Virus record (IMG/VR): IMGVR_UViG_3300046167_000050
Span: 1 to 35,371 of that record
Length of the DNA stretch: 35,371 nt
Direction: 5' to 3' (one strand)
DNA from: a virus
In this document: piece by piece, positions 1-35,371 of the stretch
How the letters are laid out: every line of letters starts with the position of its first letter
Position numbering within the stretch: position 1 is the first letter of the stretch
Notes under the pieces: generated by a model
Told to the model about the DNA's origin: nothing
Database searches by the model: none
What the model saw: the letters and a program-made list of their open reading frames with translations, nothing else
Translations under genes and position numbers: made by a program

Positions 1-7
1 AAATTTT

Positions 8-548
8 CTATCGTTCTCTGCAAACTTTAGTTGCATCTACCGTATCGTTGTGAAAAAACTCCAGCCAAGCTTCAGCCTTTTCTTCATGGCTCATGTTTAA
101 GTTTGGATCGTTAGTCTTAGCTTCTTCTTCGGTCAATTGACCTTCGGGTAGCTCTTCACCCGCGTAGATGTAGTGACCCATCCCGTGCATTGCGATAGCT
201 TTAGTCAGGCAACGCATACGGGTGTCACTTACTTCCCGTGATGTAGGGTTAACTTTGGCGTCGTTCTTAAAGTCCATTACGGGTAGCCACATCATGTGGG
301 TCTGATCCTCAATGGTGACGCTTACTCTGGTTTCGACAGTATTGTCAGGAAAGAATAATCGTCGTGTATTTCATATGATGCAGTTGGATACCGCTTTTTA
401 ACTTCGGCCCAAGCCCAAGCCCATGACAAATATGACAGACCATATTCTTTGCCAGTTTTTTTTTGTTTTTAAAATATTTCTTTTCGACACGTTCAGAAAC
501 ATTTATTTTAGACAGTGTCTCCCACACTGATGTTTTCTTACTAGCCAT
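8..548 (-). pseudogene. Single-strand DNA annealing protein (DUF1071/Sak3-like), broken by two frameshifts
   Basis: Reading leftward from ATG 548, three successive frames give one recognisable annealing protein. The first frame has SVWETLSKINVSERVEKK. After a run of nine A (plus 456-464) a second frame has LSYLSWAWAWAEVKKRYP. From about 350 a third frame has TVETRVSVTIEDQTHMMWLP, then RCLTKAIAMHGMGHYIYAGE, ending at TAG 8-10. The order matches the DUF1071/ERF-like annealing family, which pairs complementary single strands during phage recombination and repair. Restoring one missing base at each break would give about 180 residues. Both breaks sit at short homopolymers (A9; a TCTTTCC stretch), so they may be sequence errors. 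A -1 slip on the A run is possible but would not fix the second break. The start overlaps the upstream stop (TAATG) behind an AAGGAG site. The identity is firm; the functional state is unknown. Confidence 0.8.
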
Positions 549-756
549 TATGCAATCTCCTTTCCAGATTTTTTATCTTTGTGCTTATTAAAGAAATGCA
601 TATCTGCATCCTGATCTTTATTATGATTTTCCATAGCTTAACAATTGCGTTATGGATCGAATGACTGTCCAAAGGCATGATGTTCCTTTCAGTCATCACA
701 TTAAAAAGGGCAGTCCTTATTACTAGCTGCATTTTCAGATTAAATTTATTGTTCAC
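541..756 (-). CDS. Small hypothetical protein, first leftward gene
   Basis: GTG 756 lies about eight bases after an AGGAG site (AGGAGTGAGAAAA), a better distance than the in-frame GTG at 765, which abuts the same site. The 71-residue product begins MNNKFNLKMQLVIRTALFNV and has a plausible amphipathic first half (to about residue 40). The second half is low-complexity Ile/Lys/Arg and looks non-coding. A frame change near 635 would join it to the better-looking 28-residue frame. No known family. It is the promoter-proximal gene of the leftward recombination unit. The N-terminal half is moderately supported and the C-terminal half weakly. Confidence 0.4.
   Translation of the reverse strand: MNNKFNLKMQLVIRTALFNVMTERNIMPLDSHSIHNAIVKLWKIIIKIRMQICISLISTKIKNLERRLHNG
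548..634 (-). CDS. 28-residue hypothetical protein coupled to the annealing gene
   Basis: ATG 634 to TAA 548-550 encodes 28 residues, hydrophilic and rich in Lys, Asp and His, ending KSGKEIA. Its stop overlaps the ATG of the SSAP gene (TAATG), and the AAGGAG ribosome site for that gene lies inside its last codons, an arrangement typical of translational coupling. No family is recognised. It overlaps the longer open frame 541-756 in another frame, and only one of the two need be real over the shared part. The coupled stop/start favours this one. It may instead be the 3' end of the upstream gene after another frame change. Confidence 0.45.
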   Translation of the reverse strand: MENHNKDQDADMHFFNKHKDKKSGKEIA

Positions 757-784
757 TTTTCTCACTCCTAATACTTGATGTCTC

Positions 785-813
785 TTGCATATATATTATC
801 TGTATCTTATATA
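785..813 (+). promoter_or_regulatory. Sigma70-like promoter for the replication operon
   Basis: TTGCAT at 785-790 and TATATA at 808-813 are separated by 17 bases, in the AT-rich gap between the divergent genes 756 (minus) and 851 (plus). An alternative -10, TATACA, overlaps at 810-815. A leftward promoter must also lie in this gap but I cannot pick one hexamer pair. Assignment is by motif match and position only. Confidence 0.5.
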
Positions 814-850
814 CAACCCTAGCAGCGAAAAAAAAATTAAAGGAGATATT

Positions 851-1048
851 ATGCTTAATGCTGGAATGATGTACAATTTAAGGTATGTGCGAAACGCCAT
901 ACAAGATCGACAGGCGTCTAAGGTATGTGATGCTACGGGATTATCCCGACATACTTTCTATCGCGTCCGTGACAACACGGGCAACGTCAGTTATGATACT
1001 GTAAAGTCTTTATCAGATTATTTAATGCAAGCGGATACTGGTGAATAA
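851..1048 (+). CDS. Small Cro/CI-type helix-turn-helix DNA-binding protein
   Basis: 65 residues from ATG 851, with AAAGGAG six bases upstream. Residues about 20-55 contain a helix-turn-helix signature (ASKVCDATGLSRHTFYRV, then VSYDTVKSLSDYL) like the XRE/Cro family, and almost the whole protein is the DNA-binding domain. It is the first gene after the divergent promoter region at 756-850, which suggests that it regulates the early switch or its own promoter. No CI-like partner or integrase is present, so it need not signal lysogeny. Family assignment is fairly sure; the target site is not visible. Confidence 0.65.
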   Translation: MLNAGMMYNLRYVRNAIQDRQASKVCDATGLSRHTFYRVRDNTGNVSYDTVKSLSDYLMQADTGE

Positions 1049-1050
1049 AA

Positions 1051-1076
1051 AAACCCCCAGCGTGAACTAGGGGTTT
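1051..1076. terminator. Weak hairpin after the HTH gene
   Basis: AAACCCC (1051-1057) pairs with GGGGTTT (1070-1076) around a 12-base loop, directly after the TAA of the HTH gene. On plus the hairpin is followed only by AAGTTT, whereas on minus a run of T follows. It may attenuate rightward reading into the replication gene or stop stray leftward transcription. Confidence 0.35.
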
Positions 1077-1121
1077 AAGTTTAAAGAGATAAAAAGTGAG
1101 AACAATGTAAGGAGTATTCTC

Positions 1122-1818
1122 ATGTCCCACTATATGACAGCTTTAGCCATGAAACAACAGGGGTTAAAGCCAGCTACTAAAATAGTCCTTTATTGGTTAG
1201 CAGATCACCATAACGGTGAAACTAATAAGTGCTTTCCCAGCCTTACCAGATTGGCTGAGTGTTGCGAAATGGATAAGACTTCTGTTATTCGACACATCGA
1301 TTTTTTGATGGTTCATGGATTTATTCGTAAGGTAAAAGAGAAAAGAAGTGACGGGGGATTTACCTCAAATACTTACATTTTAAACTTAGCTTGAACCCAA
1401 GTCGCAAAATACAACTAGCCCTAGTGGTAAAACGCAACCACCCCTAGTTGCAAAACACGACCCTAACCTTGTAAGTAATAACCTTGGAAGTAATGAAGTA
1501 GTAATAGTTAGATCAATTGATGAGGTTATAGATTATTTTAAAGAGTTTTGGTCACGCTATCCAAGGAAGGTTGGAAAGGCTCAAGCTGAAAAATCTATTG
1601 CTAAAGCTTTAACAAAAATTGAAGGTGATGAACTTCTAAGAAAAGTAGATCTCTTTGCATCAGTGTGTAAGGGTAAGGATCAAAAGTTTGTTCCACACGC
1701 TGCCACTTGGCTTAATCAGGAGCGATGGAACGATGAGATTGAAGTGTCAAAAGAAAACTTGCAGCATCAGGTTTTAAATGAAATGTTTGTTAACAGGGAA
1801 GGAATAGCAAATGTCTAG
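1122..1818 (+). pseudogene. Replication initiator (phage O-like / replisome organizer), interrupted by a +1 frameshift
   Basis: The first frame (ATG 1122, AAGGAG upstream, stop TGA 1392) encodes a winged-helix replication-initiator N-terminus: TKIVLYWLADHHNG, CFPSLTRLAECCEMDKTSVI and GGFTSNTYILNL. The second frame, open from 1390 to TAG 1816-1818, encodes a Pro/Ser/Lys linker and the C-terminal region usual in such proteins: FKEFWSRYPRKVGKAQAEKS and HAATWLNQERWND. The second frame has no ATG, GTG or TTG before the conserved part, so it is not an independent gene. Skipping one base near 1390 restores about 231 residues. Family role: recognising the phage origin and recruiting host replication proteins. 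The break is at TTAGCTTGAA, which is not a classic slip site, so an indel is the likelier cause. Confidence 0.75.
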
Positions 1819-2275
1819 GAATGAAGAGTTAAAACAATTAATGCTAAAGATGTTGGGGCGGCTAAATGCTCCACGGGCCGTGTCAGGTAACCCAGAATTG
1901 ATGAAAGAAGAAGCTGAGTTCCTTTGTGATGCGATAACTAAACTAGCACCTACACGCGGCTACGTTGACTGGTGGAAAGATTTTAGTGACGCGGTATTTG
2001 ATAACTTGGAGACAAGAAGTTGGCCCACCAAAAAGGATTTGAGTACGGCTGCTAAAAAGATTGCACCCAAACGTCCAGAGTTCAGAGATCTTACAGGTGA
2101 TGAAAAGTATGTCCCAGATCCTTATAAAATTAATGCGGCTAGGATCAAGGCTGGACAAGCGGTATGTCAAAGTTATATCGTGGGGAAGCAAGCAGACATC
2201 CTTTTGCGAAAGGGCATGGTTGATGAATACGATCTTGATCCATATCGTGAAGCCATGCTGCATAGTAAAGTCTGA
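1811..2275 (+). CDS. Hypothetical protein following the replication initiator
   Basis: 154 residues from ATG 1811, overlapping the last eight bases of the initiator gene, so probably translated with it. It is a soluble, mixed alpha-helical protein without membrane segments. It contains a WPTKKDLSTAAKK stretch and a Tyr/Arg-rich C-terminal half (ARIKAGQAVCQSYIVGKQAD). Similar proteins with a WPT motif often follow O-like initiators in phage genomes, which suggests a replication-associated partner, but I recognise no catalytic motif. It is the last gene before the terminator at 2341. Confidence 0.7.
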   Translation: MSRNEELKQLMLKMLGRLNAPRAVSGNPELMKEEAEFLCDAITKLAPTRGYVDWWKDFSDAVFDNLETRSWPTKKDLSTAAKKIAPKRPEFRDLTGDEKYVPDPYKINAARIKAGQAVCQSYIVGKQADILLRKGMVDEYDLDPYREAMLHSKV

Positions 2276-2340
2276 TTGCATATGATAGTATCAGGTGAGG
2301 TGGTTGTGACACCCTCCCTGTTATACTGCCTGTTAACTTG

Positions 2341-2389
2341 CCCCTCTAGCGTTCCTTTCTCACATTTCAGCTAGGGGGGGTTTTTTTTT
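2341..2389 (+). terminator. Strong rho-independent terminator before the packaging genes
   Basis: CCCCTCTAGC (2341-2350) pairs fully (one G-U) with GCTAGGGGGG (2370-2379) around a 19-base loop and is followed by nine T (2381-2389). It separates the replication operon from the terminase block, so the late block must have its own promoter or depend on antitermination. Confidence 0.85.
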
Positions 2390-2443
2390 AGAATAGTTCT
2401 AAGTTATATTTGAATAATAGACGCACCCAGATTGGACGGTACT

Positions 2444-2761
2444 ATGGGAACAGAAAAAGAACAAAGCACTAAAATAGTGAAAAATAGTGGAAAACCACCA
2501 GCGGCTGGCAAGGGCAGACCAAAGGGGGCCACTAACAAAAATAGTAGATTGTTAAAGGATGCAATCCTAGAGGCAGCTACAAGGGCGGGGGACAAGTTTG
2601 GTAAGGAAGGATTGATTTCTTATCTTGAAGAACAAGCCAAGGAAAACCCCAGCGCGTATTTAAGTTTAATGGGTAAGGTTCTACCACTTCAGGTCAAAGC
2701 AGATCTGGAAGGGGAGCTACAGCACGTTGTGAGGGTTCAATGGCGAAAGACCAAGAAGTAA
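2444..2761 (+). CDS. Terminase small subunit (probable)
   Basis: 105 residues from ATG 2444; an in-frame TTG at 2432 would add four residues and has no better ribosome site. It begins with a charged, Lys-rich N-terminus, then GKGRPKGATNKNSRLLKDAI, then LISYLEEQAKENPSAYLSL and GKVLPLQV, the pattern of short GRPKG proteins found directly before TerL in many phages. In that role it recognises phage DNA (pac or cos) and loads the large subunit. It overlaps terL by 22 bases. No classic HTH is obvious, so the call rests on family resemblance and position. Confidence 0.7.
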   Translation: MGTEKEQSTKIVKNSGKPPAAGKGRPKGATNKNSRLLKDAILEAATRAGDKFGKEGLISYLEEQAKENPSAYLSLMGKVLPLQVKADLEGELQHVVRVQWRKTKK

Positions 2762-4026
2762 TCTTCCACGACATAGAGCTTGATTACGAACCGCGGGAAC
2801 TAATGGATGCATTCCATGATCGAACTGAAAGATTTGCTATTATCGTGGCGCATCGAAGGTTCGGTAAAACCGTAGCTGTGATCAATGATCTGATTAAAGA
2901 ATGTTTAGAGCTTGATCGTGAGAATGTCAGGGTAGGATACATAGCTCCATATCTAAGCCAAGCCAAAGCTGTAGCGTGGGACTACGTGTTGCAATACACG
3001 CGGGACATTCCAAACATTAAAGTTAATCACAGCGAACTTCGAATAGACTTTGATAATGGTTCAAGGTTCAGATTATTTGGGGGCGATAACTACAACGCAA
3101 TACGGGGGCTGTACTTCGATTACGTTTGCATTGATGAATACGCTGACTTTCCAGCATCTGCTTATCCTAATGTTATCAGGCCAGCCACAGTAGATCGTAA
3201 AGGTAAGATCTGCATTATTGGAACGCCAAAGGGAAAGAATGAGTTTTGGGAAATGTGGCAACACGCCAAGACAGATCCGACATGGTTCAGTGCAATGTTC
3301 AAAGCATCTGAAACAAACATCTTGGACCCTGAAGAATTAGAAGATGCAAAAGAAACAATGGGTGAGAACAGATACCTTCAGGAGTTTGAGTGTTCCTTCG
3401 AAGCAGCTATAGAGGGAGCTTACTACGGGGTAGAAATGAAAAAGGCTACGGATGATGGTAGGATAACAAGCGTTCCATATGATCCAAGTATGTCCGTGAT
3501 AACAAGTTGGGATCTAGGAATTTCTGACAGTACATCGATCTGGTTTTGCCAGTTTCACGGGGCTGGAGAAATACGGGTGATCGACTATTACGAAAACAGC
3601 GGGGTCGGATTAGACCATTATGCAAAAGTATTGATCGATAAAAATTATCATTACGAAGAACATATCTTGCCACACGACGCCAGAGTTAGAGAACTGGGAA
3701 CAGGTAAGAGCCGACTTGAAACATTAGATGCGTTAGGAATTAGAAATGTTTCTATAGCTCCCAAGCTTCAAATAGAAGATGGAATACAGGCAGCTAGATC
3801 AATGCTGGCACGATGTTGGTTTGACGAAGAAAAGTGTGCGCGGGGAGTTGAAACTCTTAGACAATACAGGCGGGACTTCGATGAAAAGAACAAGGCTTGG
3901 AGATCTAGACCACTTCACGATTGGACTTCACACGGGGCCGACGCTTGGCGTTACATGGCTATTGGATACAACCCAGTACAAGATTGGGGTGAACCCATTA
4001 GAAGGAATTTGCGTGGGATTGCATAG
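2740..4026 (+). CDS. terL: Terminase large subunit, packaging ATPase and nuclease
   Basis: 428 residues. The ATPase half has Walker A-like AHRRFGKT (residues 37-44), Walker B YVCIDE (128-133) and the coupling motif IIGTPKGKNEFW (159-170). The nuclease half has the RNase H-like acidic set: SWDLGISDS (D258), LPHDAR (D313) and HGADAWRY (D401). It pumps DNA into the prohead through the portal and cuts the concatemer. Length and motif order are complete and typical. It starts inside the small-subunit gene, so the two are coupled. Identity is certain from the motifs. Confidence 0.97.
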   Translation: MAKDQEVIFHDIELDYEPRELMDAFHDRTERFAIIVAHRRFGKTVAVINDLIKECLELDRENVRVGYIAPYLSQAKAVAWDYVLQYTRDIPNIKVNHSELRIDFDNGSRFRLFGGDNYNAIRGLYFDYVCIDEYADFPASAYPNVIRPATVDRKGKICIIGTPKGKNEFWEMWQHAKTDPTWFSAMFKASETNILDPEELEDAKETMGENRYLQEFECSFEAAIEGAYYGVEMKKATDDGRITSVPYDPSMSVITSWDLGISDSTSIWFCQFHGAGEIRVIDYYENSGVGLDHYAKVLIDKNYHYEEHILPHDARVRELGTGKSRLETLDALGIRNVSIAPKLQIEDGIQAARSMLARCWFDEEKCARGVETLRQYRRDFDEKNKAWRSRPLHDWTSHGADAWRYMAIGYNPVQDWGEPIRRNLRGIA

Positions 4027-4063
4027 TATGTTAAGCTGACATCAATTAGTCGGAGTTGTTTGC

Positions 4064-4231
4064 GTGGCTGCCAGAAAATCTAAGAAAACAAGTAATCCTA
4101 AACCTAAAAATACTGCCCTTTATGCAAGGGTAAAATCTGAAGGTAAAAAGAAATTTAAGTCGTGGCCTAGTGCTTATGGCTCTGCTTGGTTAGTTCGTGA
4201 ATACAAAAAGCGTGGCGGCACTTATGCCTAG
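4064..4231 (+). CDS. Small basic protein, DUF5872-like
   Basis: A GTG start at 4064 follows GGAG at 4052 and gives 55 residues. After a Lys/Ser/Pro-rich N-terminus it shows ALYARVKSEGKKKFKSWPSA and then YGSAWLVREYKKRGGTY. This compact domain (YxRVK...F..WPSAY.S.WLV.EYKKRGG) recurs in marine phages and matches my memory of DUF5872. It is strongly basic and lies between TerL and virion genes, so a nucleic-acid-binding or virion role is plausible but unproven. Confidence 0.7.
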   Translation: MAARKSKKTSNPKPKNTALYARVKSEGKKKFKSWPSAYGSAWLVREYKKRGGTYA

Positions 4232-4258
4232 TAAACCAAAAAAGAAAAGGAGTTAACA

Positions 4259-4303
4259 ATGCATTACGGTAAAGGTAAGAAAAAGGGTGGGAAGAAAAAG
4301 TAA
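4259..4303 (+). CDS. 14-residue Lys/Gly mini-protein
   Basis: ATG 4259 follows AAAGGAGTTAACA, one of the better ribosome sites in the window. The 14-codon frame encodes MHYGKGKKKGGKKK and its TAA overlaps the next ATG (TAATG at 4301-4305). Eight of 14 residues are lysine. Similar Gly/Lys mini-genes occur in phage structural regions. It could be a real DNA-contacting peptide or a leader whose translation delivers ribosomes to the gene at 4303. The product has not been shown. Confidence 0.55.
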   Translation: MHYGKGKKKGGKKK

Positions 4304-4896
4304 TGGCCTCTTATGTTAAAGATGGTCAAGTCGTTAAAATGACTGAGGAAGAAGAAGCTTCCTTTAACGAAAGATTTAATCGTGGCCGTAATATTCGTGA
4401 AGCAGCAGCGCAACCAGTATCCAGAAGTGGTGGCGGTGGTAAAGGTGGGCGTCCTGATATTAATCCCAATACAAATGAAGGATCTGAAGCATTAGCTATG
4501 GCGCAAGCTCAATTTAATAATGACGGTAATTATGGTTACTACAATAATGAGGGTCGTTATGTTAGTTTTATGGAAGATGCTTTTAATGGTGGCGGGATGA
4601 ATACCACAGATACTTTCTTCGCTGGTGGACCTCTATCAAATGCGCTGAACGTAGCCAAAGTTCGTCCTTCTGGTATGGCTAGAGAGCGTGACGCGGAAGG
4701 TAATTTTATAGTAGACCGTGCTAATATTGGCTATCGTGATGCTACAGATATGACAGATGGCGGTGGTCCACAATTCTCTGGCGGCCCCAAAATGGGCGGT
4801 GGTACTGTCAGTGCAATGGCTAACCTGATAGATTTTTTAGGTGGCGTCGATCAAGGCAAGCGCAAGCGATACAAACGTGTGGGTCTAATGAAGTAA
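4303..4896 (+). CDS. Hypothetical Gly/Asn-rich protein, probably virion-associated
   Basis: 197 residues, start overlapping the mini-gene stop. It is rich in Gly, Asn and Asp with Tyr-rich stretches (NYGYYNNEGRYVSF) and repeated Gly-Gly blocks, and ends basic (KRKRYKRVGLMK). No transmembrane segment or known domain is seen. It sits in a tightly coupled run (TAATG at both ends) between TerL and the large protein at 5173. The composition suggests an unstructured structural or scaffold-like protein; no function is assigned. Confidence 0.65.
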   Translation: MASYVKDGQVVKMTEEEEASFNERFNRGRNIREAAAQPVSRSGGGGKGGRPDINPNTNEGSEALAMAQAQFNNDGNYGYYNNEGRYVSFMEDAFNGGGMNTTDTFFAGGPLSNALNVAKVRPSGMARERDAEGNFIVDRANIGYRDATDMTDGGGPQFSGGPKMGGGTVSAMANLIDFLGGVDQGKRKRYKRVGLMK

Positions 4897-5171
4897 TGGG
4901 AAAGTCTAGGGCCGAAAAGATTGCGTCTGCAAAAAAGCGTCATGGATTTAAAAAGATAAATACTCCTAGAAGGGGTGGCCCTAAAAAGTTTGAAGTGTTA
5001 GCAGTCGAAGGTAATACAGTCAAAAAAATAAATTTTGGTGATCCAAACATGAGTATCAAAAAGGACCAGCCCAAAGCAAAGAAATCATATTGTGCTAGAA
5101 GCGGTGGAATAAAAGGTAAGAGTAGCAAGCTCTCAGCAAACTACTGGTCACGTAGAGCGTGGAATTGTTAA
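4896..5171 (+). CDS. Small basic protein, DUF6321-like
   Basis: 91 residues, ATG overlapping the previous stop. The N-terminus is a Lys/Arg-rich extension. The C-terminal half has VKKINFGDPNMSIKKDQPKA, KKSYCARSGGI and SANYWSRRAWNC, the order of the FGDPNM...ARYWSC.W domain common in phages (DUF6321 as I recall it). The conserved Cys near SYCAR and the terminal WNC could bind metal. It is the third highly basic small protein in a row after TerL. Function unknown. Confidence 0.7.
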   Translation: MGKSRAEKIASAKKRHGFKKINTPRRGGPKKFEVLAVEGNTVKKINFGDPNMSIKKDQPKAKKSYCARSGGIKGKSSKLSANYWSRRAWNC

Positions 5172-5172
5172 C

Positions 5173-6981
5173 ATGAACTTCTTAGAATTTTTGACATTGC
5201 CAGCCAGAGAACGTCGGGAAGAACTGGGTAACTTTGTTGGTGGTCTGTTTGAGAACGACGGATCGTATCGCAGAGCGTTAAGTCAAAACGAAATACCTTC
5301 TAACTTTCAAAATGTGTACGGGAATAGAACAGCTACCCCGTCAAGTGTTCAGTTTCTGCAAGACTACGGTGACTTTCTGCCAGTGATTGGTGATGTGGCT
5401 GGTGTGTCTGACGTTGCTCAAGAGCTTACAAGTGAAGATCCAAACTATCCACTAGCGGCTGGTTTAGGTTTAGCTACAGCGGCTGGTGCTGTGCCAGTTG
5501 TTGGTGATGCGGCTGGTAGAGCTATTTCTTCAGGTGCTAGGTCGCTGTTCGATGTAGCTAATCGTTTGGAGTTTGATCCAAGCACAGTTGGTAGCAATCT
5601 TGGAAATGTCAGGATAAAACCAAAGACAGAAACCCGTGAGGGTGAAAAGATATTCCAATCATTACAGGGTCAGCCTACAGCCCCAGAATTTATGGGGAGT
5701 GAAACATTAGCTCCAATGTCTAACGTGACTAATGTCAAAAGCCAAAAAGACATAGCTTTAAAAAACCATGAAAGCATAATTAGAAGTACAGGTGAGTTAA
5801 AGAAACCAACACAAATAGATATTGATCAGCTTGAAGGGTCAACACTCTTAGCAATCGTTGGTGACAATACGGGACGTCAAGATGTTTTGTCGGTAGGCGG
5901 TGAAGTTTTTGATACTCCTGTTAGAAGCTTGGCTGGTTTTCAATACATTGATGTGGATAACCCATTACACGGTTATGCTGGGGCTAAAACAGCCACAAGT
6001 GCAAAGCTAAATGAAGCACAAAGGATAGCGGAAGCTGGTGGAGATCCTGTCTATATTTCGTTTTTGATGGGTGAAAAGTCTGGTGATTTTGCAGATCATA
6101 CTGGTGCTACTTATGGCAAAATGTTTGCTAATTCCCATGCAAGAATTGAACCAAAAGATTATGAAACAATAAATGAAAAGATTAGAAATATTGGTGTTCC
6201 TAAAAGCAAACCAAAATTAGATGCTAATGGCGATCAAATATTCAAAGCAAATGGCAACCCAGCGATGGATAATTTTACGGAATATCCATTTAAAAACTTT
6301 GAAGGCATTAATAATCCAAACGCTATATTTGAATATATGGCATCACTCCCAACAGGAACCCAACGGGCATACTTTTTAAAAGGTTTGGATAAAGCAAACT
6401 TGTTTAAGCTAGGTATGCCTAAAGTGCAAGATGCCCGACTAGCTGTAGCTGATAGCGCACAATTAGGTATGGATTGGGGAACTTCTGGTTATCGTTTATT
6501 TAGACCCGACATCGAAAGAGGTCTAATTGAAACCACCCCAGAAATGCACACAACTTACGATACTGGTGTAGGTAAAGTGGGACCGTCTATGAGTTTACTT
6601 GGACGCACAGTAGAGGAAGGTGCAAACTCTAACCCAAGCAAAGGCATCCCAGCTAACTTATTATTTAGCGACTTGTCGGAAGCTCAAAGAGCAAAAGGCA
6701 CTGGTGGCGGTTTACTTATGAGTAGCCCTGATTACAAAGTTTACGAAGGAAGCACCAAAAAGGCTGTACAGAAAGTAGAACCAGTAAATGTGGATACAGT
6801 TAACACATTCCTTGACATCGAAAAAACTCAAGGGCGTGATAGGGCTTATCAGTTTGCTCAAAAAGTGTTATCAGCGGGTAAAGTAACCAACGAATTGATT
6901 AAGCAAGCCAAAAAGATGAACGCCCCAACATGGGTAGTAGCTCTGATGGTTTCACAGCAAGCAATGCAAGGGGACGAATAA
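5173..6981 (+). CDS. Large virion-associated protein of unknown function
   Basis: 602 residues, starting two bases after the preceding stop. Residues about 90-125 form an Ala/Gly-rich hydrophobic stretch (LAAGLGLATAAGAVPVVGDA) of the kind found in ejection proteins and polyvalent phage proteins. The middle (about 215-430) has STLLAIVGDNTGRQDVLSVG, then DPVYISFLMGEKSGDF, then HTTYDTGVG. This order recalls a large-polyvalent-protein domain carried in phage virions. No catalytic site can be claimed. Its stop overlaps the adaptor start, placing it in the head-tail operon. It could enter the cell with DNA. Confidence 0.6.
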   Translation: MNFLEFLTLPARERREELGNFVGGLFENDGSYRRALSQNEIPSNFQNVYGNRTATPSSVQFLQDYGDFLPVIGDVAGVSDVAQELTSEDPNYPLAAGLGLATAAGAVPVVGDAAGRAISSGARSLFDVANRLEFDPSTVGSNLGNVRIKPKTETREGEKIFQSLQGQPTAPEFMGSETLAPMSNVTNVKSQKDIALKNHESIIRSTGELKKPTQIDIDQLEGSTLLAIVGDNTGRQDVLSVGGEVFDTPVRSLAGFQYIDVDNPLHGYAGAKTATSAKLNEAQRIAEAGGDPVYISFLMGEKSGDFADHTGATYGKMFANSHARIEPKDYETINEKIRNIGVPKSKPKLDANGDQIFKANGNPAMDNFTEYPFKNFEGINNPNAIFEYMASLPTGTQRAYFLKGLDKANLFKLGMPKVQDARLAVADSAQLGMDWGTSGYRLFRPDIERGLIETTPEMHTTYDTGVGKVGPSMSLLGRTVEEGANSNPSKGIPANLLFSDLSEAQRAKGTGGGLLMSSPDYKVYEGSTKKAVQKVEPVNVDTVNTFLDIEKTQGRDRAYQFAQKVLSAGKVTNELIKQAKKMNAPTWVVALMVSQQAMQGDE

Positions 6982-7601
6982 TGGCTCTTACAACTTATGA
7001 TGAACTAAAAGTTTCTGTATCAGATTTTTTAAATCGTGATGATTTAACCACAGTTATTCCCGATTTTATTACTTTATCAGAAGCGCAAATGAATAGAGAA
7101 GTTCGTCATTATAGAATGGAAAAACGTGCGACTGCACAGTTAAATACGCAATATACAGCTTTACCTACAGATTTTCTACAGCCTATTAGATTTGTTATTA
7201 CGGCTTCAGATATATCCACGTTAGAGCAAGCAAGCGCATTAGAAATATCTAAGCTTCGTGAAGCAAACAATGATACGACAGGCAAGCCAACAACGTATTC
7301 TATATTAGATAGTTCAATAGAAGTTTTTCCAAAACCGGACGCAACTTATACTCTTGAGTTGTTATATTATGAAAAAATAAATGCATTAAATAATGGTAAT
7401 CAAACTAATTGGTTGCTTACTAACTACCCAGACGCTTATTTATATGGTGCTTTACTGCATTCTGCGCCATATTTGCAGGAAGATAGTAGAATACAAACAT
7501 GGGCGGCGTTGTATCAAAAAGCAATAAGTGATATTAATAGTGAAAGTGAACGATCAAAAACATCAGCTTCAGGGCGCAGAATTAAGATAAGGAGTTATTA
7601 A
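6981..7601 (+). CDS. Head-to-tail adaptor protein (SU10 adaptor-like)
   Basis: 206 residues from ATG 6981, which overlaps the preceding TAA (TAATG). The sequence follows the phage adaptor family closely: TYDELKVSVSDFLNRDDL, VIPDFITLSEAQMNREVRHY, MEKRATAQLN, ALPTDFLQPIR, YTLELLYYEKINALN, NWLLTNYPDAYLYGALLHSA and YLQEDSRIQTW. The adaptor ring attaches beneath the portal and carries the tail. Length is normal for the family. It precedes the adhesin genes, while the portal is 16 kb downstream. Confidence 0.85.
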   Translation: MALTTYDELKVSVSDFLNRDDLTTVIPDFITLSEAQMNREVRHYRMEKRATAQLNTQYTALPTDFLQPIRFVITASDISTLEQASALEISKLREANNDTTGKPTTYSILDSSIEVFPKPDATYTLELLYYEKINALNNGNQTNWLLTNYPDAYLYGALLHSAPYLQEDSRIQTWAALYQKAISDINSESERSKTSASGRRIKIRSY

Positions 7602-7973
7602 ATGGCAAGTATAGCAGACAGGGTGCTTGATAACGGGCTAACGGTTTTGGATACGGAAGCGTCAAGGTTTGACATTTGCAGTCAAGAACCCACAACATAT
7701 GCAGAGGCAACATCTACGCACACGCTAGGCAACACAACCAGTATTTCTATTGGTGCGCCTGCGGATCGAAGCGGTGGTGGGCGTAAAGTAACGCTTGCAG
7801 CTATTAGTGATGCTTCTGTTACAGGTACAGGCACGGCAACACATTTTGCAATAACAGATGTTTCAAATAGTAGATTGTTAGTAACAGGCGCGTTGAACGC
7901 TTCACAGTCGGTAAACAGCGGAAACCAGTTTGACATATCTGCTTTAGATATTGGCATACCAGACCCATCATAG
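7602..7973 (+). CDS. Conserved structural protein, tail or capsid surface
   Basis: 123 residues, AAGGAG ahead of ATG 7602. Features: IADRVLDNGLTVLDTEASRF, a GRKVTLAAISDASVTGTGTA segment and SRLLVTGALNASQSV. These form a beta-rich, Thr/Ser/Gly-dominated fold common next to adaptor or fibre genes in many phages. It is the first of three similar-sized beta proteins (7602, 7981, 8323), which may be minor tail or decoration components. No enzyme motif. Confidence 0.65.
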   Translation: MASIADRVLDNGLTVLDTEASRFDICSQEPTTYAEATSTHTLGNTTSISIGAPADRSGGGRKVTLAAISDASVTGTGTATHFAITDVSNSRLLVTGALNASQSVNSGNQFDISALDIGIPDPS

Positions 7974-7980
7974 GTGATTA

Positions 7981-8319
7981 ATGGTTAAAGTCGCAGATAG
8001 AGTAAAGGTCACAACGACTACGACAGGCACAGGCACAATTACGCTTGGCTCTGCGGTTACTGGTTTTAGGACGTTTGCTAATGGCGGTATAAGCAATGGC
8101 GATAGTGTGCGTTATGTTATAGAAAGCGGAAATAGCTACGAAATTGGCACTGGCACATATACGCATTCTGGCACAACTCTAAGCAGAACCTTAACGTCTA
8201 GCTCAACTGGTTCTTTATTAAATCTTACTGGAACATCAACGGTATTTATAACACTGGCAGCGGCTGACTTTGATGCACGGGCGGCAGTACCAGTAGCTAT
8301 GGCGATTGCGTTAGGATAG
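7981..8319 (+). CDS. Conserved beta-rich tail or fibre-associated protein
   Basis: 112 residues with an AGGTGA site upstream. Thr/Gly-rich from the start ([20 protein letters not shown]), then [39 protein letters not shown] and [10 protein letters not shown]. This pattern is common in phage tail-fibre regions as a free-standing unit or as the N-terminal part of fibres. Likely a virion component near the receptor-binding apparatus. The evidence is resemblance and context. Confidence 0.65.
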
Positions 8320-8322
8320 AAT

Positions 8323-8655
8323 ATGGCAAACTTGTTTAAACGAAAACTAAGCAGAAATATCGGCACATCTGCAACGGCTATAGGAAGTTATACGGTAGCT
8401 GCTAACACACAGGTTACCATCATAGGTCTAACTTGTTCTAATAATACGGCTACAGCCATAACGGTAGATGTTTCTTTGAATGACGGTTCTAACGATCACT
8501 TCATGGTTAAAACGGCTACGGTTCCAAGCGGCGGCTCATTGGTTGTTGTTGGCGGTGATCAAAAGGTTGTGTTGGAAACTGGTGATAGCGTCAAAGTTAC
8601 ATCAAGTGCGGCTAATAGTTGTGATGCAATTATGAGTATTTTGGAGATCACCTAG
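8323..8655 (+). CDS. Conserved small beta-sandwich structural protein
   Basis: 110 residues beginning MANLFKRKLSRNIGTS. Alternating hydrophobic and Thr/Ser residues (VTIIGLTCSNNTATAITVDV, SGGSLVVVGGDQKVVLETGD, then VKVTSS) indicate a beta sandwich. Proteins of this form occur in phage fibre loci. It is separated by three bases from its upstream neighbour and abuts the fibre gene at 8656, so it is co-translated with them. Function not known. Confidence 0.6.
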   Translation: MANLFKRKLSRNIGTSATAIGSYTVAANTQVTIIGLTCSNNTATAITVDVSLNDGSNDHFMVKTATVPSGGSLVVVGGDQKVVLETGDSVKVTSSAANSCDAIMSILEIT

Positions 8656-9420
8656 ATGGGGAAGTCTAAAGATTTAGCTTCAGGCGCAGCATATCAGGAT
8701 CAGACTGAAAGCGATACAAGATATGTAAATACTGCTGGTGATACTATGACAGGTACATTAGTTGCTGGAACAAGGTTGCAAGTAGGTGATAGTTCTATAA
8801 CTCAAGGATATCCCCAAGCTAATTTTGGTTATGTGGCTGATTTTCAAGCAGCAACTGGAAGTCAAACTTTTATATCTATTGCCGAACCAAGCGTATCATC
8901 ATTAGGAGACAATGGTACTGTAATTGGTGAAGATACAAGTGACACTTATATTACACAACGTGGTAACAAGAATATTAAACTAGGCACAGCAAATGTAAAT
9001 CGTTTAATCATAGACGGATCAGGTCGTGTGACAATGCCTAGTCAGCCTAGGGCGTCTGCAGGATCAACGATGGGTGGTGCAGGATCAAACCGACATCCTG
9101 CAAGCACTATTTATGTTCAAATAGGTGGAACAAACCTTGCATCAAGTGGAAGATTTACTTGTCCTGTAGCTGGTGTGTATAGAGCAACTCTTACTGGTTA
9201 TACTAATTATACTGGCAGTTATGGTTATGTATATTTAAAAAAGAACGGATCACAACAAGGTTACAATATTCATTTTAATAATGCACAGGGAGTGATGCAC
9301 ACTATTGTGGCCTTAAATCAATTAGTTAACTGCACTGCTAATGATTATTTAGAGTTCTGGGGCGGTGCGGGTAGCGGCTATGTTCATTATTCTACTATAT
9401 CTTTTGAATTAGTAGGTTAG
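8656..9420 (+). CDS. Tail fibre-like protein with C1q-like C-terminal domain
   Basis: 254 residues. Residues about 15-35 carry the phage fibre/collar signature TESDTRYVNTAGDTMTGTL. The middle is a beta-helical shaft-like region. The last about 115 residues, from about residue 140 (YVQIGGTNLASSGRFTCPVA, GVYRATLTGYTNYTGS, LEFWGGAGSGY, FELVG), resemble a C1q/TNF-like jelly roll, a trimeric ligand-binding head used by phage adhesins. It probably binds a host surface receptor. Its end plus the following spacer form a 20-base repeat shared with the end of the fibre at 11054-12131. Confidence 0.75.
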   Translation: MGKSKDLASGAAYQDQTESDTRYVNTAGDTMTGTLVAGTRLQVGDSSITQGYPQANFGYVADFQAATGSQTFISIAEPSVSSLGDNGTVIGEDTSDTYITQRGNKNIKLGTANVNRLIIDGSGRVTMPSQPRASAGSTMGGAGSNRHPASTIYVQIGGTNLASSGRFTCPVAGVYRATLTGYTNYTGSYGYVYLKKNGSQQGYNIHFNNAQGVMHTIVALNQLVNCTANDYLEFWGGAGSGYVHYSTISFELVG

Positions 9421-9432
9421 GAGGAACACATG
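9413..9432 (+). repeat. 20-base fibre-junction repeat, copy 1
   Basis: TAGGTTAGGAGGAACACATG spans the last codons of the C1q-type fibre at 8656, the AGGAGG ribosome site and the ATG of the next fibre gene (9430). The identical 20 bases occur at 12124-12143 in the same relation to another C1q-type fibre end and start. Confidence 0.9.
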
Positions 9433-10458
9433 GCATACATAGGACAGTCACTAACTGAGGGAACGCGCAGAGCTTACACTTTTGTAGCGACTTCTGGGCA
9501 AACCACGTTCAATGCCGTTTATGGTGTGGGTGCAGTTGACGTATATCAGAATGGAATATTGCTACAGCCATCAGACTATAATTCAAGTTCTGGTTCTTCA
9601 GTGGTGCTTGGCGTTGGTGCAGCGGTCAACGATGAAATAACCATCATAGCGCACAATACATTTAGCGTTGCTGATACTGTTAGTTCTTCGCAGGGCGGTA
9701 CGTTTGCTGGCAATGTTTCTATGTCTGGCACATTAGGTGTTACTGGCGCTGTTACTGCCGCCAATGGTTTGACTGTTGATGATGATGGCGCAACGCCTCT
9801 AACTGTAGATCGTGCAACAAATGACGGTGCAGTTATTGATGTGCAAAGGGATGGTGTATCTATAGGTGGTATTACCACTAATGCAGGTAAACTTGTTGTA
9901 AATTCACAAGGTTCAAACTTAACATTTGCTGTTGGTGGAACTAGTAAAGCTAACATGGATGGCAGTCAATTTTACCCACAAACAGACGGTGGATTAAACT
10001 TGAGCCACCCATCAGTGAGATGGCAAGACCTCTATTTATCAGGCGGTGCATACATTGGCGGCACTGGTGCGGCTAATAAGTTAGACGATTATGAAATTGG
10101 CACAGCAGCCATGACTGTTACTGGTTCTGGCAATAATGCAGCAATAACAACTAGTGGAACTCCAGACTATTTTTATGTTAAAATTGGAGATATGGTTCAG
10201 TTTCAAGGAGAGCTTTTCGTTACAAGTGTTTCTGGAGCTACTGGTGCTATTCAAATTAATTTGCCTATTACATCACATGATTATGCTGCTGGGTCTTTAA
10301 GATGTTACAATGCTGTTTTTGGAGGCACTTCTCCTTTTTGTGAGGTGCATCCATCTGGCACTAAATTATATTTTTCATCAAGCTCAAGCAACGCTGCCAC
10401 ACAATCAATTTTAAGTAATGGTTATTACTTTTTTTCAATATCTTATAGAGCATCATAA
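9430..10458 (+). CDS. Tail fibre / receptor-binding protein
   Basis: 342 residues with a strong AGGAGG site. The N-terminal about 85 residues (MAYIGQSLTEGTRRAYTFVA, VYQNGILLQPSDYN, AAVNDEITIIAHNTF) form an anchor-like domain also present in the fibre at 11054. Next come beta-helical repeats (GNVSMSGTLGVTGAVTAANG) and a variable C-terminal domain (about 225-342) that should contact the receptor. The shared N-terminus and different C-terminus are typical of modular phage adhesins. Confidence 0.75.
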   Translation: MAYIGQSLTEGTRRAYTFVATSGQTTFNAVYGVGAVDVYQNGILLQPSDYNSSSGSSVVLGVGAAVNDEITIIAHNTFSVADTVSSSQGGTFAGNVSMSGTLGVTGAVTAANGLTVDDDGATPLTVDRATNDGAVIDVQRDGVSIGGITTNAGKLVVNSQGSNLTFAVGGTSKANMDGSQFYPQTDGGLNLSHPSVRWQDLYLSGGAYIGGTGAANKLDDYEIGTAAMTVTGSGNNAAITTSGTPDYFYVKIGDMVQFQGELFVTSVSGATGAIQINLPITSHDYAAGSLRCYNAVFGGTSPFCEVHPSGTKLYFSSSSSNAATQSILSNGYYFFSISYRAS

Positions 10459-10461
10459 TAC

Positions 10462-10478
10462 CCCATGTGGATCATGGG
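10462..10478 (+). other. Small intergenic inverted repeat
   Basis: CCCATG (10462-10467) and CATGGG (10473-10478) flank a five-base loop just after the fibre stop. No T run follows, so it is more likely an RNA 3'-end stabiliser than a terminator. Confidence 0.3.
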
Positions 10479-10510
10479 TAGTCAGTCCAAAGCCATAAAG
10501 GAGATAAACA

Positions 10511-10768
10511 ATGGCAACATTAACAGAAGAAACAGAACAAGATAAGATTGAGATAATTAAACCGTTTAATATGTTACAAATTAGAACCGCAACGATTATC
10601 AAGAAAAACGGTGTAGAAATTAGCCGTTCATTTCATCGTCATGTTGTAGCCCCAGACGCAGACGTATCAGGCGAAAGTGATGATGTTAAAGCACTAGCTG
10701 CACAGTTTCACACAGACGCAATTAAAACCGCATACGCTGCACACCTTGCAGCTTCATCACCAGCATAG
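10511..10768 (+). CDS. Conserved small protein between fibre genes
   Basis: 85 residues, AAGGAG before ATG 10511. Contains MLQIRTATIIKKNGVEISRS and FHRHVVAPDADVSGE, then an Ala-rich helix. This RTAT...ISRS.HRHVV pattern recurs in phages beside fibre genes and is usually of unknown function. It may be a minor tail component or a fibre assembly helper. Its charged C-terminal helix and lack of a signal peptide point to a cytoplasmic or virion protein. Confidence 0.65.
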   Translation: MATLTEETEQDKIEIIKPFNMLQIRTATIIKKNGVEISRSFHRHVVAPDADVSGESDDVKALAAQFHTDAIKTAYAAHLAASSPA

Positions 10769-10777
10769 GAGTATAAC

Positions 10778-11044
10778 ATGCCAGATATTACAGTAACACT
10801 AACCGACACAGAACTAAAGTGTCTTGAGTATGCAGCGGCAGTTCCACAAGACTGGGCAGACAATGCGCTAACCAATAGAGCTAGAATTGCAAAAGATGAA
10901 ATCATTGCTGCGCTTGTAGCACATTGCAACGCAAACAGTGTGGCTATTGCGACAGGCGAAGATGCACAAGTAGCACAAGCTTTTACATTAGAAGTTGTTA
11001 AGACCGCCGCCGCACGAAACGCAGAGGCTTCAACGCCAGAGTAA
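10778..11044 (+). CDS. Conserved small helical protein between fibre genes
   Basis: 88 residues, GGAG before ATG 10778. It begins with a short beta strand (PDITVTLTDTELKCLEYAAA), followed by VPQDWADNALTNRARIAKDE and IIAALVAHCNAN. This pattern recurs in marine phage adhesin loci directly after the preceding gene type. Function unknown; helper or assembly roles are guesses from context. Confidence 0.6.
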   Translation: MPDITVTLTDTELKCLEYAAAVPQDWADNALTNRARIAKDEIIAALVAHCNANSVAIATGEDAQVAQAFTLEVVKTAAARNAEASTPE

Positions 11045-11053
11045 GGAAGTCAA

Positions 11054-12131
11054 ATGGCTTATATTGGAAGTTCGCCAACGAAGGTAGTTAGCAGACAATC
11101 AGCTAACATTTTTACATATACAGCCACGGCTAATCAGACAGCTTTCACTGGCTCTGACGCAAACGGTAATACGCTTGCTTGCACCCCGTCCGACATCATG
11201 GTTCATATGAATGGGCTAAGACTAGAAGAGAGCGATTTCACTGCTACCACAACTACGGTAACGCTTGGCTCTGGCGCAGCGGCAGGGGATGAAGTTACCA
11301 TCACGGCTTTTGTAACGTTTGAAACCGCAGACGCTTACACCAAAAGCGCATCAGATGCACGGTATGTTAATACTACTGGCGGTACGATGACAGGTGATCT
11401 TACTGTAGATACTAACACGTTTCACGTTGACGTAGCAGATAATAGAGTAGGTATAGGAACTACAGCACCAACAAATAACCTTACAATTGTAGATGGTGGT
11501 GGAAGCGCTTATGCAGCAGACGCTACTCTTTTATTAGACATGAAAAGAAATACCACCAATAGTGGTGCAACAAATGCAGTTGGACTTAGATTAGCAAATA
11601 ATTCTAATGGGTTTCAGATTAAATATGGTGGTGCTTCAGATACATTAAACATAAGTGGCGGTAGTGGAAACACAATGGCCACTTTTAGAAATGATGGGGC
11701 TATGACATTACCCTATCAGCCTATGTTTGATGCTTATTTAACAGCTAATTCAAATCATACTTCTGGCTGTCTATAATTTGTCAACTGGGGATAGCTGGGC
11801 AACTAGAGCTAATATTGGCAACCATTTTAGTTCAGGTACTTTTACTGCACCAGTAGCTGGTCGATACTTATTTACAGCTAATATAACTGCTAGTGGTAGT
11901 GTCGGTTCTATGACCTACTTTGGTTCAGAGTTTCAAATTAATGGCTCCAGAAGATATATTCATTGGTGGGGTAAAGGTGGTAGTGGTGGCAGTTATTTTG
12001 CAGCAAACAACGCAGCTATTATGAATTTAGCTGCTAATGATGTCGTAAGATTGGCTAGTGAAAAAGCCCAAGCAACTACTATTGTTGGTGGTGCTGGATA
12101 CACATCTTTTACTGGAATCTTAATAGGTTAG
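11054..12131 (+). pseudogene. Tail fibre with C1q-like head, split by a +1 frameshift
   Basis: The first frame (ATG 11054, stop TAA 11774) has the same kind of anchor domain as the 9430 fibre (MAYIGSSPTKVV, DIMVHMNGLRLEESDF, AAGDEVTITAFVTF), then the collar motif SDARYVNTTGGTMTGDL and a shaft to HTSG. The second frame continues from about 11766 (AVYNLSTGDSWATRANIG) into a C1q-like head (TFTAPVAGRYLFTANITASG, FTGILIG) ending at 12131. The only start in the second frame is TTG 11778 without a ribosome site. Removing one base at GGCTGT (about 11764-11769) gives 358 residues. It could be an inactivated adhesin (phase-like loss of the head), a slip, or a sequence error. Confidence 0.75.
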
Positions 12132-12143
12132 GAGGAACACATG
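12124..12143 (+). repeat. 20-base fibre-junction repeat, copy 2
   Basis: Identical to 9413-9432, again covering the end of a C1q-type adhesin, AGGAGG and the ATG of the next gene. A likely site for homologous exchange of fibre cassettes. Confidence 0.9.
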
Positions 12144-13106
12144 AGCAACGCAAGAAAACTAGCAGACAATCTTCCTACCGAAGGCAGTCTTTCTGGACGC
12201 AATTTGCTGACCAATGGAGCAATGCAAATTTGGCAAAGAGGCACAAGTTTTTCTGGAAATACTTCTTACAATGCTGACCGTTGGAATGTGGATAATAATA
12301 GTGGCGGTGGTGGACAGTCAACAGATGCACCAGATGATTTTACTTATTCACTTAAAATAGATCCTTCGTCTGGTAACGCTGCGTTAAGGCAAGCCATAGA
12401 ACTACCTGCTGCTGGTAAGGGTGGTGTATTTAGATCAGGTCAAAAGTTTACTTTATCGTTTTATTTAAAAAGTGCTAATGCTGGAGAAGCTATAAATATA
12501 TTTGCAGCATCAGGTACAAACGTTGGTGCAACCACTACTGCACAAGTTAACGATACATCAACTGGATTAACTACCGCTACATCTTGGACAAGATATACTT
12601 ATACTTTTACTTCTAACAATGTAGGTGGAAGTGATACTTGCTATAACATCGTGCCTTATGTAAGCAGTCCATCAGGAGCTACTTATTGGACTGGCTTTCA
12701 GCTAGAATCTGGGTCACAGGCTTCACCGTTTGAGCATGAACCAGTGGGAGTTACTTTAAGCAAGTGCCAAAGGTACTTTTGTAAAATAGAAAATAATACA
12801 GGTAGTCTCAAATATTTTGGTATCTTGCAAGCTTATTCAAGTGCAAATGTATTTGGTGTTGTAAAAGAATACCCTGCCGAAATGAGAACTACACCTACCG
12901 TAGCACAGGGTGGGAATTTTGGTTGTTATGCGGCAAATTCTGCTAATACAGGTGTAACTACAACGATACAAAACTTTGGAGCAACATCAAGGTCTTGGTT
13001 TACAGGTGGATGGGGAACCGCATCAAGTTCAAGTTTAACTACTGGATATGCTTCGGTTACTTTCTGGGAAAATGGCGCATTTTTAACAGCCGATGCGGAG
13101 TTATAA
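12141..13106 (+). CDS. Tail adhesin with jelly-roll carbohydrate-binding-like fold
   Basis: 321 residues. A short N-terminal peptide (ARKLADNLPTEG) leads to NLLTNGAMQIWQRGTSF, ADRWNVDN, SFYLKSANAGEAINIF, RYTYTFTSNN and YWTGFQLESGSQASPFEHEP, ending in LSKCQRYF. This order marks a widespread phage and prophage adhesin type whose core resembles carbohydrate-binding modules. It probably recognises glycans on the host surface. Downstream C-terminal residues (about 215-321) are variable, as expected for a host-range domain. Confidence 0.8.
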   Translation: MSNARKLADNLPTEGSLSGRNLLTNGAMQIWQRGTSFSGNTSYNADRWNVDNNSGGGGQSTDAPDDFTYSLKIDPSSGNAALRQAIELPAAGKGGVFRSGQKFTLSFYLKSANAGEAINIFAASGTNVGATTTAQVNDTSTGLTTATSWTRYTYTFTSNNVGGSDTCYNIVPYVSSPSGATYWTGFQLESGSQASPFEHEPVGVTLSKCQRYFCKIENNTGSLKYFGILQAYSSANVFGVVKEYPAEMRTTPTVAQGGNFGCYAANSANTGVTTTIQNFGATSRSWFTGGWGTASSSSLTTGYASVTFWENGAFLTADAEL

Positions 13107-13109
13107 AAG

Positions 13110-13283
13110 ATGAATATAAAGTCAGCAAAATATATTGAAGATAAAGACGATAACAAAATAGCGGTATCTGTTGTCATAGACGGAGAAACATTATCTGTTC
13201 CATTAAATGTTGTAGGTAATAGACACTGGATAGCCATACAGAAATGGGTGGCAGAGGGTAACACGATAGCAGAGGCCGACTAG
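13110..13283 (+). CDS. 57-residue conserved fibre-locus protein
   Basis: ATG 13110 to TAG 13283, immediately followed by the next ATG. MNIKSAKYIEDKDDNKIAVS, then VVIDGETLSVPLNVVGNRHW and WVAEGNTIAEAD. The pattern of short beta strands ending in a GNRHW...WVAEGNTIAEAD helix occurs in many phage fibre loci, as a free protein or fused to adhesins. Likely a small tail component or fibre chaperone; unproven. Confidence 0.65.
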   Translation: MNIKSAKYIEDKDDNKIAVSVVIDGETLSVPLNVVGNRHWIAIQKWVAEGNTIAEAD

Positions 13284-13922
13284 ATGCTAGGCTTTGCACC
13301 GATAGCAGGCGCGTCTATTGCAGACGTAGGAATTGTTAAATACAGTCTAACGCCTGTTTATAATGGCAATGCAGTAACAATACCAAATGCTGTTATGGTG
13401 GAGATAGAAAACTTTGCTCCACCAGACGTAATATCTGGCGCGGTATCTATTCCCCCTGCGGTTTTACTTTATGGCATAAACTTTAGCCCTGCCGCTATTA
13501 GCACTGGCGCAGTAGACATAGGCACGGCTCAGTTTGCCCACGATTATCAATTAGTCGGAACTAATGTAGATACTGGCGCGGTTTCTATAGGCAATGCTAC
13601 GACTACAATTAGTTATAACTTTGCAGGCAATGCTGTTAGTACGCAAAACCCGACTGTCGGTAGCCCAATACTTACGCAAGATTATCAGATTGTTGGTAAC
13701 GATGTTATTACTGGAAATGTTGACGTTGGCACTGCAATCACAAGCATAAGCCATATATTTGTTGGTAATAATGTTTTAAGTGGTGCGGTAGATGTTGGAA
13801 AAGCCAGATTTAGGTTTGAAGAAATAAACGTGCCGCCTAAAAATTACACAGAAATTAATGTACCATCTGAAACTTATACTGAGATTAATATACCATCTGA
13901 AATATGGACGGATGCGGCCTAA
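13284..13922 (+). CDS. Repeat-containing beta-structured tail protein
   Basis: 212 residues beginning MLGFAPIAGASIADVG. The core is about six imperfect units of about 23 residues, each of the form TGAVxIGxAxxxxxYxxxGxxV (for example STGAVDIGTAQFAHDYQLVG and DTGAVSIGNATTTISYNFAG). The C-terminus has three short units on the theme YTEINVPSET. The repeats suggest a beta-solenoid or extended fibre-like rod. The C-terminal repeats are common in marine phage tail proteins. It lies among adhesins and is likely virion surface. Confidence 0.6.
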   Translation: MLGFAPIAGASIADVGIVKYSLTPVYNGNAVTIPNAVMVEIENFAPPDVISGAVSIPPAVLLYGINFSPAAISTGAVDIGTAQFAHDYQLVGTNVDTGAVSIGNATTTISYNFAGNAVSTQNPTVGSPILTQDYQIVGNDVITGNVDVGTAITSISHIFVGNNVLSGAVDVGKARFRFEEINVPPKNYTEINVPSETYTEINIPSEIWTDAA

Positions 13923-13953
13923 CATGATATGTTTGCATAAATAGGAGATTATT

Positions 13954-14727
13954 ATGGCTATTAGTATTACGAAACCAACAGTGGGCGGTAGTCAGGACAC
14001 TTGGGGTGAAACGCTCAACACTGCGCTAGATACTATTGTAGACGGTGTAAATGGCACAAGTGGAACTGTATCCCCTGATTTAACTGCATTGAAAATAAAC
14101 GGCACTACTGTCACGGCAACGCCTACAGAATTAAATATTATGGATGGCGACACAAGTGCAACGTCTACAACCGTTACTGGCACTGACGCTATTGTTTACA
14201 ACGACAACGGTGTAATGAAGCAAGTTACCTTAAATGACATAAACACATTTATTCAAGCGCAAGCAGGAAGTGCAGGCAACGGTCAAATTACTGTTACGGG
14301 TGGTGGAGCGTTAAACGGAAGCGGTTCATTTACTGTTAATCAAACTGGCAATACGACAGTTACCTTAAATCACGATACAAGCAGTCAAGGCAGTTCTAAC
14401 AACAGTGGTAACACATTTATTCAAGATATAACGCTTGATAGTTATGGACACATAACAGGGCTTGGAACGGCAGCGGTTTCTATACCTAGTGCTAGTTTAG
14501 GTGGTTTTGTTAAGCAAGGTGTATCAGCCCCAGCAGGAAGTTATGTGGCTTGGAACGCAAATTACAATCAATATTATTGGCAAGTAAATGCAAATGGTTC
14601 GGCTATTTCAGGAGCGTCAACGAATGGTGCGGTTGTTTATTTTACACTATCTTCGGCAGCTACATTATCAACTTATTCACATGGAACTAGCACACACAAT
14701 ATAGCTATTTTTACCGCATCAAACTAG
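13954..14727 (+). CDS. Tail fibre-like protein
   Basis: 257 residues, AGGAG before ATG 13954. MAISITKPTVGGSQDTWGET and LNTALDTIVDGVNG form a common phage fibre N-terminus. KINGTTVTATPTELNIMDG is a frequent fibre-shaft motif. A Thr/Asn/Gly-rich shaft (GNTFIQDITLDSYGHITGLG) and a short variable tip follow. It is probably a side fibre or short appendage. Confidence 0.7.
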   Translation: MAISITKPTVGGSQDTWGETLNTALDTIVDGVNGTSGTVSPDLTALKINGTTVTATPTELNIMDGDTSATSTTVTGTDAIVYNDNGVMKQVTLNDINTFIQAQAGSAGNGQITVTGGGALNGSGSFTVNQTGNTTVTLNHDTSSQGSSNNSGNTFIQDITLDSYGHITGLGTAAVSIPSASLGGFVKQGVSAPAGSYVAWNANYNQYYWQVNANGSAISGASTNGAVVYFTLSSAATLSTYSHGTSTHNIAIFTASN

Positions 14728-15378
14728 GAAATATAAATGCCATTAGTTCCCTTAGATTTACCAGCAGGATTTTACAGAAACGGCACAGATTACGAAGGGT
14801 CTAATCGTTGGCGTGACGGTAGTTTAGTCAGATGGCTAGATGGCTCTATGCGCCCTATTGGTGGTTGGGAAGCTAGAAAGAACGGCTTTACTAAAAATCC
14901 AGTTCGGGGAATGCATGCTTGGCAAGATAACAATGGCACGGCTTGGCTTGCAGGCGGTAGCTTCGATGAGCTAGTTGTAATGACAGGTGCAGGCATTGCC
15001 TACGATATTACGCCAGATGATTTAGCAGGCGGCAGAGAAAGTGCGGCGGTTAATACTGGTTACGGTTTTGGGTATTATGGTCAGGATTATTACGGCAACC
15101 CCAGACCAGTAAATAGTGATAGCATTCCGCAAGAGGCAAGCACTTGGCAGTTAGATAACTTTGGTCAAAACCTCATAGCATTACATCAGGATGATGGCAG
15201 ATTATTTGAGTGGCCTTTATCTACAACTACTGGTTCTGAGCTAGTTACCAATGGCACATTTGCAACTGATGCAAACTGGAATAAAGGCGTTAACTGGTCA
15301 ATAGCAAATGGCTACGCTTCCTACGCACAACACAAAGCAACTTTTGCCACAGATAATACTGTTATTGGTACGCAAACC

Positions 15379-15693
15379 TTTGCAGTGACAGTTGTTAACG
15401 TAGGCGGTCAGAATAAATATGCTTTCAATGGCGCTGTAGCGCCTGCCTTATCGCTTGTGAGAGGCGTAACGTATACTTTTGATATGAGCGACAACTCTAA
15501 CAGTGGACACCCTCTAGCTTTTAAGAATGGCTCTACGGCATATACGACAGGAGTGACAACAACAGGCACGGCAGGAGCGGCAGGAGCAAGTGTTGTTATA
15601 GCAGTAGACGCCGCTGCCCCTGCTTCTGGTTTGCTGTATTATTGTACGGTTCATGGTAACGCGATGGGTGCGGCTATCACTACAAGCGCAAAT
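15379..15693 (+). other. Cupredoxin-like domain 1 inside the tail protein
   Basis: About 105 residues within the gene at 14737: strands KYAFNGAVAPALSLVRGVTY and TFDMSDNSNSGHPLAF, ending LLYYCTVHGNAMG. The ligand pattern of a type 1 copper site is complete: His (codon 15508), Cys (15643), His (15652), Met (15664), spaced C-x2-H-x3-M. The domain is bounded by fibre-type repeats, so it looks like an inserted module. Confidence 0.7.
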
Positions 15694-17190
15694 ACAGCAC
15701 CTATAAATTATGCTACAGAAACAATAACAGCAACGGCGCATGGATTTTCTAACGGAAATGAGGTTACTTACACTGTGCCAACAGGACAATCGGCAATAGG
15801 CGGTCTAACCTCTGGCACAAATTACTTTGTAGTTTCTGCGGCAACCAACAGTTTAAAATTAGCGGCAACTTCTGGTGGTACAGCAATTAATTTGACTTCG
15901 CCTTTATCTGTCACAATAGACGGTAGTAGCGGTTCGGTTGTGGTTTTGGCTACTAATAAAATAGTAATTTCCAATACATTTACGAACGGTGATAAGGTTG
16001 TTTATTCTAATGGCAACGGCACAGATATAACTGGCTTGGTAAACGGCACGGAATATTTTATTGTTGGCGCTAGTTCATCTGAATTTCAGCTTGCAGCAAC
16101 GTCAGGTGGCGCAGCAATTGCACTAACGGCATTAGGCACTGGAACAGCCCACAGTTTTACTAAGCGTCTGGGCGCAACGCATCAATTAGCATTAGTAAGC
16201 GTTATTACAGGCTACTGTTTTTGATCAAACGGTAAGTGGTTTAGTTGTAAGCCCAGATAGCCAAGATAGCCACGATTTAGAAATAACACTGATTGATCGA
16301 AACGATGATGGTGATGCTTCCACAATACCTAATGTGAAAGTTAAAGTTACTGGCACAACTACAAGTACGGTAAACATAGATCAGACGCTTGTAGTCGGAT
16401 CAAACATATTTAGATTTGGCGCAACGGATGCCGCTGTTAAAATAGAAATAATACCACAAGTATATAATACTCCAAATTTTGATATTGATAACGTATCTTT
16501 AAAGAAAAGAACTGTTACCGCGCCCATTGCAAATGCACCAATCGACAATAAGGGTATGGTTGTAACAGAAGAGCGTTTTATCTTTGCATTAGGTTCTGGC
16601 GGCAATAGCCGTAAAGTTTCTTGGTGCGATAAAGAAAACAATACAGTCTGGACGCCAAGTGCAACGAATGAAGCAGGCGATATTGAGTTAGCTACTGCAG
16701 GACAGATAATGCAGGGCATAAGAGGCCGTGGCGTTACACTGATTTTAACTGACACAGATGCCCACGTTGCACAGTATATCGCGCCACCTTATGTGTACTC
16801 ATTTCAAAGAATTGGAACGCATTGTGGAGCAGTTTCTAGGCTTTCTGCGGTGGCTGTTGACCGTGGTGTATTTTGGTATGGGCAAGAGAATTTCCATTAT
16901 TTCGATGGTAACACGGTGCAAACGTTAAAGTGCGATGTGCATGATTACGTCTTTGGTGATTTTAACAAGGATCAACAATCTAAAGTTTGGGGTATGTCCG
17001 TTGGTTCTGAGGACGAAATCTGGTGGTTTTATTGTTCTGCATCTTCAACCGAAATAGATAGATATGTTGGCTATGATGCGGCAGAGGGTCATTGGCTCAT
17101 TGGTAATTTATCAAGAACGTCAGGCGTAAGCAGAGGTGTATTTGCTCATCCGTTTATGGCAGGCGAACTAGCAGAAACATTAGATATAAA

Positions 17191-17517
17191 TGTAAGTGTT
17201 GTAAATGATGGTGGTAATAAATATGCGTTTAATACTTATTTGGGTTATGCGCCAACATTGCAATTAATCAGAGGCAAAACTTATAAATTCAAACAAGATG
17301 CGGCAAGCAATGCAACGCATCCTTTTAGATTTTCTACGCAACCAAACGGAACGCATGGCGGTGGGGTAGAATATACAGAAGGTGTTACGAAAGTAGGAAC
17401 GGCAGGACAGGCAGGAAGCTACACGCAAATAGTGGTTGGGGCTAATACGCCTACTTTGTATTATTATTGCGTTAATCATTCTGGTATGGGGTCAACAGCA
17501 AATGTTGTAGAGCCAGT
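17191..17517 (+). other. Cupredoxin-like domain 2 inside the tail protein
   Basis: A second copy near the C-terminus: NKYAFNTYLGYAPTLQLIRG, KTYKFKQDAASNATHPFRFS and TLYYYCVNHSGMGS. Ligands are His (codon 17318), Cys (17468), His (17477) and Met (17486), spaced C-x2-H-x2-M. It is clearly related to domain 1 but diverged, so this is an old duplication or separate acquisition. Confidence 0.7.
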
Positions 17518-17847
17518 AAGTATATTTAACCATGAGTATGGTCATAACTACGATAGCCAACCTATATTCTGCGAAACAAGTTCAATCAGTATTGGTAATG
17601 GTGATCAGATAGCTAAAGTTACTGAGGTTATACCAGATGAAAAGACGCAAGGTGATGTTAACCTTAAATTCAAAACACGCTTTAATCCTAACGATGTAGA
17701 GCGTGAATATGGTGCATATAACCCTAGCAACCCTACGTCAGTACGGTTTTCTGGTAGGCAAATCCGCATGAGGGTAGAGGGTGATCAAAATGTTGATTGG
17801 CGTGTTGGCACTATGCGCTTAGATGTAAAAGCAGGGGGCAGACGGTA

Positions 17848-18195
17848 ATGCCAGTTACACCGCCTATTCTTGGTGAGGATTTACGACAGTGGGGCAGGCA
17901 ACTTAATTTGTTTCTAAGCAGAAATTTGGGTAAGTTATACTTTAAAACCAGTGACGATAACCCTAGCGAAAACGGTATATTTTTGTGGGATGAAGATAAG
18001 AATTATCCTGTTGTGTCAGCGCAAAACGCATTTAAGCAGATTGCAATGAAGCAAACCACGCCTAGCTCTAGTGTTGGTGCGGCTGGCGATGCGGCTGGCA
18101 TGATAGCTTGGGATACGTCTTATATTTATATTTGTACTGGCACACATAACGGTAGTGCAGCAATTTGGAAGAGGGTAGCATTGTCTACATATTAA
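17848..18195 (+). CDS. Conserved tail-locus protein
   Basis: 115 residues from ATG 17848, overlapping the tail gene stop (TAATG). MPVTPPILGEDLRQWGRQLN and LFLSRNLGKLYF give an N-terminal helix. The C-terminal half is beta (GAAGDAAGMIAWDTSYIYIC, TGTHNGSAAIWKRVAL). The C-terminal motif is common at the tips of phage tail proteins. It is probably a small virion protein attached to the gp10-like protein. Confidence 0.65.
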   Translation: MPVTPPILGEDLRQWGRQLNLFLSRNLGKLYFKTSDDNPSENGIFLWDEDKNYPVVSAQNAFKQIAMKQTTPSSSVGAAGDAAGMIAWDTSYIYICTGTHNGSAAIWKRVALSTY

Positions 18196-18582
18196 ATGGC
18201 AAAAGATTTTATTTTATCAGATGATTTAGAAATATGCAGACCGTGGATTGAAGCGGCATTGGTATATACGGGTGGCACACATCACTTCGATGATATTGTA
18301 AAAAACTTAGCACTTGGGACCATGCAGTTGTGGCCTAGTCCAAGGGGGTGTATTGTTACTGAAATTGTGGTATATCCAAGAAAGAAAGTATTAAATATTT
18401 TTTTAGCTGGTGGTGAGTTAGATCAAATATTAGAAATGAATGATGATGTTAAAGCTTGGGCAAAGTCTCACGGGTGTACCGCTGCAACTATGGCTGGGCG
18501 TATTGGATGGAAAAAACCATTGGCCCCGCTAAATTGGAAGCTACAACAGGTGTGTTTTATGAAGGAGTTCGACGATGGCTAA
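18196..18582 (+). CDS. Conserved phage protein, possibly GNAT-fold
   Basis: 128 residues starting directly after the preceding stop. CRPWIEAALVYTGGTHHFDD, TMQLWPSPRGCIVTEIVVYP, RKKVLNIFLAGGELDQILEM and KSHGCTAATMAGRIGWKKPL resemble a short protein found between tail and ejection genes in marine phages. The strand-helix order is compatible with a small N-acetyltransferase fold, but I see no clear acetyl-CoA loop (Q/RxxGxG/A). It may be structural or modify virion or host proteins. It overlaps the next gene by eight bases. Confidence 0.55.
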   Translation: MAKDFILSDDLEICRPWIEAALVYTGGTHHFDDIVKNLALGTMQLWPSPRGCIVTEIVVYPRKKVLNIFLAGGELDQILEMNDDVKAWAKSHGCTAATMAGRIGWKKPLAPLNWKLQQVCFMKEFDDG

Positions 18583-19006
18583 AGGCGGTAGGGAAAGTAA
18601 AGATACAACTATGCCCACATTTATGGAAACGGCTATTCAGCAAGGTATCGGGATGGGTACGGATCTGGCTGGTTCACCATATGCAGCATATCGCGGTCCT
18701 GATGTAGCGGCTTTTAGTCCTCTCCAGAATGCAGCTTTTCAAGGGACGGACCAAATGTCATCAGCATTCGGAATGCCCACTACAGGCGGTGCTAATTATA
18801 TGCCAGAGCCTGTTCAAGCTGGTGGGGCTATGGGATACTCAGCGGCCCCAATATATGATCAGGCGGTAGCTAATCTTCCAGCACCAGTGTCAGAGTTTTA
18901 TTCAAGTTTTGGTATTGATCCAAATACAGGCGAAGTGGGAAGTCGGCAACCCTCTCAGCAACCAGTATCATTAGAAATGCAATCACGCGGTAGAGGGGGT
19001 AAGTAA
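18575..19006 (+). CDS. Hypothetical tail/ejection protein, Pro/Gly/Ala-rich
   Basis: 143 residues, starting within the preceding gene. It is low-complexity, rich in Gly, Ala, Pro and Met (GTDLAGSPYAAYRGPDVAAF, SPLQNAAFQGTDQM), with a basic SRGRGGK end. A PYxxY...VAAFSPLQ pattern is typical of the N-terminal part of phage proteins whose second half resembles the next gene, so 18575 and 19007 may be a split of one protein type. They are in different frames yet abut cleanly, stop to ATG. Probably delivered with or assembled into the tail. Confidence 0.6.
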   Translation: MAKGGRESKDTTMPTFMETAIQQGIGMGTDLAGSPYAAYRGPDVAAFSPLQNAAFQGTDQMSSAFGMPTTGGANYMPEPVQAGGAMGYSAAPIYDQAVANLPAPVSEFYSSFGIDPNTGEVGSRQPSQQPVSLEMQSRGRGGK

Positions 19007-19636
19007 ATGGCGGGTTCAGCTAATCCAGCAATGACGGTCAATCCGTTTCAACAGGCTTCAGCGGCTCAATCGCAAGCCTTACAAACATACGCAAACCCAA
19101 GTGCAACTGCAATGAACATGATGAACCCTTACCAACAAAATGTTGTTGATAAGACATTGCGTGACGTTGGTTCAGCGGCTCAGATGGGAATGAATACCCT
19201 AGATGCACAAGCTCAAGCGGCTGGTGCTTTTGGGGGTTCAAGGCATGGGATACAGGGTGCAGAAGCTCTTAAAGGTTATCAACAGCAAGCATTAGATCAG
19301 GTAGGAGCCTTAAATCAGCAAGGATACAATCAATCGATGAACGATGCATTCAGGTCAGCACAAGGTTTGCAAAATGCTGGGCAGCAATCTTTTGGTTATG
19401 GGCAAGCAATACAGAACCAGCAAATGCAGCAAGGCGCTATGCAGCAACAGATGATGCAAGATTTGATTAATTCAGGCAAAGGAATGTTCTCTGGATTTGT
19501 TGGTCAACCAGCCCAAAATCTAAATAATCTAATCGGAACAATCTCAGCGCAACCTACTTTATCGGGTTCAACTTCGTCCTTCCAACCTGGATTATTCAAT
19601 TATTTTCAAACACTTAGCAGTATGCCAAGGGGATAA
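19007..19636 (+). CDS. Ejection or tail protein, Gln/Ala-rich helical
   Basis: 209 residues, ATG directly after the previous TAA. Central region MMNPYQQNVVDKTLRDVGSA, then LDAQAQAAGAFGGSRHGIQG and ALKGYQQQALDQVGALNQQG, a recurrent helical motif in short-tailed phage virion proteins. It is Gln-rich with long amphipathic helices and a Gly/Phe-rich tail. Proteins of this kind are thought to be packaged and released during DNA delivery. No enzymatic motif. Confidence 0.65.
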   Translation: MAGSANPAMTVNPFQQASAAQSQALQTYANPSATAMNMMNPYQQNVVDKTLRDVGSAAQMGMNTLDAQAQAAGAFGGSRHGIQGAEALKGYQQQALDQVGALNQQGYNQSMNDAFRSAQGLQNAGQQSFGYGQAIQNQQMQQGAMQQQMMQDLINSGKGMFSGFVGQPAQNLNNLIGTISAQPTLSGSTSSFQPGLFNYFQTLSSMPRG

Positions 19637-19644
19637 ATGACTGA

Positions 19645-21171
19645 ATGGCTCAAACATTTAATATACCTTTTGGAACGCAATTAGCGTTTCTTTATGATGA
19701 GCTTTTAGGTAAAGAAAAGAAAACTTTCGACGCTTTCAAAAGCGGTAATTTTTCCACCCCAACAGAATATGCAGTAGCCTTTGAAAACTTATATGAAAGG
19801 TCGGATGGCTCAAACATAGAGCGGCGCACAAGATTTGCTGATGAAGTCTTTGCAGAACTTAATAAAGACAACCCTGACTTGTCCGAAAATGCATTAGAAG
19901 CTTCCAAATTTCTAGGGAGTAAAGGCTTTAACAATGCACAAAAGGCTGGCATTATTGGTAACTTGATGGCTGAAAGCTATAAAACATTGTTGCCAGATGC
20001 TTTTAATTCAAAGGGTGGCGGTCAGGGGGCATACGGTATTGCACAATGGCGTGGATCTAGGCTGGAAGATCTGGTAAACTTCAATAAGAACTATCCAAAT
20101 ACAGAACCACCATTAAACGCAAATAAAAATTTAGGTCCAATAGTAAGAGGGACAACTTCAGAAGAAACGTCAGGAGAAAACAGAATGGCTTCATTAATGG
20201 ATATGTTGATGGGCAGACGCCCTGAAGAAGAAAATAGATCTGAAATGACGGGCATGAATAGGTTCTTTAATCAGCGCAATCAAGCTACTGGTTTGACCCC
20301 GTTTCAATCTTTAGGGGCTGGCATGGATAGTTTAATCCTTCGTGGCTACGGTCAGGGGGAAGCAATTCGTGAGCAAGGTCTACGTCAGGCTGCACAAGAT
20401 AAAACCAATCTCACAGCGGAATTTTTTAGAGGTCAACCTAACGGAGCATTGTATGCTGAAATGCTTGAAATGGGTGTGCCAATAGGCCAAGTGTACACAG
20501 CTTATCAAAAGGCCCAAGCGGGTGACTACGTTGTTGTTGGTGATGCATTGGTAGATAGAAAAACAGGCAAAGTTATTTATCAAGGCAAAAGTGGGGGACA
20601 GTCACAAGGCATGATAAAACTCCCCGACGGAACTGAAATAAGTCTTGGTAAGCAGAGTGAAGCTCAAGCCAAGGGAATGGATTTTGGTGCGCGGATGGAG
20701 CTAGCCAATATGACAATTAATCAGGTAGAAGATATTGGTGCTGATTTAGGTCAAACGTTTTTTTCAAAAATACCAGTTTTTGGGAATGCAATGGTAAGCA
20801 CAGAGTTTCAACAATACAATCAAGCTAGAGAACAATTTATTAACTCAGTGTTACGTCGGGAATCTGGTGCTGCCATTGCAGCTTCTGAATTTGAGGGTGC
20901 AAACAAACAATACTTTCCCCAGCCTTTTGATGGACCAGAAGTTATAGCTCAAAAAAGGGCGGCACGACAGATTGCCATTGACATGATTTTGGCTTCATCA
21001 GGTCCAAACGCAAGTGAGTTAGCAAAACAGAAAGCTAACGAATTAGCTAAATCGATTAACCCGTTATTTGGAACAGAAGAGTATAAGAAAGAACGCGAAT
21101 TATTAAAAAGTGGCGGTAATAAAAGCAAAACCGCTGGTGGAAATAATATCGTTGATCCTAGTACGTTTTAA
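19645..21171 (+). CDS. Virion protein with tail-lysozyme domain in permuted order
   Basis: 508 residues. Residues 83-150 carry the N-terminal, catalytic half of a phage tail lysozyme: ALEASKFLGSKGFNNAQKAG, IIGNLMAES (probable catalytic E110) and GQGAYGIAQWRGSRLEDL. It should cut peptidoglycan glycan strands during DNA entry. The half that normally follows (QLAFLYDEL, then EYAVAFENLYERSD) instead precedes it at residues 12-54, and I see no second copy after it. The C-terminal third (EFQQYNQAREQFINSVLRRE, SGAAIAASEFEGANKQYFPQ, PEVIAQKRAARQIA) matches a domain common in short-tailed-phage tail/ejection proteins. A virion protein is very likely. Confidence 0.75.
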   Translation: MAQTFNIPFGTQLAFLYDELLGKEKKTFDAFKSGNFSTPTEYAVAFENLYERSDGSNIERRTRFADEVFAELNKDNPDLSENALEASKFLGSKGFNNAQKAGIIGNLMAESYKTLLPDAFNSKGGGQGAYGIAQWRGSRLEDLVNFNKNYPNTEPPLNANKNLGPIVRGTTSEETSGENRMASLMDMLMGRRPEEENRSEMTGMNRFFNQRNQATGLTPFQSLGAGMDSLILRGYGQGEAIREQGLRQAAQDKTNLTAEFFRGQPNGALYAEMLEMGVPIGQVYTAYQKAQAGDYVVVGDALVDRKTGKVIYQGKSGGQSQGMIKLPDGTEISLGKQSEAQAKGMDFGARMELANMTINQVEDIGADLGQTFFSKIPVFGNAMVSTEFQQYNQAREQFINSVLRRESGAAIAASEFEGANKQYFPQPFDGPEVIAQKRAARQIAIDMILASSGPNASELAKQKANELAKSINPLFGTEEYKKERELLKSGGNKSKTAGGNNIVDPSTF

Positions 21172-21183
21172 TAAGGAAAAATT

Positions 21184-23562
21184 ATGGCTGAAGAAAAGTT
21201 TAGAATAAAGGAAACTAGAGAACAGTTTTTCTTTAACGCTCCTGATAGTGATCGTGTGATAATGATACAGGCGGCTTCTCAGGAAGAAGCAAACAAAATA
21301 ATGGATAACTTAAAACCTGAGAGAACAACTTACGTCGCTATAGGTCCAGATGGAAAACCATTGTGGAGAAAAACAGGTGAAGGGAAAAAAGGTGGTTTTG
21401 TAGGTGATGTTGTTTTAGAAAGTATTCAAGGGCAAAGATTTTTAACTGGTCAATCTATGTCCTCAAGTGATCCCGCTGATGTAGAAAAATTTATTAATGA
21501 TCAAGTTAGTACATCAGAAATGGCTACTAGCTCAGTTAATCAAGCTATCATACAAGAAAATCCCAATGCCGCACGTGCAGCCGTTGGACGCCAAGTATCG
21601 CTGGGTGGACTTGGCTCTTTTGCAGATGAGGCCATTAATTATCTATTTGGCGGTGATTACAAAAAAGCTAACGACGCATACGTCAGAGCAATGAACGCAG
21701 AAAAACCACTAGAAACATTTCTAATACAGGCGGGTGTAACTACGGCTGAAACAGCTTCAATTGTTGGAGCGTTTCCACAACTTCTTAGACTTTTTGGTGC
21801 TGGTGTACAGGGGAGTAGTAAACTAGCGCAATCTGTGAGGTCTGGTACAGCCGCTGGTACAGCGGCTGGCATAACATCGGGTATACAATCGGCTGGGGAA
21901 GCGGAAGATGGAAATCGATTTAAAGAAGGTATGATTGGTGGTGGTCTTGGCCTTGCTACTGGTGGTGTTATTGGTACTGGTACGCCATTTATTGGTGATG
22001 GATTTAATCGTGTTGCCGAAGTAATTAAGAAATCTGATATTGCTCAAATAGCGTCAACGCTAGGAATTAGCCGATCAGCGGCAATGGTAATCAAAAGCTC
22101 TATTACTCAAGGTGGAGACTTTGGAAAAATGATCCAGAATATTTCAAAGGCTGGTGAAGAGGGAATGATTGCGGATGCTGGTGTGGCGGCTCAAGCACTT
22201 ACTGATGCAGCGGCTGCGGCTGGTCCAGAGGCAGCGGAAACGGTAGCCACCAATATTTCTAAACGTGCTGACAAAGTCATGGGTAATTTAGATAAAACTC
22301 TAACTGAAGAGCTTGGAGGGCAAACACTTGGTCCTAAATCTGCATTGAAAATTATAAGAGATCGTCAGGGTACTCAAAGAATAGATGCTTACAATATAGC
22401 TTACGAAACCCCCGTAAATTACGGTAGTCAGGCTGGCATAGCCTTAGAAGAAGTTTTGGATACGATAGATCCATCCATCATGGAAGCAGCCGTTAGAAGA
22501 GCAAATATTAGAATGAGGGCTGACAATCTAAAAAATATGCAAGTCAAAGCTACCATAGGTGATGACGGTGAAATAACTTTCAGCAACCCGCCAAATGTAA
22601 TGCAATTAGATTACATTAAGAAAGCGTTGGGTGGATTGGCAGAGGATAGTAAGGGTGAATTTGGTAAAATAACAGACGATACCCGATTGTATTCTAATCT
22701 ATACAGGCGGCTTAGAAGCGCAATGAATAACGCTATAACAGATGTAAATGGAAACCGTGTTTATCAAAATGCTACCCAATTTGGTGGTGACGTACTGCAA
22801 GAAGAAGCGGCATTTAAAATGGGTCGTGACTTGTTAAACAACAGAGTAGAACTTGAAGATGTTCTAGAAAGTTTAGGAAGTGATCCTTCAGTAGCTCAAC
22901 TTGCAGCATTGCGTATGGGTTTACAGCAATCAATTCGAAAATCATTAAATGACGTTAAAATTTTACCAAGTGATACCGAAATAGCTTCAAGGCAATTAGC
23001 TCAGTTTATGAAAGCAACAGGATCGCCCAATGCAATTGCTAAGATAAGAGCCGTAATGGGTGACGGGGCCGACGCTCTAATAGCCCAGATCGATCAAGTT
23101 CAAACCGCTGCAAGCACAAGGGCTTCCGTATCTGCTAATTCTAAAACGCAAATCAGGTCATCCACACAGAAAATGGTGGAAGATCTAACAGCGGCTGGTC
23201 CAGTGCGAACTTTTCTTGAAGGTAAGCCAGCGGCTGGCGCACAACAATTAATTCAAGAGCTAACAGGATTTACTAAAGAGTTTGGTGAACGACAACGTCA
23301 AAGTATTTTTAACGAAATATCTGAAGCTTTAACAAGGCGTGGATCAGATGATGCCACAGAGGTTCTGGAAGTTCTAAGTCGTGTTCAACGTGGCTTGGAA
23401 GTAAGTAACGAAGATAGACAATTCGCAGCTACAAGATTAGCATTCTACTTACAGGGCGCAAATCAGAAAACTACTGAGCAACAAATATCAGAAGAGGCTG
23501 GGCGTAAAGAAGAGACTAATTTTCCAAGATACGGTCTTGGGCTACTACCGATACTACCATAG
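21184..23562 (+). CDS. Large internal virion / DNA-ejection protein
   Basis: 792 residues, AAGGA before ATG 21184. A short N-terminal beta domain (about 1-65: IMIQAASQEEANKIMDNL, YVAIGPDGKPLWRK) is followed by an Ala/Gly-rich stretch, about 160-260 (GTAAGTAAGITSGIQSAGEA, GGGLGLATGGVIGTGTPFIG), which could cross or perturb a membrane, and then about 500 residues of helix. Size, composition and placement between the lysozyme protein and the portal fit the internal proteins that form a channel across the host envelope in podophages. Identity by context, not by a specific family. Confidence 0.65.
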   Translation: MAEEKFRIKETREQFFFNAPDSDRVIMIQAASQEEANKIMDNLKPERTTYVAIGPDGKPLWRKTGEGKKGGFVGDVVLESIQGQRFLTGQSMSSSDPADVEKFINDQVSTSEMATSSVNQAIIQENPNAARAAVGRQVSLGGLGSFADEAINYLFGGDYKKANDAYVRAMNAEKPLETFLIQAGVTTAETASIVGAFPQLLRLFGAGVQGSSKLAQSVRSGTAAGTAAGITSGIQSAGEAEDGNRFKEGMIGGGLGLATGGVIGTGTPFIGDGFNRVAEVIKKSDIAQIASTLGISRSAAMVIKSSITQGGDFGKMIQNISKAGEEGMIADAGVAAQALTDAAAAAGPEAAETVATNISKRADKVMGNLDKTLTEELGGQTLGPKSALKIIRDRQGTQRIDAYNIAYETPVNYGSQAGIALEEVLDTIDPSIMEAAVRRANIRMRADNLKNMQVKATIGDDGEITFSNPPNVMQLDYIKKALGGLAEDSKGEFGKITDDTRLYSNLYRRLRSAMNNAITDVNGNRVYQNATQFGGDVLQEEAAFKMGRDLLNNRVELEDVLESLGSDPSVAQLAALRMGLQQSIRKSLNDVKILPSDTEIASRQLAQFMKATGSPNAIAKIRAVMGDGADALIAQIDQVQTAASTRASVSANSKTQIRSSTQKMVEDLTAAGPVRTFLEGKPAAGAQQLIQELTGFTKEFGERQRQSIFNEISEALTRRGSDDATEVLEVLSRVQRGLEVSNEDRQFAATRLAFYLQGANQKTTEQQISEEAGRKEETNFPRYGLGLLPILP

Positions 23563-23571
23563 GAGAAATAA

Positions 23572-25692
23572 ATGGAATTAGAACCATTAGACCAAACGCA
23601 AATTGAAGGTATAGTTTCTCATGCTATTGAGGAAGCGGTAGATTTTATATCGGGTGAAATTACACCTCAAAGGACAAAAGCTCAAAAGTATTTTGATCTA
23701 GAAACAGATCTGGAACATGAACAGGGAAGATCAAGCGTCGTAGCTACTAAGTGTCGTGAGGTGGTTCGCGGCATTAAACCGTCGTTACAGCGTGTATTCT
23801 TAGCTAGTGAAAAGCCAGTAGAGTTCGTTCCTAGAGGACCAGAGGACGTCCAACAGGCAGAGCAAGCGACACAGTTTATCAATTATAAATTTCAACAGAT
23901 GAACGGGTACAGAATTATCAACGACGTTTTCCAAGATGCGTTGGTTAAGAAAATGGGTATTGCTTACGTCTACTATATGGACGCAATGAGAAGCGAAATT
24001 CATACTTACAGAAATTTAAGTGATGATGAATATGCATTGCTGGTCAGTAATGATGACGTTGAAGTTCTAGAACATGAAGCAGTTATGAAGATCCAAGTGG
24101 ATGAAGATGGTGCTGAAATGGAAATGCCAGAACACGCTGTTAAGATTTCACGGCAAAAACCAGATGGTAAAATGTGCGTAGAAAGTGTTCCACCAGAGGA
24201 TTGGTTCTGCGATAGGAATGCCAGATCAATTGATGATTATTATGTGGTAGGTCATAGCTCTGAAATGCGCGTAGCAGATTTGCTTGCTATGGGCTTCTCA
24301 ATGGATGATTTATCTGACATTAATAGTGGCGATTATTCTGTAACTGATGATGAGGCTGAGTTTGAACGTCGTGGGTTTTCTGTGGATGAAAGCGAAGATG
24401 AAAACTCAAGCACTGCTTCTAAAAAAATAACGGTCACGCAAGCTTTTATGGAATTGGACATTGAGGGTACTGGTATTCCCCAGCTTTACCAATTCATTTG
24501 TGCTGGAGCCAACTATAAACTTTTAAATTTTTATGAAGCTGATCATGCCCCATACGCATTGTTTGAAGTAGATCCAGAGCCTCATGCAATGTTTGGAACG
24601 TCATTGGTTGACTTGGTTATGAATGATCAAGACGCAGCAACATCGATGCTTCGTGGCATATTGGATAATGCTGCACTGGTTAACAATCCCGCCATGCAAA
24701 TAGTAGATGGTCAGGTTGCGGTAGATGATTTACTTTCAAATGAAATAGGTCGCGTTATCAGAGTTAAAAATTTAAACGCGATTGGTGAAATGGCGGTTCC
24801 GTTTACAGCGGCTCAGACATTGCCAGCCCTACAATATTTTGACCAGTTAGTTGATAATAAAACTGGCGTCAGTAAAATGGCGCAAGGGTTAGATCCTGAA
24901 GTCTTAAAGAGTGCTACAGCCACCAGTGTGGCGGCATCGATGGAAGGGCAAGCTGGGCAAGCTGAAGTCATTGCCAGAAACTTAGCTGAAGGTGGTATGC
25001 GTCGATTGTTTAAATTGATGTTAGATCTTTACGTTAAAAATTCTGAAGATGAAGAAATTATGAGAATGAACGGTTCATTTGTTCCTGTTGATCCAATGGC
25101 GTGGAATACAGAAATGGATCTAATAGTTAATGTCGGTATAGGCACTGGGCGTGAAGCAGAGCGTCTTGCATCACTGCAAATGGCTTTTGGTATACAGCAA
25201 CAGATATACCAGACTTACGGGCCTACAAACGGCCTTGTGACGCTCTCACAGCTTAGAAACACAATGGCTGATATACTGGCGATTGGTGGCGTTAGAAATA
25301 TAGACAGGCATTTTCTACCCATGACGCCAGAAATGGAACAGCAAATGATCCAACAACAGCAACAACAGCAAATGATGATGATGCAACAACAGCAACAACA
25401 GCCAGATCCAATGACTATGGCTATGCAAGCTGAAGCAATGAAAACCCAAACAGAAGCACAAGTTCAAATGCAAAAGACTGCAATTGATAATCAATACAAA
25501 ATGCATAAGTTGGGTATGGATGATGATCTTGCCCGTGATAAGATGGTACAAGATCTAGCGGTAGAGGTTGCTAAAGTTCTTGGTCAGTATGGAACAGCGG
25601 TTGATACTCAGTCAATTAAAGCAGAACAGGATGCTGAAAGGCAGCATAACGAACAAATGAAAAATATGGGAATGAACGGTAGTGGATATTGA
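23572..25692 (+). CDS. Portal protein
   Basis: 706 residues, GGAGA before ATG 23572. Characteristic portal stretches: RSSVVATKCREVVRGIKPSL, FINYKFQQMNGYRIINDVFQ, ALVKKMGIAYVYY, VPPEDWFCDRNARSIDDYYV, SLVDLVMNDQDAATSMLRGI and LDNAALVNNPAMQIVDGQV. The C-terminal crown (about 580-690) has a Gln/Met tract of over 30 residues, then a basic helix. The portal forms the DNA channel at one capsid vertex and binds TerL during packaging. Length fits portals of short-tailed phages. It lies next to scaffold and capsid genes, as usual, but far from terL. Confidence 0.88.
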   Translation: MELEPLDQTQIEGIVSHAIEEAVDFISGEITPQRTKAQKYFDLETDLEHEQGRSSVVATKCREVVRGIKPSLQRVFLASEKPVEFVPRGPEDVQQAEQATQFINYKFQQMNGYRIINDVFQDALVKKMGIAYVYYMDAMRSEIHTYRNLSDDEYALLVSNDDVEVLEHEAVMKIQVDEDGAEMEMPEHAVKISRQKPDGKMCVESVPPEDWFCDRNARSIDDYYVVGHSSEMRVADLLAMGFSMDDLSDINSGDYSVTDDEAEFERRGFSVDESEDENSSTASKKITVTQAFMELDIEGTGIPQLYQFICAGANYKLLNFYEADHAPYALFEVDPEPHAMFGTSLVDLVMNDQDAATSMLRGILDNAALVNNPAMQIVDGQVAVDDLLSNEIGRVIRVKNLNAIGEMAVPFTAAQTLPALQYFDQLVDNKTGVSKMAQGLDPEVLKSATATSVAASMEGQAGQAEVIARNLAEGGMRRLFKLMLDLYVKNSEDEEIMRMNGSFVPVDPMAWNTEMDLIVNVGIGTGREAERLASLQMAFGIQQQIYQTYGPTNGLVTLSQLRNTMADILAIGGVRNIDRHFLPMTPEMEQQMIQQQQQQQMMMMQQQQQQPDPMTMAMQAEAMKTQTEAQVQMQKTAIDNQYKMHKLGMDDDLARDKMVQDLAVEVAKVLGQYGTAVDTQSIKAEQDAERQHNEQMKNMGMNGSGY

Positions 25693-25930
25693 ACAGAGCG
25701 CAAAACGCTCCAAATCATTACTAGAGAACGAATGGTTTAAGGAAACCATAAAGAATTTGCGGGATACACAACTTCGTATCTTTGCAAATAGCAGCGCCCC
25801 AGAGGTGGAACAACGTGAGGATGCTCACGCCATACTCAGGGCGTTAAACGCAATAGAGTATTCGTTGCAAGCTGATGTAGATGCAATGACGCTCATAGAA
25901 CGGAAGGGAAAGCACCGTGGAAACGACTAA
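25682..25930 (+). CDS. Small helical protein between portal and scaffold
   Basis: 82 residues from GTG 25682, overlapping the portal end by 11 bases and the scaffold start by 14. It is predicted almost wholly helical (SLLENEWFKETIKNLRDTQL, EDAHAILRALNAIEYSLQAD). Similar small helical proteins often sit at this position in phages. It may aid portal or prohead assembly; function not established. Overlaps at both ends suggest coupled translation. Confidence 0.65.
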   Translation: MDIEQSAKRSKSLLENEWFKETIKNLRDTQLRIFANSSAPEVEQREDAHAILRALNAIEYSLQADVDAMTLIERKGKHRGND

Positions 25931-26900
25931 CCCATTAGGGGACAATGTACAGGAGGTTGTCGATAACCTAATTATGGAAACTCCTAAAAATCAAGATGAA
26001 GTAACTGATGAAGTGGTTGAGGCAATTCTGGACACGGAAACCGAAACTGAAGAAGAGGTTGCCGAAGATGTTGATGTCGATGATGTATCAGACATCGATG
26101 AAGAAATACCTGATACTGAGGATATTGAGGAAGAAGAGCCAACTGTTCAGCAAGAACTTTACCAAGTCAAAATTGATGGCGAAGATCGTGAAGTCACCTT
26201 GGATGAATTGAAACGGGGTTATTCAGGGCAAAAGTATATCCAAAAGGGAATGAGTGACGTAGCTTCTCAGAAAAAAGAAATTGAGAAGCTAACAAGCGAA
26301 ACGTCCCAAGAACGCCAAATGCTACAGCAAATGATGCAGCAAATGCAGCAAGGTAATATTCCTATGATACCTGAGTATCCAGCGGAGGAACTCAAACAGA
26401 GTGACCCTTTCAGGCATTCTCAGATGGCAGAAGAATATCGTCGTGCAGTTGAACAACGTCAACAATGGGAACAGCAAGTTAAAATCGTTGCACAACGGGA
26501 GAAAGCGGAGCAAGAACGGCTCCACGTTCAAAATCTAGAACAGCAAGCCATGCGGCTTTCTGAGTGGATGCCCGAATATAGGGACGAAAAGAAACGTGCT
26601 GACTTCATGGTAGATATGTCCAAAAACGCAAAAAAGTTTTACAAGTTAACCGATGACCAAATCGGCACTGTTAAAACAGCGGAAGAGGTTATGATCTTAA
26701 ATGACGCTGTCCAATGGAGAAAACTACAGGATAGCAAAAAAACTAAAGTCGATAAAAAGACTGAGGGGGCTAGACCCGTAGTAAAACCTTCAGCAGCCCG
26801 TGCCAAAGGTGCAGCTAAAGCTTCAAATGCTAATAAACAGAAGGCGGCAATGAGCAAGTCAGGGAGCATCGATGATGTTGCAAGCTGGCTTACATCTTAA
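25917..26900 (+). CDS. Capsid scaffolding protein
   Basis: 327 residues from GTG 25917. The first about 80 residues are extremely acidic (EEEVAEDVDVDDVSDIDEEI). Next come KIDGEDREVTLDELKRGYSG, a frequent scaffold/anti-repressor-like motif, then a long coiled coil rich in Gln, Glu and Met, and a basic Ala/Lys tail. Acidic start, helical core and basic end are typical of scaffolding proteins, whose basic end binds the coat protein. It sits between portal and major capsid genes, the usual place. Confidence 0.85.
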   Translation: METTNPLGDNVQEVVDNLIMETPKNQDEVTDEVVEAILDTETETEEEVAEDVDVDDVSDIDEEIPDTEDIEEEEPTVQQELYQVKIDGEDREVTLDELKRGYSGQKYIQKGMSDVASQKKEIEKLTSETSQERQMLQQMMQQMQQGNIPMIPEYPAEELKQSDPFRHSQMAEEYRRAVEQRQQWEQQVKIVAQREKAEQERLHVQNLEQQAMRLSEWMPEYRDEKKRADFMVDMSKNAKKFYKLTDDQIGTVKTAEEVMILNDAVQWRKLQDSKKTKVDKKTEGARPVVKPSAARAKGAAKASNANKQKAAMSKSGSIDDVASWLTS

Positions 26901-26924
26901 TCTTTTGTCAAAAGGACTAAAATC

Positions 26925-27917
26925 ATGGCTGTAACAGCTAACACAAATGAGACATATGATGTCACAACAATTCGGGAGGATTTGCAAGAAGCATTAACCT
27001 CAATAACTCCAACTGAAACTTTGCTGATGAGTACAATCGGTTCTAAGAATGTAGACAATACTTTTTTTGAATGGGCCGAAGTTGACTTAGCAGCTACAGG
27101 TGCAAACAGACAGATAGAGGGTGACGTTGGTTTAGCCAATACAGCCCCCACGAATGCTGTTCGTAAGGGTGGTTACACACAAATCTCAGCTAAAACTGTA
27201 GAAGTTTCTTCTACAAACCAAGCTGTAAATGGTGTTGCAAACGCACAGACTGTAGCAAAGCAAGTTGCTTATAAGCTTTCTGAGCTAAAGCGTGACATGG
27301 AAGCTATGCTTCTAGATAACGTAGCGGCTGCGGCTGGTTCATCTGGTACTGCAAGACAGACCGCTGGCTTACCAGCATACCTAACCTCAAATGTTTCACG
27401 GGGTTCAGGTGGTGCTAATGGTACAACTTCTGGTGCTGGTGAAAGTGGCTTTGTTAACGCAGCGGCTACTGATGGTACACTTCGTCCGATTACTGAGGCT
27501 CTTTTAAAAACGGTCATACAGTCATGCTGGAACAATGGTGCTGAACCAACAATCGTTATGTGTGGACCAGAGCAAAAACAGAAAATATCTACCTTTACAG
27601 GCAACGCAACTAAGTTCCAAGATGTGGACGCGAAGCGTTTAACAGCCGCCGTAGACGTCTATATTTCTGATTTTGGGACTGTAGAAATCGTGCCGCAAAG
27701 ACATATGCGTAAGCGTACAGTCTCTAGTGTGGTGCATACTCCAGACGTTCTTGTTCTTGATCCAAGCTATGCGGAAGTTGCTTACTTGCAGACTGCAAAA
27801 CAGGAAGCGTTAGGTAAAGCTGGTTTGTCAGATCGTAGATTGATCTCAGTTGAATATGGCTTACAGGTTACTTCTCAAAAGGCACACGGTATCGTGGCTG
27901 ATTGTAACGCATCATAA
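26925..27917 (+). CDS. Major capsid protein (SU10 major head protein type)
   Basis: 330 residues, AAGGAC before ATG 26925. Diagnostic segments: YDVTTIREDLQEALTSITPT, FEWAEVDLAATGANRQIEGD, KRDMEAMLLDNVAAAAGSSG, EALLKTVIQSCWNNGAEPTI, YISDFGTVEIVPQRHMRKRT and YLQTAKQEALGKAGLSDRRL. These match the SU10-type HK97-fold head proteins. It builds the icosahedral shell. It is followed by a hairpin in the intergenic space, as expected for a highly expressed message. Confidence 0.92.
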   Translation: MAVTANTNETYDVTTIREDLQEALTSITPTETLLMSTIGSKNVDNTFFEWAEVDLAATGANRQIEGDVGLANTAPTNAVRKGGYTQISAKTVEVSSTNQAVNGVANAQTVAKQVAYKLSELKRDMEAMLLDNVAAAAGSSGTARQTAGLPAYLTSNVSRGSGGANGTTSGAGESGFVNAAATDGTLRPITEALLKTVIQSCWNNGAEPTIVMCGPEQKQKISTFTGNATKFQDVDAKRLTAAVDVYISDFGTVEIVPQRHMRKRTVSSVVHTPDVLVLDPSYAEVAYLQTAKQEALGKAGLSDRRLISVEYGLQVTSQKAHGIVADCNAS

Positions 27918-27921
27918 AATT

Positions 27922-27948
27922 AGGTGGGGCAGCAATGCCCCATCACCT
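27922..27948 (+). terminator. Hairpin after the capsid gene
   Basis: AGGTG-GGGCA pairs with TGCCC-CACCT (bulge CAT) around the loop GCAA. There is no T run, so it probably protects the 3' end of the capsid message or only partly terminates, allowing downstream lysis genes to be read at a lower level. Confidence 0.5.
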
Positions 27949-27963
27949 TCATGGGAGAGTAAT

Positions 27964-28257
27964 ATGAAAATTAAAATAACTTCAGATAGAAATCCTTGGG
28001 CTAATGGTAGCCCACGTGTAAAAGATGATGAAATAGAATTAGATGACGCTGAAGCCAAAGCTTTGATAGATGCTGGCATGGCTATCGCGTATCCGTTTAT
28101 TAAAGCCTCAGAGCTTAAAGATATGGATCTTAAACCCAAAAGGGCTAGAACATCAAAAGGTCATTTGAAAGCTGATGATCCCAGCACACCCGAAGTTAAT
28201 GAGGCTTGGGAGGGTGGCGTAGCTCCTAAAAAACGTGGGAGGCCAAAAAAGAAATGA
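27964..28257 (+). CDS. Hypothetical protein with AT-hook-like C-terminus
   Basis: 97 residues from ATG 27964, with GGGAGAG seven bases upstream. An upstream in-frame start at 27850 lies within the capsid gene and is unlikely. The N-terminal about 55 residues (SPRVKDDEIELDDAEAKALI, DAGMAIAYPF) look like a small module found in head-completion or membrane-proximal phage proteins. The basic C-terminus ends KKRGRPKKK, an AT-hook-like DNA-binding tail. Position after the capsid gene suggests a head or head-completion function, not certain. Confidence 0.65.
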   Translation: MKIKITSDRNPWANGSPRVKDDEIELDDAEAKALIDAGMAIAYPFIKASELKDMDLKPKRARTSKGHLKADDPSTPEVNEAWEGGVAPKKRGRPKKK

Positions 28258-28529
28258 GTGTTCAATCACAGTATTTTGACGAAGATGGTAAAGTAATTAT
28301 TAAAAGATCTCAGGATATTCAGGATATTTTGGATTTTAATAAAGAGAGAAACATCGAAGGTCACAATCGTAAAGCAGATATGCGGCTGGCTGGGTCTATT
28401 CCTTTTGTCGTTATAGAAATGTGGATGAAAGAGTGTGGTGCTAAATTAGGTAGCAAAGAACTTAATGAATACATCAAGAAAAAATTAATGTCTGGTGAAT
28501 TTAGTAAGTTGGTAGCAAACGGGTTTTAA
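28254..28529 (+). CDS. Hypothetical protein downstream of the capsid genes
   Basis: 91 residues, overlapping the previous stop by four bases (ATGA). Central sequence ILDFNKERNIEGHNRKADMR and LAGSIPFVVIEMWMKECGAK, with a C-terminal helix, recurs in marine podophage genomes near the capsid. Soluble, without a signal peptide. It may be a minor capsid or assembly factor. Function unknown. Confidence 0.6.
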   Translation: MSVQSQYFDEDGKVIIKRSQDIQDILDFNKERNIEGHNRKADMRLAGSIPFVVIEMWMKECGAKLGSKELNEYIKKKLMSGEFSKLVANGF

Positions 28530-28946
28530 ATGGATCTACCCAAAGTAAATATACTTACCGCTGGCACATTTTCCGTTGCCATACTTAGTGCGGCTGGGGG
28601 TTCCATTTGGTATGCTTCAAATCAAGCTTCTATTATTGAAGGATTACAATCAGAAGTGGAAAAGCTAACTGTAGTCAACAACGCGACTGATCGCACCAAT
28701 TTGATCAGGGATGTAGAAGAAAACTCAGATCGAATAACAGATATAATAAATTATATAACTGAGGTCGAAGAGGACGGTGGTGAAACTATTGATGAGATTT
28801 ACGAAGAGTTTGAGGACGTTTACGAAACGCAAGAAGGATTTCTTCTTCAGTTTAATCAAATCATCAAACTGCAAGCTAGGATAAAGACCCTAGAAAACAC
28901 AATAGAATATCTTACAAGACGCCCGATAAACTCAGATGGGATGTAG
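28530..28946 (+). CDS. Membrane-anchored coiled-coil protein
   Basis: 138 residues directly after the preceding stop. Residues about 8-28 are one transmembrane segment (LTAGTFSVAILSAAGGSIWY). The remainder is a long, acidic coiled coil with a Glu-rich middle. The start of the lysis cluster is immediately downstream, so a role in lysis control or as an i-spanin-like partner is possible, though no o-spanin lipoprotein is seen. Confidence 0.6.
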   Translation: MDLPKVNILTAGTFSVAILSAAGGSIWYASNQASIIEGLQSEVEKLTVVNNATDRTNLIRDVEENSDRITDIINYITEVEEDGGETIDEIYEEFEDVYETQEGFLLQFNQIIKLQARIKTLENTIEYLTRRPINSDGM

Positions 28947-28948
28947 CG

Positions 28949-29416
28949 ATGGACCCATTAACAATATTGGGGGTCGTGAAAAGTTCTTTAGCCGCTGGGC
29001 GAACTTTAGCAAGTTTATCAAAAGAATTAGGCCAATTTTTTGATGCAACAGATAATGCAAAAAAGAAACTGCAGAAAAAAGGCGCATCTAGTGGTAGCGT
29101 AAATAGTATAGCAATGGAACGTTTTGCAGAATTACGCAAAATGGCTCAAGCAGAAGAGGACTTAAAAACGTGGATTTGTGATCCTAGAAATGGTCTAGGC
29201 CCATCGCATTGGCAAACTCTTTTAAAAATAAGAAGGGAAGTATTGCAAGAAAAACGCGAAGCAGAGGCTCAAGCAAGGCGTGAGGCTATAGAAGCCCAAG
29301 AGTTAGCCATAACCCTAGCTGGTATCTTTTTCCTACTCACAGCGTCTGCTATTGGAGCTACGGCATGGCTGCACCATCTGGGATGGGTAAATATTTGGGA
29401 TTACTGGCCTTGGTAG
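28949..29416 (+). CDS. Conserved protein with C-terminal membrane anchor
   Basis: 155 residues. N-terminal helix VVKSSLAAGRTLASLSKELG, then a charged region with TWICDPRNGLGPSHWQTLLK. A long Arg/Glu/Ala coiled coil leads to a C-terminal transmembrane segment, about residues 122-142 (ITLAGIFFLLTASAIGATAW), and a Trp-rich end. The arrangement recurs in marine phages next to the holin region. Probably acts at the inner membrane during lysis or late in assembly. The next gene starts within its last 52 bases. Confidence 0.6.
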   Translation: MDPLTILGVVKSSLAAGRTLASLSKELGQFFDATDNAKKKLQKKGASSGSVNSIAMERFAELRKMAQAEEDLKTWICDPRNGLGPSHWQTLLKIRREVLQEKREAEAQARREAIEAQELAITLAGIFFLLTASAIGATAWLHHLGWVNIWDYWPW

Positions 29417-29604
29417 CTTATGCGTTAGTTTGGTTTCACTTTGTGCGAACGGATCACTTGCAATATTATTTATTGGATACTTACCCCGATAAAGAAATTT
29501 GTTTAATAGAACGTGACAAGGCTAATGTCTTAATCACAGCCAACGACATGATTATTGAATGTATAGCATTATTAGATGACGATAGTAGAGGTGAAGCAAA
29601 ATAG
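29365..29604 (+). CDS. Small single-pass membrane protein
   Basis: 79 residues from ATG 29365 with GGAG seven bases upstream. ATG 29383 in frame is less well placed. Residues 9-25 form a transmembrane helix (YLGLLALVAYALVWFHFV). The rest, HLQYYLLDTYPDKEICLIER and DKANVLITANDMIIECIALL, is likely periplasmic or cytoplasmic and has two Cys. Similar proteins recur next to holins in marine phages. Overlaps both neighbours. A lysis accessory role is inferred. Confidence 0.6.
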   Translation: MAAPSGMGKYLGLLALVAYALVWFHFVRTDHLQYYLLDTYPDKEICLIERDKANVLITANDMIIECIALLDDDSRGEAK

Positions 29605-29686
29605 GTTTGTGGTGTATACAAAAAATGGTAAAGTTGTTATACAGACAAGTGACCTTAGAGTAGCAAGGGGTTTTTTGAATGACTGA
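29591..29686 (+). CDS. 31-residue conserved mini-protein
   Basis: GTG 29591 (GAGG just upstream) to TGA 29686 encodes 31 residues (RFVVYTKNGKVVIQTSDLRV, ARGFLND). It overlaps the previous gene by 14 bases and the next ATG (29679) by eight. The short beta-hairpin-like RFVVY...GKVV.QTS...ARGFLN pattern recurs in marine phages at this place, supporting real coding. Function unknown. Confidence 0.55.
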   Translation: MKQNRFVVYTKNGKVVIQTSDLRVARGFLND

Positions 29687-30026
29687 GTTTGATAAGGCTG
29701 ACAGTAATGGCGATGGTGTTATACAGCCATTGGAATGGGAAAAGCTACGCCTAGAAGAAAGACGTTTAGAGATAAACGATCGTGATTTAAAGAGGGATGC
29801 CGAAAGACGCTATACTGGCTTCGCATTAGCAGGGATGCTGATTTATCCATTTATTATATTATTGGCTAGTGTTCTGGGTTTTGATCAAGCAGCTTCGTTG
29901 ATTACGGACATAGCTTCTGTATACGTGATTGCGGCTAGTGGGGTCGTTGCTGCGTTTATGGGCTTCAATGCTTACTCTGCAAAGTCGGATAAGAAAACAT
30001 CCATGAGTATAGAGGGAGATAAATAA
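29679..30026 (+). CDS. EF-hand membrane protein, putative holin or holin regulator
   Basis: 115 residues. Residues 8-19 form a complete EF-hand loop (DSNGDGVIQPLE: D8, N10, D12, G13, I15, E19). A charged Arg/Glu helix follows, then two transmembrane segments, about 47-68 (GFALAGMLIYPFIILLASVL) and 78-100 (IASVYVIAASGVVAAFMGF). Located immediately upstream of a 3TM holin and the endolysin. It could be a two-helix holin or antiholin whose action depends on calcium. Similar EF-hand/two-helix proteins appear in marine phages, but I know of no demonstrated role. Confidence 0.65.
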   Translation: MTEFDKADSNGDGVIQPLEWEKLRLEERRLEINDRDLKRDAERRYTGFALAGMLIYPFIILLASVLGFDQAASLITDIASVYVIAASGVVAAFMGFNAYSAKSDKKTSMSIEGDK

Positions 30027-30404
30027 TTGTTAGACAAGCTGATAGGCCCTGTAAGTTCCATAATTGATAAGGTGATACCTGATAAGGATCAGGCTGCTAA
30101 ACTAGCCCATGAGGTCGCTACAATGGCTGACAAGCACAGTCAGGAGCTTGCATTAGCCCAGCTAGAAATACTTAAAAGTGACGCCAAGGGCAACTGGTTC
30201 CAATCGTCTTGGAGGCCACTCATAGGATGGCTGGGGGGAATAGGGCTAGGTGTGAATTACATCGTTAGCCCAATATGCGCTGGGTTCGGTGTCATTGTTC
30301 CGCAAGCTGATATGTCAGTTATGATGCCTTTACTTTTAGGAATGCTTGGAATGGCTGGCGCAAGAAGTTTCGATAAACTTAACAAAACGGATACAAAAAA
30401 ATGA
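30027..30404 (+). CDS. Holin, 3TM type
   Basis: 125 residues from TTG 30027 with GGGAGAT upstream; no ATG fits. The N-terminal half is a charged amphipathic helix (VIPDKDQAAKLAHEVATMAD). Then come GNWFQSSWRPLIGWLGGIGL, the signature of 3TM phage/GTA holins, and a second hydrophobic region (MMPLLLGMLGMAGARSFDKL). Holins form inner-membrane lesions that time lysis and release the muralytic enzyme encoded next. Overlaps the endolysin start by four bases. Confidence 0.8.
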   Translation: MLDKLIGPVSSIIDKVIPDKDQAAKLAHEVATMADKHSQELALAQLEILKSDAKGNWFQSSWRPLIGWLGGIGLGVNYIVSPICAGFGVIVPQADMSVMMPLLLGMLGMAGARSFDKLNKTDTKK

Positions 30405-30874
30405 GTTTTAAATTAAGTAGACGCAGTCTTGATAGGCTAGAAGGTGTAGATGAAAGTCTGCAGGAAGTCTGTAAAATGGCTATTACTTTATCATCAATTG
30501 ATTTTGGAATTTTACAAGGTATGAGAACTTTGGAACAGCAAAAAGAATTGGTGGCATCTGGAGCCAGCCAAACTTTAAAAAGTAAACACTTAGAGGGTAA
30601 AGCTGTAGATCTGGGAGCGTTCATAAATGGAAGATTATCTTGGGAGCTTAATCTTTATGATAATGTTGCAGACGCAATAAAGGAAGCAGCCACACAATTA
30701 GGTGTTGCTATTTGTTGGGGAGCCGCATGGGGTACGCCTCAAGCTAAGTATCCAATGGATATTCGTAAGTGGGAAGGTACAATGGAAGAAGCGATGAATG
30801 CTTACATTGATTTAAGACGTTCTCAATCAAGGCGTCCTTTTATTGACGGACCGCATTTTGAATTGATGGATTAG
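30401..30874 (+). CDS. Endolysin, peptidase M15 family
   Basis: 157 residues. Zinc-peptidase motif SKHLEGKAVD gives ligands H63 and D70. DGPHFEL near the end gives the third ligand H152 and an adjacent acidic residue E154. GMRTLEQQKELVASGASQTL and CWGAAWGTPQ are typical of M15 L-Ala-D-Glu or D-Ala-D-Ala-type peptidoglycan peptidases used by phages. No signal peptide, so export depends on the holin. Last gene of the long plus block. Confidence 0.85.
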   Translation: MSFKLSRRSLDRLEGVDESLQEVCKMAITLSSIDFGILQGMRTLEQQKELVASGASQTLKSKHLEGKAVDLGAFINGRLSWELNLYDNVADAIKEAATQLGVAICWGAAWGTPQAKYPMDIRKWEGTMEEAMNAYIDLRRSQSRRPFIDGPHFELMD

Positions 30875-30895
30875 AACTTTTCTGATAGGCGGGTT

Positions 30896-30965
30896 GTGTC
30901 GGGTGGTATTTTTTTGATGTCTTGTTTTTTGCTCTCACTTTAAACACTGTATGTACCACCCGCAC
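30896..30965. terminator. Inverted repeat between convergent operons
   Basis: GTG-CGGGTGGTA (30896-30908, one bulged T) is complementary to TACCACCCGCAC (30954-30965) across a 45-base loop. Seven T directly follow the left arm. It lies between the endolysin end (30874) and the leftward operon end (30968), so a bidirectional terminator or collision point is likely. The loop is long for a standard hairpin. Confidence 0.4.
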
Positions 30966-30967
30966 GA

Positions 30968-31333
30968 TTATTTGTAGTCAGTTGGTTTAACTAACCTGAC
31001 ATTTTTTCGTGGTAGCCTGTATCGGGTCATCATGTTAATGACCTTTTCAAAAGTAGTATTTAACACATCAGCTATTTGCATTGGCTCTAAGCCATATTTC
31101 AGCATCTTGTTTATCATCATGCCACGCGGGGAAACTGCTATCAGGGGCTTTCTTATTGTCTCTTTTCTTTCTGAACCCATACCCAAAGCTCTACGTCGTT
31201 CTATTTCTTTTTTAGCTTTTTCTTTTTTTTCCTGAAGTTTCATCAGCATTGACAATTCTATTTCTGTTGGAGTACGTCCAAATGTTTCTTTGAAATTGTC
31301 AAATGATACGTCCACATCTATTACTTGTACCAT
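30968..31333 (-). CDS. Putative DNA-binding protein (C-terminal HTH)
   Basis: 121 residues, ATG 31333 overlapping the upstream stop (TAATG). The N-terminal half is helical and charged (KLQEKKEKAKKEIERRRALG). The C-terminal region GLEPMQIADVLNTTFEKVIN, MMTRYRLPRK looks like a sigma-70 region 4 or resolvase-type helix-turn-helix. Last gene of the leftward operon. A transcription regulator is plausible; the family is not identified. Confidence 0.6.
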   Translation of the reverse strand: MVQVIDVDVSFDNFKETFGRTPTEIELSMLMKLQEKKEKAKKEIERRRALGMGSERKETIRKPLIAVSPRGMMINKMLKYGLEPMQIADVLNTTFEKVINMMTRYRLPRKNVRLVKPTDYK

Positions 31334-31515
31334 TATATATTGTGTCCTTTTTGCCTAAGTTGTGAAGTATAACGTGTTAACTCTAATCTGGCGTAATGAT
31401 ATTCTGAGTTAACTGTTGGACGGGCGTCCTTACGAAATCTTTCTTCGGACAATCGATCAACCTGTTGACGCAAATACTTTAGCGTCTGTTGTTGCTCTGG
31501 GTTTAATCCAATCAT
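31333..31515 (-). CDS. Small helical hypothetical protein
   Basis: 60 residues from ATG 31515, whose A is shared with the preceding TGA (TGATG). A start farther upstream (31596) would read through the neighbouring gene and is unlikely. LNPEQQQTLKYLRQQVDRLS and ARLELTRYTSQLRQKG predict two amphipathic helices. No known family. The overlaps indicate coupled translation within the leftward operon. Confidence 0.6.
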   Translation of the reverse strand: MIGLNPEQQQTLKYLRQQVDRLSEERFRKDARPTVNSEYHYARLELTRYTSQLRQKGHNI

Positions 31516-31607
31516 CAAAAGTACCCCCAGCTTACGCCAAGTATCCAAGCGGTGACCATTGTAATTGCAATAGCTGCAATCGTTAAATCTTCCCAATCAA
31601 TCTTCAT
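31515..31607 (-). CDS. 30-residue membrane peptide
   Basis: ATG 31607 with AAGGA upstream (AAGGATTTAAAT) to TGA 31515. Residues 8-29 are one transmembrane helix (LTIAAIAITMVTAWILGVSW) after a short acidic N-terminus. It is stop/start-overlapped with both neighbours. Single-helix peptides are common in phage early operons; the role is unknown. Confidence 0.55.
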   Translation of the reverse strand: MKIDWEDLTIAAIAITMVTAWILGVSWGYF

Positions 31608-31893
31608 ATTTAAATCCTTCTTTAACAGGTATATTGTAACGTCTACCATATTCCGATTTGGTAGTCTGACATTTGCCATCGAATAAACGCTCCAATAGTT
31701 CTGCGTTTTGTTCTGGCGTATTGCTGAGACAGTTAGCGTCCATTTCCCCAGTGATGAGGGCAAGCTCATAATCGCTCATACTGGTATCGCATCTGCAAAT
31801 CTCAGTCATTCGATGTTCAGGACCAAAGTGTTCAGTCCTGAAGGTGTGTGTGATCCGCTTAGTGTCGCGGCATATGGGACAAGCGTAACTCAT
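31597..31893 (-). CDS. Zinc-ribbon-like protein
   Basis: 98 residues from ATG 31893, which overlaps the upstream TGA (ATGA). CPICRDTKRITH near the start and ICRCDTSM about 25 residues later supply two Cys pairs for a zinc site. The C-terminal half is helical (ALITGEMDANCL; TPEQNAELLERLFDG). A small regulator or nucleic-acid-binding role is likely. The family is not recognised. Confidence 0.6.
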   Translation of the reverse strand: MSYACPICRDTKRITHTFRTEHFGPEHRMTEICRCDTSMSDYELALITGEMDANCLSNTPEQNAELLERLFDGKCQTTKSEYGRRYNIPVKEGFKYED

Positions 31894-32153
31894 TTGCTTA
31901 TCCAGTATTCCATCATCAAGCATTCCTTGTGAGGGAGTTGCTTGGGTGGTGTGAACTGCATGACCTTATTCATGCGTACCATTATCTTCGTCATAGGCAC
32001 ACGCCTACTTTCGATGATCCATCCATCCTTGCGGATCTTGGTTAGTTCAGCGGCTGGGTTGCAAACCCCAAACATCGACATCATTTCCAAAAGGGAAACC
32101 ACGTTACCCTCAAGCATGAAATCCAACATTGCGTCAGAAGAAAAAGTTGCCAT
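31890..32153 (-). CDS. Helix-turn-helix domain protein
   Basis: 87 residues. VVSLLEMMSMFGVCNPAAEL and TKIRKDGWIIESRRVP follow the short winged-HTH pattern (V..L.A...FG..N.AAEL..LR..GW.I...) found in small phage regulators (HTH_39-like). Ribosome site AGAAAGGA lies between a strong GC hairpin and the ATG. The rest (MNKVMQFTPPKQLPHKE) may form the wing. Likely DNA-binding. Confidence 0.65.
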   Translation of the reverse strand: MATFSSDAMLDFMLEGNVVSLLEMMSMFGVCNPAAELTKIRKDGWIIESRRVPMTKIMVRMNKVMQFTPPKQLPHKECLMMEYWISK

Positions 32154-32168
32154 GAGAAAGTCCTTTCT

Positions 32169-32184
32169 GGGGGCCGAAGCCCCC
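32169..32184 (-). other. GC hairpin with UUCG tetraloop before an AGAAAGGA ribosome site
   Basis: On the minus strand GGGGGC and GCCCCC flank UUCG, an exceptionally stable loop, between the gene ending at 32191 and the start at 32153. No T run follows, so it is likelier to be an RNA-stability or processing element than a terminator. Confidence 0.6.
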
Positions 32185-32190
32185 GATTAA

Positions 32191-32682
32191 TTATTTGATG
32201 TTGATTAAAGTTCTGGCGTGTAGGCACTGAATGTTATAACCGCCAGCTAAGATTGTTCTGATGTGTACTTTGTGACCAGCTACATCGAAGAAACCTTCCA
32301 AGCCATTTGAGTATTCAACCAATTCAAACTCTGGGATTTCAGTAACTTCTTTTTTCTTCAATGCGTTTGTGATCTGTGCATTACGTCGGTCAATTTTACC
32401 TTGAACATTTTTGTAAGCCATATCTAAGCTATCTTGCATAGAACGATGCTTAATTATGTTCATCATTGCTTGTGAGCCGAAATAGCTTAGTTCCCAATCC
32501 CAAAGTCTTGCGTGTCGCGCTCTGGGATGTAATTCACGTTTAGCAACTTTTTCTCTTAGCTCTTCATTTTTTTCATCATACAATCTAGCATAATTTTCTT
32601 TTTTATCTTTAACGAACTCAACCGCGGAAACGTGCATTTTTTCATCTAATTCTGCGAAAGCTTTATTGATTTGATCTAACAT
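32191..32682 (-). CDS. Hypothetical coiled-coil protein
   Basis: 163 residues from ATG 32682 with AAAGGAAC nine bases upstream. An earlier in-frame start (32751) lies within the promoter element and is rejected. It is highly charged and mainly helical (FVKDKKENYARLYDEKNEEL), with WDWELSYFGSQAMMNIIKHR in the middle and a beta C-terminus (VAGHKVHIRTILAGGYNIQC). No known family. Its conserved promoter-like upstream region suggests it is an early, well-expressed gene. Confidence 0.65.
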   Translation of the reverse strand: MLDQINKAFAELDEKMHVSAVEFVKDKKENYARLYDEKNEELREKVAKRELHPRARHARLWDWELSYFGSQAMMNIIKHRSMQDSLDMAYKNVQGKIDRRNAQITNALKKKEVTEIPEFELVEYSNGLEGFFDVAGHKVHIRTILAGGYNIQCLHARTLINIK

Positions 32683-32703
32683 TTTAGGTTCCTTTCTCTT
32701 TAA

Positions 32704-32743
32704 CCTATAATACATATAGGTGCTTTCGTAATACATTGCAAGG
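32704..32743 (-). promoter_or_regulatory. Conserved promoter-like element, copy A
   Basis: On minus: CCTTGCAATGTATTAC, then AAAG, then CTATATGTATTATAGG. TTGCAA and TATATG are 17 bases apart. Nearly the same element precedes the gene at 33847 (copy B). A further TTGACA lies just upstream (32751-32746). The region ends about 20 bases before the ATG at 32682, a suitable place for a start site. Confidence 0.6.
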
Positions 32744-32770
32744 GTTGTCAAGAAAATTATTTTATTTTTT

Positions 32771-32989
32771 TTAATCAGTACACAAAACTTTTTTTAAGAA
32801 ATCTTTTCCCTCATCAACCCATCGATCAAACGACAGGTGATTTAATCTATGGACGTAAATAGAATAATCGTCGAAAACCATTTCATCCCCATCCTTTCCA
32901 TTATCGTAAACGAAGTAATGATACCCCTCACCCTTGTACAATTGTAGGTGAGGGTTACCGATGGCCCCGATGATTTGAGCGCGGGTCAT
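32771..32989 (-). CDS. Conserved small marine-phage protein
   Basis: 72 residues, ATG 32989 overlapping the previous TGA (ATGA). MTRAQIIGAIGNPHLQLYKG, EGYHYFVYDN, then YSIYVHRLNHLSFDRWVDEG. This order recurs in small proteins of marine phages. Mixed alpha/beta and cytoplasmic. Function not known. Last gene of the 33509-32771 coupled unit. Confidence 0.65.
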   Translation of the reverse strand: MTRAQIIGAIGNPHLQLYKGEGYHYFVYDNGKDGDEMVFDDYSIYVHRLNHLSFDRWVDEGKDFLKKVLCTD

Positions 32990-33174
32990 TGACCCGAACC
33001 TTCTGCTTCATCACTCAAAGAGAATTGTTTCTTCTTCTCTTCGATGTTCACAACATTCAGCGTGAACTTAACGTGGACGTTACCACCTTGCATCGAACTG
33101 ACGCTGTAGTTGCAAGGACACGTTCTTAGCCAATCTAAGATCGGATCTAAATCTTCGGCTTTAACTATCAGCAT
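32986..33174 (-). CDS. Small hypothetical protein
   Basis: 62 residues, ATG 33174 sharing a base with the preceding TAA. LIVKAEDLDPILDWLRTCPC, then NVHVKFTLNVVNIEEKKKQF: a helix followed by beta strands and a charged tail. CPC could bind metal. It overlaps the following gene by four bases. No known family. Confidence 0.55.
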   Translation of the reverse strand: MLIVKAEDLDPILDWLRTCPCNYSVSSMQGGNVHVKFTLNVVNIEEKKKQFSLSDEAEGSGQ

Positions 33175-33509
33175 TACTTTTCTCCCCTTTGTATACGCAA
33201 TCCCTTTTTAAGAATTTCGACACCTTCAGTTTTGTCACCCCTGAGTATGGTGTCTAAAGCAAACGCCACCCAACTCTCAGCGTGTTTGCTCAGAACTTCT
33301 GGTGGAGCATCACCATCGACAACGACAACGGCTGGCTCATTACGCACGGGCTGGTCATAGCCCCCGCCCACTTGGTTGGCATTCAGCCAGTTGATGAGAT
33401 CTTGTTTAGATGTAGGCACATCAACCTCAACCCAGTTTCTGGGTGAACTGCGACGGGCGTCAGCTTGTGTCCCAAACCACTGTCCAGATTTATTAGTATA
33501 TAATCTCAT
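33174..33509 (-). CDS. Conserved hypothetical protein, early operon
   Basis: 111 residues from ATG 33509, with AGAAAGGAGA upstream directly following a GC hairpin. A longer frame from 33575 would cross that hairpin and is rejected. MRLYTNKSGQWFGTQADARR and NWVEVDVPTSKQDLINWLNA form an N-terminal module often seen in phage early genes. The C-terminal half is helical (AESWVAFALDTILRGDKTEG). Function unknown. Confidence 0.65.
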   Translation of the reverse strand: MRLYTNKSGQWFGTQADARRSSPRNWVEVDVPTSKQDLINWLNANQVGGGYDQPVRNEPAVVVVDGDAPPEVLSKHAESWVAFALDTILRGDKTEGVEILKKGLRIQRGEK

Positions 33510-33525
33510 GTGAGATCTCCTTTCT

Positions 33526-33543
33526 GGGGGGACTAAGCCCCCC
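33526..33543 (-). other. GC hairpin before an AGAAAGGA ribosome site
   Basis: Six G pair with six C around a six-base loop, ten or so bases ahead of the gene starting at 33509. Same layout as 32169-32184: hairpin, then AGAAAGGA, then ATG. Confidence 0.6.
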
Positions 33544-33552
33544 TGTTGATTG

Positions 33553-33657
33553 TTAAAGTAAACCGTTCTTTTCATCTTCTATCCAACGATCTTCCATACC
33601 GTCAGAAATCCAAGCGTTTGATCCATAAGGAACCCTACAACCCCCAATGATCTTGAT
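33553..33657 (-). other. Coding-like stretch without a start codon
   Basis: Between the gene ending at 33635 and the hairpin at 33543, the minus strand is open for 34 codons. It reads GCRVPYGSNAWISDGMEDRW, then IEDEKNGLL and TAA. The amino-acid pattern looks like real protein, but the only ATG (33597) would leave 14 residues, and the upstream part begins at ATC/ATT codons. It could be a gene with an unusual start, a frame-shifted continuation of the gene at 33847, or one more indel victim. Confidence 0.35.
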
Positions 33658-33847
33658 TTATATAACCGCGATCATTTACTTTTTTTGCTAAAGCATCTGC
33701 ATCATCCCAATGATAGAAATCATGATCGTGATGATACTCACGCCCTTCTGCGTCGTAAGACATAACAAGAAAAATTGTTCTACCATCTCTAGCTTTATAA
33801 TCTGTCGATACTGGATGCGCTGAACCTTTTTCCATTTTTATTTGCAT
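33635..33847 (-). CDS. Small hypothetical protein, first gene of the leftward block
   Basis: 70 residues from ATG 33847 with AAAGGAA upstream. An earlier in-frame start (33904) lies in the promoter element. DGRTIFLVMSYDAEGREYHH, then DHDFYHWDDADALAKKVNDR: a beta meander followed by a helix, rich in His and Asp and perhaps metal-binding. No family identified. Promoter element copy B lies upstream. Confidence 0.6.
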   Translation of the reverse strand: MQIKMEKGSAHPVSTDYKARDGRTIFLVMSYDAEGREYHHDHDFYHWDDADALAKKVNDRGYINQDHWGL

Positions 33848-33869
33848 TTTAAAAATTCCTTTTTTGTTT

Positions 33870-33912
33870 CTTATAATATACATATAGTTATTTTTGTAAG
33901 ACATTCAAGGGG
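33870..33912 (-). promoter_or_regulatory. Conserved promoter-like element, copy B
   Basis: On minus: CCTTGAATGTCTTAC, AAAA, then CTATATGTATATTATAAG, ending about 20 bases before ATG 33847. It aligns with copy A over about 40 bases with only scattered changes and a two-base insertion. TTGAAT to TATATG is 16 bases. It probably drives the leftward block. Confidence 0.6.
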
Positions 33913-33992
33913 GGGGTAGAAAAAAAATTGTAAATAATTAAAAAAAATGTAACGACTGAGGGCAGTTTTTTACACAAATTTAAGGAAATCGT

Positions 33993-34442
33993 GTGATCGA
34001 ACTAACAAAAGTAGAGATTGAATTGTCGGGTCAGCCTGTTGGTAAGGGGCGTCCACGGTTTACTAAAGCGGGTCACATTTACACCCCAAACAAGACCAGA
34101 GATTATGAACGTCGTTTACACGCGGCTGCTTGGGGTCAGATGGTTAAGCAGAATGTCGATCAAACAGAACGGCCCGTGGTGCTGGAGATTGTAGCATTCA
34201 TGGAGATCCCCAAGTCGTGGCCCAAAGTAAAACGATTAGAAGCTGAATATGGGGCTATTTCTCACACATCCACCCCTGACTTAGATAACATCGTCAAATG
34301 CGTTGCAGACGGGCTTATACACACCGTCTATGCGGATGATAAACAAATTGTGTCCATCAAGGCACAAAAACGTTATTGTCACCCAGAGCGCGGTCCAGCC
34401 CTCTACGTGTCGGTTTCTTGGACGGATGAAGTTAAAGAATAG
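33993..34442 (+). CDS. rusA: Holliday junction resolvase RusA
   Basis: 149 residues from GTG 33993 with AAGGAA six bases upstream. GQPVGKGRPRFTKAGHIYTP at the start, and STPDLDNIVKCVADGLIHTV followed by YADDKQIV, are the RusA hallmarks; the acidic set (PDLDN, DD) coordinates metal. RusA cuts four-way junctions, resolving recombination or replication branches before packaging. It stands alone on plus between two leftward groups, with its end overlapping the convergent HNH gene by 40 bases. Confidence 0.92.
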   Translation: MIELTKVEIELSGQPVGKGRPRFTKAGHIYTPNKTRDYERRLHAAAWGQMVKQNVDQTERPVVLEIVAFMEIPKSWPKVKRLEAEYGAISHTSTPDLDNIVKCVADGLIHTVYADDKQIVSIKAQKRYCHPERGPALYVSVSWTDEVKE

Positions 34443-34747
34443 GAATAGTCAGGGCCGTAAGCTTCACGCCATTTCAAAGGACTTCTGTGTATCGCCAGTT
34501 TAGATTTGTCGGTTCCCCAAAGCTGTTGGTGGTGGTCATCACATAGCGGGATAGCAAGTCGGTCTGAAACTTTTCTGGCTGAGAACCTGTCGTGTATCGG
34601 GTGATGCGCTGTAGTTGGGGATCGTTGAACCAGCCCAAACCGTTTGCAAACGCAGCATGGAAGTTCACGGATTTTTTGTAGGAACTTTTCATCCTTTTTT
34701 GGTTTCCCTGTTTTTTTGTATAATTTTTGTCCAGTTAAATTCGTCAT
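34403..34747 (-). CDS. HNH-type nuclease, Ref/DUF968-like
   Basis: 114 residues from ATG 34747 (TTG 34750 in frame is an alternative). CCVC at residues 31-34, TTAHHPIHDRFSARKVSDRL (46-64) and IPLCDDHHQQLWG (66-78) form a zinc-binding HNH fold like phage Ref and DUF968 recombination nucleases. It probably nicks recombination intermediates or DNA bound by recombinases. It starts inside the zinc protein upstream and ends inside rusA, all consistent with a compact recombination locus. Confidence 0.75.
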   Translation of the reverse strand: MTNLTGQKLYKKTGKPKKDEKFLQKIRELPCCVCKRFGLVQRSPTTAHHPIHDRFSARKVSDRLAIPLCDDHHQQLWGTDKSKLAIHRSPLKWREAYGPDYSYSLTSSVQETDT

Positions 34748-34961
34748 CAATTAATCTCATTCTCCAGCCTTGTGGCGGGGGCCACGGTACATCCCATTGC
34801 GATAAAGTTTCTTTTGTCCAGCCACCCTTCGATGTTCGTTGACTATCGATAATGGCTTTGACCGTGTTCCTTTTACTATTGCTGTGCCTACAATCTTCAG
34901 CGGGTTTAGCTCCACATTTTGGACACGGTTCATTTAAAGATCTCAAAAGATCATGGGTCAT
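34689..34961 (-). CDS. Zinc-binding protein of the recombination operon
   Basis: 90 residues. CPKCGAKPAEDCRHS near residues 13-27 is a zinc-ribbon-like motif often found in small phage DNA-associated proteins. SQWDVPWPPPQGWRMRLIDD and a basic tail follow. It overlaps the exonuclease upstream by 11 bases and the HNH gene downstream by 59, so translation is coupled. Possibly a DNA-binding cofactor of the nearby nucleases. Confidence 0.65.
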   Translation of the reverse strand: MTHDLLRSLNEPCPKCGAKPAEDCRHSNSKRNTVKAIIDSQRTSKGGWTKETLSQWDVPWPPPQGWRMRLIDDEFNWTKIIQKNRETKKG

Positions 34962-35370
34962 ATTTGTCTACCTTTTTTGGATCGTGCATGATCTCAGCTT
35001 CTAAATCAATTGCAATCAATTTAAATTTTTGAACTGGGTAATAAAAAACAATCTCCCTGTCCTCTTCTGGGTTGCGTCTGTTCTTACTTATCGGACTAAC
35101 CCGAATGTCTCTGTGCGAAACTATATCTTCGATGTTGGCGTATCGAACTTGATCCAGCCAATTGATCACAAACAAACACGGCAAATTTAAAACAGGATAC
35201 AGCGTCTGCCAATTTTGAATTTTGGTGTAGCTAATCATAGCGTCTGGATAACTGTTGGAGTAACAATTCAATCGACGGATTTCTATTAGGGCTGTGGGCT
35301 TACCGTCCCGATGTAAGAACCCATCGAAGCTTGCTTTCTTTTCTAAGGATCTGACACTGTCACACTTCCA
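34951..35370 (-). CDS. PD-(D/E)XK recombination exonuclease, 5' end outside the window
   Basis: The minus frame is open from the right edge to TGA 34951 (139 codons visible). KKASFDGFLHRDGKPTALIE leads to IEIRRLN, then YPDAMISYTKIQNWQTLYPV and FVINWLDQVRYANI. The D...E-x-K layout and the region after it match short phage exonucleases of the PD-(D/E)XK type that pair with annealing proteins. The usual Lys after the Glu is Arg here (EIR). If the window ends are joined, the frame extends to a TTG at 23 on the left edge, overlapping the SSAP stop, giving an about 147-residue protein. Function: resecting double-strand ends for strand annealing. Confidence 0.65.
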   Translation of the reverse strand, partial: WKCDSVRSLEKKASFDGFLHRDGKPTALIEIRRLNCYSNSYPDAMISYTKIQNWQTLYPVLNLPCLFVINWLDQVRYANIEDIVSHRDIRVSPISKNRRNPEEDREIVFYYPVQKFKLIAIDLEAEIMHDPKKVDKYDP

Positions 35371-35371
35371 A

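Follow-up and report, generated by a model that had tools for sequence, protein, structure and literature searches.

In cells, cupredoxins are familiar as electron carriers; here, their fold and ligand set recur in virion structural proteins. Metal binding by phage tails has been described for tail fibers, in which HxH motifs bind iron and have been proposed to play a role in attachment (PMC11705849). In phage SU10, the tail nozzle is a hexamer that docks to an adaptor protein. A search of the open-access literature returned no description of cupredoxins in phage virions. We analyzed a 35,371-base virus record (IMG/VR IMGVR_UViG_3300046167_000050), hereafter called the window, in which a nozzle-like tail gene carries two cupredoxin-like domains. 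The cupredoxin fold and the podoviral nozzle are known parts; for the two combined in a module that recurs in virions, the open-access search gave no precedent.

The carrier gene and its two domains

The gene that carries both domains encodes a podoviral tail hub (nozzle) of the P22 gp10/SU10 gp17 type with a beta-propeller core. PHROG 3287 matched both of its halves (E values of 6e-14 and 3.7e-56), the match being interrupted by inserts, and the core has sequenced relatives that bear the annotation "phage stabilization protein." A full-length model built on the intact relative L003 was of moderate quality (pLDDT 71, pTM 0.45), and its propeller matched the tail proteins of Pa223 (Z 23.9), SU10 (Z 22.5) and P22 (gp10, Z 21.3). 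As unrelated propellers scored Z values of 17 to 20 against the same model, the propeller fold alone is not specific. The profile match, the annotation of the relatives and the matches to nozzle structures together bear out the gp10-like assignment made in the initial annotation, but its view of the carrier as a single gene does not hold for this record, where a one-base frameshift near position 16210 leaves two ORFs.

The first ORF codes for the N-terminal part of the propeller (to about position 15230) and most of the insert at site A, and the open frame of the second part reaches upstream to about position 16211. The closest relatives (L001 to L006) have a single intact ORF, which in relatives of 94 to 96% DNA identity spans about 1,036 residues with the Met as the first. 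Both gene halves are under strong purifying selection (dN/dS of 0.02 to 0.17 relative to L001 and L003), which argues that the lesion is recent or a sequencing or assembly error. This is likelier than a programmed frameshift at position 16210, which is not favored because the shift is missing from the 94 to 96% identical relatives and both halves are under purifying selection.

Genes for a terminase, an SU10-type adaptor, a lysozyme-like tail protein, a portal, a scaffold and a coat protein are located nearby, and the adaptor is also found in eight of nine related records. Its match to PF24175 at 6930 to 7601 suggests a Kuravirus-like tail on a phage with P22-like head genes. A weak match to the C1q domain (PF00386, E value of 0.003, below the cutoff) at 8656 to 9420 is perhaps a fiber tip.

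Each cupredoxin-like domain comprises approximately 110 residues, and the two are 47% identical. The copper loop reads C-x2-H-x3-M in copy A and C-x2-H-x2-M in copy B, the latter with the short spacing of amicyanins. In copy A the ligand codons are at 15508-15510 (His258), 15643-15645 (Cys303), 15652-15654 (His306) and 15664-15666 (Met310); in copy B they are at 17318-17320 (His329), 17468-17470 (Cys379), 17477-17479 (His382) and 17486-17488 (Met385). The pattern H-x20-70-C-x2-H-x2,3-M appeared in 0.125% of shuffles of the two proteins, and simultaneously in both in 0 of 20,000, which rules out a chance origin. A six-frame search of ORFs of at least 60 residues found it solely in the two ORFs of the tail gene, and a record-wide search revealed no copies other than A and B. 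Thus, the initial annotation was right in reporting two tail gene domains with the complete type 1 set, His...Cys-x2-His-x2/3-Met: both motifs are in frame and above chance. The domains are where it placed them, from positions 15379 and 17191, except that both start slightly further upstream and that 17191 is out of frame with copy B (Table 1).

Table 1. Coordinates of the tail gene, its inserts and the adaptor gene in the window
Feature	Coordinates	Strand	Evidence or remarks
SU10-type adaptor protein	6930..7601	+	PF24175, E 2.2e-34
gp10/nozzle-like gene, first part	14737..16224	+	PHROG 3287 match 9-180; relatives with intact ~1036-aa ORF
Site A insert	15232..16513	+	Absent in ~494-aa homologues; between second and third propeller blades, at place of Ig-like nozzle domains in SU10
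Cupredoxin-like domain A (site A)	15364..15693	+	Ligands H258, C303, H306, M310
One-base frameshift, gene split in window	16190..16224	+	Relative to all close relatives
gp10/nozzle-like gene, second part	16334..17848	+	PHROG 3287, E 3.7e-56
Cupredoxin-like domain B (site B)	17171..17515	+	Ligands H329, C379, H382, M385; predicted structure pLDDT 96.9

Fold and conservation of the ligands

The structure of copy B was predicted with AlphaFold2 using 34 relatives, yielding a model with a pLDDT of 96.9 and a pTM of 0.89. In Foldseek, copper nitrite reductase and rusticyanin were its top PDB matches and laccases, AcoP and pseudoazurin ranked lower, and the first-ranked VIA match was the type 1 copper domain of Hyphomicrobium nitrite reductase (Z 10.0, rmsd 2.5 over 100 residues). 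At the sequence level, a PDB search with copy B alone as query gave no match, so that a profile was needed. The profile matched a Nitrosopumilus copper oxidase (E value of 1.1e-4) and plastocyanin (2.1e-4) and also reached solved amicyanins, the matches to plastocyanins, amicyanins and copper oxidases having E values of 1e-4 and weaker. In these alignments the Cys, His and Met were in register, as was the upstream His in the case of plastocyanin. The Pfam Copper-bind family (PF00127) was matched by 5 of the 34 family members (best E value of 1.2e-5) and the NCBIfam plastocyanin family by 3; domains A and B of the window gave no match to PF00127 at E values up to 1 and thus fall outside that family by this threshold.

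The model indicates that domain B is a Greek-key beta-sandwich of the cupredoxin type, and the 47% identity and identical ligands of domain A point to the same fold. The comparison with cupredoxins proposed in the initial annotation thus came out in favor of that fold, the best solved matches being blue-copper and multicopper proteins. A ligand set of His, Cys, His and Met suits copper over zinc, and both domains likely bind copper, judging from their sequences and the predicted structure. That the metal in the site is not copper but, for instance, zinc or iron is very improbable, because Met together with one Cys and two His is rare in zinc and iron sites and both the arrangement and the fold match those of type 1 copper proteins.

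We then turned to the homologues. A first set was fetched with patterns that included LYYYCVNH and was therefore biased, as this pattern covered the Cys and His. For a second set, the query was restricted to the part upstream of the Cys loop, which removed the selection bias; all four ligands were kept in all 70 distinct copies obtained with these patterns lacking the Cys/His/Met loop. The possibility that the Cys, His and Met positions vary freely among homologues, raised in the initial annotation as grounds for refutation, is therefore contradicted by the unbiased set. When the homologue sets gathered by this stage were pooled into 229 distinct copies, the first His was present in 228, the Cys in 227, the second His in 227 and the Met in 228. 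No columns among these copies are more conserved than those of the four ligands, the Tyr two positions before the Cys coming next, and overall identity goes down to 23-60%. Sequenced phages agree, with the full set in 15 of 16 copies from 13 genomes. The dN/dS values of domains A and B relative to four relatives (0.06 to 0.17) indicate purifying selection. The type 1 site is thus very probably kept by selection.

Ligand loss was observed in one copy of L197 and one of L066 (2 of 229), and in one copy of Synechococcus phage S-SZBM1. As the domain is kept in such copies, loss of the site need not abolish the fold. L197, L066 and L364, in which the domain is retained and the copper ligands are gone, represent natural controls. 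The persistence of a few copies after ligand loss, and the many beta-sandwich modules borne by marine phage structural proteins, would fit plain Ig-like decoration modules whose metal site, as a relic or a folding aid, puts copper to no biological use. We consider this explanation unlikely, since a relic site would be the first to lose its ligands, whereas they are the top conserved columns of the 229 copies at identities as low as 23-60%.

Insertion sites and distribution of the module

Insertion sites were read from an alignment of 36 homologues. Minimal homologues of about 494 residues contain neither cupredoxin domain, indicating that the domains are modules inserted at two points. In the L003 model, site A follows the second propeller blade and site B is where the propeller ends. 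Some relatives have a domain at site A only (L283 to L297), some at site B only (L008 to L014 and L306), and others at both (L001 to L007 and L298); L284 has two cupredoxins in tandem at site A, and the insert at site A is devoid of a cupredoxin in L300, L301 and L303. The module has thus come and gone at two fixed positions.

The match to the SU10 propeller runs to residue 812 of the model (835 in SU10), and domain B begins at residue 814. Site A would correspond to the position of the SU10 Ig-like nozzle domains and site B, roughly, to the dock of the short tail fibers, a mapping taken from the ends of the match ranges because the full-length model is of moderate quality and unrelated propellers reach Z values of 17 to 20. 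In a tree of the domains, the labels of sites A and B changed 2 and 4 times, compared with about 13 in shuffles, with few columns and weak deep support. A recent tandem duplication within the gene is not favored, as the copies of the two sites fall in separate parts of this tree, again with weak deep support.

Other modules were noticed in the same insert. Between domain A and the frameshift (15694 to 16190), repeats of an "HGF.NG..VTY...GL..GT.YF..." module match tail fiber PHROGs. The sequence flanking domain A (15232 to 15360 and 16211 to 16513) resembles a CBM_4_9-like carbohydrate-binding jelly roll split by that domain. Such a jelly roll was hinted at by a "GSELVTNGTF" stretch and by 3 of the 34 relatives, and it was rejected because neither the window nor L003 gave a Pfam match.

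A tblastn search with copy B yielded matches in 139 of 50,697 phage records, nearly all of them marine cyanophages, pelagiphages and phages of Methylophilales. The carrier proteins are annotated as tail fiber, baseplate wedge, tail fiber connector (gp9) or virion structural protein, in line with the initial annotation, which had mentioned similar motifs in structural proteins of marine phages. One pass over viral contigs gave at least 590 confirmed module stretches. Among the fold matches in BFVD, A0A481Z6J5, A0A481YVH3 and A0A481Z7Q7 are small "beta-sandwich proteins" of pithovirus- or marseillevirus-like giant viruses.

The module also occurs in cells. Carriers in species genomes are predicted surface lipoproteins of SAR86, Woeseiaceae and other Gammaproteobacteria, with a lipobox followed by a glycine run, and a collagen-repeat protein of a marine euryarchaeon. 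The cellular loci that were checked have chromosomal neighbors, and the bacterial carriers contain cadherin or Ig domains; some further species-genome matches resemble phage contigs that ended up in cellular bins. Adhesin-like lipoproteins with the module in SAR86, other marine bacteria and an archaeon include L101, L116, L100, L094, L105 and L114. That the module is common to phage tails and to surface lipoproteins of abundant marine microbes suggests virus-host traffic of surface parts.

Proposed role and comparison with known systems

The best overall explanation, to which we assign a probability of roughly 0.6, is that the domains form an exposed contact module of the tail that is stapled by copper. 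The nozzle protein would be hexameric, as in SU10, and with two domains per subunit the virion would display 12 sites. The domains would fold in the apo form in the host cytoplasm, which would keep the cysteine reduced, and would acquire copper once the cell has lysed; the exposed loops would then be pinned together by this metal. Copper is probably held in the virion. The metal-stapled module would help the tail tip engage the host surface as a contact or adhesion element and would not be an electron transfer enzyme. This role is suggested by the location of the module at exposed insertion sites and its occurrence elsewhere beside adhesion-type domains: insert A is at the place of the host-facing Ig-like nozzle domains of SU10, and domain B is close to the fiber dock. 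By this analogy, surface contact may be the main role, an assignment that we regard as tentative. Decoration, redox and metal-guided attachment are possible roles that we rank below it.

A redox role, in which electrons pass to or from the sites at the cell surface to sense the oxidation state or trigger a rearrangement of the tail, would account for an axial methionine that is near invariant, as in redox-active blue copper proteins. It is nevertheless improbable, as we saw neither a partner oxidase or reductase nor a second copper center in the carriers, and the module is common to adhesin-like proteins. Somewhat less remote, and still quite unlikely, is a Trojan horse mechanism analogous to that hypothesized for iron-loaded HxH motifs, in which host copper or metallophore uptake receptors recognize the metal-loaded domain and thereby guide attachment. 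The analogy with SU10 would place the site at the tail tip, the carriers among sequenced phages are nearly all marine, and iron bound by tail fiber HxH motifs has a proposed role in attachment (PMC11705849); against this, there is no known receptor, the metal of a type 1 site is buried, and the hosts of the carriers are as different as cyanobacteria and SAR11.

If the copper-stapled contact module does bind copper, trace-metal chemistry becomes a variable in the infection of ocean phages. Since the module occurs in the ocean both on the tails of many phages and on microbial surface proteins, virus particles may bring copper to the cell surface. A broader view, which we consider speculative and rather doubtful, is that the virions of many marine phages are themselves copper metalloproteins: type 1 sites at the tail tip or baseplate would be charged with copper from seawater once the host has lysed and would then serve host attachment or trigger the ejection of the genome, so that the supply of copper would affect infection in the ocean. 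Carriers in culture, which comprise cyanophages and pelagiphages and include S-TIM5, P-SSM2 and HTVC028P, make an influence of trace metals on infection directly testable.

Among described systems, three are closest to the phage module and its carrier. With the tail hubs SU10 gp17, P22 gp10 and T7 gp12, the carrier shares the beta-propeller core (Z 20 to 24), and with SU10 in particular an insertion between blades 2 and 3 and, in the same genome, an SU10-type adaptor. The insert at site A consists of a cupredoxin and other modules, whereas SU10 has Ig-like domains at that place; the second cupredoxin is near the site of the SU10 fiber dock loop. With the HxH sites of tail fibers (T4 gp37 and, as proposed, Alteromonas phage R22Y), the module shares metal-binding residues on a receptor-facing part of the tail, but the former coordinate octahedral iron through paired histidines along a trimeric fiber, whereas the latter has a single-chain site of the blue copper type. 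With cupredoxins of the plastocyanin and amicyanin type (PF00127; PDB 2dv6, the N-terminal type 1 domain of the Hyphomicrobium nitrite reductase), it shares the beta-sandwich and the order of the ligands. It differs from its best structural match by an identity of about 14 to 19% and by additional residues inserted after the first His and ahead of the Cys loop, and from plastocyanins and amicyanins by being part of a virion protein, whereas they are soluble electron carriers of the periplasm or the thylakoid.
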